From: Pedobacter lusitanus
Lineage (GTDB): Bacteria > Bacteroidota > Bacteroidia > Sphingobacteriales > Sphingobacteriaceae
Direction: 5' to 3'
Assembly: GCF_040026395.1 (NCBI RefSeq)
Contig: NZ_CP157278.1
Coordinates: forward strand, 2,418,001 to 2,482,000
DNA length: 64,000 nucleotides
Position 1 is the first letter of the stretch, and each line of letters begins with the position of its first letter. Positions 1-64,000 of this stretch are shown here, piece by piece. The notes below the pieces were generated by a model that was not told where the DNA came from, did no database searches, and saw nothing but the letters and a program-made list of their open reading frames with translations. A program made the position numbers and the translations under genes.

Positions 1-59
1 AATTTCCCCGTACCGGTAAACAGACGGGAATTAAATACTTTATCTGCAATGGTTAACAT
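1..59 (-). CDS. thiG: Thiazole synthase ThiG, N-terminal fragment
   Basis: The first 19 codons translate to MLTIADKVFNSRLFTGTGK, the typical N-terminus of ThiG, the TIM-barrel enzyme that builds thiazole phosphate from deoxyxylulose phosphate, dehydroglycine and ThiS thiocarboxylate. The rest lies beyond the left edge. The start codon at 59 overlaps the end of thiE by 7 bp, which indicates translational coupling inside the thiamine operon. Identification rests on a short segment but is well supported by position. Confidence 0.85.
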   Translation of the reverse strand, partial: MLTIADKVFNSRLFTGTGK

Positions 60-703
60 AACGTTTGTGTTGAATTAAGATTCATTTCCTGGTAAAGCTG
101 ATTTATACTTGAAGCGGGATTGTCATCCTGCGTCAGTAAACCGGAAACCGCTATACCATAAATTCCGGTTTGCAGTATAACACCTACATCCTGAGTCTGT
201 ATGCCTCCTATAGCTATAATGGGCAATTTTATATTGGCCTCTTTAACTTGCTCCATTAGCCTTTTATAACCATCGAGTCCAAGAACCGGACTCAGATTTT
301 TCTTGGTACTGGTAAATCTGAACGGACCTAACCCGATATAATCAGCTCCTTCATCTGCTCTTTTACATACATCCTCAAATGTATTTGCCGTCCCGCCAAT
401 GCATCTGTGTTTCCCCAGGATAGTTCTTGCGGCTGATACTGACAGGTCATTCAACCCAAGATGTACACCATAGGCACCGGATTTCAAGGCCAGCTCAGGG
501 TAGTCATTGATGATTAGTTTGGCTCCGTACTGCTCACATAAACGGCTTGCCTGAACAGCCAGTTCGAGAATGGCATCTTCTGTTTGTTCTTTTACTCTGA
601 GTTGTATCCATTTACCTCCTGCACGCAGCACTTTTTCTATTGCTGTCAGGTGCGTCCCGTTATCAGGGGCCTGTGATATATAATGTAACTGATCAATTAA
701 CAT
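53..703 (-). CDS. thiE: Thiamine phosphate synthase ThiE
   Basis: ThiE joins HMP pyrophosphate to thiazole phosphate to give thiamine phosphate in the cytosol. The protein is a TIM barrel of about 216 residues, the usual length. Visible family motifs are QLRVKE (pyrophosphate-side substrate binding), INDYPELALKSGAYGVHLG, IGGTANT, DYIGLGPFRFTSTK and the C-terminal IAIGGI phosphate loop. I chose the ATG at 703, which gives MLIDQLHYIS; a start at 736 would overlap the preceding gene. It follows the ThiE-like paralogue by 7 bp in the thiamine operon and is expected to be repressed through the upstream TPP riboswitch. Confidence 0.93.
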   Translation of the reverse strand: MLIDQLHYISQAPDNGTHLTAIEKVLRAGGKWIQLRVKEQTEDAILELAVQASRLCEQYGAKLIINDYPELALKSGAYGVHLGLNDLSVSAARTILGKHRCIGGTANTFEDVCKRADEGADYIGLGPFRFTSTKKNLSPVLGLDGYKRLMEQVKEANIKLPIIAIGGIQTQDVGVILQTGIYGIAVSGLLTQDDNPASSINQLYQEMNLNSTQTLC

Positions 704-710
704 GTTTAAT

Positions 711-1304
711 CTATAGTGATTTGAGCATTTTTTCAAATTCTGTTAATACGCGGGATGGATGATTCCAAAGTGCTCCAAGAACAGCCGCTCCATCAAAATT
801 CATTTGTTTCACGACATTGAACAAATCGGCTGTAATTCCTCCCAAAGCAAAAACCTTTAATCCCGCTGGTTTTTCGGTCAGCTTAAAATTTTCACCTGTT
901 ATACTTTGATAGCCTGCTTTGGAAATACTATTAAACACAGGGCCAAAAAAGACATAATCCAGAAAGGCTGTATCTGCAGGCAGCTCCCATTCATGAATAG
1001 AACGGCTTAAATGGAACCCATTGGCAAAAAGCTCAATTCTTTTCTGTTCACCGGTAATCCTCCAGAGTTTTTCCGGATAATGCAGTCTTCGGATTGCAAA
1101 CATATCTGCCAGTTCATGATGCTGATGAATAGCAATGGCCGGATAATAAGCCGGATTAATTTCTTTCATCAGCAGCATAAACTTCACTTCATCATTCTCC
1201 GGTTTCCTGAGATGCAATAAACTGAGTCCCGCAGCAAAAAGTGCGTTGATCAATTGACCTTCCCCAACAAAATAATCCGGACGTGTAATGACAATGAGTT
1301 CCAT
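711..1304 (-). CDS. ThiE/TenI-like thiamine phosphate synthase family protein
   Basis: A 197-residue TIM-barrel protein of the ThiE/TenI superfamily. It begins MELIVITRPD, has LLHLRKP where ThiE has QLRxK, FHLSRS in place of the usual VHLGQ segment, DYVFFGPVF and a C-terminal FALGGI phosphate loop. It is shorter and more diverged than the adjacent thiE. It could be a TenI-type thiazole tautomerase, which works directly after ThiG, or a degenerate synthase; the sequence alone does not decide. Its stop abuts thiE (7 bp gap) and its start touches the thiC stop, so it is cotranscribed with both. Confidence 0.75.
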   Translation of the reverse strand: MELIVITRPDYFVGEGQLINALFAAGLSLLHLRKPENDEVKFMLLMKEINPAYYPAIAIHQHHELADMFAIRRLHYPEKLWRITGEQKRIELFANGFHLSRSIHEWELPADTAFLDYVFFGPVFNSISKAGYQSITGENFKLTEKPAGLKVFALGGITADLFNVVKQMNFDGAAVLGALWNHPSRVLTEFEKMLKSL

Positions 1305-3209
<1,905 letters not shown>

Positions 3210-3229
3210 TTAGAAACAGAAATAAAGAA

Positions 3230-3433
3230 TTATCCCCCCTGGGTAGCTTTGATCAGCATGACCTGATCTCCGGGTTGAAGATGGTATGCAGACCAGTCAG
3301 ATTTAGACACGACAGACTGATTAACAGCTACCGCAATACCGCTATCAGAAACCTGCAAAACAGTACTTAACAACTGTACAACAGAACAGGAACCGGTGAT
3401 AGAATAAGTTTGATGATTTACAGTAATTTCCAT
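3230..3433 (-). CDS. thiS: Sulfur carrier protein ThiS
   Basis: A ubiquitin-fold sulfur carrier of about 67 residues. The essential C-terminal Gly-Gly is present (TQGG at the end); its carboxylate is adenylated and converted to the thiocarboxylate used by ThiG. The MEITVNHQ start fits the family best; an in-frame ATG at 3442 would add three residues and cannot be excluded. First gene after the TPP riboswitch, 41 bp upstream of thiC. Confidence 0.93.
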   Translation of the reverse strand: MEITVNHQTYSITGSCSVVQLLSTVLQVSDSGIAVAVNQSVVSKSDWSAYHLQPGDQVMLIKATQGG

Positions 3434-3500
3434 TCTTTTCATTTTTTAATAACGATAGGAATGACCTGTATAAGGAATGAAAAACCACAGCATAGCAATG

Positions 3501-3575
3501 GCCTTACTTTTCCCTTCGGCAGTACTAACTGCATCAGGTTCAAAGGGTATATCTCAGCGCAAGGCACCCCTAAAG
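3501..3575 (-). promoter_or_regulatory. TPP riboswitch (THI element)
   Basis: On the minus strand the conserved aptamer core is plain: GGGGTGCC, then CTGAGA, ACCCTTTGAACCTGAT, GTTAGTACTGCCG and AGGGAA. It lies about 70 bp upstream of thiS, in the orientation expected for control of the thiS-thiC-thiE-thiG operon by thiamine pyrophosphate. No clear intrinsic terminator is visible between it and thiS, so translational control is possible. Confidence 0.96.
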
Positions 3576-3670
3576 TTTTTTGTAAACCTATAACATTTTT
3601 AAGAAGAAACGAAATATAATTGAAAAATCCATTTTGGTTTTGTCCGTATGCCCTGTCACTTTTACATTAC

Positions 3671-3720
3671 AAACATCAGATGTTTGTTCCGATGATTTAT
3701 CTTTGAAACATCAGATGTTT
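3671..3720 (+). promoter_or_regulatory. Two identical palindromic operators upstream of gntR
   Basis: The perfect 15-bp palindrome AAACATCAGATGTTT occurs twice, at 3671-3685 and 3706-3720, with centres 35 bp apart. The second copy ends 5 bp before the gntR start codon. FadR-type GntR proteins bind short palindromes as dimers, so these are probably autoregulatory operators. Confidence 0.75.
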
Positions 3721-3725
3721 AAATC

Positions 3726-4376
3726 ATGAAGAGAATCAATCTATCAGACAAGGTAATCACTGCGCTTAAAAGCGATATCGCCTCTGGAAAGCTCAAAAAA
3801 GGCACAAAAATCCCATCAGAGCCCGAATTGATGGAGCGCTACGAAGTTGGCCGTTCTACGATCAGAGAGGCTATCAAAACCCTGGCTATGTCCGGAATTC
3901 TTAAAGTACAACAGGGATCAGGTACTTTTGTAGCCTCCAAAATTAAAAGTGAAACTCTTGCCCAGCGTTTGCGCCGCGCCGACTTTGAAGAAATCAATGC
4001 GGTACGTTCCTTACTTGAAATAGAAATCGTCAGACTGGCTTGTCTGAACAGAACTGATAAGGACATCAGTGCCATGCAGGATCATTTAATACAACGAAAA
4101 AAAGCTATAGAGACTGACCAGCAGCAAAAATGTACGGATGCTGATATAGCTTTTCATGTCAGCATTGCAAAGGCTTCAAAAAACAAGGTATTGGTAGACT
4201 TATATCAAAACTTCACCTCGGTTATCAGGGATTTCTTTACCAAACGTAAAGAAGAAAACATGACCTATTTTGCCAGAAGTCATAAATGGCATGAAGAACT
4301 TGCCCTTGCCATCATTAACAGGAATCAGGAATCAGCAGTACAGCTTATCAAAACTTTATTAAACAACAATTATTAA
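3726..4376 (+). CDS. GntR-family (FadR subfamily) transcriptional regulator
   Basis: A 216-residue regulator. The winged HTH occupies about residues 5-70 and includes GTKIPSEPELMERYEVGRSTIREAI, the GntR signature. An all-helical FCD-type effector domain follows (about 80-210), with AFHVSIAKAS. FCD domains bind small carboxylates, often with a metal ion. It is the first gene of an operon with a TauE/SafE permease (12 bp downstream) and a DUF1634 protein, and probably represses its own promoter through the two palindromes just upstream. The effector cannot be told from sequence; an organosulfonate or organic acid is plausible. Confidence 0.9.
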   Translation: MKRINLSDKVITALKSDIASGKLKKGTKIPSEPELMERYEVGRSTIREAIKTLAMSGILKVQQGSGTFVASKIKSETLAQRLRRADFEEINAVRSLLEIEIVRLACLNRTDKDISAMQDHLIQRKKAIETDQQQKCTDADIAFHVSIAKASKNKVLVDLYQNFTSVIRDFFTKRKEENMTYFARSHKWHEELALAIINRNQESAVQLIKTLLNNNY

Positions 4377-4387
4377 TCATATAACTC

Positions 4388-5221
4388 ATGACTATTTTAA
4401 CCTTTACCCTGATCCTGTTACTGGGGGCTTATCTTGCAGGACTTGCAGGCTCTCTTACGGGGCTTGGCGGTGGCGTGGTAATTATACCGCTACTCACCCT
4501 GTTTTTCCATGTTGATATCCGTTATGCCATTGGTGCAGCACTGGTTGCTTCAATAGCCACTTCTTCAGGCTCCGCAAGTGCCTATGTAAAGGAGGGTATT
4601 ACCAATATCCGTCTGGGTATGTTTCTTGAAATTGCAACTACAGCTGGTGCAGTTATCGGAGCTATTCTGGCAATTTACACTCCGGTTAACATTGTAGCTA
4701 TTCTGTTTGGTGTTACCCTGATATTCTCTGCAGCAATGACGCTTAGGAAGAAACACGAGGGTGCACTGACAGAAGGAAGCAGACTTTCTTATCTGCTTAA
4801 ATTAAATAGCAGCTACCCTTCAAAAGAAGGTGTTATAGACTATAAGCTAAAAAATATTGGCGGTGGTTTTTCTATTATGACACTGGCAGGGATGCTTTCA
4901 GGCTTATTAGGCATAGGTTCGGGAGCCCTAAAAGTTCTGGCGATGGACAGTGCCATGCGGGTTCCGTTCAGGGTAAGTACTACGACCAGTAATTTTATGG
5001 TCGGTGTGACTGCTGCTGCGAGTGCCGTTGTTTATCTGCAAAGAGGTTATATTGATCCTGGAATTGCTTTCCCTGTAATTATTGGTGTACTGGCAGGCGC
5101 TTTTACAGGTTCAAAATTACTGATGAGAATCGACGTTAAGTGGCTGAAAATCATATTCAGTTTTGCAATCACAGCTATCGCACTCAATATGATATACAAT
5201 GGTTTTAATCATAAATTCTAG
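4388..5221 (+). CDS. TauE/SafE-family sulfite exporter-like permease
   Basis: A 277-residue inner-membrane protein of the TauE/SafE (TSUP, formerly DUF81) family, with about eight hydrophobic segments arranged as two repeats. Each half carries the family's glycine-rich motif: AGSLTGLGGGVVIIPLL near residue 20 and SGLLGIGSGALKV near 175. Members move sulfite, sulfoacetate or other small anions. It sits between gntR and a DUF1634 gene, a pairing seen often in bacteria, so the two probably form one transport unit controlled by the GntR protein. The substrate is unknown. Confidence 0.88.
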   Translation: MTILTFTLILLLGAYLAGLAGSLTGLGGGVVIIPLLTLFFHVDIRYAIGAALVASIATSSGSASAYVKEGITNIRLGMFLEIATTAGAVIGAILAIYTPVNIVAILFGVTLIFSAAMTLRKKHEGALTEGSRLSYLLKLNSSYPSKEGVIDYKLKNIGGGFSIMTLAGMLSGLLGIGSGALKVLAMDSAMRVPFRVSTTTSNFMVGVTAAASAVVYLQRGYIDPGIAFPVIIGVLAGAFTGSKLLMRIDVKWLKIIFSFAITAIALNMIYNGFNHKF

Positions 5222-5226
5222 GAAAC

Positions 5227-5625
5227 ATGAATACGAATAAAGAAACTAAAAGAGTAACCGACTATGACATGCAGCAGCTGATTGGTCAGGTGTTAAGATA
5301 TGGCGTATTGATTTCGGGTCTGATAGCTATAATTGGGGGAATATGGTACTTGTTTCAACAAGGTTCCGGTATTCCTGAATACGGGGTATTTCACGGAGAA
5401 GGTGAAGGATATACCAGTCTGACCGGCATTATCAAAGGGCTAAGTAATGGTAGTGCAACTGAGATTATACAATTGGGTGTAGTCATTCTGATTGCCACAC
5501 CCATTATAAGGATTGTATTTTCTCTGGTTGCTTTTGGCCTGGAAAGAGATAAATTATATGTGCTGATTACGCTGATTGTTCTTTCTATTATCCTGTTCAG
5601 CATGTTCGGCGGACTGAGCATTTAA
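5227..5625 (+). CDS. DUF1634 membrane protein
   Basis: A 132-residue protein with three hydrophobic helices (about residues 25-45, 75-100 and 108-130), matching DUF1634 in length and topology. DUF1634 genes commonly follow TauE/SafE permeases, as here with a 5-bp gap, and are thought to be partners of the permease. No catalytic motif is visible. The stop codon abuts that of the convergent MFS gene. Confidence 0.8.
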   Translation: MNTNKETKRVTDYDMQQLIGQVLRYGVLISGLIAIIGGIWYLFQQGSGIPEYGVFHGEGEGYTSLTGIIKGLSNGSATEIIQLGVVILIATPIIRIVFSLVAFGLERDKLYVLITLIVLSIILFSMFGGLSI

Positions 5626-6840
5626 TCATATAGTTTTAACTGCTGCCTGTCTGCTTTTGTAATAGGCAAAAATTCCGGTAGCAGTTAATCCTATCATTCC
5701 TTCAATCAATACTGCAGGTCTTGGACCAATTAAATGAGCCACCCATCCAATGAGCAGACTACCTACAGGTATCAGTCCCTGGTAGGCCATGACATAGTAA
5801 CTGATTGCGCGTCCGCGCATTTCAGGAACAGCATGTGTTTGTATGTAAGTATTAATAGCTGATGACTGGGCCATCATTCCAACTCCTGATAAACCCATGA
5901 ATAATAAAGCAATTGGCAATTGCGGCGCATAAGCCAGGAATAACAAACTTCCACCCATCACTGCTCCGGCAATAGTGGTTAATTTGATCATGGTACTGCT
6001 GTTTTTTAAATTGGCAAGATAAATAGCGCTGATAATAGATCCAAGCCCTGCTGCACTTTCAAACCAGCTGAAAGTCTTAGCATCTCCGTTAAATATATCT
6101 TTGGCAAAGATTGGCATCAGGGTATTGAAAGGAATTACAAAAAGACTGCTCACTCCAATCATCATAATCATACTGCTCAGTTCTTTATCTCCTGCCACAT
6201 ACCTGAATCCTTCTTCCAGCTCCACCCAAATGCTTTTAGTAGATTTAGTAATAATCTGCACCGGCAGACGCATCATAAATAAACAGATCAGCACTGGAAT
6301 ATAACTCAAAAAGTTACCCAGAAAACAAATGTCAGTACCAAAAGTACTTAGAATAATCCCTGCTACTGCTGGTCCTGCAATACGTGCAAAATTAGCCATT
6401 GACGAGTTGAGCGCAATGGCGTTGGGTAAATCATCTTTATCATTGACCATTTCTACCATCAGTGACTGTCTGCAGGTGACGTCAAATGCATTGACAATTC
6501 CCTGCACCAGACTAAGTCCGATAATAAAAAGTATATTATTAAATCCGAAATAGATAATTGCTGCCAGTGCCCCGGCCTGAATCATAGATACAATCTGTGT
6601 GATGACCAGAATGCGGTAACGGTTATGTCTGTCTACCAGACTGCCGGCATATGGCGATAAAATCAGTGAAGGAATCAAACTCACAAAACCAACAACTCCA
6701 AGCAAAACCGCAGATCCTGTAAGCTGATATACCAGCCAGCTGACCGCCGTCTTTTGCATCCATGTGCCTACAAGGGAAATTGATTGTCCATAAAAGAAGA
6801 GTTTGAAATTTCGTGATTTTAATGATCGGAAGACATTCAT
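5626..6840 (-). CDS. MFS transporter (MFS_3/EntS-like)
   Basis: A 404-residue major facilitator protein with about 12 transmembrane helices. It begins MNVFRSLKSRNFKLFFYGQ, the N-terminus of the MFS_3 group that includes enterobactin exporter EntS, and has the helix 2-3 loop motif GSLVDRHNRYR. Likely a drug, siderophore or metabolite exporter; the substrate is not predictable. It is divergent from the LysR gene, with a shared 170-bp promoter region, so LysR control is likely. The end abuts the DUF1634 stop with no terminator between. Confidence 0.88.
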   Translation of the reverse strand: MNVFRSLKSRNFKLFFYGQSISLVGTWMQKTAVSWLVYQLTGSAVLLGVVGFVSLIPSLILSPYAGSLVDRHNRYRILVITQIVSMIQAGALAAIIYFGFNNILFIIGLSLVQGIVNAFDVTCRQSLMVEMVNDKDDLPNAIALNSSMANFARIAGPAVAGIILSTFGTDICFLGNFLSYIPVLICLFMMRLPVQIITKSTKSIWVELEEGFRYVAGDKELSSMIMMIGVSSLFVIPFNTLMPIFAKDIFNGDAKTFSWFESAAGLGSIISAIYLANLKNSSTMIKLTTIAGAVMGGSLLFLAYAPQLPIALLFMGLSGVGMMAQSSAINTYIQTHAVPEMRGRAISYYVMAYQGLIPVGSLLIGWVAHLIGPRPAVLIEGMIGLTATGIFAYYKSRQAAVKTI

Positions 6841-6959
6841 GATATTATTTTACTGTTTTGGCAGTCTGTCCGGTTTATGCTGCTATAATTTTCTCATTTG
6901 CAGCTCCATCCGGAAGACCAATACAAATTTCGGCATAAACTATGTATTTATAAAATTGA

Positions 6960-6991
6960 TAGTTTTAATGATATTGATTAGTTTTAACGAT
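6960..6991. promoter_or_regulatory. Direct repeats in the MFS/lysR divergent promoter
   Basis: The 13-mer TAGTTTTAAYGAT occurs at 6960-6972 and 6979-6991, 19 bp apart, within the region shared by the divergent MFS and lysR genes and 18 bp before the lysR start. Candidate LysR binding region; no classical perfect palindrome is seen. Confidence 0.4.
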
Positions 6992-7009
6992 CGATTATCT
7001 TTATTGCTT

Positions 7010-7882
7010 ATGGAAATCAGGCAACTCAATTATTTTATCAAGGCCGCAGAGCTCCTGCATTTTACAGATGCCGCTGCTGCCTGCTTTGTCACACAGTCTA
7101 CGCTGTCACAGCAAATCAAACAACTGGAAGATGATCTGGGAATGCTGCTATTTGACAGAATGGGAAAGCAGGTAAAACTCACAGAAGCAGGCAATGTTTT
7201 TCTGACCCATGCCTATCAGATCATGCTCGACATTAAAAAGTCCAGACAAGCGATATTTGAACTGGCGAATATGATAAACGGAGAACTGAGAATTGGTGTA
7301 ACTTATGCCTTCAGCTCTTTACTCTTACCGGCCCTGACTCCATTTTCAGAGAAATACCCTGGTATTATGATTCATATTGAGTATGGAACTGCAGGTGAAC
7401 TGGAAACCAAACTTAAAATGGCAGACCTGGACATCATACTTGCCTTTCATGAACAAAGGGACAGTAGCGGTTTTGAGATGCAGCCCGTGTTCTCTTCTAA
7501 AATCATTATGGCAGTCTCTAAAAATAATCCGCTGTCCAAATTGCCTAAAATATCGCTGAAAGAGTTGGGAAAATTAGATCTGATTCTGCCTAGTAAAGGA
7601 TTCAGCTCAAGGGATATGTTCGATGAGTTTTTCAAAAAAAACAATATTACCGCCAATACCAGGATAGAAATGAACGATGTCCATTCGCTATTATCTATGG
7701 TGGAATCAGGCAACTGGGCTACCATAATTAATGAGAAGGCTTTGAGTACATGGGAGAATCTTGTAGCTGTACCCATTTCGGATAAAAAACTGTATAAACA
7801 GGCTTTTATACTCTGGCAAAAGGGAGTTTACCGTAAAAAATCAGCAGTGCTGTTTGTAGAAGAGTTTATGAAAGTAGTATAG
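7010..7882 (+). CDS. LysR-family transcriptional regulator
   Basis: A 290-residue LTTR. The N-terminal winged HTH (residues 1-60) reads MEIRQLNYFIKAAELLHFTD with TQSTLSQQIKQLEDDLG as the recognition segment, followed by a linker helix and a periplasmic-binding-protein-like effector domain from about residue 90. I placed the start at 7010, where the canonical LTTR N-terminus begins; 69 codons of upstream open frame have no homology and cross the promoter. It is divergent from the MFS exporter, the usual arrangement for a regulator and its target. The gene ends directly before a strong hairpin. Confidence 0.92.
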   Translation: MEIRQLNYFIKAAELLHFTDAAAACFVTQSTLSQQIKQLEDDLGMLLFDRMGKQVKLTEAGNVFLTHAYQIMLDIKKSRQAIFELANMINGELRIGVTYAFSSLLLPALTPFSEKYPGIMIHIEYGTAGELETKLKMADLDIILAFHEQRDSSGFEMQPVFSSKIIMAVSKNNPLSKLPKISLKELGKLDLILPSKGFSSRDMFDEFFKKNNITANTRIEMNDVHSLLSMVESGNWATIINEKALSTWENLVAVPISDKKLYKQAFILWQKGVYRKKSAVLFVEEFMKVV

Positions 7883-7883
7883 A

Positions 7884-7910
7884 AATGGTATCGCAAAATG
7901 CGATACCATT
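7884..7910. terminator. Bidirectional intrinsic terminator
   Basis: A perfect 12-bp stem (AATGGTATCGCA and its complement) with a 3-nt loop is followed by T residues on the plus strand. It separates the convergent lysR and ribB genes. Confidence 0.85.
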
Positions 7911-7932
7911 TTTTTCCATTCTGTACCAGAAG

Positions 7933-8583
7933 CTAATTCTGCAGGGATAACCTGTACTGGAAAATATCTTCAATAGAAACCACAGTAGATTCGTACTTTT
8001 CTGCAAAAACAGAAATTTCCGGCAGTCTGGCCATTGTACCATCTTCATTAGTCAGTTCACAAAGCACTGCAACAGGCCTGAATCCTGCAAGTACAACTAA
8101 ATCTATACTGCCTTCAGTATGACCTCGTCTTCCAAAAACCCCATCCTCATTAGCTCTTAACGGGAATATATGGCCGGGTCTTGAAAGATCCCCGGGTTTA
8201 GCCTGGTCAGACATTGCTGTTCTGATAGTCTGTAAACGATCTGCGGCAGAAACCCCGGTTGTCACTCCTTCTTTAGCTTCTATAGATACCGTAAACGGTG
8301 TATGATATTTACTCGTATTTACCTGTACCATTGGCTGAAGCTCCAATGAATCAACTTTTTCCGGTTTCAGACACAGACAGATAATACCGCTGCATTCCCT
8401 GATCATTAAAGCCATATCAGGTACTGTCATAGTCTCGGCAGGAAAGATCAGATCACCTTCATTCTCTCTGCTTTCATCATCAACAACCAGTACTCCTTTA
8501 CCCCTTTTCAGGCAGTCCAGTGCGTTTTCAACTCTTTCCTTAAAACCCTTTCCGAAACGGGACAGCTCATAGTGATCTTCCAT
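7933..8583 (-). CDS. ribB: 3,4-dihydroxy-2-butanone-4-phosphate synthase RibB
   Basis: RibB converts ribulose 5-phosphate to the four-carbon unit of riboflavin. The 216-residue protein shows the acidic loop [12 protein letters not shown] (metal and substrate binding), the cysteine-containing GIICLCL segment, the [11 protein letters not shown] segment with the catalytic region, [17 protein letters not shown] and [12 protein letters not shown]. There is no fused GTP cyclohydrolase II domain, so this is a stand-alone RibB. The ATG at 8583 gives the usual N-terminus. No FMN riboswitch is visible upstream. It lies 45 bp after a histidine kinase gene on the same strand. Confidence 0.95.
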
Positions 8584-8628
8584 AGTATATTTATTTTTTT
8601 GACGCTGCAAAGGTGACTAATTAAACTT

Positions 8629-9948
8629 TCAATTCAAATGCAAAGGAAATAAATCAGCTCTTGGAGAAAGATTGATGCTTACAAAAAACACTGTACCGAC
8701 ATTCAATGTACTTTCTACCCAGATTCTACCATGCTGCATAGTTATAAATTCCTTACATAAAACCAGGCCCAGCCCCACGCCTTTCTCTTTATTTGTTCCG
8801 TACGTAATCTCTGAATGCAGAGAAAAGATGTTATCGTAATCTTTTTTAGCTATTCCAATACCTGTGTCTTCTATTCTTATCCAGCACTCCTGACCATGTA
8901 TCTCAGAAGAAACAGTGATTATCCCCCCTGGTGGAGTAAACTTAATTGCATTATTAATCAGATTACGGATAATCAGTTCCATCATATCACTATCGGCAAT
9001 AACATGAACATTATGCTGAATCCTGTTAGTTAAAATCAGTCCTTTTTCTTCTGCCAGACTTGTCTGCAACAGCAAGGTACTTTCCAGTGCCCTTGCCAGA
9101 TCAAGCCTGGTCAGCCTGACATTTACCCCCTCCATTTGTGTTTTACTCCAGGAAAGTAAATTGATCAGCATCTGACCGGTATATTTGGTCTCTTTAAGCA
9201 AACTGGAATTTATAGTTCTTTTCTCATCTTCTTCAATTTCTACTTCCATAGAAATCTCCAGAAAACTCTGAATAGAATTTAAAGGTGATCTGAGATCATG
9301 TGCCAGTATAGAGAATAACTTATTTTTTGACTGATTGGCAATTTCCAGCTGTTCTGCCCGCTTTTCGGCAAGTAATCTTTCTCTGTTATAACTTGTAATA
9401 ATGCTGGTCAGAATAAAATAGATAATGATCAGCGTAAAGAAATAAACATAACTCAGATCCAGATGCCTGCTGAGATCATCTTTATAATTAACAGGAACAA
9501 GTTCAGGATAATGGTATTGAAAAATGATCAGACTTATAGCAACTATAATATTAACTGCCATCCACAGAAAACGTTGATTTTTAGGCACAATACTAATCAC
9601 CAGAAAGAAAAAAAGGAGATACACAACCAGCCCAGGTCCGTTAATACCAGAATTGTTCAGAAAAAAAGCTATAAATAACAGATTGCCCAGCGTACAAAAA
9701 ATAGTAATGGCCGCATTCAGTTTGTATTTGAATTTCGACAAATAATAAACAAAACAAACAGAAAATACTGCAGGTATCAGGAGCATTGACAAGGTATACA
9801 AGCCAATCAGATAATTAAAAACTATACTACAGGTAAAAAGTAAAGCAGTAAAAACACAGGCAGTATGAAATATGATTGCTTCCAGTGTATGAGTATCAGG
9901 GCTCCCCATAAGTTTAGTCCAGAACTGCATTGTATCTTTTTTCATCAA
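8629..9948 (-). CDS. Membrane sensor histidine kinase
   Basis: A 439-residue kinase. The N-terminal part (about 20-195) holds six hydrophobic helices without a recognisable ligand domain. Then come a DHp helix with LFSILAHDLRSPLNSIQ (phospho-acceptor histidine about residue 222), an N box NLINNAIKFTPPG, a G1 box IEDTGIGIA and a G2 box GVGLGLVLCKEF. No response regulator is adjacent, so it is an orphan kinase; the signal is unknown. It is upstream of ribB, perhaps cotranscribed, and divergent from the cco operon. Confidence 0.9.
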   Translation of the reverse strand: MMKKDTMQFWTKLMGSPDTHTLEAIIFHTACVFTALLFTCSIVFNYLIGLYTLSMLLIPAVFSVCFVYYLSKFKYKLNAAITIFCTLGNLLFIAFFLNNSGINGPGLVVYLLFFFLVISIVPKNQRFLWMAVNIIVAISLIIFQYHYPELVPVNYKDDLSRHLDLSYVYFFTLIIIYFILTSIITSYNRERLLAEKRAEQLEIANQSKNKLFSILAHDLRSPLNSIQSFLEISMEVEIEEDEKRTINSSLLKETKYTGQMLINLLSWSKTQMEGVNVRLTRLDLARALESTLLLQTSLAEEKGLILTNRIQHNVHVIADSDMMELIIRNLINNAIKFTPPGGIITVSSEIHGQECWIRIEDTGIGIAKKDYDNIFSLHSEITYGTNKEKGVGLGLVLCKEFITMQHGRIWVESTLNVGTVFFVSINLSPRADLFPLHLN

Positions 9949-10015
9949 TATAATAAGCGGTCTTAACGGGCAATAGTTTTTAATATCAAGAAATAAAATA
10001 TAAAGTTATGGAAAT

Positions 10016-10037
10016 AAAAGTGACTTACGTCACTTTT
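10016..10037 (+). promoter_or_regulatory. CRP/FNR-type palindrome of the cco operon
   Basis: Nine-base perfect arms, AAAAGTGAC and GTCACTTTT, flank the 4-bp centre TTAC. The TGAC-N4-GTCA core has the half-site spacing of FNR-family boxes. A near-consensus Bacteroidota -7 element, TAAGATTG, lies at 10058-10065, which would put the palindrome centre near -41.5, the class II activator position. The receiver-CRP regulator encoded at 20284-21348 is the obvious candidate to bind it. Confidence 0.72.
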
Positions 10038-10101
10038 TAAGGTTTCAGGTATCATTTTAAGATTGGGATTATGCCCTCACTTTTGGAGCAAAGAATTTCT
10101 T

Positions 10102-12492
10102 ATGAATGAAACTAACAGCTTAACAGTAGAGACGCATTGTTTTCACTGCGGAGACAATCTTCCCGAGAAACCTTATGCTGCAGATGACAAACATTTTTGC
10201 TGTCTGGGCTGTAAAGGAGTATATCAGATACTTTCCAGCCATAACCTTTCCAGCTACTATCTGTATAATGACGTACCGGGAAGCTCTCAGCAGAAAAAGG
10301 CACAGCACTTCAACTATCTTGATGAGCCGGGCATAGTAACCGAGCTGGTCGATTATACCGATGCAAAGGTCACTGTAATCACTCTTTTTATTCCTGTTAT
10401 CCATTGCAGCTCCTGCATATGGCTGCTCGAGCACCTGCACAAACTCAATCCTGCTATTGCACAGTCACGTGTGGATTTCCTCAAAAAACAGGTTAGCATC
10501 ACTTTCAGGAATCAGCAGATTTCACTCAGACAGGTAGTGGAAACACTGAGTGCTATTGGCTATGAACCATTGATCAGTTTACAGGATATGATCAAAAAAC
10601 AAAGAACCGATCATTCTGAACGCAACCTTTTCACTAAAATCGCAGTTGCAGGTTTTTGTTTCGGAAACGTAATGTTGTTAAGTTTTCCGGATTATTTTGG
10701 GCTGAATAGCTTTGAGCAGGATTTTAAAAACTTCTTTGGATGGATCAACCTGGCTTTCACCATTCCAGTATTGTTATATAGTGCAAGGGATTACTTTATC
10801 TCTGCCTGGACCAATCTTAAAAATGGAGTCCTGAATCTGGATTTTCCGCTCGCACTGGGGATTGCTGTAATGTTCATCCGCTCTGCCTTTGAAATCATCA
10901 CCCAGACAGGTGCCGGATTTGCTGATACTTTATGTTCACTGGTATTTTTTCTGCTGATAGGTAAATGGATGCAGAAAAGGACGTATCACTATCTGTCTTT
11001 CGAACGTGATTTCCGCTCTTATTTCCCGGTAGCGGTTACGCAGTTAAAAGATGGCAGGGAAAAACCACTTCCGCTGAATGAACTTCAGACAGGCGACCGT
11101 ATCCTGATCCGCAGTAATGAAATAATTCCTGCTGATGCAATATTGCTTAAAGGAGATGCAAGACTTGATTTTAGTTTTGTTACGGGTGAATCTCTTCCGG
11201 TAGAAAAAGTACTGGGCGAGATTATTTACGCTGGTGGCAGGCAATTAAAAGGTGCAATAGAACTCGAAGTGGTTAAACCTGTTTCTCAGAGTTACCTGAC
11301 CAAATTATGGAATAACGAGGCCTTTTCTACTCAAAAAGATCCGATTAAAACTTTCAGTGATACTGCCAGCCGCTATTTTAGCATTATTTTGCTGGCTATT
11401 GCCCTGGCAGCTGGTCTGTACTGGGTTAGTACGGATATCAACAAAGCTGTTGCATCTTTTACTGCTGTATTGATTATTGCCTGCCCCTGTGCACTGGCAT
11501 TAAGTTCACCTTTCACGTTGGCTGCAGTTCTGAGCATTTTCGATCAGAATAAATTCTATCTGAAAAATACAGCTGTCATTGAAGAACTTGCCCGGATCGA
11601 TACTATCGTTTTTGATAAAACAGGAACAATTACCAATCCCGAAGCAGCTGGTTTTGATTTTACAGGAGAGCTGGACAAATATGAAAAACAATTGGTTTGT
11701 GACCTGGCAAGAAACTCAGGACATCCGCTGAGCAGAGAATTGGTCAAATGGTTAAATCTCAAACCCCGGTTTGCTGTTGAACAGTATAAAGAAAAAGTAG
11801 GCAGGGGAATCACTGGCTGCGTAGACGGTCATGAAGTAAAACTGGGAAGTGCTGCATATCTGGGTTTGAAAACACAGGATCAGGGGAGTGTGGTTCATAT
11901 CTTAATAGAATATCATTATTGCGGCTTCTTCCGTTCTTCACAACGCTGGAGAGAAGGATTCAAACAATTAGCACTTAAACTGGGGCAAAAAACAGATCTG
12001 CATCTATTATCCGGCGATCAGGATCATGACCGCAAACTCCTGACTCCATTTTTTCCGGGGACACAGCATTTACATTTCCGGCAAAGTCCGCAGCAAAAAC
12101 TGGATTACATTCTTCAGTTACAACAAAAAGGTGCTAAAGTAATGATGCTGGGTGATGGGTTAAATGATGCCGGTGCTTTAAGACAAAGTAATCTGGGTAT
12201 TGCAGTCACAGATGACATTAATAATTTCTCTCCCGGCTGTGATGCGATACTGGATGGTACTGCTTTTAAAAAGATACCCCAGTTTATCAGACAGGCAAAA
12301 GATGCTGTCAAAGTGATCCACATGAGTTTTGTTATATCTCTGCTTTATAATGCAGTCGGATTATTCTTTGCTGTACAAGGCTTACTTTCTCCTTTAATGG
12401 CGGCTATACTCATGCCTATGAGTACAGTAACCATCATCTTATTCACCAGTCTGACCGCCCGGTTTTACGCCCGTAAAAATCATTTATTATGA
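10102..12492 (+). CDS. ccoI: Cu(+)-translocating P1B-type ATPase CcoI
   Basis: Copper-exporting ATPase that supplies Cu for CuB of the cbb3 oxidase. At the N-terminus CFHCGDNL and FCCLGCKGVYQIL form the cysteine-rich ATPase metal-binding domain typical of CcoI/FixI, followed by an HMA-type CSSC motif (HCSSCIWLLEHL). Core motifs are VTGES, the transmembrane CPC in CPCALALSSPF, phosphorylation site DKTGT and GDGLNDAGAL. From the ATG at 10102 the product is 796 residues; the start at 10063 adds 13 residues with no family match. It is the first gene of the cco operon and overlaps ccoS by 4 bp. Confidence 0.95.
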   Translation: MNETNSLTVETHCFHCGDNLPEKPYAADDKHFCCLGCKGVYQILSSHNLSSYYLYNDVPGSSQQKKAQHFNYLDEPGIVTELVDYTDAKVTVITLFIPVIHCSSCIWLLEHLHKLNPAIAQSRVDFLKKQVSITFRNQQISLRQVVETLSAIGYEPLISLQDMIKKQRTDHSERNLFTKIAVAGFCFGNVMLLSFPDYFGLNSFEQDFKNFFGWINLAFTIPVLLYSARDYFISAWTNLKNGVLNLDFPLALGIAVMFIRSAFEIITQTGAGFADTLCSLVFFLLIGKWMQKRTYHYLSFERDFRSYFPVAVTQLKDGREKPLPLNELQTGDRILIRSNEIIPADAILLKGDARLDFSFVTGESLPVEKVLGEIIYAGGRQLKGAIELEVVKPVSQSYLTKLWNNEAFSTQKDPIKTFSDTASRYFSIILLAIALAAGLYWVSTDINKAVASFTAVLIIACPCALALSSPFTLAAVLSIFDQNKFYLKNTAVIEELARIDTIVFDKTGTITNPEAAGFDFTGELDKYEKQLVCDLARNSGHPLSRELVKWLNLKPRFAVEQYKEKVGRGITGCVDGHEVKLGSAAYLGLKTQDQGSVVHILIEYHYCGFFRSSQRWREGFKQLALKLGQKTDLHLLSGDQDHDRKLLTPFFPGTQHLHFRQSPQQKLDYILQLQQKGAKVMMLGDGLNDAGALRQSNLGIAVTDDINNFSPGCDAILDGTAFKKIPQFIRQAKDAVKVIHMSFVISLLYNAVGLFFAVQGLLSPLMAAILMPMSTVTIILFTSLTARFYARKNHLL

Positions 12493-12683
12493 ATATGATC
12501 TATATGCTGATTGGCTTCAGCATTTTATTGGCCCTGATATTCTTACTCGCCTTTTTCTGGGCGAGTAAATCTGGTCAGCACGATGATCTCTTTACTCCTG
12601 GAATGAGGATACTTTTTGAAGAAGAAAAGCCTCAGGAACCCCGGGACGAAGAAAAAAGTGATGAAGATCACCTGCAGGCATAA
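12489..12683 (+). CDS. ccoS: cbb3 oxidase maturation protein CcoS
   Basis: A 64-residue single-pass membrane protein: one helix (about 4-26) ending FFWASKSGQHDD, which is the CcoS signature, then an acidic tail. CcoS is needed for cofactor (heme and Cu) insertion into CcoN. ATGA overlap with ccoI indicates coupled translation, the usual CcoI-CcoS order. Confidence 0.93.
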   Translation: MNMIYMLIGFSILLALIFLLAFFWASKSGQHDDLFTPGMRILFEEEKPQEPRDEEKSDEDHLQA

Positions 12684-12750
12684 CTCCTGTCACTGCCCGG
12701 GATATTAAACAAGGCTAATTTTACCCCCATAAACCACACCAATTTTTCTT

Positions 12751-14862
12751 ATGACTGAAAAATTCTACTACGACAACAAAATCGTCAGAAACTTCGCATT
12801 AGCCACCATCGTCTGGGGTATAGTCGGAATGACGATCGGACTTTTGATTGCCATGCAGCTCTTTAAACCTGCCATGAATCTGGGTTCCCAATACACAACT
12901 TTCGGCCGTATCAGGCCATTACATACCAATGCAGTAATCTTTGCATTTGTAGGTAACGCCATATTTATGGGCGTTTATTATTCTTTACAACGGCTTCTTA
13001 AAACAAGGATGTTCAGTGATGTTCTCAGCAAGATCCATTTCTGGGGCTGGCAATTAATTATTATAGCTACGGTTATTACGCTTCCTCTGGGAATGACCAG
13101 TTCACATGAATATGCAGAGATGGAATGGCCGATAGATATCGCGATTACGATAATCTGGGTCGTGTTTGGCTATAATATGTTTGGTACAATCATCAAAAGA
13201 CGGGAGAAACATATGTATGTGGCTATCTGGTTTTACATCGCAACTTTCGTCACTGTAGCGGTACTGCATATTGTAAACTCTGTTCAGTTACCTGTTTCTG
13301 CATTTAAAAGTTATTATTTGTATGCTGGTGTACAGGATGCGCTGGTACAGTGGTGGTACGGACATAATGCTGTAGCATTTTTCCTGACCACACCATACCT
13401 GGGCATGATGTATTACTTTTTACCAAAAATGGCCGATCGTCCGGTATATTCTTACAAGCTGAGTATTCTGCATTTCTGGTCGCTGATCTTTATTTATATC
13501 TGGGCAGGCCCTCACCACCTGTTATATACTTCATTACCTTCCTGGGCACAGTCTTTAGGTGTAGCTTTCTCTGTGATGCTGATTGCTCCAAGCTGGGGAG
13601 GTATGATCAACGGACTGCTTACTTTAAGAGGTGCATGGGATAAAGTCAGAGAGGATCCTAAACTTAAATTCATGGTTGTCGGTCTGACGGCTTATGGTAT
13701 GGCCACATTTGAGGGGCCCATGCTGGCATTTAAACAAATCAATGCTATTGCTCACTATACTGACTGGATAGTTGCCCATGTCCATGTTGGAGCATTAGGC
13801 TGGAATGGATTTTTAACTTTTGCTATTCTGTACTGGCTGATTCCAAGAATTTACAACACGACTTTATATTCTAAAAAACTGGCTTCCTTCCACTTCTGGA
13901 TTGGTACACTGGGAATTATATTCTATGCGGTTCCGCTTTACTTTGCTGGTTTTACCCAGGGATTAATGTGGAAAGAGTTTAACCAGGAAGGTTTATTAAG
14001 ATATCCTAATTTCCTGGAAACAGTAATTCAGATTCTTCCGATGTATGTCATGAGAGCGATAGGCGGAGCATTATATCTGACAGGCGTAATTGTGATGACC
14101 TATAACCTGATCAAAACCATGAAATCAGGCAAACTTGTAGCTAATGAAGCTGCCGAAGCCCAGCCTTTACCTCAGGTTTATGTTGCACAGGGAGATGATA
14201 AGAAATTACACCGCATGCTGGAACGTAAACCAATGATCTTCATGGTACTTTCACTGATCGTAATTCTGATTGGCGGAATGATTGAGATGATGCCAACCTT
14301 TACAATTAAATCCAATATTCCAACAATAGCCAGTGTAAAACCTTATACGCCGCTTGAATTACAGGGCAGAGATGTATATATCAGAGAAGGATGTGTGAAC
14401 TGTCATTCTCAGATGATCCGCCCGTTCCGTTCTGAAACTGAACGCTATGGAGAATACAGCAAAGCCGGAGAATTCGTCTATGATCATCCATTTTTATGGG
14501 GATCTAAACGTACAGGTCCTGATCTGCAGCGCGAAGGTGGAAAATATGGTAATGCATGGCATTACAACCACTTATATGACCCGCAAACAATGTCACCAGG
14601 TAGTATTATGCCTCCATATGAATGGCTTGCTGAGCAAAAACTGGATACGACGACTACCCGTTCAAAGATTAATGCCATGCGTACGCTGGGTGTTCCATAT
14701 GAAACAGGTTATGAGCATAAAGCAAATGCTGCACTGGAAGAACAGGCTAAAGCAATTGCTGCTGACTTACAACAGAACAATATTAAGGTGAAGAGTGATA
14801 AGGAGATCATCGCGATCATCGCTTATCTGCAACGCCTGGGTACAGATATTAAAGCAAAATAA
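12751..14862 (+). CDS. ccoNO: Fused cbb3 oxidase subunits I and II (CcoN-CcoO)
   Basis: One 703-residue polypeptide carries both subunits. Residues 1 to about 460 are CcoN with 12 helices: heme ligand H58 (PLHTN), CuB site WWYGHN (H205), the His-His pair in AGPHHLLY, and heme ligands in IVAHVHVG (H343, H345). After a further helix near 495-515, residues from about 530 form CcoO, a membrane-anchored cytochrome c with CVNCH (C548, C551, H552) and the methionine ligand in GSIMPPY. The enzyme reduces O2 with high affinity and pumps protons. Proteobacteria usually encode CcoN and CcoO separately; the fusion is a known Bacteroidota arrangement. Confidence 0.97.
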   Translation: MTEKFYYDNKIVRNFALATIVWGIVGMTIGLLIAMQLFKPAMNLGSQYTTFGRIRPLHTNAVIFAFVGNAIFMGVYYSLQRLLKTRMFSDVLSKIHFWGWQLIIIATVITLPLGMTSSHEYAEMEWPIDIAITIIWVVFGYNMFGTIIKRREKHMYVAIWFYIATFVTVAVLHIVNSVQLPVSAFKSYYLYAGVQDALVQWWYGHNAVAFFLTTPYLGMMYYFLPKMADRPVYSYKLSILHFWSLIFIYIWAGPHHLLYTSLPSWAQSLGVAFSVMLIAPSWGGMINGLLTLRGAWDKVREDPKLKFMVVGLTAYGMATFEGPMLAFKQINAIAHYTDWIVAHVHVGALGWNGFLTFAILYWLIPRIYNTTLYSKKLASFHFWIGTLGIIFYAVPLYFAGFTQGLMWKEFNQEGLLRYPNFLETVIQILPMYVMRAIGGALYLTGVIVMTYNLIKTMKSGKLVANEAAEAQPLPQVYVAQGDDKKLHRMLERKPMIFMVLSLIVILIGGMIEMMPTFTIKSNIPTIASVKPYTPLELQGRDVYIREGCVNCHSQMIRPFRSETERYGEYSKAGEFVYDHPFLWGSKRTGPDLQREGGKYGNAWHYNHLYDPQTMSPGSIMPPYEWLAEQKLDTTTTRSKINAMRTLGVPYETGYEHKANAALEEQAKAIAADLQQNNIKVKSDKEIIAIIAYLQRLGTDIKAK

Positions 14863-14870
14863 CGCAAAAC

Positions 14871-15050
14871 ATGTTTAAGCAATTTTTAGATAAGGTTGAT
14901 GGAAACCAAGGGTATCTGCTCAGCTCACTCGGCATCTTCATGCTATTTTTTTTACTGGTTGGCATATTATTGCTAACCATGAAAAAGGACGAAATAAAAT
15001 ATATGAGCGAACTCCCTTTAAAAGACGATCAGGATGAAAGAGGTAATTAA
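14871..15050 (+). CDS. ccoQ: Small cbb3 oxidase subunit, CcoQ-like
   Basis: A 59-residue ORF that begins MFKQFLDKVDGNQGYLLSS, has one transmembrane helix (about 18-37), then a charged tail. Its position between ccoNO and ccoP and its topology match CcoQ, the small stabilising subunit. It starts 8 bp after ccoNO and overlaps the start of ccoP by 17 bp in another frame. Sequence similarity to proteobacterial CcoQ is weak, so the name rests on position and topology. Confidence 0.75.
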   Translation: MFKQFLDKVDGNQGYLLSSLGIFMLFFLLVGILLLTMKKDEIKYMSELPLKDDQDERGN

Positions 15051-15870
15051 CAGCAGCTGGTCTACAGGGAGTACTTCAGCAGATATTGTAATTGGATTAA
15101 TGCTCATCACTGCAGTGATGATCCTTTGCGTGGCCATACTCATGCTGAAGGTGATTAAATTTTATGTCAGGGAATCTATTCATCCAACTCCTTTTGCCAC
15201 GCCCGAAGAGAGAGAGAAAAGGAGAATGGAACAGGAAGCGCTACTGGTACTGGAAAAGAAAAAACCTTCTATCTGGACCAGACTGATGCAGCTAAAACCC
15301 CTGGAAGAGGAGAAAAACCTGGTTATGGAACATAAATTTGATGGCATAGCCGAATTGAATAACCCCACTCCTGCCTGGTTTATGATCCTGTTTTATGGCA
15401 CAATCATCTTCGCCATAGGATATTTACTGACCTATGATGTTTTAGGCTTCGGTAAATCACAGGAAGAAGAATACATAGCAGAGATAGAACAGGCAGCAGA
15501 AGCTAAAGTGGCCTTTCTGTCAAATCCTGCGAATGCGGCAAATGCTGTAAATGAAAACAACATGGAACAAAGTAAAGATGAAGCTGTAATTAAAAACGGA
15601 GCTTCTTTATTCGCCAACCGCTGTACACCTTGTCATGGGGAACATGGAGAAGGTCTTGTCGGGCCAAACCTGACAGATGAATATTGGCTGCATGGGGGAA
15701 CCGCAAAAGATGTTTTCAAAACAATCAAATATGGTGTTCCTGAAAAAGGAATGATCGCCTGGGAAAAATCGCTCAGTGCACAACAGCTGTCAGATTTAAC
15801 CAATTACGTTTTGTCATTAAAAGGAACAAACCCTGCGGGAGCTAAAGCCCCACAGGGAAACAAAGAATAA
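15034..15870 (+). CDS. ccoP: cbb3 oxidase subunit III CcoP, mono-heme form
   Basis: A 278-residue membrane cytochrome c. It has an N-terminal helix (about 20-42), a charged linker, the CcoP_N segment HKFDGIAELNNPTPAWF leading into a second helix (about 110-135), and one cytochrome c domain with CTPCH (C197, C200, H201) and a candidate methionine ligand in PEKGMIAW. Only one CxxCH is present, whereas classical CcoP has two. It passes electrons to CcoO/CcoN. It overlaps ccoQ and is followed by ccoG after 2 bp. Confidence 0.94.
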   Translation: MKEVINSSWSTGSTSADIVIGLMLITAVMILCVAILMLKVIKFYVRESIHPTPFATPEEREKRRMEQEALLVLEKKKPSIWTRLMQLKPLEEEKNLVMEHKFDGIAELNNPTPAWFMILFYGTIIFAIGYLLTYDVLGFGKSQEEEYIAEIEQAAEAKVAFLSNPANAANAVNENNMEQSKDEAVIKNGASLFANRCTPCHGEHGEGLVGPNLTDEYWLHGGTAKDVFKTIKYGVPEKGMIAWEKSLSAQQLSDLTNYVLSLKGTNPAGAKAPQGNKE

Positions 15871-15872
15871 TT

Positions 15873-17270
15873 ATGTCACAAAGTCCTGCACATTTCAGAG
15901 ATCAGCCCGCTACGATTACGGATGATGGAAAAAAAAGAAAGTGGATCTATCCTAAGCTTATCAAAGGCAAGATTTATAAGTACCGTGCGACGGTCAGCTA
16001 TTTTTTCCTGACACTGTTATTCGCTGCACCATTTCTTAAACTGAATGGGGAACAGCTGATTCTGCTGAATGTGCTGGAAAGAAAGTTCGTCTTTTTTGGG
16101 ATAATCTTCTGGCCACAGGATTTTTATCTTTTTGTACTGGCATTGCTGATCTTCATCATAGGTGTGGTGTTGTTTACGGTAGTCTTTGGCAGGGTCTTCT
16201 GCGGATGGGCCTGCCCACAGACTATTTTTCTGGAAATGGTTTTCCGGAAAATTGAGAACTGGATAGAGGGAGATCATCTCCAGCAAAAAAAACTGGACAA
16301 TGGCCCCCTGAATTTCGAAAAGATCTGGAAAAAGACCATCAAACATTGCCTTTTCCTGGCTATATCTTTTCTGATTGCGAATATCTTTCTTTCTTATTTA
16401 ATCAGCAGCGCTGTACTCTGGAAAATAATGACTGAACCTATCTCTATGCATATTACAGGATTTATCGCCATCTGTGTATTTACGCTGGCGTTCTACCTTG
16501 TCTTTTCAAAGATGCGTGAACTGGTTTGTACGGTAGCCTGTCCTTATGGCCGTCTTCAGGGGGTATTATTAGATAATCAGAGTATTATTGTTGCCTATGA
16601 TTATCAGCGTGGGGAACCGCGTGGAAAAAGAGTCAAAGAAATAGAACAGCCTGAAGGTGATTGTATTGACTGCAAGTTATGTGTTCAGGTTTGCCCAACC
16701 GGGATAGATATCAGAAATGGTACCCAGATGGAATGTGTTAACTGTACTGCCTGTATTGATGCCTGCGACATGGTAATGGAAAAAATTAACCGTCCGCTAC
16801 GCCTGATTGGCTTTAAATCAGAAGATGAAATTGCTACTAAAAAGCCTTTCCAGTTAAACAAGCGGATTTACGGTTACAGTGTGGTCTTACTGATATTAAT
16901 GACTGTACTAACTTACCTGCTGGTTAGCCGCAGCGATGTAGAAACAACTATTCTAAGGGCCAGCGGCACATTGTATCAGCTTAGAGATAAGGATAAAACT
17001 GTCAGCAATCTTTATAATTCAGAACTGATGAACAAGACTACCCGTCCGGTTCAATTTGAAATTATACCTGATCACAGGGATGCTAAAATACAGTATATCC
17101 AGAAGGAAAAAATAGTGCAACCGGGAGAAACAGTAAAGCTTACATTTTTCGTGATTTTTCCGCAAAAATCTATTCAGAAATATAAAACAGCTATAGGTTT
17201 TAAACTCATGTCCGGAAGCAAAGTTGCCGGTCAGTTTAAGACTACATTTATTGCACCTGCTAACGAATAA
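15873..17270 (+). CDS. ccoG: cbb3 oxidase assembly ferredoxin-like protein CcoG (RdxA/FixG)
   Basis: A 465-residue membrane iron-sulfur protein. Several helices, CGWACPQTIFLEMVFR and CTVACPYGRLQG (NapH/CcoG-type motifs) are followed by two [4Fe-4S] binding motifs, CIDCKLCVQVCP and CVNCTACIDACD, then a C-terminal IgG-like periplasmic domain behind a helix near residue 335. CcoG acts in Cu(II) reduction for oxidase assembly in other bacteria. It lies between ccoP and ccoH, the standard ccoGH order. Confidence 0.95.
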   Translation: MSQSPAHFRDQPATITDDGKKRKWIYPKLIKGKIYKYRATVSYFFLTLLFAAPFLKLNGEQLILLNVLERKFVFFGIIFWPQDFYLFVLALLIFIIGVVLFTVVFGRVFCGWACPQTIFLEMVFRKIENWIEGDHLQQKKLDNGPLNFEKIWKKTIKHCLFLAISFLIANIFLSYLISSAVLWKIMTEPISMHITGFIAICVFTLAFYLVFSKMRELVCTVACPYGRLQGVLLDNQSIIVAYDYQRGEPRGKRVKEIEQPEGDCIDCKLCVQVCPTGIDIRNGTQMECVNCTACIDACDMVMEKINRPLRLIGFKSEDEIATKKPFQLNKRIYGYSVVLLILMTVLTYLLVSRSDVETTILRASGTLYQLRDKDKTVSNLYNSELMNKTTRPVQFEIIPDHRDAKIQYIQKEKIVQPGETVKLTFFVIFPQKSIQKYKTAIGFKLMSGSKVAGQFKTTFIAPANE

Positions 17271-17273
17271 GAT

Positions 17274-17699
17274 ATGAACTGGGGAGTAAAAATATTACTA
17301 TGTATGGGCACTTTTATGAGCTTCATTATTGTATTGGTGGTCATCATGTTTAACAGTAAAACTGATGCACTGGTAGATAATGATTACTATGAAAAGGGCA
17401 TCAATTATAATCAGGTTTATAACTTGAAGGAACAGGTTAATCTGGATCATGCCAAACCGGAAATAACAGTAAACAAAGAAATAATAAGTCTGGTTTTTAT
17501 TGATCAGGCTAAAGGAAATATACGTTTGATGCGCACTTCGGACAAAAGACTGGACAAGACAATGTCTTTTGAAACTGATCAGGAAAACCGGGTATCAATA
17601 CCTGCAGAGAATTTACCAAAAGGATCATGGCGGTTAATTACTGAGTGGGAAAGCCAGTCAAAAAAATATCTTTACGAACAGGAAATCAGTATCAGATGA
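17274..17699 (+). CDS. ccoH: FixH family protein CcoH
   Basis: A 141-residue protein with one N-terminal transmembrane helix (about 5-27) and the FixH signature DALVDNDYYEKGINYNQ directly after it, then a periplasmic beta domain. CcoH interacts with the nascent cbb3 oxidase and is needed for stable assembly. It starts 3 bp after ccoG and its stop overlaps the next start (ATGA). Confidence 0.92.
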   Translation: MNWGVKILLCMGTFMSFIIVLVVIMFNSKTDALVDNDYYEKGINYNQVYNLKEQVNLDHAKPEITVNKEIISLVFIDQAKGNIRLMRTSDKRLDKTMSFETDQENRVSIPAENLPKGSWRLITEWESQSKKYLYEQEISIR

Positions 17700-18376
17700 G
17701 TGACCAGTACCTCGCATTTCTGATCGGTCTGATGGGCAGTGTACATTGTTTAGGAATGTGCGGCCCGCTTGCTTTTGCTGTCCCCACCTTAAAAAAGGGC
17801 TGGGGTTTTCTCGTACTGGATAAATTGAGTTATCAGGGAGGAAGGGTTATTGCTTATTGTATACTCGGTGCCATTATTGGTCTGATTGGCCGGCAGATCT
17901 GGCTTGCGGGTGTACAGCAATATATCAGTATCATCAGTGGTCTGCTGATTCTGATTGCCGCTATTTCAAAACTACTTAAATTCTCTGCCGGCAGGATTAA
18001 TTCCAGATTATTACAGCCTTTCAACCGCTTGTTGGGTTATGCTTTAAAACATCAGGCCAATCACCTGATCATAGGAATTGTCAATGGTTTTCTACCCTGC
18101 GGACTGGTTTATCTGGCCTTAACCGGAGCACTGAATACGGGTACAGTAAAAACAGCCGTTGAATATATGTTCTGGTATGGATTAGGCACTGTTCCTCTGA
18201 TGTTTATTGCCGGAATAAGCGCAGGTTTTACCACAGCAATTTTCAGAAGAAAGATCAATAATGTCATCCCTTATCTGATGATTGTACTCGGAATCTGGTT
18301 TATATTCCGGGGAATGGAGCTTAATATTCCCTATATAAGTCCGGCCAAAACCGGAACTTCCATATGCAGTAATTAA
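17696..18376 (+). CDS. TauE/SafE (UreH-like) membrane protein of the cco operon
   Basis: A 226-residue membrane protein with about six helices, starting MSDQYLAFLIGLMGSVHCLGMCGPLAFAVP. The GSVHCLGMCGP motif and a second FLPCGLVYLAL motif define the UreH-like/DsbD-related branch often found next to cco genes, where it may take part in copper or heme-protein maturation (the conserved cysteines and histidine could bind Cu). The start at 17696 overlaps the ccoH stop; an earlier start would lie within ccoH. Last gene of the operon, convergent with hemN 11 bp away. Confidence 0.83.
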   Translation: MSDQYLAFLIGLMGSVHCLGMCGPLAFAVPTLKKGWGFLVLDKLSYQGGRVIAYCILGAIIGLIGRQIWLAGVQQYISIISGLLILIAAISKLLKFSAGRINSRLLQPFNRLLGYALKHQANHLIIGIVNGFLPCGLVYLALTGALNTGTVKTAVEYMFWYGLGTVPLMFIAGISAGFTTAIFRRKINNVIPYLMIVLGIWFIFRGMELNIPYISPAKTGTSICSN

Positions 18377-18387
18377 ATTATCCCGGG

Positions 18388-19752
18388 TTATCCGGACATA
18401 CTAAACAATTGTGTTTGAGGCTGATTAGCATAAAGCCTTGAATCGAGCGCCATACAGATATTTCTTAAAAACCGTTTCCCCTGTTCAGTAACTTTCATTT
18501 CTGTTTCTCCTATAGTGACCAACCCATCCCGGGCAATTGAAGACATCCGTTCCAGACCTTCACTGAAACCTTCACTTTGTTCTTCAGCTTTAGCCCATGA
18601 GGTTTCTCCTTTACACATCAGGTTTAAGATATGTCTCCGGATCACAAGATCTTCCTGACTCAGAATATGGCCTTTAAAAACTGGGATTTTACCTTCGTTT
18701 ACCAGACTGATATAATCTTCTACTTTTTTAACATTCTGAGCAAATGCAGACCAGCTATCACTGATAGATGAGACCCCCAGTCCAATCATCAGTTCGCTAT
18801 ACTGGTGAGTATATCCCATAAAATTACGATGTAACCTGCCCGCTTTCTCTGCAGTATATAAACTATCAGTACTAAGCGTAAAGTGGTCCATTCCAACTTC
18901 AGTGTATCCTCCATTTTTCAGCATCTCCCGGCCCAGTTCATATAGCTGCTGTTTTTCTGCCGCAGAAGGTAAATCAAGTTCCGTATACCTGCGCTGTCCG
19001 GGTCTTACCCATGGAACATGCGCATAACTATAAAAGGCGATTCTGTCAGGACGCAAAGCCAGCACCGATGTTATAGTAGCTGACAAACCTTCGATATGCT
19101 GTAAAGGAAGACCATAAATCAAATCAAAATTGACAGAATAATATCCAATAGCTCTGGCCTGACTGGTTACCAGGGCAACTTCTTCTACGCTTTGTATTCG
19201 GTTAATTGCCAGTTGTACTTTAGGATCAAAATCCTGAATCCCTAAACTCAAACGTTTAAAGCCCAACTGATATAAAGTATTTAAATGTGCCTCTGTGGTA
19301 TTTGAAGGATGAGCTTCAAAGCTGAATTCTGCTTCTTCATGAACAATAGCCGGGTTTAGAATTCCGCCTATCAGTAGTTCAAGATTTTCAGGACTAAAGA
19401 AAGTTGGTGTACCGCCGCCCAGATGAAGTTCCCGGATGACAGGTTTACTATCAAAGAGTTTATAGTATAATTCCCATTCTTTCAGGACAGCTTCGATATA
19501 GGGTACTTCTACTTTGTGATTACGCGTAATCCGTGTATTGCACCCGCAATAGGTACATAAGCTTTCACAAAAAGGCAGGTGCAGGTATAAACTGATCCCA
19601 TCCTGATGATTGCTATGTGTAAATGATTTACTCACAGCCCGGCCCCATTTCCCCTGATCAAACCGTTCTGTATCCCAGTAAGGTACCGTAGGATAACTTG
19701 TGTAGCGTGGTGCAGCAACATGGTACTTTGCCATCAATGTTTTAATGTTCAT
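18388..19752 (-). CDS. hemN: Oxygen-independent coproporphyrinogen III oxidase HemN
   Basis: Radical-SAM decarboxylase of anaerobic heme synthesis, 454 residues from the ATG at 19752. The cluster motif is CESLCTYCGC (CxxxCxxC plus the HemN-specific following cysteine); LHLGGGTPTFF, FEAHPSNTT and GIQDFDPKVQLAINR are family signatures. It overlaps the upstream truncated lactate-dehydrogenase-like gene by 11 bp and is thus cotranscribed with it. Anaerobic heme production next to a high-affinity heme oxidase fits a low-oxygen programme. Confidence 0.96.
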   Translation of the reverse strand: MNIKTLMAKYHVAAPRYTSYPTVPYWDTERFDQGKWGRAVSKSFTHSNHQDGISLYLHLPFCESLCTYCGCNTRITRNHKVEVPYIEAVLKEWELYYKLFDSKPVIRELHLGGGTPTFFSPENLELLIGGILNPAIVHEEAEFSFEAHPSNTTEAHLNTLYQLGFKRLSLGIQDFDPKVQLAINRIQSVEEVALVTSQARAIGYYSVNFDLIYGLPLQHIEGLSATITSVLALRPDRIAFYSYAHVPWVRPGQRRYTELDLPSAAEKQQLYELGREMLKNGGYTEVGMDHFTLSTDSLYTAEKAGRLHRNFMGYTHQYSELMIGLGVSSISDSWSAFAQNVKKVEDYISLVNEGKIPVFKGHILSQEDLVIRRHILNLMCKGETSWAKAEEQSEGFSEGLERMSSIARDGLVTIGETEMKVTEQGKRFLRNICMALDSRLYANQPQTQLFSMSG

Positions 19753-20200
19753 GGTCAGGTGTTTTAGGATGAGCCTGATCACAGGATCCGGAACAAATAC
19801 AGGCAGAACCCAAACAACGGTTCTGCTGCCACTTATCAAGATTTAAGATGGTTTCTCTGGCTAATGCCAATGATAACTCATCGGTTGTATCAGCCATCAG
19901 TGAAACAGCTGGAACATTGGCAATTTTAATATTACGACCGGCCGCTGCCTCCTGATCGATATGTACAGTTGATGTAGACCGGGTAGCGATATATTTCACG
20001 CCCAGATCAGCAAGACTATTAATCACAGCTGCCGAAACAACATCTTCTGTAAATACGATAACAGCCTCTTTTCCTGCCGCATAACTCACAGTATCAGGGC
20101 TCAGCGAATTGGATATTAAGGTAATATCGTGTTTTTTATGATTGGCGATTGCCAGTGGCTCTTTTTCAAAAGATTTTATACTATAGGCTACTACTCTCAT
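19742..20200 (-). CDS. Truncated D-lactate dehydrogenase-like protein with Cys/His-rich tail
   Basis: A 152-residue protein. Residues 1 to about 125 resemble the N-terminal part of D-2-hydroxyacid dehydrogenases (MRVVAYSIKSFEKEP, LADLGVKYIATRST, IKIANVPAVS), but the NAD-binding domain and catalytic Glu/His are absent. The last 25 residues are different: CLGSACICSGSCDQAHP followed by DHEH, with four cysteines and several histidines able to bind a metal or cluster. The start at 20200 gives the family N-terminus. It overlaps hemN and lies under a possible FNR-type box. It is probably not a dehydrogenase; a sensor, chaperone or scaffold role is conjecture. Confidence 0.75.
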   Translation of the reverse strand: MRVVAYSIKSFEKEPLAIANHKKHDITLISNSLSPDTVSYAAGKEAVIVFTEDVVSAAVINSLADLGVKYIATRSTSTVHIDQEAAAGRNIKIANVPAVSLMADTTDELSLALARETILNLDKWQQNRCLGSACICSGSCDQAHPKTPDHEH

Positions 20201-20274
20201 TCGGATCGATTTGTTAATGAGCAAAATTAGCCCGAAAACAAGTAGCAGAGAATGAGGTTAGTCAACCATAAATA

Positions 20275-20286
20275 TGATCTGGATCA
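20275..20286 (-). promoter_or_regulatory. Possible FNR-type box upstream of the ldh-like/hemN pair
   Basis: TGATCTGGATCA has TGAT and ATCA half-sites separated by 4 bp. It sits 75-86 bp before the start at 20200 and overlaps the stop codon of the regulator gene. The arms are only 4 bp and a matching -7 element at the right distance is not clear, so this is the weakest of the three candidate boxes. Confidence 0.4.
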
Positions 20287-21348
20287 GTTTTTCATTTGCT
20301 GAAGCTTCAGATAATCGAGTATACCGATCTGGCTTCCTTTTCTTTCAATAATTCCCTCATCCTTGAAATCACTGAGAATCCGGCTGACTGTTTCGGTAGC
20401 CATTCCGGCCATCGCAGCAAGATTATCTCTGGAGATACGAAGATTGATCTGTCCTTCCTGTTTTTCCAGCTTACACAAACGCATGAGTACTTCTGCCATC
20501 CTTTTACGGACAGAATGATAGGCTAACTGTAAAAGCTGTTCTTCTTTATCCAGCAGATTATTGGAAAGAATCCGGATAAATTGTCTAGCCACATCAGGAT
20601 GGCGGTTAAGCAATTCATCGAGCATTTCTTTAGGAAGCTGACATATCGTTGTATCCTCCAGAGCTTCTGCTGTTTCGGCATATGGCTCATTTAACAGCAA
20701 AGCAGGAATACCAAAATATTCTTCGGCACCATACATACCCGTAAGCAGTTCTCTGCCATCTTCTGTAAGTTTAATGGTTTTCACCTTTCCACTCAGCACA
20801 AGATAAACTCCTGAAACGATATCCCCCTCATAGTAAATAATCTGTTTCTTTTTAATGGTGCGGACTTTACGATCCAGCATGAGTTTATCCAGCTCTTTTA
20901 TTCCCTGATTGGAGGCAACCAGATTATTTAATTTGTCAATCGATTTACTGTAAAACAGCTCTTGTTTTTCTCTTTTACTAAACCTGCTTTCAATTGCATT
21001 GAGCAGCTCAACATCGTCAAAAGGTTTCACCAGGTAATCATCTGCCCCCATTTCCATACCTTTACGCATATCTATTCTTTCGGCCTTTGCTGTTAAAAAG
21101 ATAAATGGCGTAGCAGCCGTTTCCGGATTTTTATTTAACAGATAAAGTACGCCATAACCATCCAGTTCAGGCATCATGATATCACACAGAATCAGATCCG
21201 GTAAATGACTATGGGCCATCTCTACCCCCGTTTTTCCATTATCTGCCTGGAAAACCTCATAACCGGCAAGTTCTAGTATTTCCGCTGTGCTTTCTCTGAT
21301 ATCATCATTGTCTTCAATGATCAATATCCTTTGTCTCCTGTTTTCCAT
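20284..21348 (-). CDS. Response regulator with receiver and CRP/FNR DNA-binding module
   Basis: A 354-residue fusion. Residues 7-122 are a CheY-like receiver with acidic pair E12/D13, phospho-acceptor D56 (DLILCDIMMPELDGYG), T86 and K108. Residues about 150-265 form a cNMP-binding-type beta barrel (YYEGDIVSGVYLVLSGKVK). Residues about 275-345 are a Crp-type winged helix with recognition helix TETVSRIL (E319, S322, R323), the FNR-type E-xx-SR pattern. The FNR N-terminal cysteine cluster is absent, so oxygen must be sensed elsewhere. The heme-PAS kinase 38 bp upstream is the evident partner, making this a fused FixJ/FixK-like regulator. Confidence 0.93.
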   Translation of the reverse strand: MENRRQRILIIEDNDDIRESTAEILELAGYEVFQADNGKTGVEMAHSHLPDLILCDIMMPELDGYGVLYLLNKNPETAATPFIFLTAKAERIDMRKGMEMGADDYLVKPFDDVELLNAIESRFSKREKQELFYSKSIDKLNNLVASNQGIKELDKLMLDRKVRTIKKKQIIYYEGDIVSGVYLVLSGKVKTIKLTEDGRELLTGMYGAEEYFGIPALLLNEPYAETAEALEDTTICQLPKEMLDELLNRHPDVARQFIRILSNNLLDKEEQLLQLAYHSVRKRMAEVLMRLCKLEKQEGQINLRISRDNLAAMAGMATETVSRILSDFKDEGIIERKGSQIGILDYLKLQQMKN

Positions 21349-21386
21349 TTGATGAATTGAATTCGGTCCTGTTTATTGATAACTTA

Positions 21387-22571
21387 CTATCTGTTGAATG
21401 ATAGTATGAATTTAGTGCCTTCATTTATTTTACTTTCGAACTGCGCTTCACCTTTCATTAAACCAACATAACGCATTACAATGTTCAGCCCCAGACCTGT
21501 ACCAGGAATATTTCCTGTATTATGTGCTCTGAAAAATGGCTGAAATAAATATCTCTGATCTGTATCTGGTATTCCGATTCCGTTATCCTTTATGGTAATC
21601 AGACACTGATGTTCATTAATTTCGGTATTAAATTCTATGAAGGTGTTTTCTCCTGAATACTTGATTGCATTATTAATCAGGTTGATCATACAGTTTTTCA
21701 GCAGATTCTGATCCAGTGAAACCACACTTTCCAGCCCTGTATGCTGATAAATTATATGCTGATCCTGTTTAGCGATCATCTGCATTTCTTCGGTAATTTC
21801 TTCTGCTAATTTAACCAGGTCAAAAGGTTGAAACGCAGGCTCTACCCTTCCGGCCTCCAGTCTTTCCAGAGACAGAAAATCATTCAGAATAGTGGTCAGA
21901 TTACCAACTGCATTTTTTATTTTATGCACATGTTTCTCAATATTTACATTCTGAAATGGCTGTGCATATTTTTCAATAAGTGAAGCAGAAAGCTGGACAG
22001 AGCTTAATGGTGTACGAAACTCATGTGATGCCATAGAGACAAATCTGCTTTTCATCTGGTTCAGTTCTTTTTCTTTTTCAAGTGACAAGCTAACCTCTTC
22101 TTTTGCTTCTCTTAAAGCAGTAACTGTTTTCTTCAGTGATTTGGTCCGCTCCTCTACCAGGCTTTCCAGTTCAGCAGCATATTCCTGTAAGCGCTCTTCT
22201 GCTTCTTTTTCTTTAGAAAGATCATGGATAAAACCGGTAAATATTTTGCGGTCTTCATATTGAACTTCACTTACAGCCAGTCTGAAAGGAAAAGTCGTTC
22301 CGTCTTTACGAAGTCCTTTTACCTCCCTTCCTTTACCAATGATGTGCTTTTCACCGGTTCTATGATAATTTTCGATATACCCGTCATGCCTGCCTTTGTC
22401 CGGTTCAGGCATTAGCTTTGCTATATTCTGTCCAACAACTTCATCCAGTGTATAACCAAAAAGCTGAAGTGCCGCAGGGTTAAGGCTTTCTATTTTCCCT
22501 CTCTGATCAATGGTAATAATTCCATCAATGGCCGTTTCAATGATTGCCTCTAATAACCGTGCTTTTTCCAT
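21387..22571 (-). CDS. FixL-like heme-PAS sensor histidine kinase
   Basis: A 394-residue soluble kinase. Residues 5-118 form a PAS domain very close to the FixL heme domain: LMPEPDKGRHDGYIENY carries H62 at the place of the FixL proximal heme ligand, and IIGKGREVKG carries R82 exactly 20 residues later, as the O2-binding Arg220 of Bradyrhizobium FixL. A coiled coil (118-178), DHp with SHEFRTPLS (H183), N box NLINNAIKYSGE, G1 IKDNGIGIPD and G2 GTGLGLNIV follow. There are no transmembrane helices. It probably autophosphorylates when O2 leaves the heme and signals to the adjacent receiver-CRP protein. Confidence 0.9.
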   Translation of the reverse strand: MEKARLLEAIIETAIDGIITIDQRGKIESLNPAALQLFGYTLDEVVGQNIAKLMPEPDKGRHDGYIENYHRTGEKHIIGKGREVKGLRKDGTTFPFRLAVSEVQYEDRKIFTGFIHDLSKEKEAEERLQEYAAELESLVEERTKSLKKTVTALREAKEEVSLSLEKEKELNQMKSRFVSMASHEFRTPLSSVQLSASLIEKYAQPFQNVNIEKHVHKIKNAVGNLTTILNDFLSLERLEAGRVEPAFQPFDLVKLAEEITEEMQMIAKQDQHIIYQHTGLESVVSLDQNLLKNCMINLINNAIKYSGENTFIEFNTEINEHQCLITIKDNGIGIPDTDQRYLFQPFFRAHNTGNIPGTGLGLNIVMRYVGLMKGEAQFESKINEGTKFILSFNR

Positions 22572-22616
22572 AATTGATTTTTACAAATATAGAAAATCTG
22601 CTAACAGCATGTTAAA

Positions 22617-22946
22617 TTATAAACCAAAAACGGTCACTACAAGGATCACAGCATGGATCATTAAGCTCAGATAAAACAGACCGATAGTTATCCTGGTACT
22701 TGCGCTGCTCATATTGGCTACAATATTAGCAAAGAAAATCAGCATACTGGATGCAAGACATGGAACGACATGTCCATCGAGTGAATAAACAAGCACAAAA
22801 GTTAATGGAACCAGTATGGTAGCATGTAAAACAATAGAGACCAGAAACCAGCCCAGATGATTTGGTTTCTGACTATCTGCAAAGTTTAAGTATTTAGACC
22901 ATAAGCTTGTATCAGCCGGAGCGGTGTTTACGATTAAAGTTGCCAT
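22617..22946 (-). CDS. Small three-helix membrane protein of unknown function
   Basis: A 109-residue protein with a soluble N-terminus of about 30 residues (ending NHLGW), then three hydrophobic helices (about 32-55, 60-78 and 84-108). Histidines lie in or near the helices ([25 protein letters not shown]), which could bind heme or metal. I recognise no family. It is the first gene of the operon leading to the FixL-like kinase, 45 bp upstream of it, and lies 52 bp from an FNR-type palindrome, so it belongs to the low-oxygen module. Confidence 0.7.
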
Positions 22947-22997
22947 AATATGTTATTTTTATTACAACAAATATCTGCTCATTTGCCGGTCCTATCT

Positions 22998-23011
22998 ATG
23001 ATATGCATCAT
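22998..23011. promoter_or_regulatory. FNR-type palindrome between divergent low-oxygen genes
   Basis: ATGATATGCATCAT has 5-bp arms ATGAT and ATCAT around 4 bp, the FNR-box geometry. It lies between the sensor operon (start 22946) and the 602-residue protein gene (start 23112). On the minus strand a -7-like GATATTTG sits at 22968-22975, about 33 bp from the palindrome centre, consistent with activation of the sensor operon, possibly by its own regulator. Confidence 0.55.
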
Positions 23012-23111
23012 CCCTGGCACAGGTATAAATCATATAAAATAATGATCCATGTCATATTTTATCCCCGCATTTCTCCGCTATTTTGCCAACCTACAGATAA
23101 AACAGAATTGC

Positions 23112-24920
23112 ATGAACCACACCTTTCATATTCCCGTTTTGGGATTAGGTTATTCTATTGACACTCCCTTAAAAGTAGCCAGATATGGCATTACTTCTGT
23201 TGTTTCAATCGTTGATGATGAACTGACAGAGCGAATGAGAAAATTCCATTCGGCAGCCAATAACATTGATTATATACCTATTAAAAAAGAAGATCATGAC
23301 GGCCGTGCCAGGCGGATCACTGCTTACCTGGATCTGATCAGGACATTGGTCGATCAGCAGTTTGCCGCGCTAAAAGATGAGCCCTTTACCGCAGGTGCTG
23401 ATATACACACGTATTTTGAACTTCTTCCTGAAAATTCTGCACTTAAAGCTCAGTATCTGAAAATGTCAGAACTTGAACCGGGTACAGAAAAGAAAAAACT
23501 GCAACAGGAATTGCGTTTACAAATGAAGGCAGGGAGTATCGACGTCAACATCATGTCTAAGGTAGATAAAGCAAATTACAATGCTGCTCAGGAAAACCTC
23601 GGAAATGATTTTACAGATGCACTGGCAGCAATGAGAGGTTTTGGAAACAGTACCTTATCTTCATCTGTTGTAATCTCTGCAGGTCTGAATCCGAGATTAT
23701 ATACTTACATGGAAAACTGCCAGGATTTCTACCCTGACTCCAACGGACAGATCAAAAAGAAGATTATCCTTAAGGTGAGTGATTTCAGATCAGCTCTGAT
23801 CCAGGCAAAAATGCTGGCAAAAAAAGGTTTATGGGTTGCAGAATTCAGAGTTGAATCAGGTTTGAATTGCGGAGGGCATGCATTTGCTACAGAGGGGTTG
23901 CTTTTAGGCCCAATCCTGGAGGAATTTAAACAAAAAAGAAATGAACTTCGGGAAGAATTATCAGGCATTTATCAAACTGCCTTATTCAATAAAGGGGTTA
24001 CTATTTCGGGGACTCCACTGCTTAAATTCACAGCACAGGGAGGAATCGGTACTGCCGGAGAAAATGCTTTTCTGCTTAACTATTACCAACTGGATGCCAC
24101 CGGATGGGGAAGCCCTTTTTTACTGGTTCCGGAAGCTACAAATGTAGATGCGCAGACTTTAGAAGCACTGGCTTCAGCACAGCAGGATGATTTTTATGTC
24201 AGCAATTCTTCTCCACTTGGCGTATTGTTTAATAACTTCAGAAACAGTACAATTGAAGAACAGCGTCTGCAAAGAATAGCAAAAGGAAGACCAGGCAGTC
24301 CGTGCACTAAAAAATTCCTTTCTACCAACACCGAATTTACTGAGCTTCCTATTTGTACCGCTTCAAGAGAATATCAGCGGTTAAAAATCAAACAATTAGA
24401 GGCTACAGAGCCAGATCCTGTACTTTTTGCCGAAAAATTTGAAGCAATCACAGAAAAAATATGTCTTTGTGAAGGGCTGTGTGCTTCTGTCTATATCAAG
24501 AACGATCAGTTAAAACCAAGAGAGAATAAAGCGGTGAGTATCTGTCCCGGTCCTAATCTTGCCTATTTTTCCAGGTTGTATACACTGAAAGAAATGATAG
24601 GACATATTTATGGCAGGGAAAAGATTAATTTTAAATTCAACCGTCCGAATCTGTTCATCAATGAGCTGCATTTATATGTGGATTACCTAAAAAAAGATCT
24701 GAATACACAATTACATGATTTAAATGCAAAAAAGACCAAATATTTTGAGAAATTCAGGGAAGAATTATTTAAGGGTATCAACTATTACAAAGAGCTGATA
24801 CCGGAGATAAAACTCCAGACAGACATCGCTGCTCAGGAATTGTATCATCAATTACAGAAAGCGGAAGAGAAACTGAAAATGATTACTAAAATTCTTGACC
24901 CTGTTAGAGTTCAGGGATAA
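23112..24920 (+). CDS. Unrecognised cysteine-rich protein, possibly a distant FMN TIM-barrel enzyme
   Basis: A 602-residue soluble protein; the ATG at 23112 begins MNHTFHIPVLGLGYSIDTPL. The central part has SGLNCGGHAFATEG (C253) and later KFTAQGGIGTAGENAFLL and ATGWGSPFLLVPEA. These recall the AGGH and GGI...G...GT-Fl-t-E segments of nitronate monooxygenase-type flavoproteins, but the match is remote. Further cysteines stand at about 398, 415 and in CLCEGLC (451, 453, 457) and SICPG, enough for an iron-sulfur cluster. The C-terminal 80 residues look coiled. It is divergent from the oxygen-sensor operon and shares its FNR-type box, suggesting a role at low oxygen. The function is unknown. Confidence 0.8.
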   Translation: MNHTFHIPVLGLGYSIDTPLKVARYGITSVVSIVDDELTERMRKFHSAANNIDYIPIKKEDHDGRARRITAYLDLIRTLVDQQFAALKDEPFTAGADIHTYFELLPENSALKAQYLKMSELEPGTEKKKLQQELRLQMKAGSIDVNIMSKVDKANYNAAQENLGNDFTDALAAMRGFGNSTLSSSVVISAGLNPRLYTYMENCQDFYPDSNGQIKKKIILKVSDFRSALIQAKMLAKKGLWVAEFRVESGLNCGGHAFATEGLLLGPILEEFKQKRNELREELSGIYQTALFNKGVTISGTPLLKFTAQGGIGTAGENAFLLNYYQLDATGWGSPFLLVPEATNVDAQTLEALASAQQDDFYVSNSSPLGVLFNNFRNSTIEEQRLQRIAKGRPGSPCTKKFLSTNTEFTELPICTASREYQRLKIKQLEATEPDPVLFAEKFEAITEKICLCEGLCASVYIKNDQLKPRENKAVSICPGPNLAYFSRLYTLKEMIGHIYGREKINFKFNRPNLFINELHLYVDYLKKDLNTQLHDLNAKKTKYFEKFREELFKGINYYKELIPEIKLQTDIAAQELYHQLQKAEEKLKMITKILDPVRVQG

Positions 24921-25005
24921 GAAACCTTCATGTGCAGCAGAACACAAACCGAAATGAACAAAATTGAGTCGCACATGATCATTAAAAATCAATTGTGTTC
25001 AAATG

Positions 25006-25043
25006 AAAAAGGGCATGCTGTTTAATTACAAAATGCCCTTTTT
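25006..25043. terminator. Bidirectional intrinsic terminator
   Basis: Arms AAAAAGGGCAT and ATGCCCTTTTT (11 bp) with a 16-nt loop separate the convergent 602-residue protein gene and the DUF4142 gene. Confidence 0.8.
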
Positions 25044-25066
25044 AGTTGCTAAAAAAATCGGCCTGA

Positions 25067-25675
25067 CTATTTCAGTTTTGCCTGAATAGCTTTTGCTTTT
25101 TCAAAATGTCCGGTAATAACAGGCAACATTTTTTTGGCAAACTCACTCACTTCTTTCGACGGAAATGTCGTTGCTGATTTAAACAAGGCAATAGTTTTAT
25201 CATGATCGGTAACCATCATATCAATATAATGATGATCAAAAGCAGAACCGGTCATGGTTTTCATCATATCAATATGTGCCTTATCTTCTGCAGGAAATGC
25301 TGCTGGCAAAACAATTTTCTCTTTTTCTGCCAGTGATTTAAGCTCAGCATTAGCCTTAGAATGATCTTTTACCATCTCCTCTGCAAAGGCCTTAACATCC
25401 GGGTTGGATGATTTCTGGGCGATCTGCCCTAAATCAACTTCCATCATTCCTCCAAGAGCAGCTGATTTCATAAATGATGCTACATCCCCACCGGTTTTTG
25501 ACTGATCGGCGGGCATTGTACTACTCATCTTATTAGTATCCATTTTTAAACTGTCAGTTTTCCCTGAATCCATAGCAGCAAGATCACCCTTGGCTCCATG
25601 GCTTCCTGAACCTGTGCATGCCTGCATCGTACAGGCTCCGATAACTAATAAACCAAATAAACTTAATTGTTTCAT
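25067..25675 (-). CDS. DUF4142 lipoprotein
   Basis: A 202-residue protein with a lipoprotein signal (MKQLSLFGLLVIGACTMQAC, lipobox MQAC), a Ser/Asp/Lys-rich linker, and a helical DUF4142 domain from about residue 60: GGMMEVDLGQIAQ, VKAFAEEMVKDHSKAN, YIDMMVTDHDKTIALF. The fold is ferritin-like four-helix in related proteins, but metal ligands are not obvious. It is divergent from the DUF2911 gene and shares a near-identical 20-bp leader with it. The function is unknown; a periplasmic or surface stress role is often assumed. Confidence 0.87.
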   Translation of the reverse strand: MKQLSLFGLLVIGACTMQACTGSGSHGAKGDLAAMDSGKTDSLKMDTNKMSSTMPADQSKTGGDVASFMKSAALGGMMEVDLGQIAQKSSNPDVKAFAEEMVKDHSKANAELKSLAEKEKIVLPAAFPAEDKAHIDMMKTMTGSAFDHHYIDMMVTDHDKTIALFKSATTFPSKEVSEFAKKMLPVITGHFEKAKAIQAKLK

Positions 25676-25685
25676 AATCGTATTA

Positions 25686-25787
25686 TTAGAATAAATTTTG
25701 TTTACGGATTAACACTTATTGATTAAAAAGGTTTGTACTATAAATCAAAACATAACTGTAATTTAGTGTAAACAAAACTTATTCTAA
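25686..25787. repeat. Inverted 20-bp arms in the divergent DUF4142/DUF2911 promoter region
   Basis: The arm at 25686-25705 and the arm at 25768-25787 are reverse complements at 19 of 20 positions. Read outward, both genes therefore have the same leader, GTAAACAAAAYTTATTCTAA, close to their start codons (overlapping the ATG for DUF2911, 11 bp before it for DUF4142). This suggests a shared promoter or regulator element used in both directions. Confidence 0.65.
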
Positions 25788-26638
25788 TGAAAACATTACT
25801 CAAAACAACTTTACTTGTTGCTCTGGCAATAAGTCTGAATGCAGATCTGAAAGCTCAGGGGTTAAACCTTCCTCAGCCTAGCTCTGGACAGACAGTAATA
25901 CAAGACTTTGGTCTTGGAAAAATCACAGTCAAATACTCCCGCCCAAATACTAAAGGACGTAAGGTTTTTGGTGACCTGGAGCCTTACGGATCAGTATGGC
26001 GCACAGGTGCTAACAGCGCTACAACTATTTCATTCACTGAAAATGTGACCTTAGAAGGTCAGCCTGTTACTGCCGGTGATTATGCCCTGTTCACTATTCC
26101 CGGAAAAACTGAATGGACTGTCATTTTAAATAAAGACACTAAACAATGGGGTGCTTATGAATACAAGGAATCAGATGATGTTTTAAGATTCAAAGTAAAG
26201 CCAGCTGTTGCAAAAGATAAAACAGAAACATTTACTATCGCATTTGCTGAAGTATCACCAACAAAAGCAGTGATGCAATTACTATGGGATAACACGGTAG
26301 TACCAGTAAACTTAACCACTGATATTGATGCCAAAGTAATGGCAAATATTGACGAGGCTATGAAAGGTGAAAAGAAACCTTATATGCAGTCAGCTATTTA
26401 TTATCTTGAAAACGGGAAAGACCTGAATAAAGCAATGGAATGGATGAATGCAGCTGATGCTGCTGATGCTGGAAAAAGCCCATGGGTAAAATTATGGAAA
26501 GGTCGTGTTCAACTTAAAATGGGCGACAAAAAAGGGGCAGCAGAAAGTGCAGCTGCCGGGATTAAAATAGCAACGGAGATCAAAAATCCTGAGTATATCC
26601 GTTTAAATACAGCTTTGCTGGCGGATGCTAAAAAATAA
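25787..26638 (+). CDS. DUF2911 secreted protein
   Basis: A 283-residue protein with a cleavable signal peptide (about 1-24, ending NADLKAQG). Residues 25 to about 170 are a DUF2911 domain with the typical VKYSRPNTKGRKVFG, PYGSVWRTGANSATTI and AGDYALFTIPG segments. The C-terminal part (about 190-283) is helical, with alanine-rich repeats resembling a TPR (KMGDKKGAAESAAAG). Periplasmic, function unknown. It is followed by a strong terminator. Confidence 0.9.
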   Translation: MKTLLKTTLLVALAISLNADLKAQGLNLPQPSSGQTVIQDFGLGKITVKYSRPNTKGRKVFGDLEPYGSVWRTGANSATTISFTENVTLEGQPVTAGDYALFTIPGKTEWTVILNKDTKQWGAYEYKESDDVLRFKVKPAVAKDKTETFTIAFAEVSPTKAVMQLLWDNTVVPVNLTTDIDAKVMANIDEAMKGEKKPYMQSAIYYLENGKDLNKAMEWMNAADAADAGKSPWVKLWKGRVQLKMGDKKGAAESAAAGIKIATEIKNPEYIRLNTALLADAKK

Positions 26639-26670
26639 TCCGAAAATCTGTCAGCTTTCCGATAGCTTAA

Positions 26671-26706
26671 AAAAGGCGTCTCTTAAATTTAAGAGACGCC
26701 TTTTTT
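26671..26706 (+). terminator. Intrinsic terminator after DUF2911 gene
   Basis: A perfect 34-bp inverted repeat (17-bp arms starting AAAAGGCGTCTC) ends in a run of T. It closes the DUF2911 transcript. Confidence 0.88.
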
Positions 26707-26858
26707 ATTCAGAATTATACGCCACATTTTAATTCTGTTTCAAAATATGCAAACAAAAGACATTAATAATGTATTTCATAAATATCCTGAGTTAAGAACC
26801 ATATCAAAATTGTATATTGTTCTTAGCGTTTACCGATGTACATTAACTACCCTATCCC

Positions 26859-28928
26859 ATGTCCTGCCTATTCAATCTCCTGTATCCGGGAATATATAAA
26901 AGTATAACACAATTGCTGTGTCTGATATCAATACTGTTTATTATGTCCTGTAATCCGGTTAATGAGCAGCCTCCTAATCATCAGCTTCATTTTGATACCA
27001 TCATTAACCAGGCAACAACTTATATCGGAAATAACCAGCCCAAAAGAGCAGCAATTTTCCTGGATTCAGCTTATCAGGCTTTTCCTGATCCCGGGGTTAA
27101 AGATATTTTCAGGAAATATGAGAATCTGATTAATATTTACCTGAATTATGATCTGAATACAGCGAAGGCTGAACTGTACACCGATAGCGTATTTCATCTT
27201 TTAAAAAACAGGAAAGCTATTTATAAAAATGAATATGCCAGTGGTCTGTTTTTTTTGGGAGAAGTACAGATGGCAGAAAAAAGATATACAGAGGCTTTCA
27301 AGAGCTATTATGATGGCAGATCCTTTGCAAAAAAGAATCTTGATGACTGCTCTCTTTCTATTTTCAGTAATAAGCTCGGGCTGGTCAGATTTAATCAGGA
27401 ACAATATCAGAAGGCCATTCCCTTTTTTAAAGAAGCAATTAACCAGAATAAAGACTGTAAACCCGGTACAGGCTTCGATTATTTGTTTATTTTCCCCCAA
27501 ACCTATCTGAATACAATTGCTATGTGTTTTGAGCGGTCAGGTCAACCGGATAGCGCAATTATCTATTATAGAAAAGCACTGGCTTTTATTGCCGGTAAAA
27601 CAGGCTCTTTCCCCAAAAGAGAATCTTTCATGTCTTCCGCTAACGGAGTCATCTATGGAAACCTTGGTGGAATCTATGCCGTAAATAATAATTATGAGCT
27701 GGCAGTAAAATCACTTATCCAAAGTATTCTGATTAATGACCGTCCGGGATATGAAGTTCATGATGCGCAAACAGCCAAACAAAAACTGGCAGACTTATAC
27801 ATCAGACATTCAAAATTCAGGGAGGCCGATAAACTGCTGAATGAATTGCAAACTTACTTATCAGGCAAAGCGGGTATGAGCCCCAACAGCCTGGGTATAC
27901 GGTTAAAATGGCTTAGACTAAAGTATGAATATCATGATAAAAAGAAAGAACTGTTAAAGGCATATCCTTATTTACAAAAATATCATAACAGTCGTGATTC
28001 TATTTACAAGGTCGATAAAGAACTAAAAAATATAGATATAGATCAGGCATTTAAAGATACGGCACAGAAATACCGCATGAAATTGCTGAATAAAGACAAT
28101 CAGTTAAAAACGGTCTATCTGTTTGCTGCAGTTTTCTGTATATTAATGATTATCACTATTCTGTTTTTCATCTGGCACAATCTGAAAAGATCTAAAAAAT
28201 TAAACAAACAGATCAGTGAGCATAATATCAATATGCAGATGACGCTGGCTTCACTGGAACAAAGCCAGGAAGAGAATATAAGGATGATGATGATTGTTGC
28301 CCATGACCTCCGGAATCCTATTGGAAACATTACTTCTATGGCCGATCTTATGCTTGGAGAAAATGACCGTACTAAAGACGATCTGGAGATGCTGGGCATG
28401 ATTAAAACCTCAGGACAAAACTCACTCCATCTGGTCAATGATTTGCTCAGGTCCAACAGTCAGACTAAAAAACTGCAAAAAGAACCTGTTGATTTATATG
28501 TCCTTCTTCATTATTGTGTGAATTTGTTGAGTCATAAGGCAAAAGAAAAAAACCAGCAGATACTTTTATACGCCATCCCAGTAACGATTCCTCTTAATAA
28601 AGAAAGGATGTGGAGAGTAATGAGTAATCTTATTGGAAATGCAATTAAATTTAGTCCTGAACATGCAGTTATTACAGTACGGATGGAAGAAAAACCAGAA
28701 TCTGTGCTCATTGCAATAGCAGATAACGGGATTGGTATCCCCCTAGGCATTAGAAACAAAATTTTTGATGTGTTCGGACAGGCAAAACGGTCAGGCACAG
28801 CAGGAGAACAGTCATTCGGACTTGGACTTGCAATCTCTAAACAAATCATTGAGAATCACGGGGGCAAAATCTGGGTAGATAGTGAAACCAATCAGGGATC
28901 AACTTTTTTTGTGGAACTTCCTAGGTAA
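26859..28928 (+). CDS. TPR-containing sensor histidine kinase
   Basis: A 689-residue kinase. An N-terminal hydrophobic segment ending FIMSCNP could be a lipoprotein-type or uncleaved signal. Residues about 45-400 form TPR-like helices (ALAFIAGKTG, YELAVKSLIQSILIN) in the periplasm, then one transmembrane helix near 420-440, a coiled coil, and a DHp with MMIVAHDLRNPIGN (histidine near 482). The ATPase has NLIGNAIKFSPE, IADNGIGIPLG and FGLGLAISKQI. This is a common Bacteroidota architecture. No response regulator is adjacent, so it is an orphan with unknown signal. Confidence 0.88.
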   Translation: MSCLFNLLYPGIYKSITQLLCLISILFIMSCNPVNEQPPNHQLHFDTIINQATTYIGNNQPKRAAIFLDSAYQAFPDPGVKDIFRKYENLINIYLNYDLNTAKAELYTDSVFHLLKNRKAIYKNEYASGLFFLGEVQMAEKRYTEAFKSYYDGRSFAKKNLDDCSLSIFSNKLGLVRFNQEQYQKAIPFFKEAINQNKDCKPGTGFDYLFIFPQTYLNTIAMCFERSGQPDSAIIYYRKALAFIAGKTGSFPKRESFMSSANGVIYGNLGGIYAVNNNYELAVKSLIQSILINDRPGYEVHDAQTAKQKLADLYIRHSKFREADKLLNELQTYLSGKAGMSPNSLGIRLKWLRLKYEYHDKKKELLKAYPYLQKYHNSRDSIYKVDKELKNIDIDQAFKDTAQKYRMKLLNKDNQLKTVYLFAAVFCILMIITILFFIWHNLKRSKKLNKQISEHNINMQMTLASLEQSQEENIRMMMIVAHDLRNPIGNITSMADLMLGENDRTKDDLEMLGMIKTSGQNSLHLVNDLLRSNSQTKKLQKEPVDLYVLLHYCVNLLSHKAKEKNQQILLYAIPVTIPLNKERMWRVMSNLIGNAIKFSPEHAVITVRMEEKPESVLIAIADNGIGIPLGIRNKIFDVFGQAKRSGTAGEQSFGLGLAISKQIIENHGGKIWVDSETNQGSTFFVELPR

Positions 28929-28936
28929 TTAAAAAT

Positions 28937-29563
28937 TTATTCCTCTATCCTTAGCCTTGAAAAGAAACTAAAAACTATACTGAATATAATTAAAATGATT
29001 ATCCCAACCCAACTACTCGATATAAAAGGTAAGACCATTTGTCCATCATGACCGTAACAGAGCATTTTACCATCAATATAGAACAGACCCAAGCTACATT
29101 GAATAAAAGTATATTCTATCAGATTAAAAAAAACAAGTAATACCCCTGCAGCCTGAAGTCTTTTCGAATCCATTTCCCTGATATAACGAAAAAAAAGTAA
29201 TGGTAAAATAATTGCTCCCAACCCCGTTGTAATCCAGATAATTGTCCAGGAAGTTATGCAGTCTGTAATTAATGAAATAACCGAATGAATTCCCAGGATT
29301 CCCATTAAGGTAAAACTTGAAAAAAAAAATCCCGGAATACAAAATAATAAGGTTTGCCTGATAAAACTGTTTTTTTTTATCAAACGTGCCTTTCGCTCTA
29401 TTTCAATTTCCTCAAAAATATTCTCCGGAACAGCAATATTTCTATTTTGTAATTCACTTACCGCTAACTTAACTGCTTCATCAGTATGCTTATCTATATT
29501 TTCAATGTAATATATCAATTGAGCATCACTTTTCTGTGCTATTTTTTTTCCAAGTGCTGACAT
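28937..29563 (-). CDS. Hypothetical membrane protein
   Basis: A 208-residue protein not assigned to a family. Residues 1-65 are soluble and helical (SDAQLIYYIENIDKHTDEAVKLA..., ELQNRNIAVPENI), resembling the short helical segment before membrane regions in other Bacteroidota proteins. Then there are about four hydrophobic helices (72-95, 102-122, 130-155, 180-202). Convergent with the TPR kinase 8 bp away and upstream-adjacent to the symporter operon end. AT-rich compared with neighbours. Confidence 0.65.
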   Translation of the reverse strand: MSALGKKIAQKSDAQLIYYIENIDKHTDEAVKLAVSELQNRNIAVPENIFEEIEIERKARLIKKNSFIRQTLLFCIPGFFFSSFTLMGILGIHSVISLITDCITSWTIIWITTGLGAIILPLLFFRYIREMDSKRLQAAGVLLVFFNLIEYTFIQCSLGLFYIDGKMLCYGHDGQMVLPFISSSWVGIIILIIFSIVFSFFSRLRIEE

Positions 29564-29593
29564 CGCTATACTAGTTAATGATTATATTTTAAA

Positions 29594-31291
29594 TCAGGAC
29601 AATATCTCTTTCTTCCTGAACACTTGCTGAAACAACAATGATAGTAATACAACCAGCAAACATCCAATCACATTCAGCCATAAATAAGCTACCACTTTCT
29701 GATAACCAATTATACAGACTACAGTTTCAGTTAAAATTGCGCCATAAAACACAGCTCTGCCATTCACATGCTTTAAATAAAATGCCACTAAAAATACTCC
29801 GAGAATGGTTCCGTAGATATAAGAACCCAGAATATTAACTGCCTCAATCAGGTTTCCTATTTTACTCGCATATAAAGCCATGGCAATACAGACCAGTCCC
29901 CAGATAACAGTTGACCATCTGGAAGCTTTTAAATAGTTCTCTTCGGTCGCATTCTTATTGATCAGCCTTTTATAAATATCAATCACACTCGTGGAAGCCA
30001 GTGAATTAAGTGCACTTGCTGTAGACCCCATAGAAGCCAGGAAAATAATTGCAATTAACAACCCTATTAATCCTCTGGGCAAATACTTAGTTACAAAACT
30101 CAGGAATATATAATTGTTATCATTGATATCCGCATGAGGATCATTTTTAAGCATCAGCTCAGTTACCTGTTTACGAACTACTTTAGTTTGTTCATCAGCT
30201 TTCTTCAAAGCAATTCTCTGCTGGTCAATTGCAGCTTTATTCTGCTGATCCAAAGCTGTATTCAGCAAATTAACTTCAGTTTGTTTCTTTTCAAAAGCTT
30301 CCTCATAATCCTTTTTAAGCTCTTCAAGCTGCGGATTATATTTACTTTTCTCCAGTTTATTCAGCTCAAAACTATTAAAGAATACTGGTGGCTTGTTATA
30401 CTGATAAAAGGTAAATACCAGTACCCCAATCAAAAGAATAAGGAATTGCATAGGTATTTTCACTAGTCCGTTCATCAGTAAACCCAAACGACTCTGACTC
30501 ACAGATGAACCGGTCAGATACCTGCCTACCTGGCTCTGATCTGTTCCAAAATAAGATAACTGGAGAAAAAAACCACCTATCAACCCACTCCAAACCGTAT
30601 ACTGATTATTCCAGTCAAACTTAAAATCAATAGCATTGGTACGGCCCATCTTCCCCGCAATACTGATTGCTTTACCAAATCCAATATCCCCGGGCAACAA
30701 ATGTACAACCATGATACCCGCAGCAAACAAACCGCAAAATATAATACTCATTTGCAACATCTGCGTATAGGAAACTGCTTTAGTCCCTCCATAAACTGTA
30801 TAGGCAACTACAATTCCACCAATAACCAATGTAGTATATGTCGTATTAATATCCAGAATAGTTGACAGAATAATAGAAGGCGCATAAATCGTAATTCCGG
30901 TAGATAACCCTCTTTGAACTAAAAATAAAAATGCCGTTAATGCCCTGGTTTTTAAATCAAAGCGTTGTTCCAGATATTCATAAGCCGTGTAAACCTTTAG
31001 CCGGTGAAAAATAGGTACAAAAGTCACACACAGAACGATCATTGCCAGAGGCAAACCAAAATAAAACTGCACAAAACTCATTCCCGAAGAATAAGCCAGG
31101 CCCGGTGCAGATAAAAAAGTAATTGCACTGGCTTGAGTAGCCATCACAGACAAGCATACGCTATACCATGGCAAAGACCGGTTTCCCAGTAAATATCCAT
31201 CAATGTCTTTAGCACCCCTGCTCTTGTAAACGCCATAGGCAACAATTGCAATCAGTGTACAGCATAATACAGCCCAGTCAATATAACTCAT
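29594..31291 (-). CDS. Sodium:solute symporter (SSS family)
   Basis: A 565-residue LeuT-fold sodium symporter with about 13 helices. The family motif is in the middle (GGTKAVSYTQMLQM) with VMATQASAITFLSAPGLAY near the N-terminus. Between helices, about residues 300-385, there is a long charged coiled-coil insertion (KSKYNPQLEELKKDYEEAF onward), longer than in most SSS members but seen in Bacteroidota homologues. The substrate is probably a sugar, sialic-acid-like or amide compound released by the preceding deacetylase; this is inferred only from the operon. Its start overlaps the 43-residue ORF. Confidence 0.9.
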   Translation of the reverse strand: MSYIDWAVLCCTLIAIVAYGVYKSRGAKDIDGYLLGNRSLPWYSVCLSVMATQASAITFLSAPGLAYSSGMSFVQFYFGLPLAMIVLCVTFVPIFHRLKVYTAYEYLEQRFDLKTRALTAFLFLVQRGLSTGITIYAPSIILSTILDINTTYTTLVIGGIVVAYTVYGGTKAVSYTQMLQMSIIFCGLFAAGIMVVHLLPGDIGFGKAISIAGKMGRTNAIDFKFDWNNQYTVWSGLIGGFFLQLSYFGTDQSQVGRYLTGSSVSQSRLGLLMNGLVKIPMQFLILLIGVLVFTFYQYNKPPVFFNSFELNKLEKSKYNPQLEELKKDYEEAFEKKQTEVNLLNTALDQQNKAAIDQQRIALKKADEQTKVVRKQVTELMLKNDPHADINDNNYIFLSFVTKYLPRGLIGLLIAIIFLASMGSTASALNSLASTSVIDIYKRLINKNATEENYLKASRWSTVIWGLVCIAMALYASKIGNLIEAVNILGSYIYGTILGVFLVAFYLKHVNGRAVFYGAILTETVVCIIGYQKVVAYLWLNVIGCLLVVLLSLLFQQVFRKKEILS

Positions 31292-31419
31292 TCAAAATAT
31301 ATGGTAAATAGGTAAAAACACAGGATCAGAAATACCAGCCAGCCTGCCAGCAACAGGTAAAACTGTTTCCAGCTTTTCACAAAAGGCGGCAAATCTGTAT
31401 GAGGTTTTTCAGGTTCCAT
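31288..31419 (-). CDS. 43-residue single-pass membrane peptide
   Basis: A short ORF beginning MEPEKPHTDLPPFVKSWKQF followed by one transmembrane helix (about 20-41) and ending FE. Its ATG overlaps the PIG-L stop (TAATG) and its stop overlaps the symporter start (ATGA), so all three genes are translationally coupled. Small membrane subunits accompany several sodium symporters (for example the DUF997 and DUF485 proteins); this may be an analogous partner. No family was recognised. Confidence 0.72.
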   Translation of the reverse strand: MEPEKPHTDLPPFVKSWKQFYLLLAGWLVFLILCFYLFTIYFE

Positions 31420-33860
31420 TAGTGCACTGTATTTTTCGAAATCAGGTTTACAAATAGTCTGTATGCACCAGGTACACCAGCAGGCAGTTCTCTGAAAAAG
31501 GCCAGAGAAGTATAAACGAACTTACCTTTTCCGTAACCGGTAACCAGTAAAGAACCATTGCTCGCAGCCTCCCCCGTATCATTCATCTGTAAAACAGTTG
31601 CGTAATGCTGATCAATACCAGTGGCAAAATACAAACCACGTTCCTGAATCCAGCCGTCAAAGTCCCTTACTGTTATCTGATTAGGGAAGTTCAATACCGG
31701 ATGATCAGGGTTCAGAAAATTAACCTTAGCATCTTCTTCCGTAACACGGTCACGGCTAAGCTGGAAAGGGTAAGGGCCAATATCAGCCAGTTGCAGGGGA
31801 GAGTTAACATTGTACTGCACCAGTAAAACACCCCCATTTTTAACATAATCCATCAGTTTAGGCTGCATCAATTTGATTTGCTCGTTGATGTTATACAACC
31901 TTACTCCGGTAATGATAGCGTCATAACCAGACAAGTCTCCGCTGATGATCTGTTTTTCATTCAGCCTGGTTACCTGATAACCGATCTGTGTCAGCGATTC
32001 AGGAATTAAATCTCCCGCACCCGCAATGTAACCAATTTTCTTTCCTGCAAACTTCAGGTCAACTCTTTCCACGCGAGCCTCAGCCTCAGGAAATAAAGTC
32101 TGTACCGGGATATGATCATATCCGATCACTTTTAGTCCTTTTTGATAAGATCTGCCATCTACCTGCAGAGACAGGGAAAACTGACCTTCTTCAATTTCCC
32201 CCCCCGGAGTAACTACAAACTCCACATTCTGCTCTTCCAATTTCCGCTGAAGATTAAAATCAACCTTTTCAGGCGAAACCTTCCAGCCTGCAGGAACATG
32301 TGGTTGCAAAATTCCTTTAGCAAGTGCTTTAAAATTTTTCAGCTGTACTGTTATGGTTTTAGACTGGTTATTTGTAAAAACAAATGAGTGGTCTGCCAAT
32401 GTAGCAGTAACCGGTGGTGCGATCACCAATGGCTGATACAACTCTCCTTTAACCGGATCAGTATGTTTATAAACCAGAGGACGGGTAACTTCTATATATT
32501 GGTTACCAAACAGCACTCTGAATACCCCGGCGTGTGGAGCAGGCGCTTCTGGTAAGCTGAGATTGGCTAAAGAATCAATTATATAACTCCCTATCGGATG
32601 TTTTTTCTCCAGCCAGTAAGGTTGTGTCAGGCCAAACTGACGCGCCGCAATTTTTATATGCTGAGAGACCATACGATCAGGTATCAGTTCCTGAATATGA
32701 TCCGGATTTAATTCTTCCAGTGAAATCCTAACCGGAAAATATTTTCTTACTCTTGATATCGCATTAATAGTAACCGGAATAGAATCCGTAATCGCATAAG
32801 AAGGCTCAGGAACCGTAGCTTCTATCCATATACCTGCACAGGCAAGGATCAGTTCATCCAGTTGCCGGTGTTTAAAAGGCAGATTTTTAACCTCTTCTCT
32901 CAAACGCAGCAAAGCATTAATAGATTTTGAAGGATCGGCGGGATCATATTCAGCATTGATTTCATTTAATAGCTGCTGTGCTTTCTCTGTTCCTTTATTT
33001 CTGTCAAGATTCAGATTTATACCATCAAAGAGATCTGTTTTTGCAGTTTGTCCACCCACAGGACTGAAAAATTCTATGGCACTACCTCTTTGTTTGGCAG
33101 AACCAAATCCCTGACTTTTATGATTAGAACGGCTTTCAGCTGCAATTTCTCCATAACCTTTCCCCAGCAAAGGGTTAAAAACACCTACATCTATTTTCAA
33201 CTGGTCATCAGCAGTGGTATTAGTAGAGCCAAAATTGAAAGTATTCCAGACAATTCTTTTAGCCTGCCAGATTTTAACCTGCTTAAGCTGCTCCGGAAAA
33301 CGTTTAGGATCTGCAGCAGCGGTAAAAGCCTCCCTGGCAAGAATTGCCGAGGCAGCATGATGCCCGTGTCCCGCACGTGCATCTTCAGGAAAACGGGTAA
33401 TAATGATATCAGGTTGAAATTTACGGATAACCCAAACCACATCAGAAAGGATTTGATCCTTATTCCATATTTTGAAACTTTCAGCAGAGTTTTTAGAAAA
33501 ACCGAAGTCATTGGCCCTGGTAAAAAACTGCTCGGCACCATCTGTTCGCCTTGCGGCTAAAAGTTCCTGTGTACGGATCAGTCCCAATAACTCTCCTTGC
33601 TCGGTACCAATCAGATTCTGTCCGCCATCGCCCCTGGTTAATGATAAATAACCCGTCCGTACCTTTCTCTCTTTAGCAAGATAGGCCAGTAAACGTGTAT
33701 TTTCATCATCAGGATGTGCGGCAATGTACAAAACACTGCCAGTAACATTTAAACCAGCTAATCCCTGCCTGATTTCTGCAGCATTAAGCTCTGCCTGCTG
33801 GGCATAACTAAAAAATGGAGCAAGGGATAATAAACAAAGAATAGATAAACGACACTTCAT
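31419..33860 (-). CDS. PIG-L family deacetylase, large secreted form
   Basis: An 813-residue protein with a signal peptide (about 1-20, SYAQ). Residues 25 to about 280 are a PIG-L/LmbE zinc-dependent N-deacetylase: AAHPDDENTRLLAYL (the AHPDDE zinc motif), GYLSLTRGDGGQNL, and the zinc histidine region GHGHHAASAI. The middle is beta-rich, and residues about 600-813 form a class-I glutaminase-like domain (SGYDAIITGVRLYN, GKGKFVYTSLAFFRELPAG). Probably removes acetyl from an amino sugar in the periplasm, feeding the coupled symporter. Substrate unknown. Confidence 0.9.
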   Translation of the reverse strand: MKCRLSILCLLSLAPFFSYAQQAELNAAEIRQGLAGLNVTGSVLYIAAHPDDENTRLLAYLAKERKVRTGYLSLTRGDGGQNLIGTEQGELLGLIRTQELLAARRTDGAEQFFTRANDFGFSKNSAESFKIWNKDQILSDVVWVIRKFQPDIIITRFPEDARAGHGHHAASAILAREAFTAAADPKRFPEQLKQVKIWQAKRIVWNTFNFGSTNTTADDQLKIDVGVFNPLLGKGYGEIAAESRSNHKSQGFGSAKQRGSAIEFFSPVGGQTAKTDLFDGINLNLDRNKGTEKAQQLLNEINAEYDPADPSKSINALLRLREEVKNLPFKHRQLDELILACAGIWIEATVPEPSYAITDSIPVTINAISRVRKYFPVRISLEELNPDHIQELIPDRMVSQHIKIAARQFGLTQPYWLEKKHPIGSYIIDSLANLSLPEAPAPHAGVFRVLFGNQYIEVTRPLVYKHTDPVKGELYQPLVIAPPVTATLADHSFVFTNNQSKTITVQLKNFKALAKGILQPHVPAGWKVSPEKVDFNLQRKLEEQNVEFVVTPGGEIEEGQFSLSLQVDGRSYQKGLKVIGYDHIPVQTLFPEAEARVERVDLKFAGKKIGYIAGAGDLIPESLTQIGYQVTRLNEKQIISGDLSGYDAIITGVRLYNINEQIKLMQPKLMDYVKNGGVLLVQYNVNSPLQLADIGPYPFQLSRDRVTEEDAKVNFLNPDHPVLNFPNQITVRDFDGWIQERGLYFATGIDQHYATVLQMNDTGEAASNGSLLVTGYGKGKFVYTSLAFFRELPAGVPGAYRLFVNLISKNTVH

Positions 33861-33945
33861 ATTTGGGTTAGATCAATTGTCGAAAATAATTAAAATAACC
33901 CTCCCAATCTGTTTATTTAAAAATAAATATTGGTAACAATACTGT

Positions 33946-34548
33946 CTATAACAGAATTTTGCTGCTCACTTCTTTATCAATACTGATGAACCCGGGATAT
34001 TTAATCAGTACCCCTCCCACCATAATGCTGGGTCTGATTTTAAGTGTAACCAGGCCCTTTCTTTCAGAACCGCCATTAGCACCACCGCGCAGAAAATCTG
34101 AAATTTCTGACATTACTTTCTGGTTAGATATAAACTGGTAAACATTTACATTCAGATCTACGGGTACCACAACAGATTGTCCCGAAGGGATACTTACCTG
34201 CTGATTGACAAAACCATTTGCCAGCTCCTGTTTATTGATCAGTACTTTATATTCAAACTGATTGATTGAAGCCAGCGTGCCTGATGGATTAGAAATTTCC
34301 ATGTTCAGCCTTGCGCGAAACGGAACATCTCTTCTCAATAGTCCGAATGCCAGACCAGGTAAACTTGCCAGGTTAATATCCCGTCCGTTTACTATTTTTT
34401 TAACATCTGCTCCCGCTACCGAAAGATTCTCGGCCGAAACAATTTTATATTTACAATTCTCCAGCGCTTTGATTTGCTGTGCTTGTTTATTCACCCCGCA
34501 TCCCATCACTGTCATCACCGTCAGGCAAATCAATAGTATCCTTTTCAT
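33946..34548 (-). CDS. LEA14-like lipoprotein
   Basis: A 200-residue protein with a lipoprotein signal (MKRILLICLTVMTVMGCGVN, lipobox VMGC). The mature part looks like a late-embryogenesis-abundant type 2 (LEA14/WHy) beta domain: ARLNMEISNPSGTLASINQF and SIPSGQSVVVPVDLNV are typical. Such domains are immunoglobulin-like, and their function in bacterial envelopes is unknown. Downstream of the DoxX gene on the same strand with a 56-bp gap, possibly cotranscribed. Confidence 0.72.
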   Translation of the reverse strand: MKRILLICLTVMTVMGCGVNKQAQQIKALENCKYKIVSAENLSVAGADVKKIVNGRDINLASLPGLAFGLLRRDVPFRARLNMEISNPSGTLASINQFEYKVLINKQELANGFVNQQVSIPSGQSVVVPVDLNVNVYQFISNQKVMSEISDFLRGGANGGSERKGLVTLKIRPSIMVGGVLIKYPGFISIDKEVSSKILL

Positions 34549-34604
34549 ATATGTATCTTTAATCTTATCCCCTAATAACGGTTTAATCTGGAATTATTGC
34601 CCGT

Positions 34605-35042
34605 TTAATAACTTCTTCTGGCTCTGGCAGACCTGCGGCTGATGATACTATCCACACTGAATCTTCCTCCACCGGCAAAAAGCAATACAATATAGGTCAG
34701 TAAATAATGAATGGCCAGTTCTTTTTCTTTTAATCCGTCCGCACCATGAACCAGAAAAATAGCAACTACCATAGTAATCATTAATGGCAACACCGCCAGA
34801 CGTACCGCAATCCCCAGTAAAACCAATACTGAGCAGACTACTTCTGCAAAAACTGCCAGAATCAGACTCGCTGTATCTCCAAGCCCCATAAAATTCATAA
34901 ACTTTATTTCACCCCCGGCCAGCAGCATTTCAAGTTTACCTGTTCCATGAAAAAGCATCAGTCCTGCAATCCCAATACGCAAAATCAGCAATACAAAATC
35001 AAGCCCTCTGTGATTGTAATTGGTGTTGAATAATCTATTCAT
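34605..35042 (-). CDS. DoxX family membrane protein
   Basis: A 145-residue protein with four hydrophobic helices and the DoxX pattern LDFVLLILRIGIAGLMLFHGTGKL, FAEVVCSVLVLLGIAVRLAVLP and FLVHGADGLKEKELAIHYL. DoxX proteins are small quinone-linked or redox-associated membrane proteins of poorly known role. It follows a TetR gene by 72 bp on the same strand, so it may be under TetR control. Confidence 0.88.
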   Translation of the reverse strand: MNRLFNTNYNHRGLDFVLLILRIGIAGLMLFHGTGKLEMLLAGGEIKFMNFMGLGDTASLILAVFAEVVCSVLVLLGIAVRLAVLPLMITMVVAIFLVHGADGLKEKELAIHYLLTYIVLLFAGGGRFSVDSIISRRSARARRSY

Positions 35043-35114
35043 TTATTGATATGGTTTTAAAGTTCAGAGTAAATGTAATATTTTTCTCAGAACTCCAAAC
35101 AAATCCCACTGCTC

Positions 35115-35717
35115 TTATAAAGCCAGAGATTTGCAGAAACCACTTATAGCATCTTTCAGAATCATCTTTTTGAAAACATCAGTCTTACCACTGTTTTCAA
35201 TCATTTGTATAGATACCAATCCATGCAGAATAGACCAGTAGGCATGATATTTTAAAAAATAATCGGCTTCTTCGTTATTCGCATGAATCAATGCTTCTCT
35301 GATAGTAGAGATCAGTATACTGGTCATTTCCTTAATCTCTGTATTTTGATTAACCATCTCACAGGCAGGGATTCCCAAACCGAACATCAGCTGATAATAT
35401 TCTTTATTTTCAAAAGCAAAGTCCCAATATGCGATCGCCATAACTTCAAGCTGCTCCACAGGTACATCGACTGAGTTTCTTGCATTATTTAAAACTACAG
35501 CCAGTTTCTGATAACCTTCTTTCGAAAATTCCAGCAGTATCGCTTCCTTATTTTCAAAGTGATTATAAATCACCGGAATACTATATTCTATAGCATCAGC
35601 AATTTTCCGTATAGAAAGAGACTGCCAACCATCAGTTACCACCATATGCCATGCTGCTTCAAGAATTCCGGTACGGATTTCTTCTTTATGACGCATTTTA
35701 CGCTCTAGTATTCCCAT
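35115..35717 (-). CDS. TetR/AcrR-family transcriptional regulator
   Basis: A 200-residue regulator. The HTH (about residues 10-60) reads ILEAAWHMVVTDGWQSLSIRKIADAIEYSIPVIYNHFENKEAILLEF, here split by the recognition helix YSIPVIYNHF. The C-terminal domain (TetR_C_33-like, about 85-200) binds an unknown ligand. It is divergent from the GH116 gene (190 bp between) and upstream of doxX; either could be a target. Confidence 0.9.
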   Translation of the reverse strand: MGILERKMRHKEEIRTGILEAAWHMVVTDGWQSLSIRKIADAIEYSIPVIYNHFENKEAILLEFSKEGYQKLAVVLNNARNSVDVPVEQLEVMAIAYWDFAFENKEYYQLMFGLGIPACEMVNQNTEIKEMTSILISTIREALIHANNEEADYFLKYHAYWSILHGLVSIQMIENSGKTDVFKKMILKDAISGFCKSLAL

Positions 35718-35907
35718 TTGTTTTGGTTAGTTAACAGTGTTAGCAAAGATAAAGCTATTATCATATCATTCAGAGCTACCGATTAATTTTTGACTTAGCT
35801 GAAACAATCGGATGATAATATAGCCATTTTGGTATAATGTTAAGTGATTTTAACCTATCGGTCAGAATGTTATAAAAACTATTTAGCTTAACTAAAAAAA
35901 AGAAGAC

Positions 35908-38628
35908 ATGCACCAGTATAATGCCAAACGGAGAGATTTTATAAAAAAGGCCGGACTTTTAACCATTGGTCTTGCGGCCCTGCAATTTCCGGTATGGGCT
36001 AAAAGCATTTTTGCTTTTGACTACCCGGTGCACAATATCCCGGAACAGAAAAACATCGATCCGCTCTGGATACGCTCCCTTTTTAATCGTGGCGCAGTCA
36101 CTTCCTATCTTAAAAGCAGAAACGAGCTGAAATATATCGGAATGCCGGTTGGCGGGCTCCATGCCGGAACCGTATATCTGGGTGGAGATGGTCGTCTCTG
36201 GTTATGGCAGATATACAATGAAACATTTGAAGGAAATCAGGAAGGGATAGATCCCAAAACCGTGAGCTGGAACGATGGTACGACTACCCGCAAGATACGT
36301 CCCAGAGATGGATCGGCTTATATAGAACCTGCCATTGCAAACAACAAACGGATACTGGAACAGGGTTTTGCTATAAAAGTAGTCAGCAATGGAAAAACGC
36401 TGATCAGAGAACTGAATGAGGATCAATGGGATGAAGTGGAATTTAACCCGGCATACCCAATCGCAGATATCACCTACAGCAGTAAAAATTTCCCTGTGAT
36501 TGTTCACCTGAGAGCTTATTCTCCTTTTATTCCTTTAGACGCCAGTGACTCTGCCTTGCCCCTTACAATCTTAAAGCTGGAAATTAAAAATATATCCAGA
36601 AGCCCTGCTCAAATTTCTTTACTGGGCTGGATGGAAAACGGTGCAAATAAACTGACCGGAAAAGAAAATACTGGTAAACGCATCAATACCGTTTTATCCG
36701 GTCCGGAGACTACAAGTATATTTTCCAGATTTGAAGCTTCAGCCAATCTTAAGCAAACTACAGATAGCGGAACCATGTGTTTCACCCTCCATAAACCCAA
36801 AGCAACTGCTCAGGCTTCTATAAATCTATGGCCGGTAGAAGAAAAACATTTCAATCTGCCAGAAATTCAAAATGCCATGGTTACTGCTCCTGACAAACTG
36901 GTAGGTGCTATTGGAATCAGCCAGGATGTTGAACCTGGTCAATCACTTCATAGTGATTATTCCGTCAGCTGGCATTTTAACCAACCTAATCCCGGACTAA
37001 AAAAGCTGGTTAAAAACGCAGAAGCAGGTTTTTATTACGCCAGCCGTTTTAAAGATGCACTGGAGGTAAGTCAATATCTGAGCACACATTATAAAAGGCT
37101 AACCCATACTACAGAATTATGGAGTAAAACCTGGAATGACACCAGTTTACCACACTGGTTTATGGAGCGGACATTTTTAAACATCGGTACTTTAGCTACT
37201 GCCAATACTTACCGTTTTGCCGACGGAAGATTCTGGAGCTGGGAAGGTGTTGGTGCCTGTGCCGGGACCTGTACCCATGTCTGGCAATATGCACAGGCTG
37301 TAGCCCGGATTTTTCCCGAACTGGAAAGAGGTTTGCGTCAGCAGGTAGATCTGGGAACTGGTTTTAAAGAAGATAGCGGAGCTATTATGTTCCGCGGAGA
37401 AAACGAAACACATCCGGCAATTGACGGACAGGCAGGAACAATCCTGCGTTTTTACCGGGAACACCAGATGAGTGCAGATGATACTTTTCTGCAGCACAAC
37501 TGGCCAGGAATCAGAAAGGCAGTACAATTTATGCTTGCCCAGGATAAAAACGGAGATGGCATGACCGATACGCCAATGGAAAATACACTCGATGCTATCT
37601 GGGAAGGAGAAATTGCCTGGATTGTTGGTTTATGTATCGCTGCTGCAAGAGCTGCACAAGCCATGGCCGAAGAAATGAATGACACTGGTTTTGCTGAAAT
37701 TTGTGCAAATTATGTGGAGAACGGCAGCAAAAATATGGAGAAAGAACTTTTCAACGGAGCGTATTTCATTCATCGCCCTGACCCTATACAGGGACGCAGA
37801 AAATTAGGTTCATATAATACCTGTCATATAGACCAGGTTTACGGTCAGAGCTGGGCATTTCAGGTAGGCCTGCCCAGAATACTCAGTAAAGAAAAATCAG
37901 TCGCTGCACTTAAGGCCCTATGGAAATATAATTTTACCATGGATGTAGGTCCATATATTAAAACACATACCGGTGGTCGCCCTTACGCGCTCGCTGGTGA
38001 AGGAGGAATGGTCATGAATACCAATCCGCATAACGAGCCTAAGCCATTTGGCGAAGATGTAAGCTGGCAACTCGGTTATTTTCACGAATGTATGAGTGGA
38101 TTTGAGCATCAGGTAGCTGCACATTTAATGGCAGAAGGAATGACAGAAGAAAGTCTGATTCTTACCCGCGTAATCCAGGATCGTTATCATGCCGCAAAAA
38201 GAAATCCTTTTAATGAAATAGAATGCAGTGATCATTATGCAAGGGCGATGGCCAGCTACGGCACCTTTATCACTGCCTGCGGATTCGAATATCATGGACC
38301 AAAAGCCTATATCAGATTCGCACCAAAGTGGAACAAACAAAACTTTAAAACGCCATTTACCTCCGCCAGCGGATGGGGAACTTATCAGCAACAAAAAAAT
38401 GGACTAAAACAAGTCCATCAGCTCAATCTAAAATACGGACATTTGCAATTACAGCAGCTCAGTTTGGAAAAGGTAGAAAATGGCCAGATAAAATCTACTT
38501 CAGTTTTGTTAGGCAACACCGCAATACCACATAATTTTAAACAAAATGGTAATGCTTTGAATATAGTTTTCACTCCAAAACTAACTATACAGCAAGACCA
38601 GAACCTAATCATTACCATCCTCTCATGA
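35908..38628 (+). CDS. GH116 family beta-glycosidase (GBA2-type), Tat-exported
   Basis: A 906-residue protein. The N-terminus has a twin-arginine signal (KRRDFIKKAGLLTIGLAAL). An N-terminal beta domain (GBA2_N, about 60-370) begins with EYIGMPVGGLHAGTVYLGGDG-like sequence, and the catalytic alpha/alpha barrel covers about 410-800: WEGVGACAGTCTHVWQYAQ and DKNGDGMTDTPMENTLDAIWEGE, the regions holding the nucleophile and acid of this family. GH116 enzymes act on beta-glucosides or beta-xylosides and glucosylceramide. It overlaps the next lipoprotein gene by 4 bp. Confidence 0.88.
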   Translation: MHQYNAKRRDFIKKAGLLTIGLAALQFPVWAKSIFAFDYPVHNIPEQKNIDPLWIRSLFNRGAVTSYLKSRNELKYIGMPVGGLHAGTVYLGGDGRLWLWQIYNETFEGNQEGIDPKTVSWNDGTTTRKIRPRDGSAYIEPAIANNKRILEQGFAIKVVSNGKTLIRELNEDQWDEVEFNPAYPIADITYSSKNFPVIVHLRAYSPFIPLDASDSALPLTILKLEIKNISRSPAQISLLGWMENGANKLTGKENTGKRINTVLSGPETTSIFSRFEASANLKQTTDSGTMCFTLHKPKATAQASINLWPVEEKHFNLPEIQNAMVTAPDKLVGAIGISQDVEPGQSLHSDYSVSWHFNQPNPGLKKLVKNAEAGFYYASRFKDALEVSQYLSTHYKRLTHTTELWSKTWNDTSLPHWFMERTFLNIGTLATANTYRFADGRFWSWEGVGACAGTCTHVWQYAQAVARIFPELERGLRQQVDLGTGFKEDSGAIMFRGENETHPAIDGQAGTILRFYREHQMSADDTFLQHNWPGIRKAVQFMLAQDKNGDGMTDTPMENTLDAIWEGEIAWIVGLCIAAARAAQAMAEEMNDTGFAEICANYVENGSKNMEKELFNGAYFIHRPDPIQGRRKLGSYNTCHIDQVYGQSWAFQVGLPRILSKEKSVAALKALWKYNFTMDVGPYIKTHTGGRPYALAGEGGMVMNTNPHNEPKPFGEDVSWQLGYFHECMSGFEHQVAAHLMAEGMTEESLILTRVIQDRYHAAKRNPFNEIECSDHYARAMASYGTFITACGFEYHGPKAYIRFAPKWNKQNFKTPFTSASGWGTYQQQKNGLKQVHQLNLKYGHLQLQQLSLEKVENGQIKSTSVLLGNTAIPHNFKQNGNALNIVFTPKLTIQQDQNLIITILS

Positions 38629-39218
38629 AAATCCGAAATCACTTTTTAAAGCAGCTTTTTTTAACTACCGGAATCAGCGGGATAATGATATTAACCGCCT
38701 GCAACGAAACCGAAAATCAGAAAACGGCTGCTACAGCGATAAAAACCGACAGAAACTGGCAGCAGAAACTTGATGCCAGACTGCCGCTGTTAGGACATCG
38801 GAACTGGATACTTATTGTGGATAAAGCCTTTCCTGAACAAAATGCAGCAGGTATGGATTATCTCTATGTCGATGAGCCTTTATTACCTGTATTAAAACAA
38901 GTACTGAATAAACTCCATCAATCTGCCCATATAAAACCTATAATCTATCGGGACAAAGAGCTAAACTATATCAGTGAAGATCAGGCAAAAGGAGTCAAAG
39001 AATTTCTACAGGAATCAAAGGTGATTTTTGGACAGCAGCAGGTACAGAGTCTGCTGCATGAAGAGGTATTTAAAAAACTGGATGCAGAAGCTAAACTATT
39101 TAAAGTGCTTGTGATTAAAACCAATGAGACTATTCCTTACACTTCTGTGCTGCTGCAACTGGATTGCGGCTACTGGGATAGTACCAGAGAAAAGGATTTA
39201 CGTGAGCGTATGAAATAA
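38625..39218 (+). CDS. RbsD/FucU-like lipoprotein
   Basis: A 197-residue lipoprotein (signal ending MILTACNE). The mature domain reads LPLLGHRNWILIVDKAFP, YVDEPLLPVLKQVLNKL and PIIYRDKELNYISE, which resembles the RbsD/FucU sugar mutarotase fold (GHGD..IADANFP in FucU). An extra-cytoplasmic sugar mutarotase coupled by ATGA overlap to a GH116 glycosidase makes biological sense, since the freed sugar would be epimerised at the anomeric carbon. Assignment is by pattern, not a strong match. Confidence 0.6.
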   Translation: MKIRNHFLKQLFLTTGISGIMILTACNETENQKTAATAIKTDRNWQQKLDARLPLLGHRNWILIVDKAFPEQNAAGMDYLYVDEPLLPVLKQVLNKLHQSAHIKPIIYRDKELNYISEDQAKGVKEFLQESKVIFGQQQVQSLLHEEVFKKLDAEAKLFKVLVIKTNETIPYTSVLLQLDCGYWDSTREKDLRERMK

Positions 39219-39830
39219 TTATCCCTTATGCAGCAGCAACCTGAATGTCAGATTAATTCTCGGACCTACAGGAAGTGTCGTTTTTGGAAGCCGGTGTTCC
39301 CAGTATTCCTGCGTCTGCCTTTTCATGAGCAATACACTTCCATGATCAAGTTCTAAAGAGATAACTGGCATCTTCTCTTTATAATCTCTGAATTGAAAAA
39401 TTCTTGTTGAACCAAAACTGACAGAAACGATAAGCGGATATTCACCTAATGCGTGTTCATTATCCCTGTGCCAGCCCATATAATCTTTTCCATCACGGTA
39501 ATAATTAAACAGACAACTATTGAATGAAGTCTCAAATCTCTTTTCCAGCTTTTCCTTAATCTCTGCCATTGGCGATGTCCAGTCATTAACTCCCATCGTC
39601 AGACCCGAATAGCTGTATTCTCCGTTTATATCACCATACAGGGCAGTTAAACGAGGCTGCATTCTCTTTTTACCAAACAGCACAACAGGTTCCTGCTTCC
39701 AGGAAACATCGTTTTTGAAATAGTCAAAGTAGATATCACTCTCCCGGGGAGTAAAGAAATCAGGGAACAACACTGCCTCACCATGTGCTGGCAGGAGATT
39801 GGGATGAGCTGCATCAATCAGATGTTGCAT
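39219..39830 (-). CDS. alkB: AlkB-like 2OG-Fe(II) dioxygenase
   Basis: A 203-residue DNA-repair dioxygenase that removes alkyl groups from bases oxidatively. Iron ligands are visible in WHRDNE (HxD) and YWEHRLPK (distal His), and the 2-oxoglutarate-binding arginines in GPRINLTFR. SFNSCLFNYYRDGKDYMGW is the nucleotide-lid region. Closest in style to AlkB homologues ALKBH2/3. The start at 39830 gives MQHLIDAAHP; upstream codons have no family match. Its stop abuts that of the convergent lipoprotein gene. Confidence 0.9.
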   Translation of the reverse strand: MQHLIDAAHPNLLPAHGEAVLFPDFFTPRESDIYFDYFKNDVSWKQEPVVLFGKKRMQPRLTALYGDINGEYSYSGLTMGVNDWTSPMAEIKEKLEKRFETSFNSCLFNYYRDGKDYMGWHRDNEHALGEYPLIVSVSFGSTRIFQFRDYKEKMPVISLELDHGSVLLMKRQTQEYWEHRLPKTTLPVGPRINLTFRLLLHKG

Positions 39831-39922
39831 AATATATTTTGAGCTTCTTTGCAGAATCAAATAACGTCTTTTTTACTGAACAATTATCAAACTGATATTG
39901 TTGAAAAAAGCTCAAAAAAAAA

Positions 39923-39965
39923 ACAGGTCTTGTGTTTTATAGAATTTATAAAACACAAGACCTGT
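39923..39965. terminator. Long hairpin between alkB and the J-domain gene
   Basis: A perfect 19-bp stem (ACAGGTCTTGTGTTTTATA and complement) with a 5-nt loop, preceded by an A run, so on the minus strand it ends in T residues. It acts as terminator of the J-domain/KTSC gene (ending 39994) on the minus strand. Confidence 0.8.
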
Positions 39966-39993
39966 AAGTATAATTATTCGCTAAATCAAAAAA

Positions 39994-40440
39994 CTAAGCA
40001 GTTTCTAATTTTACTATATTTCTGTAAGGAAAAGAATTGAAGATATGACGACGTGCAAATCTACCCGGAGAATCTGCATTAACCAGTTTTACATAAATTG
40101 CTCTTGGAACTTCAAAGTACTCATATCCGCTACCATCAAGGAAATGAACGGTCAGTACCAGCCCAGCCCAGTTGTAATCAGCAATACCACATGAAGTGAT
40201 TGTATTAGTATATTCTTCAATTGAGCCTGCAAGTGTTTCAGGAGCAATGCTAACCAGAAAATGATAAGCTTCAATAATTTCTTTACTTTTTGTTTCAGCA
40301 GCTAATTTAGCTTCATCACTTTCCTGAAATTTATCCGGATGATATTCCTTCATTAAATTTCTGTAAATTGATTTAAGCTCTTTCAGCTCGGCATCTTTCT
40401 GAACACCTAACAATTTTCTGTAATCGACAATCTTCTTCAT
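39994..40440 (-). CDS. J-domain protein with KTSC domain
   Basis: A 148-residue fusion. Residues 5-65 form a DnaJ domain with HPDKF (the HPD motif that stimulates DnaK). Residues about 80-140 form a KTSC domain (GSGYEYFEVPRAIYVKLVNADSPGRFARRHI, given here as the run around Y-x-Y-F-x-VP and S-PG), a small domain named after the lysyl-tRNA synthetase C-terminus. The combination occurs in Bacteroidota; its role may be in DnaK-linked RNA or protein quality control, but this is inference. The ATG at 40440 gives MKKIVDYRKLLG. Confidence 0.85.
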   Translation of the reverse strand: MKKIVDYRKLLGVQKDAELKELKSIYRNLMKEYHPDKFQESDEAKLAAETKSKEIIEAYHFLVSIAPETLAGSIEEYTNTITSCGIADYNWAGLVLTVHFLDGSGYEYFEVPRAIYVKLVNADSPGRFARRHIFNSFPYRNIVKLETA

Positions 40441-40622
40441 AAATATTTTTAATGCAATTATTGTGTGCATTTAACAAGCTGAATTTCAGGATCAACCCAT
40501 CAAAGTGGCCAACAATTTTGCAAAGGTACAATTTAATATCCGAAAGAAAGATTAAGCTTTGATTATCATTAAATTAATAATAAAAAACCTGCTTATTTAA
40601 GCCTTATGACAGGGCCTTAATA

Positions 40623-40666
40623 TTTTAACTCCGTTTTAATCTCCTTTTAATCAGAGTTTAATTACC
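40623..40666 (+). promoter_or_regulatory. Four 11-bp direct repeats, response-regulator binding site
   Basis: Consecutive 11-mers start at 40623, 40634, 40645 and 40656 and share YTTTAA (TTTTAAC, TTTTAAT, TTTTAAT, GTTTAAT). The exact 11-bp period is that of PhoB/OmpR-type binding to one DNA face. A -7-like TACTTTTA begins 6 bp after the last unit. The same array lies before the pump genes at 43021. Confidence 0.8.
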
Positions 40667-40701
40667 TCGTTTTACTTTTACCTCCCAACAAAACACACCC
40701 G

Positions 40702-40738
40702 GGCCTGCTTAGGTCAAAATAGCCCCCCTGAGCAGGCC
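40702..40738 (+). promoter_or_regulatory. Leader hairpin upstream of tatA-like gene
   Basis: GGCCTGCTTAGG pairs with CCTGAGCAGGCC (12 bp, one G-U) around a 13-nt loop, 26 bp before the tatA start and inside the predicted leader. The T run after it is only three bases, so it is more likely an mRNA stabiliser or attenuator than a full terminator. Confidence 0.5.
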
Positions 40739-40763
40739 TTTATCAACATTAATCTTAAAAATC

Positions 40764-40925
40764 ATGCTTCAATCTACTATTTTAGCTGCACTGGGCACAC
40801 CAGAAATCCTTGTTATCCTGGTTGTTGTTCTCCTGCTTTTTGGAGGTAAAAAAATCCCTGAACTGATGAAGGGCCTGGGCCAGGGCGTAAAAGAGTTCAA
40901 AGACGGACAAAAAGGAAATGAATGA
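40764..40925 (+). CDS. tatA: TatA/MttA-family small membrane protein
   Basis: A 53-residue protein with one N-terminal helix and the TatA pattern [20 protein letters not shown], then [18 protein letters not shown], the amphipathic helix. TatA forms the pore of twin-arginine export. No tatC is nearby. Instead its stop overlaps the start of the metal-type response regulator (ATGA), so it is cotranscribed with a two-component system under the 11-bp repeat promoter. Confidence 0.88.
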
Positions 40926-41653
40926 GTTTGGATCAAGATAATTACCTTTGTGGCTCAACCAACTCTGAGCAACAAATGTTTAATATCGGATTAGCAGAAG
41001 ATGACGTAAAAATAGCCAGCCTGGTAAAGACAGGACTGGAAGAGCATAATTATAACGTCACTACCATTCCTGATGGGATAATGGCCCTTTTCACCTTTCA
41101 GGAAGAAAAATTTGACCTGCTGATTCTCGATGTTATGATGCCCGGAATGAATGGTATTGAATTATGCCGGCAAATCAGACAAAGTAATAAAGAAATCCCT
41201 ATTCTGATGTTAACCGCATTAGGTTCAATTGATGATAAAGTACTCGGGTTAAACTCCGGTGCTGATGACTACCTGGTCAAACCCTTTCACTTCAAAGAAT
41301 TACTGGCCCGGATTGAGGCTATGTTAAGGAGACAGCAAACCGTTCAGAGTCAGCTGAAACACACTCTTACCTTTGAAGATATCGTAATGGACACCTATTC
41401 CAAAACTGTTCACCGTGCCGGCAGAGATATTACACTGACTGCAAAAGAATTCACCCTGCTCGAATTATTTCTTAAAAACCCAAACCGTCTTTTATCAAGA
41501 CAGTACATTGCTGAAAATGCCTGGGACATAAGTTTCGATACCGGAACCAATGTAATTGATGTTTACGTAAACTTTTTGCGTAACAAAATTGAAAAAGGAT
41601 TTGACAGAAAAATAATCCATACTAAAATAGGTATGGGCTATATCATGAAATAA
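40922..41653 (+). CDS. OmpR-family response regulator (CusR/CzcR-like)
   Basis: A 243-residue regulator. The receiver domain has acidic residues EDD, phospho-acceptor aspartate in [17 protein letters not shown] and KPFHF. The OmpR winged helix has [20 protein letters not shown] and [16 protein letters not shown]. The start at 40922 overlaps tatA; an internal ATG at 40976 begins the canonical receiver ([10 protein letters not shown]) and may be the true start. With the next kinase it controls the efflux pump, most likely through the 11-bp repeat arrays at 40623 and 43021. Confidence 0.93.
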
Positions 41654-41661
41654 GCACGGCG

Positions 41662-43026
41662 ATGAAGATCAAAGACCGTCTGGCTTTATACTTTACGCTG
41701 ATCAGTACCATTACGCTGTTATGCGTCCTGTCTGTAACTTACTTCACCTTTAAGAAGGTTATGGAGTCTGAGTTTTTTGAACGTCTGACAGATCGTACTA
41801 TGGTAACGGCCAAATTATACCTTAAAGCAGATGAGATCTCAGATGAAGCTCTGAATAAAGTAAGAACAGAATATCTGGAAAGACTGAATGGCGAGGTAAT
41901 CCGTATTTACAATGACCGTAACAGTGCTGCCTTTATAGGTGATGACCAGCAATTCTGGAGCAGTGAGACTATTGATAAAGTTAGAGAGATGGGCAAAATC
42001 CGTTTCAAAGAAGGAGAAAGACAGGTAGTAGGAATCTTTTACAAAGATAATCAGGGTGATTTTGTCATTCTCGCATCAGCCATAGATCAAAGTACAGCGG
42101 TCAGAATACAGAAATTATTAAAAGTGATGATTGGCGTATTTATTGTCATCTTTCTGGGTCTTTTACTTTCCGGCAGATGGATTGCCAAAAGAATATTATC
42201 TCCGCTCGATGTTTTTATAGATCAGGTCAAACTCATCAAATCGAACAATCTCCATTTCAGAGTAGAAGAGGGCACCAATAAAGACGAGATTACTTTACTT
42301 GCACAGAACTTCAACAATCTCATGGAACATCTGGAGCATTCCTTTATTTTACAGAAAACCTTTGTTGCCAATGCCTCACATGAACTGAGAACCCCGGTAA
42401 CCAGGATGATTATCGGAACAGAAATTGCCCTTTCCAAAGATCGCCAGAAACAAGATTACGAAAAAGCACTTCAATCCGTACTCGAAGATGCTGAAAAGCT
42501 CGAAAACATCATTTCTGCACTTTTTAATCTGGCACAGGCTGATCTCGAATATAGTTCTTCACTAGCTACACAAATACGTGTTGATGAACTGATCTGGCAG
42601 TTACAGACAGAATGGAATCAGCGAAAAGGCCCAAATCAGCTGCTGGTAGATATGAAAAATCTGCCCATGACCGATGATGCAGCCTTAATCATTAATGCAA
42701 ACCCTACCCTGTTGCAGATTGCACTGGATAACATCATCAGTAACGGATTTAAATTCTCAGACGATCAACCTGTTAACTGTACCCTGGAGATCGTTCCAGC
42801 CGGGATAGTTATAACCATCAGTGACCTGGGAATTGGTATTCCGGAAGATAAACTAAAAGAAATTTTCAAACCCTTTTACAGCTCTTCTCATAAGACAGAA
42901 CATGCGGGTAACGGAATGGGTTTGTATATGGCGCATAAAATTATCACGCTGTTTAACGGAAAGATCACCGTAACGTCATCTAATGGCAATGGAACCACTT
43001 TCCGTATAGAATTCTATTCATTTTAA
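41662..43026 (+). CDS. Sensor histidine kinase of the metal-response system
   Basis: A 454-residue kinase with two transmembrane helices (about 8-30 and 155-175) enclosing a periplasmic sensor of about 120 residues, a HAMP domain, DHp with ANASHELRTPVTRM, N box DNIISNGFKFS, G1 ISDLGIGIPED and G2 GNGMGLYMAHK. The layout matches CusS/CzcS metal sensors. It starts 8 bp after the regulator. The repeat array of the pump promoter overlaps its 3' end. Confidence 0.92.
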   Translation: MKIKDRLALYFTLISTITLLCVLSVTYFTFKKVMESEFFERLTDRTMVTAKLYLKADEISDEALNKVRTEYLERLNGEVIRIYNDRNSAAFIGDDQQFWSSETIDKVREMGKIRFKEGERQVVGIFYKDNQGDFVILASAIDQSTAVRIQKLLKVMIGVFIVIFLGLLLSGRWIAKRILSPLDVFIDQVKLIKSNNLHFRVEEGTNKDEITLLAQNFNNLMEHLEHSFILQKTFVANASHELRTPVTRMIIGTEIALSKDRQKQDYEKALQSVLEDAEKLENIISALFNLAQADLEYSSSLATQIRVDELIWQLQTEWNQRKGPNQLLVDMKNLPMTDDAALIINANPTLLQIALDNIISNGFKFSDDQPVNCTLEIVPAGIVITISDLGIGIPEDKLKEIFKPFYSSSHKTEHAGNGMGLYMAHKIITLFNGKITVTSSNGNGTTFRIEFYSF

Positions 43027-43078
43027 TCAGTTTTTAATACCCCTTTAATTCACCTTTAATTTCTCGAAATTAGATTTG
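43021..43078 (+). promoter_or_regulatory. Four 11-bp direct repeats and promoter of the efflux operon
   Basis: Consecutive 11-mers start at 43021, 43032, 43043 and 43054, each beginning TTTTAAT or CTTTAAT. A perfect Bacteroidota -7 element, TAGATTTG, follows at 43071-43078, 6 bp after the last unit, exactly the spacing seen at 40673. The first unit overlaps the kinase stop codon. The tolC start lies 18 bp after the -7 element. Confidence 0.85.
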
Positions 43079-43095
43079 TTTCAAATATTAAGCAA

Positions 43096-44385
43096 ATGAC
43101 ATCTAACTTCCTGAAATATCAACTGTTAATCTTCGGCTTCGCTCTGCTAGGCATATCCGGAAAAGCAGCAGCTCAGGCCACTGACACCCTGCAACTGAGC
43201 CTGCCTCAGGCAGAAAAATTATTTATCCAGAATAACTATCAGTTAATCGCTCAGAATTACCAGACCGATCAGGCCAAAGCCGAAATTATTACTGCCAAAT
43301 TATTTGACAATCCTGAACTGAATGTCGAAACCCAGTTGTATAACTCCAAAACCAAAAGGTTTTTCGAAACGTCCAGAACCAATGGAGAATATCAGGCCTC
43401 TATTTCCCAACTGATTAAACTTGCAGGCAAAAGAAACAAAAATATTCAGCTGGCCAGAACAGGCGTACAGTTAGCGGAATATCAATATTTTGATCTGATG
43501 CGCACTTTAAGATTTAACCTGCGTTCTAATTTTTATAAAACCTATTACGCACAGCAATCCGCTAAATTATATCAGCAGCAGATTAATTCCCTGCAAAAAC
43601 TGCTTTCAGCTTCAGAACAGCAATACAAAATAGGAAACCTGGCAACCAAAGATGTGATCAGGATTAAGTCTCTGGTGTATAGTTTACAGACAGAGTACAA
43701 TAATCTGGAAAACAGTATTGAAGATATGGAGACGGAGCTGAAGCTCATGACCAATATAAAACCAGATGCCAATCTTGCCCTGGTTATGGACCCTGCAGAA
43801 GAACAGGCTTACCAGCTGGATAAAGCAGTTTATACTAATCTGCTGGATTCTGCCCGTAACAACCGTGCAGATCTGAAACTGACACAAACAGGAATTACCT
43901 ATGCAGAAAAAGCACTGCGTGTACAAAAAGCCAATGCAGTACCGGATGTGCAGTTTTCCGTTACCTACGACTTACAGGGAAGTTATCCGAATGACTATGT
44001 AGGACTGGGTATGCATATTCCCCTTCCTTTATTTAACAGAAATCAGGGAGAAATTAAAAAAGCAAAGATTGCTATTGATGCCGGGAAAAACCAGCTTAAC
44101 CAGCAGGAATCAACCTTACAGAATGAAGTTTTTAATAGTTACAAATCAGCATTAAGAACAGAAGGCCTGTATAAAGGTTTCGATAAAAACTTCAGCAGTG
44201 ATTTTGACAAACTGATTGGAGAAGTTATGAAGAATTTCAAAAGCAGAAATCTGAGTCTGGTAGAATTCATGGACTTCTATGATTCTTACAAACAAAACAC
44301 ACTGCAAATGAACGATCTGAAATATCAGCGGATGAATGCGAAAGAAGAAATCAATTATGTAACCGGTACTACAATTTTCAAATAA
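43096..44385 (+). CDS. TolC-family outer-membrane channel (CusC/CzcC-like)
   Basis: A 429-residue outer-membrane efflux protein with a signal peptide (about 1-27, ending KAAAQA). The two TolC repeats are rich in long coiled helices (LQLSLPQAEKLFIQNNYQL at the start; QISFSVTYDLQ..., GLGMHIPLPLFNRNQGEIKKA in the second repeat). It completes the tripartite pump with the next two genes and lies directly under the 11-bp-repeat promoter. Confidence 0.9.
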   Translation: MTSNFLKYQLLIFGFALLGISGKAAAQATDTLQLSLPQAEKLFIQNNYQLIAQNYQTDQAKAEIITAKLFDNPELNVETQLYNSKTKRFFETSRTNGEYQASISQLIKLAGKRNKNIQLARTGVQLAEYQYFDLMRTLRFNLRSNFYKTYYAQQSAKLYQQQINSLQKLLSASEQQYKIGNLATKDVIRIKSLVYSLQTEYNNLENSIEDMETELKLMTNIKPDANLALVMDPAEEQAYQLDKAVYTNLLDSARNNRADLKLTQTGITYAEKALRVQKANAVPDVQFSVTYDLQGSYPNDYVGLGMHIPLPLFNRNQGEIKKAKIAIDAGKNQLNQQESTLQNEVFNSYKSALRTEGLYKGFDKNFSSDFDKLIGEVMKNFKSRNLSLVEFMDFYDSYKQNTLQMNDLKYQRMNAKEEINYVTGTTIFK

Positions 44386-44392
44386 TACACAC

Positions 44393-45496
44393 ATGCAAAC
44401 CCAAATCAAACAATTCAGCAGGCTTACCATTGGCGTACTCACCGCTTTTGTATTATTACAAAGCTGTACTGAACACGTTAAAGAACCGCCTAAAGATGAA
44501 AAATTCGCTGTTACAGATTCTCTGATCAGCAAATTGCTGATAGATACAGTCAGAAATCCGAACAATGAGTCAGACCTGAGCTTCTCTGCCAAGATAGCTC
44601 CAAATGATGAAACCACAGCCAAAATATTCCCTATGGTGAGTGGAAATGTCCGTTCCGTTCAGGTAAAACTGGGTGACCGGGTAACTAAAGGACAGGTACT
44701 GGCCACTATGGGTAGTGCTGAAATGGCAGGATTTGATAAAGAAGCAATCAGCTCATCTGCCGAACTCAGAAATGCTGCCAGAAGCATGAAACTTGCTGAA
44801 GATCTGTATAAAAGTGGTCTTTCATCAGCCAGGGATGTAGAAGAAGCCAAAAACAATTACCTGATTAAACAAGCCGAAGCTAAACGCAGTAAAGCCGTTC
44901 TGAATTTAAATGGTGGCAGTCCTAATGGAACTTACACCATGAAATCACCTATCTCAGGTTTTGTCATTGAGAAAAATGTAAACAGTAATACCCAGATCAG
45001 GCCAGACAATAGTCAGAGTCTTTTTACTGTAGCTGATTTATCAACCGTATGGGGCATGATCAACATTTATGAATCTGATATCGCAAGTGTCAAACAAGGC
45101 GATCCTGTTAAAATATCTATCCTCTCCTATCCGGATAAGATTTTTACCGGCAAGGTTGATAAAATCTATAATATACTCGATCCGGACAGCAAGGTAATGC
45201 ACGCCAGAGTGAGTATTCCCAACCCGGATTTTTTGTTAAAACCGGGTATGATGGCTACAGTAGATCTGATTTCAAAATCCGATCACAGTCTGCCTTCTAT
45301 CAATGCAAACAATATCATTTTTGACGAGAATAAGAATTATGTGCTGGTACTGGATAAAGTAAAAAAGGTACGCATACAGGAAGTAGAAATAGGGAGAAAA
45401 TCGGGCGATAAGGCCTATATCAGTAAAGGACTGCAACCAGGTGACCGTATAGTTGCTTCCAAACAGGTCTTTCTTTACGAGAGCCTTAAAGACTAA
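44393..45496 (+). CDS. RND efflux periplasmic adaptor (CusB/CzcB-like)
   Basis: A 367-residue membrane-fusion lipoprotein (lipobox near LLQSCTE). It has a lipoyl-like half (VSGNVRSVQVKLGDRVTKGQVLATM), an alpha-helical hairpin, the second lipoyl half (SPISGFVIEKNVN), and beta-barrel and C-terminal domains (GLQPGDRIVASKQVFLYESLKD). It links TolC to the RND pump. It has no N-terminal metal-binding methionine/histidine stretch like CusB. Confidence 0.92.
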   Translation: MQTQIKQFSRLTIGVLTAFVLLQSCTEHVKEPPKDEKFAVTDSLISKLLIDTVRNPNNESDLSFSAKIAPNDETTAKIFPMVSGNVRSVQVKLGDRVTKGQVLATMGSAEMAGFDKEAISSSAELRNAARSMKLAEDLYKSGLSSARDVEEAKNNYLIKQAEAKRSKAVLNLNGGSPNGTYTMKSPISGFVIEKNVNSNTQIRPDNSQSLFTVADLSTVWGMINIYESDIASVKQGDPVKISILSYPDKIFTGKVDKIYNILDPDSKVMHARVSIPNPDFLLKPGMMATVDLISKSDHSLPSINANNIIFDENKNYVLVLDKVKKVRIQEVEIGRKSGDKAYISKGLQPGDRIVASKQVFLYESLKD

Positions 45497-45526
45497 TTTT
45501 CTTACACCAGATAAAAATCCACTATA

Positions 45527-48500
45527 ATGAATAAATTCATTAAGACGATCATAGGTTTTTCCCTAAAAAACAAGATCTTCATTTTCTTTGCTACCCTGGT
45601 GATGATCCTGGCTGGTTACCTGAGCTTTAAGCACACAACCATCGAGGCGTTTCCGGATGTAACCAATACCAATGTTACGATCATTACCCAATGGCCGGGC
45701 CGTAGTGCCGAAGAAGTAGAAAAATTTGTGACCAGACCTCTGGAGATAGCCATGAATCCTACAGAAAAAAGAACCAGTATACGTTCTTCTTCCCTGTTCG
45801 GTTTATCTATCGTAAAAATCACTTTTGAAGATGACGTAGATTATGCCTTTGCCAGGGTACAGGTGAATAACCATATAGCAGAAGCAGATCTTCCTTCAGG
45901 TATAGAACCTGAGGTTCAGCCTCCTTACGGGCCAACCGGTGAGATTTTCCGCTATACTTTAAAAAGCGACAAAAAATCAATCCGGGAATTAAAAACATTA
46001 CAGGACTGGGTAGTGCAGAGAGAGTTACTTTCTGTGCCTGGCATTGCCGATGTAGTAAGTTTTGGCGGGGAAGTAAAAACCTATCAGATTACTGTAGATC
46101 CGCAGAAATCCATTCAGTACGGAGTTACTGCAGCTGAACTTTTTGAGGCAGTTTCCAAAAGTAATATTAACGTTGGCGGTGATGTGATTAATCAGGGTGG
46201 CCAGGCTTATGTAGTACGCGGAATCGGTGTGCTGAATAACATTGACGAGATCAACAATGTTATTGTTGATAATGTAAACGGTACCCCAGTTTACGTAAAA
46301 ACTATAGCAGACGTTTCAGAGAGTGCTTTACCCAGATTAGGTCAGGTAGGCAGGGATAATGATCCTGATGTCGTTGAAGGGATTGTAGTGATGCGTAAGG
46401 GAGAAAATCCAAGTGAAGTACTGACCCGTTTAAAAGAGAAGATTAAAGATATCAACGAAAACATTCTTCCGGGTGATGTAAAGATCAATACTTTCTATGA
46501 CAGAGAGAACCTGGTCAACTTTGCCATCCATACAGTAATGCACAATATGATGGAGGGAATTATCTTCGTTACGGTTATTGTGTTCCTGTTTATGGCAGAC
46601 TGGCGGACAACACTGATTGTGTCTATCATTATTCCGCTGGCACTGTTATTCGCTTTTATCTGTTTGAAATTAAAAGGCATGTCTGCCAACCTGTTGTCGA
46701 TGGGGGCGATTGACTTTGGTATCATCATAGACGGGGCCGTCGTGATGGTCGAAGGTATATTTGTTGCGCTGGATCACCGTGCACAGGCTACCGGAATGCA
46801 GAAATTCAATGGTCTGAGTAAACTGGGTATTATTAAAAGAGCCTGTCTGGAAAACGGTAAAGGGATCTTTTTTGCCAAGCTGATTATCATTACTGGTTTA
46901 CTGCCTATTTTCACTTTTGAGAAAGTAGAAGGAAAAATGTTCTCTCCGCTGGCATGGACTCTGAGTTTTGCCTTACTGGGTGCATTAATACTGACTTTCA
47001 CACTGGTTCCCGCTCTGGCAAGTGTACTGCTGAAAAAAGATGTAAAAGAAAAACATAATTTCTTTCTCAGGGCAATTACCAATGGAACGTTGAGGTTCTA
47101 TAATGCCTGTTTCAAGGTGAGGAAAATGGTTTTTGGGATATCACTTGTTGTGCTTGTAATGGGTCTTTTCTGTTTTAAATTTTTAGGTACAGAATTCCTG
47201 CCGTCACTTGATGAAGGTTCCATTTATGTAAGAGCAAGTGCACCATTAAGTATTTCATTAGATGAAACCAAGAAACTCTCCAACGAGATCCGTAAAATCT
47301 TCCTTCATTTTGATGAGGTTAAACAGGTGGTTTCCCAAACCGGAAGACCTAATGATGGTACCGACGCTACAGGATTTTACAATATGGAGTTCCTGGTAGA
47401 TATTTATCCTAAAGATGAGTGGAAACGTCATGAGAGTAAAGAACAGCTCATTGAGCGTATGCAGGACAGATTAAAGGGTTATCCGGGTATCAGTCTCAAC
47501 TTCTCCCAGCCTATATCTGATAACGTGGAAGAAGCAGTATCAGGGGTAAAAGGATCTATTGTAGTAAAGATGTTCGGAAATGATTTCGGTTTTATTGAAA
47601 AACAGGAAGAAAAGATCGAGAATATTCTGAAATCAGTGAAAGGAATTGAAGATTTAGGTATTCTGAGAAACCTTGGACAGCCTGAATTACAGATTAACCT
47701 GGACCAGACTAAAATGGCTCTGTACGGCGTCAGAACTGAAGATGCCAATGCAGTAATTGAAATGGCCATTGGTGGAAAAGCAGCAACCCAGATTTATGAA
47801 GGTGAACGTAAATTTGCCCTGAGAATCAGATATCCGGATTCTTTCAGACAAAATGAAGAATCTATCGGTAATCTGAGGATACAAAGTCTTTCTGGTGCAA
47901 AAGTACCATTGAGTGAGATTTCAACTATTAAAAAAGTAACCGGACCTAGTATTATCTATCGTGATAAACATGAAAGATATGGTGCAATCAAATTCTCTAT
48001 TCGTGGCAGAGATATGGGAAGTACCATTGCCGAAGCACAGGCTAAAGTAAATGCTGCGATCAAACTACCTAAAGCCTATAAATTACAATGGGCAGGTGAT
48101 TTCGAAAATCAGCAGCGTGCAACAGCAAGGTTATCACAGGCAGTGCCAATCAGTTTACTGCTGATTTTCTTTATCCTGTTCGTCCTGTTCGGAAACATCA
48201 AAGATTCACTGCTGGTATTAAACAACGTACCATTTGCAATGGTTGGTGGTGTTTTAGCCCTGCTTGCTTCCGGAGTCAACTTTAATATCTCTGCAGGTAT
48301 AGGTTTCATAGCATTATTTGGTATATGTGTACAGAACGGAGTGATTTTACTGACCAAGTTCAAGTCAAATATAGCCGAGCTGAAATACCATCCAACCTGG
48401 ACCTTTGCAGATGCCTTAAGAGATGGGATTGCGACCAGACTGCGGCCGGTAATCATGACAGCTATGATGGCCGCTATCGGTCTGATGCCTGCTGCCTTAT

Positions 48501-48676
48501 CAACCGGCATTGGTTCAGAAGCTTCAAAACCTTTAGCGATTGTAGTTATCGGAGGGTTAATCACCAATACCTTATTCAGTTTATTTGTATATCCGATTGT
48601 ATTTTTCTGGGCTTATCATAAAAAAGCGAGACACCTGACTGAAACCAGGGATACTGCCGGAGTTGCCCATCATTAA
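45527..48676 (+). CDS. CusA/CzcA-family heavy-metal RND efflux pump
   Basis: A 1049-residue inner-membrane transporter with 12 helices and two large periplasmic loops. The N-terminus (SLKNKIFIFFATLVMILAGY..., FPDVTNTNVTIITQWPGRSAEEVE) and the TMH4 proton-relay segment MGAIDFGIIIDGAVVMVEG are those of the HME-RND group, which exports divalent or monovalent metal cations. The TMH4 motif DFGxxxDGAVVMVE is the CzcA/CusA type; the exact metal (Cu, Ag, Co, Zn, Cd) is not assignable. Last gene of the pump operon, followed by a terminator. Confidence 0.95.
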   Translation: MNKFIKTIIGFSLKNKIFIFFATLVMILAGYLSFKHTTIEAFPDVTNTNVTIITQWPGRSAEEVEKFVTRPLEIAMNPTEKRTSIRSSSLFGLSIVKITFEDDVDYAFARVQVNNHIAEADLPSGIEPEVQPPYGPTGEIFRYTLKSDKKSIRELKTLQDWVVQRELLSVPGIADVVSFGGEVKTYQITVDPQKSIQYGVTAAELFEAVSKSNINVGGDVINQGGQAYVVRGIGVLNNIDEINNVIVDNVNGTPVYVKTIADVSESALPRLGQVGRDNDPDVVEGIVVMRKGENPSEVLTRLKEKIKDINENILPGDVKINTFYDRENLVNFAIHTVMHNMMEGIIFVTVIVFLFMADWRTTLIVSIIIPLALLFAFICLKLKGMSANLLSMGAIDFGIIIDGAVVMVEGIFVALDHRAQATGMQKFNGLSKLGIIKRACLENGKGIFFAKLIIITGLLPIFTFEKVEGKMFSPLAWTLSFALLGALILTFTLVPALASVLLKKDVKEKHNFFLRAITNGTLRFYNACFKVRKMVFGISLVVLVMGLFCFKFLGTEFLPSLDEGSIYVRASAPLSISLDETKKLSNEIRKIFLHFDEVKQVVSQTGRPNDGTDATGFYNMEFLVDIYPKDEWKRHESKEQLIERMQDRLKGYPGISLNFSQPISDNVEEAVSGVKGSIVVKMFGNDFGFIEKQEEKIENILKSVKGIEDLGILRNLGQPELQINLDQTKMALYGVRTEDANAVIEMAIGGKAATQIYEGERKFALRIRYPDSFRQNEESIGNLRIQSLSGAKVPLSEISTIKKVTGPSIIYRDKHERYGAIKFSIRGRDMGSTIAEAQAKVNAAIKLPKAYKLQWAGDFENQQRATARLSQAVPISLLLIFFILFVLFGNIKDSLLVLNNVPFAMVGGVLALLASGVNFNISAGIGFIALFGICVQNGVILLTKFKSNIAELKYHPTWTFADALRDGIATRLRPVIMTAMMAAIGLMPAALSTGIGSEASKPLAIVVIGGLITNTLFSLFVYPIVFFWAYHKKARHLTETRDTAGVAHH

Positions 48677-48776
48677 AAACATATGAAGTGAAAAAGAGCT
48701 TTTTTCAGTTGGTTAGGGTTGTGTTTGCATCTGGTTAAAGAAGTGGCAGCTTCTTGAAGCTTAATTTAGCAAACAC

Positions 48777-48814
48777 TTTAAAGGGGTGCCGCGAAAGCGG
48801 ATACCCCTTTTTAA
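48777..48814 (+). terminator. Intrinsic terminator after the efflux operon
   Basis: AAAGGGGTGCCGC, loop GAAA, and GCGGATACCCCTTT form a stem with one mismatch closed by a GNRA tetraloop, followed by TTAAATTT. It lies about 100 bp after the pump stop; the 100 bp between hold no ORF. Confidence 0.82.
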
Positions 48815-48918
48815 ATTTAAATACCTTTTATGAAACAGTCCCGTCTTTGAACTGTTAACTATACAAAGCCTGTTTAAAAGAAACAGCAGAATTCTAAACG
48901 GGATTATAATTTTAAATT

Positions 48919-49605
48919 ATGGAAACTCACAAGACACATTTAAAGTTACGTTCAGGCAAATTCTCTATTGAGAAACATCAATATTCAAATGTAGGTTTGA
49001 CAGAGCGTTTTGTCTCTGTATTTGCCGGGGCGCTATTATTAAGCAGAGGTCTTGGAAATCCATTTAAGCCAAGACTTTTATACGGTGCATATCTTACTTA
49101 CCGGGGTTTTACCGGACATTGTCTGTTCTATGAGCAGTTAGGTATCGACGCCAGACGGCCACAGGCGATTAATGTCCGTGGTGAATTTGTAATTGACAGA
49201 CCAGCCGGTGAGGTTTATAACCACTGGCGTAATCTGAATAATCTGCCAGGGAGTTTAAGTCACCTGATGGATGTTAAAATGATTGATGAAAATTTGTCCC
49301 TTTGGAAGAGCAAGGTGCTGGGAAATTTAATTCCGGTAGACTGGAAGGCAGAAATTGTAAAAGATGAACCCGGACATCTCATTGGCTGGAAATCAACTAC
49401 AGATTCTGTATTGCGACATGTAGGAAAAGTAGAATTTGATGAAACACCTGACGGGACGGGTACGATCCTTAAGATTGTAATTTCTTATCATCCACCAGCA
49501 GGAGGCGTTGGGATAGGCGTTGCCAGGTTATTAAATCCTTATTTTGAGCATTTGCTAACCAAAGAAATCAAAACCTTTAAACACCAGATAGAATTACCTG
49601 TATAG
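48919..49605 (+). CDS. SRPBCC (polyketide cyclase-like) protein with DUF2892-type segment
   Basis: A 228-residue protein. The first 85 residues (VGLTERFVSVFAGALLLSRG, LLYGAYLTYRGFTGHCLFY) match the short hydrophobic DUF2892-type membrane segment. Residues about 92-228 form an SRPBCC/START-like domain (VRGEFVIDRPAGEVYNHWRN, WKAEIVKDEPGHLIGWKST), a hydrophobic-ligand pocket. It resembles the YmaH/CoxG-like fusions common in Bacteroidota and Actinobacteria. The function is unknown; membrane-anchored lipid or cofactor binding is possible. Confidence 0.85.
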   Translation: METHKTHLKLRSGKFSIEKHQYSNVGLTERFVSVFAGALLLSRGLGNPFKPRLLYGAYLTYRGFTGHCLFYEQLGIDARRPQAINVRGEFVIDRPAGEVYNHWRNLNNLPGSLSHLMDVKMIDENLSLWKSKVLGNLIPVDWKAEIVKDEPGHLIGWKSTTDSVLRHVGKVEFDETPDGTGTILKIVISYHPPAGGVGIGVARLLNPYFEHLLTKEIKTFKHQIELPV

Positions 49606-49632
49606 CTTAATATACAGGTAATTTATTAAAGA

Positions 49633-50115
49633 TTAAGCTGCACCCTGTCCGGCAAAAGCTACGACCATTATGATCATCAGTACATAAAGTGCGATAAGTA
49701 CAATAGTCAGTACGCCCCAGAATTTGAAAAATGATTTCAGCTTGCTGATAGCCTCACCAAGACTTGGCTGATCCGCATATAAAACAGCCTTGGTGGCCGA
49801 AGCCGAAAATTTATATAACAGGAAGCTTGGATAGAACTGAAATAATCCAATCAGCAGGTAAAAAACAGTAAGCACTGCAGGCCCTAATTTCAACAGGGGA
49901 TTGCCTGGCATAGATGCGCTTAGTGTAGAATAAATTGCACCTACACTGAAGGCAGACATTACAAACATGGCCGTAAATACAAATCCTACAATTGATAGAA
50001 ATCTGGTCCATTTCGCCGCATCATAGATATAACTGCGTATATCTTCTGTAATCCACAATGCATCTACCTCCGCATCCTCCTGTAATTCAGGTTTTATTTC
50101 TTCAAAGTTGTCCAT
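49633..50115 (-). CDS. DUF5362 membrane protein
   Basis: A 160-residue protein with a soluble acidic N-terminus (about 35 residues) and four hydrophobic helices. DIRSYIYDAAKWTRFLSIVGF and LFQFYPSFLLYKFSASATKAV are DUF5362 patterns. Often found in Bacteroidota; function unknown. Convergent with the SRPBCC gene, divergent from ychF. Confidence 0.82.
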   Translation of the reverse strand: MDNFEEIKPELQEDAEVDALWITEDIRSYIYDAAKWTRFLSIVGFVFTAMFVMSAFSVGAIYSTLSASMPGNPLLKLGPAVLTVFYLLIGLFQFYPSFLLYKFSASATKAVLYADQPSLGEAISKLKSFFKFWGVLTIVLIALYVLMIIMVVAFAGQGAA

Positions 50116-50246
50116 GATCTTTTAATGAATCAAAAAATGTTTTTAATTTTTTAAACATAAAGAATATTTGGGCGTGCCGCAAGTTTATTGCGGGATGGAT
50201 TTAAAAAAATTGATACCTTTGCGCCAAATCAAGAAAAAAATCATTC

Positions 50247-51341
50247 ATGGCATTACAATGTGGGATAGTTGGTTTACCAAATGTTGGAAAATCTACCTTA
50301 TTTAACTGTTTATCAAACGCAAAAGCTCAGGCTGCAAATTTTCCTTTCTGTACAATCGAACCTAATGTAGGTATAATTACGGTTCCTGATGAACGTTTAA
50401 CCAAGCTTGCAGAGCTGGTAAAACCAAATCGCGTAGTTCCGAATACAATTGAAATTGTTGACATCGCTGGTTTGGTAAAAGGTGCATCAAAAGGTGAAGG
50501 ATTAGGAAACCAGTTTTTGGGAAATATCCGGGCAACAAATGCAATCATCCATGTTCTTCGTTGTTTTGACGATGGAAACGTAATCCATGTGGATGGTTCT
50601 GTTGATCCGATCCGTGATAAAGAAATTATCGATACTGAATTACAGCTTAAGGATTTGGATACTGTTGAAAAACGGATTCAGAAAGTGGAGAAACTGGCAA
50701 AAACAGATAAAGACGCAAAAAAGACTTTCGAAATTCTAAGCGTGATCAAACCTCATCTGGAAAGTGGAAAATCTGTTCGTTCGGCAGCTTTGACTGCAGA
50801 AGACTTTGATTTCATCCAGGATTTAGGCCTGTTAACACAGAAGCCGGTAATGTACGTTTGTAATGTAGATGAAAACTCTGTAATTAACGGAAACGCTTAT
50901 GTTGACCTGGTTAAGGAAAACGTTAAGGGTGAAAATGCAGAAGTACTAATTATCTCGGCTAAAATTGAATCTGAAATCGCTGAGCTGGAAAGCTATGAAG
51001 AGCGTCAGGAATTCCTTTCAGATCTGGGATTGACTGAGTCTGGTGTAAATAAACTGATTGTAGCAGCTTACCGTTTACTGAACTTATATACTTATTTCAC
51101 TTCAGGTGTACAGGAAGTCAGAGCATGGACAATTACTAAAGGTTTTACCGCGCCTCAGGCAGCTGGTGTAATCCACACAGACTTTGAAAAAGGTTTTATC
51201 CGTGCAGAGGTTATTAAATATAATGACTTCATCACACTGGGTTCAGAAAACGCTTGTAAAGAAGCTGGAAAACTTGGTGTTGAAGGTAAAGCATACATCG
51301 TTGAAGATGGTGATATTATGCACTTCCGTTTCAACGTATAA
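50247..51341 (+). CDS. ychF: Redox-regulated ATPase YchF (OLA1 family)
   Basis: A 364-residue TRAFAC-class NTPase. G1 is GLPNVGKSTLFN, G3 is DIAGLVKGASKGEGLGNQFL, and the G4 position reads NVDE, not NKxD, which explains ATP preference in this family. A coiled coil follows and the C-terminal TGS domain carries AWTITKGFTAPQAAG and HTDFEKGFIRAEVI. YchF binds ribosomes and modulates stress responses. The start after GCGCCAAATC is standard. A pair of hairpins follows. Confidence 0.97.
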   Translation: MALQCGIVGLPNVGKSTLFNCLSNAKAQAANFPFCTIEPNVGIITVPDERLTKLAELVKPNRVVPNTIEIVDIAGLVKGASKGEGLGNQFLGNIRATNAIIHVLRCFDDGNVIHVDGSVDPIRDKEIIDTELQLKDLDTVEKRIQKVEKLAKTDKDAKKTFEILSVIKPHLESGKSVRSAALTAEDFDFIQDLGLLTQKPVMYVCNVDENSVINGNAYVDLVKENVKGENAEVLIISAKIESEIAELESYEERQEFLSDLGLTESGVNKLIVAAYRLLNLYTYFTSGVQEVRAWTITKGFTAPQAAGVIHTDFEKGFIRAEVIKYNDFITLGSENACKEAGKLGVEGKAYIVEDGDIMHFRFNV

Positions 51342-51355
51342 TTATAAAAGCAGCT

Positions 51356-51434
51356 GGCTTATCCTTACGGATAAGCCCTGACTACCCCATTAAAAAAGGC
51401 ATTACACCATAAGTGTAATGCCTTTTTTAATGGG
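51356..51434. terminator. Tandem hairpins ending in a 22-bp bidirectional terminator
   Basis: GGCTTATCC/GGATAAGCC at 51356-51377 is a short hairpin without T run. It is followed at 51386-51434 by a perfect 22-bp stem (starting CCCATTAAAAAAGGC) with loop CATAA and internal A and T runs that serve both strands. It separates the convergent ychF and mgtE genes. Confidence 0.88.
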
Positions 51435-51460
51435 CACCCGCCCAATTATGTTTATTACTC

Positions 51461-52834
51461 TTATAGTAATACCCCTGTAAGGAACATTACCGCTACAGAG
51501 AAGTAAATGATCAGTCCGGTAACGTCAACCAGTGTCGCCACAAAAGGAGCAGACGAAGTAGCCGGGTCAGCCCCCAGTTTTTTAAGTAACAAAGGCAGCA
51601 TCGAGCCTGCAAGGGAACCCCACAATACCACGCCAACCAGAGCCACCCCTACCGTAACACCTATTAGTGCCCAGTGCGGTCCATATAAATTAGAGAATAA
51701 CGTCCATACAAAAATCCTCAGGAAGCCTATTGAGCCTAAAACAAGACCAAGCATCAGTCCGGAGATGATCTCTCTGCGCATTACACGCCACCAGTCACCA
51801 ATAGTTATCTCTCCCAATGCCATAGCCTGAATAATCAGTGTTGATGCCTGAGAACCGCTGTTACCCCCACTGGAGATAATTAACGGAACAAACATAGCCA
51901 GCACAACCGCTTTAGCTATATCCGCTTCAAAATGTGCCATTGCCGTTGCAGTTAACATTTCTCCAAGGAAAAGTACAACCAGCCAGCCGATACGCCTTTT
52001 AAACAGCCCGAAAATAGGCATATCCAAATAAGGTTCATCCAGCGCCTGGGTACCCCCTATTTTGTGCATATCCTCAGTATATTCCTCATTCGCAATCCAC
52101 AAAATATCATCGACAGTTACAATACCTAATAACACATGATTATCATCGGTTACCGGCAAAGCAACCCTGTTGTTCATCCTGAAAACATTAATAGCTTCTT
52201 CCTGCGGATCGTTCGCATTCAGTGCAATAGATCTGTTATCCGTAAGTTCTCCAACCGGAACTTCCGGATTGGCCAGGAGAATTTCCCGGATTCTGATATC
52301 ATCAAGTAAGATTCCGTTTTCGTCTATTACATAAACGACATCAATCGTTTCCGAATCTTTCCCGTATTTCCTGATATGCTCCAATACCCTTTTAACAGTC
52401 CAGTCTGTTTTAACTGCGATATAGTCTGGCGTCATTAAACGGCCAACACTGTCTTCTTTATAACCCAGCAGCGATAAAGCTTCTACTCTGTCTTTGGCTG
52501 GTAAAAGAATAATCAGTTTCTTGACTGCATCCCCCTTAAGTTCAGAAAACAAAGAGGTTCTGTCATCAGGAGGCAGCAGATTAATCAGCTGTGCAAGTTT
52601 TTCACCGGGAAGTTTTTTTATAATTTTTTCCTGAGTAGGAAAATCCAGAATTCTAAAAACATTAACTGCCCTTTTAACCGACAGTGTATCTATGAATTTA
52701 ACTGCGTATTGCGGAAGTTCGTCTATCAGATGTTCGACGTCAGAGATATTAAGCGCATCTAAATACTCTTTTAACTGTCCATCCTCATCACGCTCAATTA
52801 GTTCAACAACTTCTTCAACAACCTTTTCTTCCAT
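51461..52834 (-). CDS. mgtE: Magnesium transporter MgtE
   Basis: A 457-residue Mg(2+) channel. The N domain (about 1-130, with repeats VFRILDFPTQEKIIKKLP and LINLLPPDDRTSLFSEL) is followed by two CBS domains (about 135-260) that sense intracellular Mg, and five transmembrane helices. The pore motif region SSGGNSGSQASTLIIQAMA and the DPATSSAPFVATLVDVTG segment with the selectivity aspartate near the C-terminus are present. No M-box riboswitch is visible upstream. Confidence 0.95.
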   Translation of the reverse strand: MEEKVVEEVVELIERDEDGQLKEYLDALNISDVEHLIDELPQYAVKFIDTLSVKRAVNVFRILDFPTQEKIIKKLPGEKLAQLINLLPPDDRTSLFSELKGDAVKKLIILLPAKDRVEALSLLGYKEDSVGRLMTPDYIAVKTDWTVKRVLEHIRKYGKDSETIDVVYVIDENGILLDDIRIREILLANPEVPVGELTDNRSIALNANDPQEEAINVFRMNNRVALPVTDDNHVLLGIVTVDDILWIANEEYTEDMHKIGGTQALDEPYLDMPIFGLFKRRIGWLVVLFLGEMLTATAMAHFEADIAKAVVLAMFVPLIISSGGNSGSQASTLIIQAMALGEITIGDWWRVMRREIISGLMLGLVLGSIGFLRIFVWTLFSNLYGPHWALIGVTVGVALVGVVLWGSLAGSMLPLLLKKLGADPATSSAPFVATLVDVTGLIIYFSVAVMFLTGVLL

Positions 52835-52927
52835 AAATAGCGCTTTTATTATTTACATGTTTCTTTTGCTTTATCAAGATTGCAAAAGTGATGTTTTATT
52901 TTTAAAAACGCATTAAGTAAACTACAA

Positions 52928-53512
52928 TTAATTGTAATCCTTATCCTTTACATTGTCTCCGAATGTCCATTCTATGATCTTTTCTATAGAATTCAGTAAT
53001 TCTATTTTCTTTTCACTGTATCCCCCTAAAACAAGATGGTTGGTGCCGGCAACAAGCAAAGTGGAAACTACGTCAAAATAACTGATACAATTATTATACC
53101 CCGGTTCCTTTATAGCCTGCATTTTTCTGTTTTGCAAACGACTTTTACCTGATTTTTTTTTTATAACCGGATTATAATCAGAGGTATTGTTCAGCACCAT
53201 CGCTTCCATTTCACAATGATTATAAAAAGATGTGAACCGCTCATTTAAAAGGTCTTTGATCAATTCCTGCATCGAAGGTGTACTCCCTTCAGAAACAGAA
53301 GGTTCTGCCAGATTATTTGTCCAGAAATTATTTTCTATGACATAACATCTTACCATCTGATTAAAATCGCCAAAATACCGGTAAATCAGGATTTTTGATA
53401 CTCCCGAAAGTTTAGCCACTTTATTAACACCTAATCCGCTGAAGCCATCTTTTTTAAGAATCACTCCTACTGCGTCCAATAACTTCCTTTTCGTATTTTC
53501 CTTATTTTTCAT
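52928..53512 (-). CDS. TetR-family transcriptional regulator
   Basis: A 194-residue regulator with HTH (about 6-52: LLDAVGVILKKDGFSGLGVN, AKLSGVSKILIYRYFGDFNQ). The C-terminal domain is not assigned. The ATG at 53512 gives MKNKENTKRKLLD, a normal TetR start; an ATG at 53551 would add 13 residues. The stretch RKMQAIKEPG near residue 145 is unusually basic. It stands alone, with a 490-bp non-coding region behind it. Confidence 0.85.
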   Translation of the reverse strand: MKNKENTKRKLLDAVGVILKKDGFSGLGVNKVAKLSGVSKILIYRYFGDFNQMVRCYVIENNFWTNNLAEPSVSEGSTPSMQELIKDLLNERFTSFYNHCEMEAMVLNNTSDYNPVIKKKSGKSRLQNRKMQAIKEPGYNNCISYFDVVSTLLVAGTNHLVLGGYSEKKIELLNSIEKIIEWTFGDNVKDKDYN

Positions 53513-54000
53513 TGGTCTATAATTGATTTTTAACAGTAATGAAGCTATCATGTACTACCGGTTATATTCATTTAAGTATGTGCTCTGCTGCACATGACGA
53601 TTTCATTGGTAGATTTTTTATTAGCAATGAAGCCTGCATGAGCGTTGCTTTTGGCAGACTCATGCAGTTTCATATACTGTTTTTCATCAGTTGTATATTG
53701 TTATTCAATGGTTATGAAGCTTGCTGCGCTTTCAGCTTTGCAGGTTTCATCAGCGCTTATTAAATAATCAGTTTTTTATCAAGTTCAGGTCACCATATTC
53801 TGCTTTAATAGTACTTTTTCAGCTGATCTCTGGTTTATCAACAAGGTATAACGGGAGACCGTAAAAGCGGAAAATTTTATATTAACCCGGTACTTTTTTA
53901 TATTAAAGGGTATATTTTCACCAAAAAAAGCTATCATTATATTAATGCTTGTATCTTTATACTGCTTAAATAAGATCTTAAACAAAAAAAAGAATAGCCT
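53513..54000. other. 488-bp non-coding interval left of the RiPP locus
   Basis: I see no convincing gene here. CTGCATGAG at 53634-53642 and CTCATGCAG at 53659-53667 form a 9-bp stem with a 16-nt loop. Short ORFs on both strands (for example minus 53572-53673 and minus 53785-54039) lack recognisable features. The right part is AT-rich and should hold the promoter of the LytTR gene. Confidence 0.6.
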
Positions 54001-54726
54001 ATGACAATGAGCTGCATTGTAATTGACGACGAACCTCATGCTATTGATGAGTTATGTGAACTGATTGCACAAGTGCCTCACTTGAATCTGGTAGAAAGTT
54101 TTTCGGATGCCAGACAGGCAATAGCCTATCTTCAGGAAGCCGAACATATAGATATCATTTTCTCTGATATCAGTATGGCCGTTCTCAATGGCATAGAAGC
54201 CGCCGAAATATTAAATAATTATTGTCATTTCCTGGTTTATGTAACCGCACACAGAAGTTTTGCTCCCGAAGCCTTTCAGGCTAAGGCAGACGGCTATCTG
54301 CTTAAACCTGTAAGCTATATGTCTTTTACCCAAAAGGTAGAAGACCTGACACTTAAATATCAGGATATCATTAAATTACAAAGAGACGAACAGCAGTTTT
54401 TATTTATTAAAGGCGGACAAAAAAGCAGTTATATTAAGATAAAATATAGTGATATTGTTTATATTGAGGCAATGCTGAATTATATCATGATTCATACGAC
54501 TACCGGTCATGAAATAACTTACATAGGTCTTAAAGCAATGGAAGATAAATTAAGAGTGATGGATATCTTTTTCAGGATAAACAAATCTATTATTATCTCT
54601 TTAAACTATCTCGATCGTGTGGATGGTAATATTGCAAGACTGGCACACGGAGAAAGTTATCAGATCGGAGACAAATACAAAAGTGTGTTTCTTGACTTTT
54701 TAAAGAAACACACTTTAAAATCATAG
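54001..54726 (+). CDS. LytTR-family response regulator
   Basis: A 241-residue regulator. The receiver (about 3-120) has DDEPHAIDELCELI and IDIIFSDISMAVLNGIEA with the phospho-acceptor aspartate near residue 59, then KPVSY. The C-terminal LytTR DNA-binding domain (about 135-235) has SDIVYIEAMLNYIMIHTTTG and FRINKSIIISLNYLDRV, the family signature. Its partner is the LytS-type kinase at 54961. Such pairs often govern peptide production in response to the peptide. It ends 18 bp before the end of the opposite-strand precursor gene. Confidence 0.93.
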   Translation: MTMSCIVIDDEPHAIDELCELIAQVPHLNLVESFSDARQAIAYLQEAEHIDIIFSDISMAVLNGIEAAEILNNYCHFLVYVTAHRSFAPEAFQAKADGYLLKPVSYMSFTQKVEDLTLKYQDIIKLQRDEQQFLFIKGGQKSSYIKIKYSDIVYIEAMLNYIMIHTTTGHEITYIGLKAMEDKLRVMDIFFRINKSIIISLNYLDRVDGNIARLAHGESYQIGDKYKSVFLDFLKKHTLKS

Positions 54727-54743
54727 GTTAATAACAATAAGGC

Positions 54744-54893
54744 TTAAGGTTTAAGTCCGGGCCAGTTTGGCGACACGGTAAAACCTCCAGTTGGATCAAC
54801 AGGGGCAGTTGGCTGACGACCTGATTGTTTTTGATTTTTGTACAAAAACAATGTTTTTTTTGTCAATGTTAGTTTTTTTCTGGTTAAACTCAT
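54744..54893 (-). CDS. Candidate RiPP precursor peptide, Cys-less, lanthipeptide-type leader
   Basis: A 49-residue ORF on the strand opposite to its neighbours. Residues 1-22 read MSLTRKKLTLTKKTLFLYKN then QK; the KKLTLTKKTL part matches the LxLxKxT[IL] leader pattern of Bacteroidota class I lanthipeptides. The C-terminal part, residues 24-49, runs SGRQPTAPVDPTGGF then TVSPNWPGLKP: rich in Pro and Gly, with three Thr and two Ser for dehydration but no Cys, so no lanthionine ring is possible. It lies between the LytTR regulator and the LytS kinase, 1.2 kb from the LanB gene. I infer it is the substrate of that enzyme. Confidence 0.62.
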   Translation of the reverse strand: MSLTRKKLTLTKKTLFLYKNQKQSGRQPTAPVDPTGGFTVSPNWPGLKP

Positions 54894-54916
54894 GGCTATT
54901 ATGATTAGTTATAGCC
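54894..54916. promoter_or_regulatory. Short inverted repeat at the precursor start
   Basis: GGCTAT at 54894-54899 and ATAGCC at 54911-54916 form a 6-bp inverted repeat immediately upstream of the minus-strand precursor ATG and 45 bp before the kinase start. It could be an operator for the LytTR regulator or a leader hairpin; evidence is limited to its position. Confidence 0.3.
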
Positions 54917-54960
54917 AATGTTATTCTCAAAAAAAAAACTGGGCACCTTTATTATATTAC

Positions 54961-56040
54961 ATGCTTAGATTATTATATAAAGACCTGTTAAAATCTTCAA
55001 AGGCGATTCGAATTCACCTGATATGCTGGTTCATATTTATTATTTATGAGATGAGCATTTTACAGCTCGTCACTCAGGATCTTCGACCTTTTTTGTTTTA
55101 TTTTCTATTTTACATACTCAACATTTCTACCTTTTATTTTCAGGCCTTAATCTTATTAAAACGAGGCACAACAAATACCAAAGCTGATTTCTGGCGTATT
55201 CCGCTCTTCATTATTTTAGAAATAACGGTCTATTATATTCTTTCTCTGGTAATCGGTTTTAGTCTGACAGAATTAACAATTGCCGAAGCATCTGAGGCTC
55301 TATTTAAAATGAGACCCATTGCAAGTACACTTTGGCGCGGCATATATTTCATCTTATATGGATCAGCTTATTACCTCTTGTTCAGTTATAATGACAAAAA
55401 ACGAAGAGAATTAATTCAGACCATAGAAAACGAACAATTGAAGAATGACCTGCTTCAGGCCGAACAGGATTTTCTGCGTGCACAGATTAATCCTCATTTA
55501 CTATTTAACACGTTGAGTTTTATTAAATACGCTGCAAAGAAAAAACCGGAAGAGGCTAATGAAGCTATAATGAGATTATCCGGTATCATGGGTTTTGCAT
55601 TAGAAAATAACAGCCAGACGATCCTGGTTTCCAGAGAACTGGAGCAGGTAGAAAATATCATCAAACTAAACCAGTTAAGATTCAACCATACTTTAAATAT
55701 TAATTACATTACCCGTTTAACCAACAATCAGGTTACCATTATTCCTATCATTCTGCTCACACTGGTAGAGAACATTTTTAAGCATGGCAACCTGCTGGAA
55801 AAAGAACATCCGGCAGAAATCTTTGTTGAATCAACAGATGAATATTTAACTATCAGAACCAGTAATCTGCCAAATTACGATATGAATGTAGAAAGCAGTA
55901 AAACCGGACTGGCTAATATCAGCACCAGGTTAGAGCAGTTCTATAAAAACAACTACAAATTCAGCTACACTATGGAAGATAATTTATTCAAAACAGAGCT
56001 TGTATTAAGACTTAAAGAATTAATTAAACCACGGTCTTAA
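54961..56040 (+). CDS. LytS-type sensor histidine kinase
   Basis: A 359-residue kinase with four to five hydrophobic helices (about 15-150), a coiled linker (NEQLKNDLLQAEQDFLRAQI) and a His_kinase domain with INPHLLFNTLSFIKYAA, the LytS/YehU signature with the acceptor histidine. The ATPase has PIILLTLVENIFKHG and TGLANISTRLEQFY. I placed the start at 54961 (MLRLLYKDLL), because the longer frame from 54838 overlaps the precursor gene in antisense and adds no family sequence. It pairs with the LytTR regulator. Confidence 0.88.
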   Translation: MLRLLYKDLLKSSKAIRIHLICWFIFIIYEMSILQLVTQDLRPFLFYFLFYILNISTFYFQALILLKRGTTNTKADFWRIPLFIILEITVYYILSLVIGFSLTELTIAEASEALFKMRPIASTLWRGIYFILYGSAYYLLFSYNDKKRRELIQTIENEQLKNDLLQAEQDFLRAQINPHLLFNTLSFIKYAAKKKPEEANEAIMRLSGIMGFALENNSQTILVSRELEQVENIIKLNQLRFNHTLNINYITRLTNNQVTIIPIILLTLVENIFKHGNLLEKEHPAEIFVESTDEYLTIRTSNLPNYDMNVESSKTGLANISTRLEQFYKNNYKFSYTMEDNLFKTELVLRLKELIKPRS

Positions 56041-56090
56041 ATACGTATCTCATTGTTTATTTATTTACATAAATACATAAACATTATTAT

Positions 56091-58925
56091 ATGAAATTAA
56101 CGATCTCTCCAGTCAGTATTACCCGTACACCTGTATTTTCTCATCAGCAGGATTTAGGTATAGTATGGGACGAACTCAAAGCCTACATTCAGGAATCTTC
56201 TCCTTCATTTTTTGAAATGATCAAAGATTATGAATACGAAGACCTGCGGTCTTTGGAACCTAAAATCAGATTTACAATCTGGAAGTATTTTAACCGGGCA
56301 AAATTCAGGGCAACACCTTACGGAAATTTTGCAGCCTTCTCGGTTATCCCTGTCAGCAAAGAAAGCAATCCGGAACCTGTTACTTTGTCAAAGAGCCATA
56401 TTGTTCACCGTTTTATCAATTGGCAGGAAAAGGAAAATTTCAATTTTGATTCTAAATGGCTTATCCGCCATGCCGGTTTCTTAACGACCAATACCACCGC
56501 CTACATCGGAGGAGGAGAATTACGCTATATCAATACTGATAATGGCACTTTCGAACTATCTGCTATCGAAGCAGAAGAAACTACTCAATCTACCTTAAAT
56601 TATTGCCGCACCAAACGAACAGTGGAAGAAATACAGCATTTTTTACGCAACGAATACAGTTTAAGTCCGGCAATGACCAATTATTTCCTCGAGCAGCTGG
56701 TAACCTTTCAGTTGCTCATCACGAATTTTCAGCCCAATATTATCGGGCCAGATTATTATGGCCGTATTGGCTATTCACAGGCTGACAAAAAGAATGATTA
56801 TATCATTTCTGAAAGAAAAAGAATAAAAGGACAGCTATCTGAAAGAAGACTACAGATACTGGCCGAGCTCACTGAATTTCTCTCTAAACACACTCTTGTC
56901 CATTCAAGTCCGGCACTGGATGATTTCAGGCGCAGATTTGTAAAAAAATTTGAGCACAAAGAAGTTCCGCTGCAGATTGCAATGGACCCTGAAATTGGCA
57001 TAGGCTACAGGTCAATGACTATCAGCAAAGATGAGGATCAGCTAATCAGTGAACTAAAGAAAAACCGGGAACAGGAACAAACTTATAATCTGCCTTATAC
57101 TACGCTGCATCAGTTTATTCTCAACCAAATGCTCCAGCATAAAACTGTACAGCTTAATGATTTTAAAGAACCGGGAATAATTCCGCAGCATCCAATTGCT
57201 AATACAATCAGTGTATTTCTTCAATGTATAGATGAACATCTGGTTATAGGGAGTGCTGGTGGCTGTACTGCCAATTCATTATTGGGCAGGTTTTCACTGG
57301 GGAGTGAAGAAATTACCGAAATTGGCCGCAGGTTTGTCCGGATTGAGCAGGAGGCTAATCCTGGTGTATTATTCTTTGATATCGGTTATCAGATTGAAAA
57401 ACATGCCGATAACATTAACAGAAGAAAATCTATATATGATTACGAATTACCGATATTAAGCTGGTCAGAAAGTAAACATATGCTGGCGCTTGATGACATT
57501 ATGGTCAGTGTAAGAGGTGAAGAACTGCTGCTCCATTCTGTAAAATATGGTAAAAGGCTGATTCCCAAATTAGCTTCTGCCTATAACTATGCCCGTTCAG
57601 ATCTGGCAGTTTACAGATTTCTGTCAGATATACAGCACCAGGGTTTGCATTCAGGTCTGGCGTTCAGTTTATCAACCATTTTCCCGGGGCTTATTCATTA
57701 TCCCAGGGTACAGTATAAAAATGTGATCCTCTCTCCCGAAAAATGGCTGGTGCCTGAAGCTATCTGTCAGGAAACAGGAGCTGCCGCTTTAGCCGGGTTA
57801 TACGGCTGGTTGAAACACATTAATCTGCTGAAACCCTTTAAATGCGGTGACGGGGATCAGACCCTGATCTTTAACCCGGAAACAGAAGAAGACATGCAAT
57901 ATTTCCTGCTGTTTTGCCGGAATAAGGAACAGCTGTACATTGAAGAGACCTTTATCCCTGCCCGACCACAGATTACAGATGAAAATAACGAACCTTATCT
58001 TCCTGAATTCATTGTAAACCTGGAACATAAAGAACAGATCTATATGCCCTATCCGCTAAAAGGCTTATGGAATAATGAAAAGTACTTTTCCAACCTGTTT
58101 TTACCCGGAGAAGAATGGCTCTATTTTGAAATATACTGCCATACTGCTAAATCCAATTCTCTACTGCTGCATATCAGCAGGAATCTGATCACTCCGCACA
58201 GTAAAAAAATAAAGAAATGGTTCTTTATCCGCTACAATGATCCTGCCGATCATATCCGTCTGAGGTTACAGCTCAAGGACATCAAAGACGGGCATGAGCT
58301 GACGGCCGGTCTTTCTGATTTGCTTGCACCCTATATCAGCTCAGGTATCGTGGCCGATTTACAGCTTAAAATCTACAGACAGGAAACTGAACGTTATGGA
58401 TTGGAAAGAATGAACCTGGTAGAAACATGTTTTGGAATTGACAGTGATTTTGTACTGGCTGTTCTCGCCAAACCATTTCACACTAACGATCTCTATATCT
58501 TGTCCATTACATTAATCGAAAACGTATTATACCGTGCAGGCTACACCTTAGAGAAACAATTGCAGTTTGCAGAACAAATGCATACCAGTTTTGCTGCCGA
58601 ATTCCGTGTACAGACTGAAGGGGTAAAAAAGATAAATCAGAGTTATAAGGATTTTGATTTTGACAGCCTTACTATATCATTAAATAAGTTACAGCAAAAA
58701 AAAGCGGAAAATACTGAAGTCTCTTTTTTGAATAGTTTAAATGCCTGCCGGGAAACAGAGAAAAACAGTATGCTGGCAGATCTTTTTCATATGCATACCA
58801 ACAGATTTTTTCATCATGACCAGCGTATGCATGAAATGATTATGTATAATTTTCTGACTAAGCGGATAAAAATGAAGATCGGCAGATTAAAGAATTCAAA
58901 AACAATATGTTCTGATAAAATTTAA
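56091..58925 (+). CDS. Full-length lantibiotic dehydratase (LanB) with elimination domain
   Basis: A 944-residue protein. The N-terminal glutamylation part (about 1-650) has FRATPYGNFAAFSV, the conserved RxTPfG segment of NisB-type enzymes that use glutamyl-tRNA to activate Ser/Thr. The C-terminal part (about 680-930) is a thiopeptide-type/SpaB_C elimination domain with LYFEIYCH, FFIRYNDPADHIRLRLQ (arginines and histidine as in NisB) and EYGLERMNLVE-like sequence (here ETERYGLERMNLVE). The enzyme would convert Ser/Thr of the precursor to dehydroalanine/dehydrobutyrine. It follows the kinase by 50 bp. No LanC cyclase is encoded near it. Confidence 0.92.
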   Translation: MKLTISPVSITRTPVFSHQQDLGIVWDELKAYIQESSPSFFEMIKDYEYEDLRSLEPKIRFTIWKYFNRAKFRATPYGNFAAFSVIPVSKESNPEPVTLSKSHIVHRFINWQEKENFNFDSKWLIRHAGFLTTNTTAYIGGGELRYINTDNGTFELSAIEAEETTQSTLNYCRTKRTVEEIQHFLRNEYSLSPAMTNYFLEQLVTFQLLITNFQPNIIGPDYYGRIGYSQADKKNDYIISERKRIKGQLSERRLQILAELTEFLSKHTLVHSSPALDDFRRRFVKKFEHKEVPLQIAMDPEIGIGYRSMTISKDEDQLISELKKNREQEQTYNLPYTTLHQFILNQMLQHKTVQLNDFKEPGIIPQHPIANTISVFLQCIDEHLVIGSAGGCTANSLLGRFSLGSEEITEIGRRFVRIEQEANPGVLFFDIGYQIEKHADNINRRKSIYDYELPILSWSESKHMLALDDIMVSVRGEELLLHSVKYGKRLIPKLASAYNYARSDLAVYRFLSDIQHQGLHSGLAFSLSTIFPGLIHYPRVQYKNVILSPEKWLVPEAICQETGAAALAGLYGWLKHINLLKPFKCGDGDQTLIFNPETEEDMQYFLLFCRNKEQLYIEETFIPARPQITDENNEPYLPEFIVNLEHKEQIYMPYPLKGLWNNEKYFSNLFLPGEEWLYFEIYCHTAKSNSLLLHISRNLITPHSKKIKKWFFIRYNDPADHIRLRLQLKDIKDGHELTAGLSDLLAPYISSGIVADLQLKIYRQETERYGLERMNLVETCFGIDSDFVLAVLAKPFHTNDLYILSITLIENVLYRAGYTLEKQLQFAEQMHTSFAAEFRVQTEGVKKINQSYKDFDFDSLTISLNKLQQKKAENTEVSFLNSLNACRETEKNSMLADLFHMHTNRFFHHDQRMHEMIMYNFLTKRIKMKIGRLKNSKTICSDKI

Positions 58926-59036
58926 TTAAAAAAATAGATTTTGCATTCAACAAAATTACTATTTTTACCTAAGTGGTAACATGCGCATTTTCTCTATTAT
59001 GAAAATTCAAATGAAGCTCTAAGCTATAGATAATCT

Positions 59037-59612
59037 ATGAAACCTTCGACCAAAAATTATTACAATACTCCTTCAGTTTTGGTAAAGAGCCTGGAAGCAA
59101 TCGAAAACTTTCAGGCTGCACATAAGCTTTTTCTCAAAAAAAAAACGGAGGATTCAAGAAAATCTATGGCACATTCACTGCAAACAGTGAAGACCCTGCA
59201 GAATGAATTATCAATTCCTGACGAATCAGCAGATCAGATCAGAATTGCCTTCTTAAAGCAGGTAATTACACTCGAGCAAAACATTGAAAACATCCATAAA
59301 GATGGCCTGTATCCGGATTTATACAGAGACAGTGAATCCAGCTTCCGTTTACTGAAAGATATTCTTGACAGTTTTAAAATCTCCTTATTATCCAAAGGAG
59401 AATCTCATCCTTTTATAGAACTATCCACCAGTAACAATGAGTGGAAAGATCATGGTGTGATTGCTTTTTGCAGGGATGTAAAAAACAATCTCAACCCTAT
59501 CAGATTCAAAAGCCTGTGGGACGCACTTCAATGTTATGAAAAGAATAAAACACAACTCACCTATACTTTTGAGATTCTATCTATAACCGGAAACTTAGGT
59601 AAACAGCCATAA
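59037..59612 (+). CDS. Hypothetical protein of the RiPP locus
   Basis: A 191-residue soluble, mainly helical protein (MKPSTKNYYNTPSVLVKSLE at the start; DSFKISLLSKGESHPFIELS in the middle), with no signal peptide or transmembrane helix. I recognise no family. It lies 111 bp after the LanB gene on the same strand and may be a RiPP-associated factor. Its end, at 59612, stands directly beside the truncated ku remnant, so the stretch marks a rearrangement border. Confidence 0.65.
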   Translation: MKPSTKNYYNTPSVLVKSLEAIENFQAAHKLFLKKKTEDSRKSMAHSLQTVKTLQNELSIPDESADQIRIAFLKQVITLEQNIENIHKDGLYPDLYRDSESSFRLLKDILDSFKISLLSKGESHPFIELSTSNNEWKDHGVIAFCRDVKNNLNPIRFKSLWDALQCYEKNKTQLTYTFEILSITGNLGKQP

Positions 59613-59614
59613 AT

Positions 59615-59921
59615 AATACCCTGGTAATCACAAAAATACGGTTTACCCTGGAAATAAGGTCTGCAAAAGAACTTAAAATCCCTCAGGCAGATACTGTTAA
59701 AAAAAGAACCGGATGTCGGTCTGGCACTCCTTAAGCAATACACTTCAGCATTTGACATCAGCAGATTTAAAGACGAATACAGCAAAGAACTTTTGAAGAT
59801 CATCAAAGCAAAAGCCAGCGGTAAAAAAACAACGGTTAAGAAATTACCTATACGCACCCACAGCACTGATGATTTATACAGTCAGCTGATGAAAAGCCCT
59901 GAAGAGAGAAAAGGCGCCTGA
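59615..59921 (+). pseudogene. ku: Remnant of prokaryotic Ku (NHEJ), truncated and frameshifted
   Basis: Only the C-terminal third of Ku remains. One frame gives NTLVITKIRFTLEIRSAKE, LKIPQADTVKK; after a 7-A run at 59699-59705 the frame shifts by one base and continues EPDVGLALLKQYTSAFDISR, then FKDEYSKELLKIIKAKASGK, and ends in a TGA at 59921. These are typical Ku C-terminal sequences. The N-terminal two thirds and the start are absent; the 191-residue gene stands in their place. I see no partner ligD in the window. Confidence 0.82.
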
Positions 59922-60114
59922 TAAGAAGTATCCCTTTTTTCAGATAATCCAATTTAATATTTAAACAGCATTAAGAGATTATCATCGAAAAATGTAGAAA
60001 CTGACATTTCAAATGTTGTTTTTGATATAGTCAGTGAATAATTATAAAAAATTGGCCGTCTAATTTTCAGGAGAGTTCAGGAAAAACCAATCTAATTGAT
60101 ATATTTGCCGAAAT

Positions 60115-60186
60115 GTTCCTGTAGTTCAATGGATAGAATTTTGGTTTCCGGTACCAACGATGGGGGTTCGAATCCCTTCAGGAACA
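60115..60186 (+). tRNA. tRNA-Arg (anticodon CCG)
   Basis: A 72-nt cloverleaf. The acceptor stem GTTCCTG pairs with CAGGAAC, the anticodon stem TTGGT/ACCAA closes the loop TTCCGGT (anticodon CCG, arginine codon CGG), and the T arm has GGTTCGAATCC. The discriminator base is A and CCA is not encoded. It is followed by a terminator and preceded by the ku remnant, a common type of integration neighbourhood. Confidence 0.95.
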
Positions 60187-60188
60187 CG

Positions 60189-60225
60189 AAAAAGCCTTTT
60201 AGCATCTTGTTAAGAGGCTTTTTTT
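60189..60225 (+). terminator. Terminator after tRNA-Arg
   Basis: AAAAAGCCTTTTA and TAAGAGGCTTTTTTT form an imperfect stem (one mismatch) ending in a long T run, just after the tRNA. Confidence 0.8.
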
Positions 60226-60303
60226 ATTTAATCCCATCTTAACAATAGGGGTATCCCCTGCCCCTGCGTCTTTATGGTGACACACAAAGACAAAAATATC
60301 CAT

Positions 60304-60672
60304 ATGAGAAACCTGATTATCAGTTCAGCAATACTGCTGTTCTCTCTTGCTGGTTGCAAAAAAGAAGACCTGAACTCTAACAGATTAAAAGTTGAAGTTT
60401 ACAATAACGACTCTTTTGAGTTCAGAAATCCCTATGTTATTGACGTATTTAATCTCAGAACCGGAAAAAACATCTTAAGCATCCGTGATAAAAGCACTGA
60501 GGACTATCAAACTTCCGAAGATGTACTTCCCGGAGACAACATTGAAATTGCTTATACCATGTTCTGTGACTGTGAAATCACGGTTAAATATAAAGGCCAG
60601 AAATTAGACAAACGTTCCAATTCCTTTTTTAACAAGAAAGAAGGAAAAATAAATGTCACTGTTCCAAGATAG
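60304..60672 (+). CDS. Small hypothetical lipoprotein
   Basis: A 122-residue protein with a clear lipoprotein signal (MRNLIISSAILLFSLAGCKK, lipobox LAGC). The mature part looks like a small beta domain (LKVEVYNNDSFEFRNPY, DCEITVKYKGQKLDKRS) with two cysteines in CDCE. It is not assigned to a family. The ATG at 60304 starts the signal; an earlier ATG at 60274 adds a charged stretch. A strong terminator follows. Confidence 0.75.
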   Translation: MRNLIISSAILLFSLAGCKKEDLNSNRLKVEVYNNDSFEFRNPYVIDVFNLRTGKNILSIRDKSTEDYQTSEDVLPGDNIEIAYTMFCDCEITVKYKGQKLDKRSNSFFNKKEGKINVTVPR

Positions 60673-60696
60673 GATCAATTAACTCCATAAGCCAGA

Positions 60697-60732
60697 GAGG
60701 GTGCCCGGTTAACGGTAGCACCCTCTTTTTTT
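60697..60732 (+). terminator. Terminator after the small lipoprotein gene
   Basis: GAGGGTGC and GCACCCTC pair around an inner CCG/CGG stem, followed by a run of seven T. Confidence 0.88.
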
Positions 60733-60776
60733 GTTCGTGTACAGCTTACTAACCTGCTTGTACAACGCTATAATAA

Positions 60777-60904
60777 CGTTATACATCAGTTAATGTTGAT
60801 ACGGGTTTGAAGCGGAGTTGATACGGGGTTGATACGGGTCAAGGCGTTTCAACCCCGTATCAACTCCGCTTCAAACCCGTATCAATGCTAAAGCGTGTAT
60901 AACG
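60777..60904. repeat. Large inverted-repeat element with GTTGATACGGG units
   Basis: Perfect 37-bp arms at 60796-60832 and 60849-60885 flank a 16-nt loop. Outer 9-bp arms CGTTATACA (60777-60785) and TGTATAACG (60896-60904) extend the symmetry around unpaired tracts. Within the left arm GTTGATACGGG occurs three times, at 60795, 60817 and 60828 (offsets of 22 and 11 bp). It has no ORF. It looks like a REP/MITE-type element or a strong RNA hairpin. Confidence 0.8.
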
Positions 60905-61275
60905 GAAACCTTGTTTGTTCTTAATCTGTCATTCAGTTCTTTATTACGGCAAGAATACCAGAGTGGTTGCCTGCTCTTAAAAATTTCACATTTCACAACT
61001 GGAAGCTATATTGGAAAACTAAAGTTATAGTTCTATATAATCGGAACTGAAAAACGCAAATATTTATGGTAACAAAAACAACGCATGTTACCACTTTTGA
61101 GACTATATTATCGATTTATCAAAATAAATATCAGATTTCCAGTCCATTCACGTAAGGAAAACGGGTGTTGGTGTAATAATGAAATGATTAATCATATGAT
61201 AATCTTATTATTGAACTGTGAATCATCTACCTATGAAACACACACGACAGTAATGTACTATATAACTACACTACA

Positions 61276-61303
61276 AAAAAACCAGCCGATCGGCTGGTTT
61301 TTT
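61276..61303. terminator. Perfect 28-bp palindrome, terminator of the outer-membrane gene
   Basis: A run of six A, CCAGCCGATCGGCTGG and six T form a perfect palindrome that acts as an intrinsic terminator in either direction. The minus-strand outer-membrane gene ends 42 bp before it. Confidence 0.82.
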
Positions 61304-61345
61304 GTATTTACAGAGAAAATTGATCCGTTTAAAGCTGTTGTTGTC

Positions 61346-62122
61346 CTAAAATGCATTGATGATTAACTGAATTGCTCCGTGATTATGTTCGGGGCTAAAC
61401 ATCGCTGTTGCTGCAACCGGCATGTGATAATTAAACACGACCAGTTCTTTGTTCAGTGTTATTCCTGCGTTTACAATATTTGGTTTAGATCCATAAAAAT
61501 TCTGGTCCCTGCCAAATGCAAATCCTCCACCGGCAAAAAGATGAACATTGGTAGTTCCTTCTTTCCATACCCGGTAATCCAGCACCACATAATTGGAATA
61601 ATTATTTGCCAGTTCTCCATTACTCTTAACATGTGTATCTCTTCCCTGTACGATAGTACTCCAGTTTATACTGATCGGGAATGCGTCTCCGAACTGATAT
61701 CCGGCAGTTACATCAATAAAATGAGATGTCGTCCCTCTTTTATAATCAAAGAGCTTAGCATTAGGGAAATCAGTAAAGTTATTAATATCCCAGACAGAAA
61801 AATTAAATCCGGCTTTGACGTAACTCACATAATAATCAAATTCTTTGTATTCCCCGTTGAAACCTGCCCCACCCCATATACCGGCAGAAAAACTTCCGTC
61901 TTTAGTCGTATAGTGCATATCCACATCAGTAATAGGACTGTTGGAGACCTTAAATCCGCGCCACAGGTATAAATTGCGTACCTGCAGATTAACATTAAAA
62001 GGTTTATATTTTTTCACTGCTACAGTATCAGTTTTAGTGGCTGTAATATCCTGAGCCATCGCAGAAAGGCAAAGGCATAGCCCTAGTATAGCCATAAGGC
62101 TACCTTTATAATTAGTTTTCAT
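61346..62122 (-). CDS. Putative outer-membrane beta-barrel protein next to glpF/glpK
   Basis: A 258-residue protein with signal peptide (about 1-23, AMAQ) and alternating amphipathic strands (NVNLQVRNLYLWRGF, FSAGIWGGAGFNGEYKEFDY, VKAGFNFSVWDI, VHLFAGGGFAFG) ending in NAF with a C-terminal aromatic residue, as in outer-membrane barrels. It resembles the TorF-type or Bacteroidota porin-like group. It is 42 bp downstream of glpF on the same strand, so glycerol or a glycerol ester may pass through it; that is an inference from position. Confidence 0.75.
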   Translation of the reverse strand: MKTNYKGSLMAILGLCLCLSAMAQDITATKTDTVAVKKYKPFNVNLQVRNLYLWRGFKVSNSPITDVDMHYTTKDGSFSAGIWGGAGFNGEYKEFDYYVSYVKAGFNFSVWDINNFTDFPNAKLFDYKRGTTSHFIDVTAGYQFGDAFPISINWSTIVQGRDTHVKSNGELANNYSNYVVLDYRVWKEGTTNVHLFAGGGFAFGRDQNFYGSKPNIVNAGITLNKELVVFNYHMPVAATAMFSPEHNHGAIQLIINAF

Positions 62123-62164
62123 AAAAATCTGTTTAAAGGATTCTGTTTTTTATTGAGCTGATAA

Positions 62165-62893
62165 TTACTGAAAATGTAAATAAATAAAAGCCGCTATTGC
62201 TGCGCCTATAACCGGACCGACAACAGGTACCCATGAATAAGACCAGTCACTGCCGCCTTTTCCTTTAATCGGTACTAAGGCATGTATAATACGCGGAGCC
62301 AGGTCACGTGCAGGATTAATAGCATAACCAGTAGTTCCGCCCAGTGAAAGACCTATTACCCAAACCAGGAAAGCAACCGGAACAGCACCAACAGACCCCA
62401 GACCTACCGGAGTTTTTGTCGGTGTAATTTCGGCACCGGTGATATAGAAAACTGTAAATACCAAAACAAAGGCACCTATAATTTCACTGGTTATATTGGA
62501 TAAGTAATTACGGATGGCCGGTCCTGTACAGAAAATAGCCAGCATCGCTCCGGGATCATTGTCACGGTTAAAGTGATCTCTGTACATCACCCAAACCAGA
62601 AATGCGCCCATACCGGCTCCTATCAGCTGAGCTGCAATATAAGGGAGCACATTTGCCCAGGCAAATTTTCCGGCTATGGCAAGGCCGATGGTTACTGCAG
62701 GGTTCAGATGCGCACCACTGTAAGGACCGGCAACGGTTACCCCTACAAAAACTGCCAGTCCCCAGGCTGTGGTAATCACCATCCAGCCACTATTATTTCC
62801 TTTGGTATCATTTAGTAAGACATTGGCTACTACGCCATCGCCTAAAAGTATCAGTAACATTGTACCGATAAGCTCTGCTATGAATGGAGTCAT
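62165..62893 (-). CDS. glpF: Glycerol uptake facilitator GlpF (MIP family)
   Basis: A 242-residue aquaglyceroporin with six helices and two half-helices carrying NPA motifs: HLNPAVT near residue 64 and NPARDLAPR near 195. The aspartate in NPARD marks glycerol facilitators rather than water-only channels. Family signatures also include SGAHLNPAVTIGLA and GGTTGYAINPARD. It starts 25 bp after glpK and moves glycerol into the cell for the kinase. Confidence 0.94.
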   Translation of the reverse strand: MTPFIAELIGTMLLILLGDGVVANVLLNDTKGNNSGWMVITTAWGLAVFVGVTVAGPYSGAHLNPAVTIGLAIAGKFAWANVLPYIAAQLIGAGMGAFLVWVMYRDHFNRDNDPGAMLAIFCTGPAIRNYLSNITSEIIGAFVLVFTVFYITGAEITPTKTPVGLGSVGAVPVAFLVWVIGLSLGGTTGYAINPARDLAPRIIHALVPIKGKGGSDWSYSWVPVVGPVIGAAIAAFIYLHFQ

Positions 62894-62917
62894 GCTGATA
62901 AAATTAAGGATGAATAA

Positions 62918-64000
62918 TTAATTAACCTCAGTTTCAGGAATATCATCATTCCAGCTTTGTGCAGCATGGATAGCTCTTTTCCAGTCCCTGATTCCTTTTT
63001 TGATCACTGCCTGATCCCCTGAAGGAACAAACTCCTTTTCAGACTTCCATAATTGCTGGATTTCTTCTACGCTGTCCCAGAAACCTACTGCCAGTCCCGC
63101 CAGATAAGCCGCTCCTAAAGCAGTCGTCTCGACCACATTCGGACGAATAACCTTACAGTTTAGCAAGTCTGCCTGAAACTGCATCAGCAGGTCATTTGCT
63201 GTAGCACCACCATCCACTCTTAATTCTTTAATCTCCATCCCGGCATCAGCCTGCATCGCTTTTAAAACATCCATTGTCTGATAGGCAATAGATTCCAATG
63301 CTGCCAAAGCAATATGTGCAGAAGTGGTTCCCCTGCTCAGACCGACAATCGTACCTCTGGCATCTGGTTTCCAGTAAGGTGCACCAAGACCAGCAAAAGC
63401 CGGCACAAAATAAACACCCTGGGTATCTTTGACACTTGCAGCCAGTTTTTCAACTTCTGAGGATTTCTTAATAATTCCCAGACCGTCACGAAGCCACTGG
63501 ACAACCGCACCACCAATAAAAATACTTCCTTCAAAAGCATACTGGATTTTACCATTTATTTTCCAGGCAACGGTAGTCAGCAGATTGTTTTTTGATTCAA
63601 TAAACTCATCACCTATATTCATCAGCATAAAACAACCTGTACCATAAGTATTTTTAACCATCGCCTTTTCGATACACATCTGACCAAACAGTGCCGCATG
63701 CTGATCTCCGGCAATACCTGCAATAGGAATTTTAGAGGCGAAAATTGTAGTGGTAGTCTCTCCGTATATTTCACTTGATTGTTTTACTTCCGGAAGCATG
63801 CTTTTAGGGATATTCAGCAATTCCAGCAATTCATCATCCCATTGCTGTGTACGGATATTAAAAAGCATGGTACGGCTTGCATTAGTGATATCAGTAACAT
63901 GGACATGACCTCTGGTAAATTTCCATACCAGCCAGCTATCTACGGTTCCAAATGCCAGTTCACCTTTATCTGCTCTCTCCCGCGCCCCTTCTACATTATC
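62918..64000 (-). CDS. glpK: Glycerol kinase GlpK, C-terminal 360 residues
   Basis: FGGY-family kinase cut by the right edge of the window; only the C-terminal 360 residues are visible. The frame is open to base 64000 and reads [72 protein letters not shown] and [18 protein letters not shown], all glycerol-kinase signatures. It makes glycerol 3-phosphate. It is upstream of glpF, so the operon is glpK-glpF-outer-membrane gene. Confidence 0.97.

What the first reader, a model, noticed from the sequence alone, without database searches (positions are those of the whole stretch)
54744..54893. Cys-less RiPP precursor candidate on the antisense strand of a LanB locus
A 49-residue minus-strand ORF has a Bacteroidota class I lanthipeptide-type leader (KKLTLTKKTL) and a Pro/Gly/Thr-rich C-terminal half with no cysteine. 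It sits inside a block of LytTR regulator, LytS kinase and LanB dehydratase. A LanB substrate without Cys cannot form lanthionines, so the product would be a linear dehydrated peptide or something new.
Basis: partly seen in the sequence, partly recalled or inferred. Interest (0 to 1): 0.78.

Follow-up and report, generated by a model that had tools for sequence, protein, structure and literature searches.

The report
Cysteine-free peptide signal made by LanB
A tiny unannotated gene in Pedobacter encodes a cysteine-free peptide that is probably dehydrated by a lantibiotic-type enzyme and read by the membrane sensor encoded next to it, which would be a new kind of peptide signalling (quorum-sensing) system in Gram-negative Bacteroidota.

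Summary
The ORF is a real gene. It belongs to an unnamed precursor family found in 97 of 145 genomes of its genus (Pedobacter), almost always with one LanB clade (both in 95). In 78 of 79 loci it lies, on the opposite strand, between a LytTR regulator and a LytS-type kinase; LanB is adjacent in 73. 145 of 152 distinct precursors lack Cys, and no LanC belongs to the cassette. The LanB keeps the residues of both catalytic halves.

The larger result: the precursor core and the kinase sensor are both hypervariable and change together, while regulator and kinase domain stay conserved. In 8 of 9 disjoint close pairs the divergent DNA block runs from the regulator stop to just before the kinase H-box, like agr/comQXP pherotype switching (recalled). 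21-bp-spaced repeats precede the precursor in 44 of 73 loci. Best reading: a dehydrated, Cys-free peptide pheromone with its own receptor kinase. Modification, export, cleavage and binding are inferred. Ten literature searches found no description.

The parts
54744..54893 (-). precursor gene (PRE), 49 aa, Cys-free
54837..54893 (-). conserved leader, MSLTRKKLTLTKKTLFLYK
   Evidence: alignment; mean leader identity 0.91 in six close cassettes
54744..54836 (-). hypervariable core with the DPT motif
   Evidence: mean core identity 0.41 in the same six cassettes. The leader/core cut is my choice, not a known cleavage site
54001..54726 (+). LytTR response regulator (RR)
   Evidence: PF00072 and PF04397
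54961..56040 (+). LytS-type sensor kinase (HK), 359 aa from this ATG; a database copy starts lower (329 aa, P0121)
   Evidence: PF06580; relatives; NPH box at 55489-55497
54961..55430 (+). approximate hypervariable membrane sensor part of HK
   Evidence: hydropathy and identity by domain
56091..58925 (+). LanB dehydratase, 944 aa
   Evidence: PF04738 and PF14028; NisB match E 1.8e-15; invariant residues
54948..54977 (-). two ATATAATAA copies 21 bp apart upstream of PRE, candidate LytTR site; overlaps the HK start codon

Best explanation
The ORF encodes the precursor of a peptide pheromone. Its conserved leader brings it to the neighbouring LanB, which dehydrates Ser/Thr of the core; with no Cys and no LanC the product stays a ring-free dehydroamino-acid peptide. 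After leader removal and export by machinery encoded elsewhere, the mature core binds the hypervariable membrane sensor of the LytS-type kinase, which signals to the LytTR regulator. The regulator binds 21-bp-spaced repeats between PRE and HK and raises their transcription (autoinduction). Shown: gene, family, gene order, LanB with both sets of residues, core-sensor covariation and block exchange, repeats in two groups of loci. Inferred: dehydration, cleavage, export, binding, autoinduction. Unknown: further targets.
For: Cassette RR / opposite-strand PRE / HK in 78 of 79 loci and LanB adjacent in 73. PRE and LanB clade together in 95 of 145 genomes, PRE alone 2, LanB alone 6. 145 of 152 distinct precursors without Cys. 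LanB residues R12, R69, R73, R400 and R723, R725, E765, R768, H900 invariant in 73 sequences. Core distance tracks sensor distance with kinase domain, regulator and LanB held constant: partial Mantel r 0.52, p 0.0005, 73 loci; for LanB 0.03, p 0.30; with cubic controls 0.54, p 0.001; 34 disjoint pairs, partial rank r 0.82. Where nearest-by-LanB and nearest-by-sensor differ, the core sides with the sensor in 21, LanB 0, tie 1 of 22. At equal LanB, RR and kinase divergence, core distance is 0.36 (0.13-0.70) in 36 sensor-swapped pairs and 0.05 (0-0.10) in 7 unswapped ones. Block ends recur near the RR stop and before the H-box in 8 of 9 disjoint pairs. Tandem copies share cores (0.85) more than leaders (0.79), the reverse of the between-locus order (0.47, 0.64). 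Lag-21 repeats.
Against: Core and sensor are physically linked in one exchanged block, so linkage alone could tie them; the leader also sides with the sensor neighbour (14 to 2, 6 ties) and in 34 pairs correlates with sensor 0.37 as with LanB 0.36, while the core also correlates with kinase domain 0.59 and RR 0.48. Variable sensors are common in LytS kinases: two control groups have sensor/kinase identity 0.70/0.96 and 0.66/0.79 against 0.55/0.83 here. Mantel and pair tests do not fully remove phylogeny. No exporter or protease gene was identified in the cassette. The repeat signal is absent in six deep-branching loci (z 1.9, tied with lag 34), and LanB upstream regions lack the motif in 53 of 53. 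The same test on the second (LanB_e) system was not specific. Some relatives carry one Cys (7 of 152; 3 of the 6 diverged ORFs in L157-L162).
Confidence: 0.72

Rival explanations
1. Self-sensed bacteriocin: the peptide is a LanB-dehydrated antimicrobial and the kinase senses it to induce its own production, as NisK does with nisin.
For: LanB families mostly make antimicrobials (established knowledge); NisK sensing of nisin (abstract start of PMC5266694 in a search listing); core-sensor covariation would look the same.
Against: I recognised no immunity or ABC transporter gene as a regular part of the cassette; the four-gene unit recurs without one, though I did not annotate all flanking genes. 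Six loci hold PRE without LanB in the fetched stretch, five of them with RR and HK.
Confidence: 0.17
2. Hitchhiking: the kinase sensor is under diversifying selection for another ligand, and PRE, lying in the same exchanged block, varies with it without being its ligand; PRE is then a regulated secondary product.
For: Core, intergenic DNA and sensor are exchanged as one block; sensors vary in other LytS kinases too.
Against: Block ends recur at the sensor/kinase boundary (8 of 9); copies of one tandem array share a core while leaders differ; five loci keep RR-PRE-HK without an adjacent LanB.
Confidence: 0.15
3. LanB does not modify PRE to dehydroamino acids: it only adds glutamate or another residue, or PRE acts unmodified and LanB serves something else.
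For: No counterpart of the recalled NisB Asp121 is clear in the alignment; six loci have PRE without an adjacent LanB.
Against: Elimination-domain residues invariant; tight co-occurrence; each of the six genomes with such a locus has a second PRE locus with LanB.
Confidence: 0.12
4. Chance ORF without a product.
For: No family hit.
Against: dN/dS about 0.09 in the leader, 198 database relatives at E <= 1e-3, tandem copies.
Confidence: 0.01

Closest known systems
agr (AgrBDCA) and ComQXPA peptide quorum sensing of Bacillota (recalled)
   Same: Small precursor, modifying enzyme, polytopic sensor kinase, response regulator (LytTR in agr); peptide core and sensor vary together and exchange as alleles (pherotypes).
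   Different: Enzyme is a LanB dehydratase instead of AgrB protease or ComQ isoprenyl transferase; LanB is outside the exchanged block; precursor is on the opposite strand between regulator and kinase; host is a Gram-negative Bacteroidota.
Nisin-type autoinduction (NisB/NisK/NisR)
   Same: LanB-processed ribosomal peptide, two-component system (NisK sensing nisin: abstract start of PMC5266694).
   Different: Nisin has lanthionine rings made with LanC and is an antibiotic; NisK has two membrane segments and a large outside domain (same abstract); here no Cys, no LanC in the cassette and a LytS-type kinase.
Class I lanthipeptides of Bacteroidetes, including pinensins and Pedobacter lusitanus PedA15 peptides
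   Same: Phylum, LanB, Lys/Leu-rich leader loosely like LxLxKx5L (PMC7268733 passages).
   Different: Those carry Cys and LanC; in this genome the L155 LanB/LanC cluster has two GG-leader precursors with 3 Cys each.
PEARL (aminoacyl-tRNA ligases of the LanB fold; recalled)
   Same: N-terminal LanB fold.
   Different: PEARLs lack the elimination domain (recalled); this protein has PF14028.

Membership tests
Class I lanthipeptide | LanB dehydratase with glutamylation and elimination parts | tested here: met
   PF04738 and PF14028; catalytic residues (as recalled for NisB) invariant in 73 sequences, Asp121 unclear
Class I lanthipeptide | LanC cyclase in the cluster | tested here: not met
   tblastn with the four LanCs of this genome: a LanC within the fetched stretch in 1 of 79 PRE loci (L100), there next to another LanB
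Class I lanthipeptide | Cys in the core for thioether rings | tested here: not met
   none in the window ORF; none in 145 of 152 distinct relatives
Class I lanthipeptide | Dehydrated Ser/Thr in the product | not testable with these tools
   needs coexpression and mass spectrometry
Two-component peptide quorum sensing (agr/com type) | Precursor, modifying enzyme, membrane kinase and regulator in one locus | tested here: met
Two-component peptide quorum sensing (agr/com type) | Core and sensor vary together as exchangeable alleles | tested here: met
   linkage not separated from function
Two-component peptide quorum sensing (agr/com type) | Regulator site at the precursor promoter (autoinduction) | tested here: inconclusive
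   lag-21 repeats strongest in two groups, not in six deep-branching loci; binding not tested
Two-component peptide quorum sensing (agr/com type) | Secreted peptide activates the cognate kinase | not testable with these tools
   needs reporter strains and peptide
PEARL | Stand-alone glutamylation-type domain without elimination domain | tested here: not met
   PF14028 present, E 3.9e-53; definition recalled

The most novel reading that the evidence does not exclude
Pedobacter and relatives use a lantibiotic dehydratase not for antibiotics but to make ring-free dehydroamino-acid peptide pheromones, read by allele-matched LytS kinases: a Gram-negative counterpart of agr/com with exchangeable pherotypes, and with a second, paralogous LanB system in the same genome.
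Probability: 0.6. Interest if true: 0.93.

Novelty: new variant of a known kind. Interest (0 to 1): 0.86.

Why it matters
It would give Gram-negative Bacteroidota a dedicated ribosomal peptide quorum-sensing system with pherotypes and give LanB a role in making signals without rings. It also shows why such loci can be missed: a large lanthipeptide survey started from LanC and discarded ORFs with no Cys in the core (passages of PMC7268733). The claim is testable with one peptide, one reporter and single deletions, and the natural allele pairs found here are ready-made specificity controls.

Tried and rejected
Considered and rejected or left open: (1) chance ORF. (2) Ordinary lanthipeptide with a LanC acting in trans: the genome has four LanCs, but this precursor has no Cys to use. 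(3) Sensor variability as proof by itself: two control LytS groups are also sensor-variable, so I rest on covariation. (4) A genome-wide regulon: the window's repeat pattern occurs once with up to 3 mismatches, so targets remain unknown. (5) The covariation test on the LanB_e system, 12 loci: core with sensor 0.44 but core with LanB 0.56, leader with sensor 0.46; not specific. (6) Co-regulation of LanB through the same motif in the main clade: 0 of 53 upstream regions. (7) A clean split 'leader follows LanB, core follows sensor': seen in the Mantel test on all 73 loci (leader-LanB 0.16, p 0.004; leader-sensor 0.06, p 0.10) but not inside the main clade of 49 (leader-LanB -0.02) nor, so I do not claim it. 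(8) The repeats as a feature of all groups: the third group (z 4.6) held L034 and L035, which belong to the close group; without them z is 1.9.

Led nowhere: structure prediction of kinase and LanB (queue full each time), so topology and active site rest on sequence. PMC9845027 (Bothwell 2021) is not held; Caetano 2020 was seen only as a reference. Either could mention such loci.

Rows dropped: of 87 sequences, 8 had no PRE (L040, L046 and the six own-genome control loci L151-L156). Covariation used the 73 of 79 with LanB; pairs were limited to LanB distance below 0.5 (34). In one search, 16 of 30 control kinase loci gave a usable ORF, and two groups of at least three were compared. L031-L050 and L091-L150 were mostly chosen by precursor hits, so PRE there is by construction; adjacency of RR, HK and LanB is not. 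L157-L176 were chosen by LanB hits: 14 of 20 gave a PRE-like ORF at E <= 1, 4 more by eye or motif (L164, L165, L167, L168), 2 none (L171, L172).

Full report
What is there. The window belongs to a 6.05-Mb single-contig genome. Database relatives carry mostly Pedobacter names, and the four named close LanB loci are from Pedobacter cryoconitis and Pedobacter sp. PAMC26386. In order: TetR-type gene (52928-53551, -), LytTR regulator RR (54001-54726, +), the 49-aa ORF PRE (54744-54893, -), LytS-type kinase HK (ATG 54961 to 56040, +), LanB (56091-58925, +), a 191-aa protein without a clear family (59037-59612, +).

The ORF is a gene. A single-sequence search matched 8 genomes besides its own at E <= 8.5e-4, and 80 of 145 genomes of the genus at E <= 1. 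A 29-row profile reaches 97 of 145 (92 of 132 good genomes), 98 of 399 genomes and 7 of 25 genera in the family sample, 105 of 400 in the order sample, all in the own family; a broader profile reaches 4 of 375 in the phylum sample, three from the own genus and one doubtful. 198 database proteins match at E <= 1e-3; of the 120 listed, those with a readable name are called hypothetical, bar one odd label. No NCBIfam or Pfam family fits; weak one-member Pfam hits only. Leader codons 2-18 in ten close sequences give dN/dS about 0.09.

Architecture. In 79 sequences with PRE (78 loci plus the window, of 87 examined), PRE lies between RR and HK and on the strand opposite to both in 78; in L047 no HK was found. 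LanB is adjacent in 73, in either orientation. There are 1 to 8 PRE ORFs per locus. The six loci without LanB in the fetched stretch (L041, L042, L043, L047, L049, L121) come from genomes that each have a second PRE locus with LanB (L119, L137, L138, L139, L118, L124). By genome, PRE and the LanB clade (E <= 2.2e-157, my cut at a gap in the list) are both present in 95, PRE alone in 2 (one fragmented genome with a LanB piece, one 80% complete), LanB alone in 6, neither in 42 of 145 (Fisher p 1.8e-27, not corrected for phylogeny). Each of the six LanB-only genomes holds a diverged PRE-like ORF at E 2e-5 to 0.36 (L157-L162): between RR and HK in three, beside HK in two, beside RR with no HK found in one; three of the six carry one Cys near the C-terminus. 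The weakest of these rest on position and composition.

No ring chemistry. 145 of 152 distinct precursors have no Cys, 7 have one; the part after the leader is 27% Ser+Thr. The genome has seven LanBs and four LanCs, each LanC within 2 kb of one of the other LanBs. Of the 79 PRE loci one (L100) has a LanC in the fetched stretch, next to a different LanB. In this LanB the arginines aligned with the recalled NisB glutamylation residues (R12, R69, R73, R400) and elimination residues (R723, R725, E765, R768, H900) are invariant in 73 sequences, H902 in 97%. The recalled NisB Asp121 has no clear counterpart. Dehydration without lanthionine is the natural expectation, not a demonstrated fact.

Who reads it. 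Mean distances over 73 cassettes: HK sensor 0.61, HK kinase 0.37, RR 0.32, LanB 0.49, PRE leader 0.40, PRE core 0.63; for the 1455 pairs with LanB distance below 0.5: 0.50, 0.17, 0.08, 0.37, 0.27, 0.48. With the other proteins held constant, core tracks sensor (partial Mantel r 0.52, p 0.0005), weakly the kinase domain (0.19, p 0.002), not LanB (0.03, p 0.30); within the main clade of 49 loci core-sensor is 0.55 (p 0.0005) and core-LanB 0.09 (p 0.10). Cubic controls and the 330 fastest LanB columns do not remove it (core-sensor 0.54, p 0.001; core-fast LanB -0.10). In 34 disjoint nearest-neighbour pairs the partial rank correlation core-sensor is 0.82; core also correlates with kinase domain 0.59 and RR 0.48, and leader with sensor 0.37 and LanB 0.36. 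Where nearest-by-LanB and nearest-by-sensor differ (22 focal loci, overlapping), the core sides with the sensor in 21, LanB in 0, tie 1; the leader sides with the sensor in 14, LanB in 2. So the leader moves partly with the block, and I claim the core-sensor link, not a clean leader-LanB link.

Block exchange. Of 49 pairs with LanB distance below 0.12, 36 have a sensor distance above 0.3, 7 at most 0.15, 6 lie between. The first two sets match in LanB (0.086, 0.085), RR (0.019, 0.017) and kinase (0.040, 0.034), but core distance is 0.36 (0.13-0.70) against 0.05 (0-0.10) and leader 0.14 against 0.08 (pairs overlap). In nine disjoint swapped pairs a change-point fit puts the divergent block (702-966 bp; identity 0.58-0.69 inside, 0.89-0.97 outside) from -49 to +29 bp of the RR stop to 65-151 bp before the HK NPH box in eight; in L092/L095 it covers 288 bp of the sensor region only. 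Two unswapped pairs profiled for comparison show no such block. This is the pattern recalled from agr and comQXP. Linkage could by itself tie core to sensor; the recurring ends at the sensor/kinase boundary and the shared core within tandem arrays (32 multi-copy loci: core identity 0.85, leader 0.79, core higher in 24; between loci 0.47 and 0.64) favour joint function.

Control kinases. Two other LytS groups from six close genomes have sensor/kinase identities 0.70/0.96 and 0.66/0.79; the cassette has 0.55/0.83 in those genomes. Variable sensors are common; covariation with a peptide is the special part.

Regulation. Upstream of PRE a 21-bp lag is the strongest of lags 10-35 in the main clade (42 sequences, z 14.5 against single-base shuffles) and in the close group (11 sequences, z 8.7; 13 sequences, z 13.9). 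It is not significant in six deep-branching loci (z 1.9). A match of at least 8 of 9 bases at lag 21 occurs in 44 of 73 loci, against 2 to 19 for the seven other lags counted. This fits the spacing of LytTR sites (recalled). In the main clade a TTTTATCT-type motif, read from the same alignment, occurs at least twice in 45 of 53 PRE upstream regions, in 0 of 53 LanB upstream regions, and about 0.11 times per control stretch and strand. In the window the repeats overlap the HK start, so codon constraint may contribute.

A second system. The LanB_e locus of this genome (L156) and 15 related loci each hold a small ORF divergent from a LytS kinase: 12 with an LKLELTPVYQ-like leader, 4 with another; 15 of 16 are Cys-free from the start I chose. 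The covariation test there was not specific.

Literature. Ten searches of the held library showed no paper on this cassette in the titles and abstract starts listed. I saw passages of PMC10352776, PMC7268733, PMC10609062, PMC12181424, PMC12328550 and PMC11251773; none describes it in those passages. Subscription papers on Pedobacter lanthipeptides could not be read, so absence from print is not established.

Judgement. Gene and family: near certain. LanB substrate: about 0.88. Cognate signal of the adjacent kinase: about 0.72. Pheromone as main role: about 0.6.

Noticed in passing
L156:13332-13490 (+), own genome near 5.707 Mb; L227-L241: A second LanB (LanB_e) with RR, HK and a small, mostly Cys-free ORF divergent from HK, in 16 of 16 loci looked at.
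   Followed up: partly
L153:5953-6189 (+), own genome near 1.976 Mb: A Cys-free small ORF with a DPTT motif just before an HK and another LanB (LanB_a); possibly a third system.
   Followed up: no
L155:13293-13695 (-): Two GG-leader precursors with 3 Cys each in a LanB/LanC cluster of the same genome, a normal class I contrast.
   Followed up: no
L137:7751-8607: Tandem PRE array in which 4 of 5 copies carry one Cys in the core where sister species have Met.
   Followed up: no
window 59037-59612 (+): 191-aa protein of unknown function next to LanB, kept (75-91% identity) in the 10 fetched loci with the same gene order; no clear family.
   Followed up: no
window 60795-60890: A long inverted repeat around 'gatacgggtttgaagcggagttgatacgggg' seen by eye in the sequence.
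   Followed up: no
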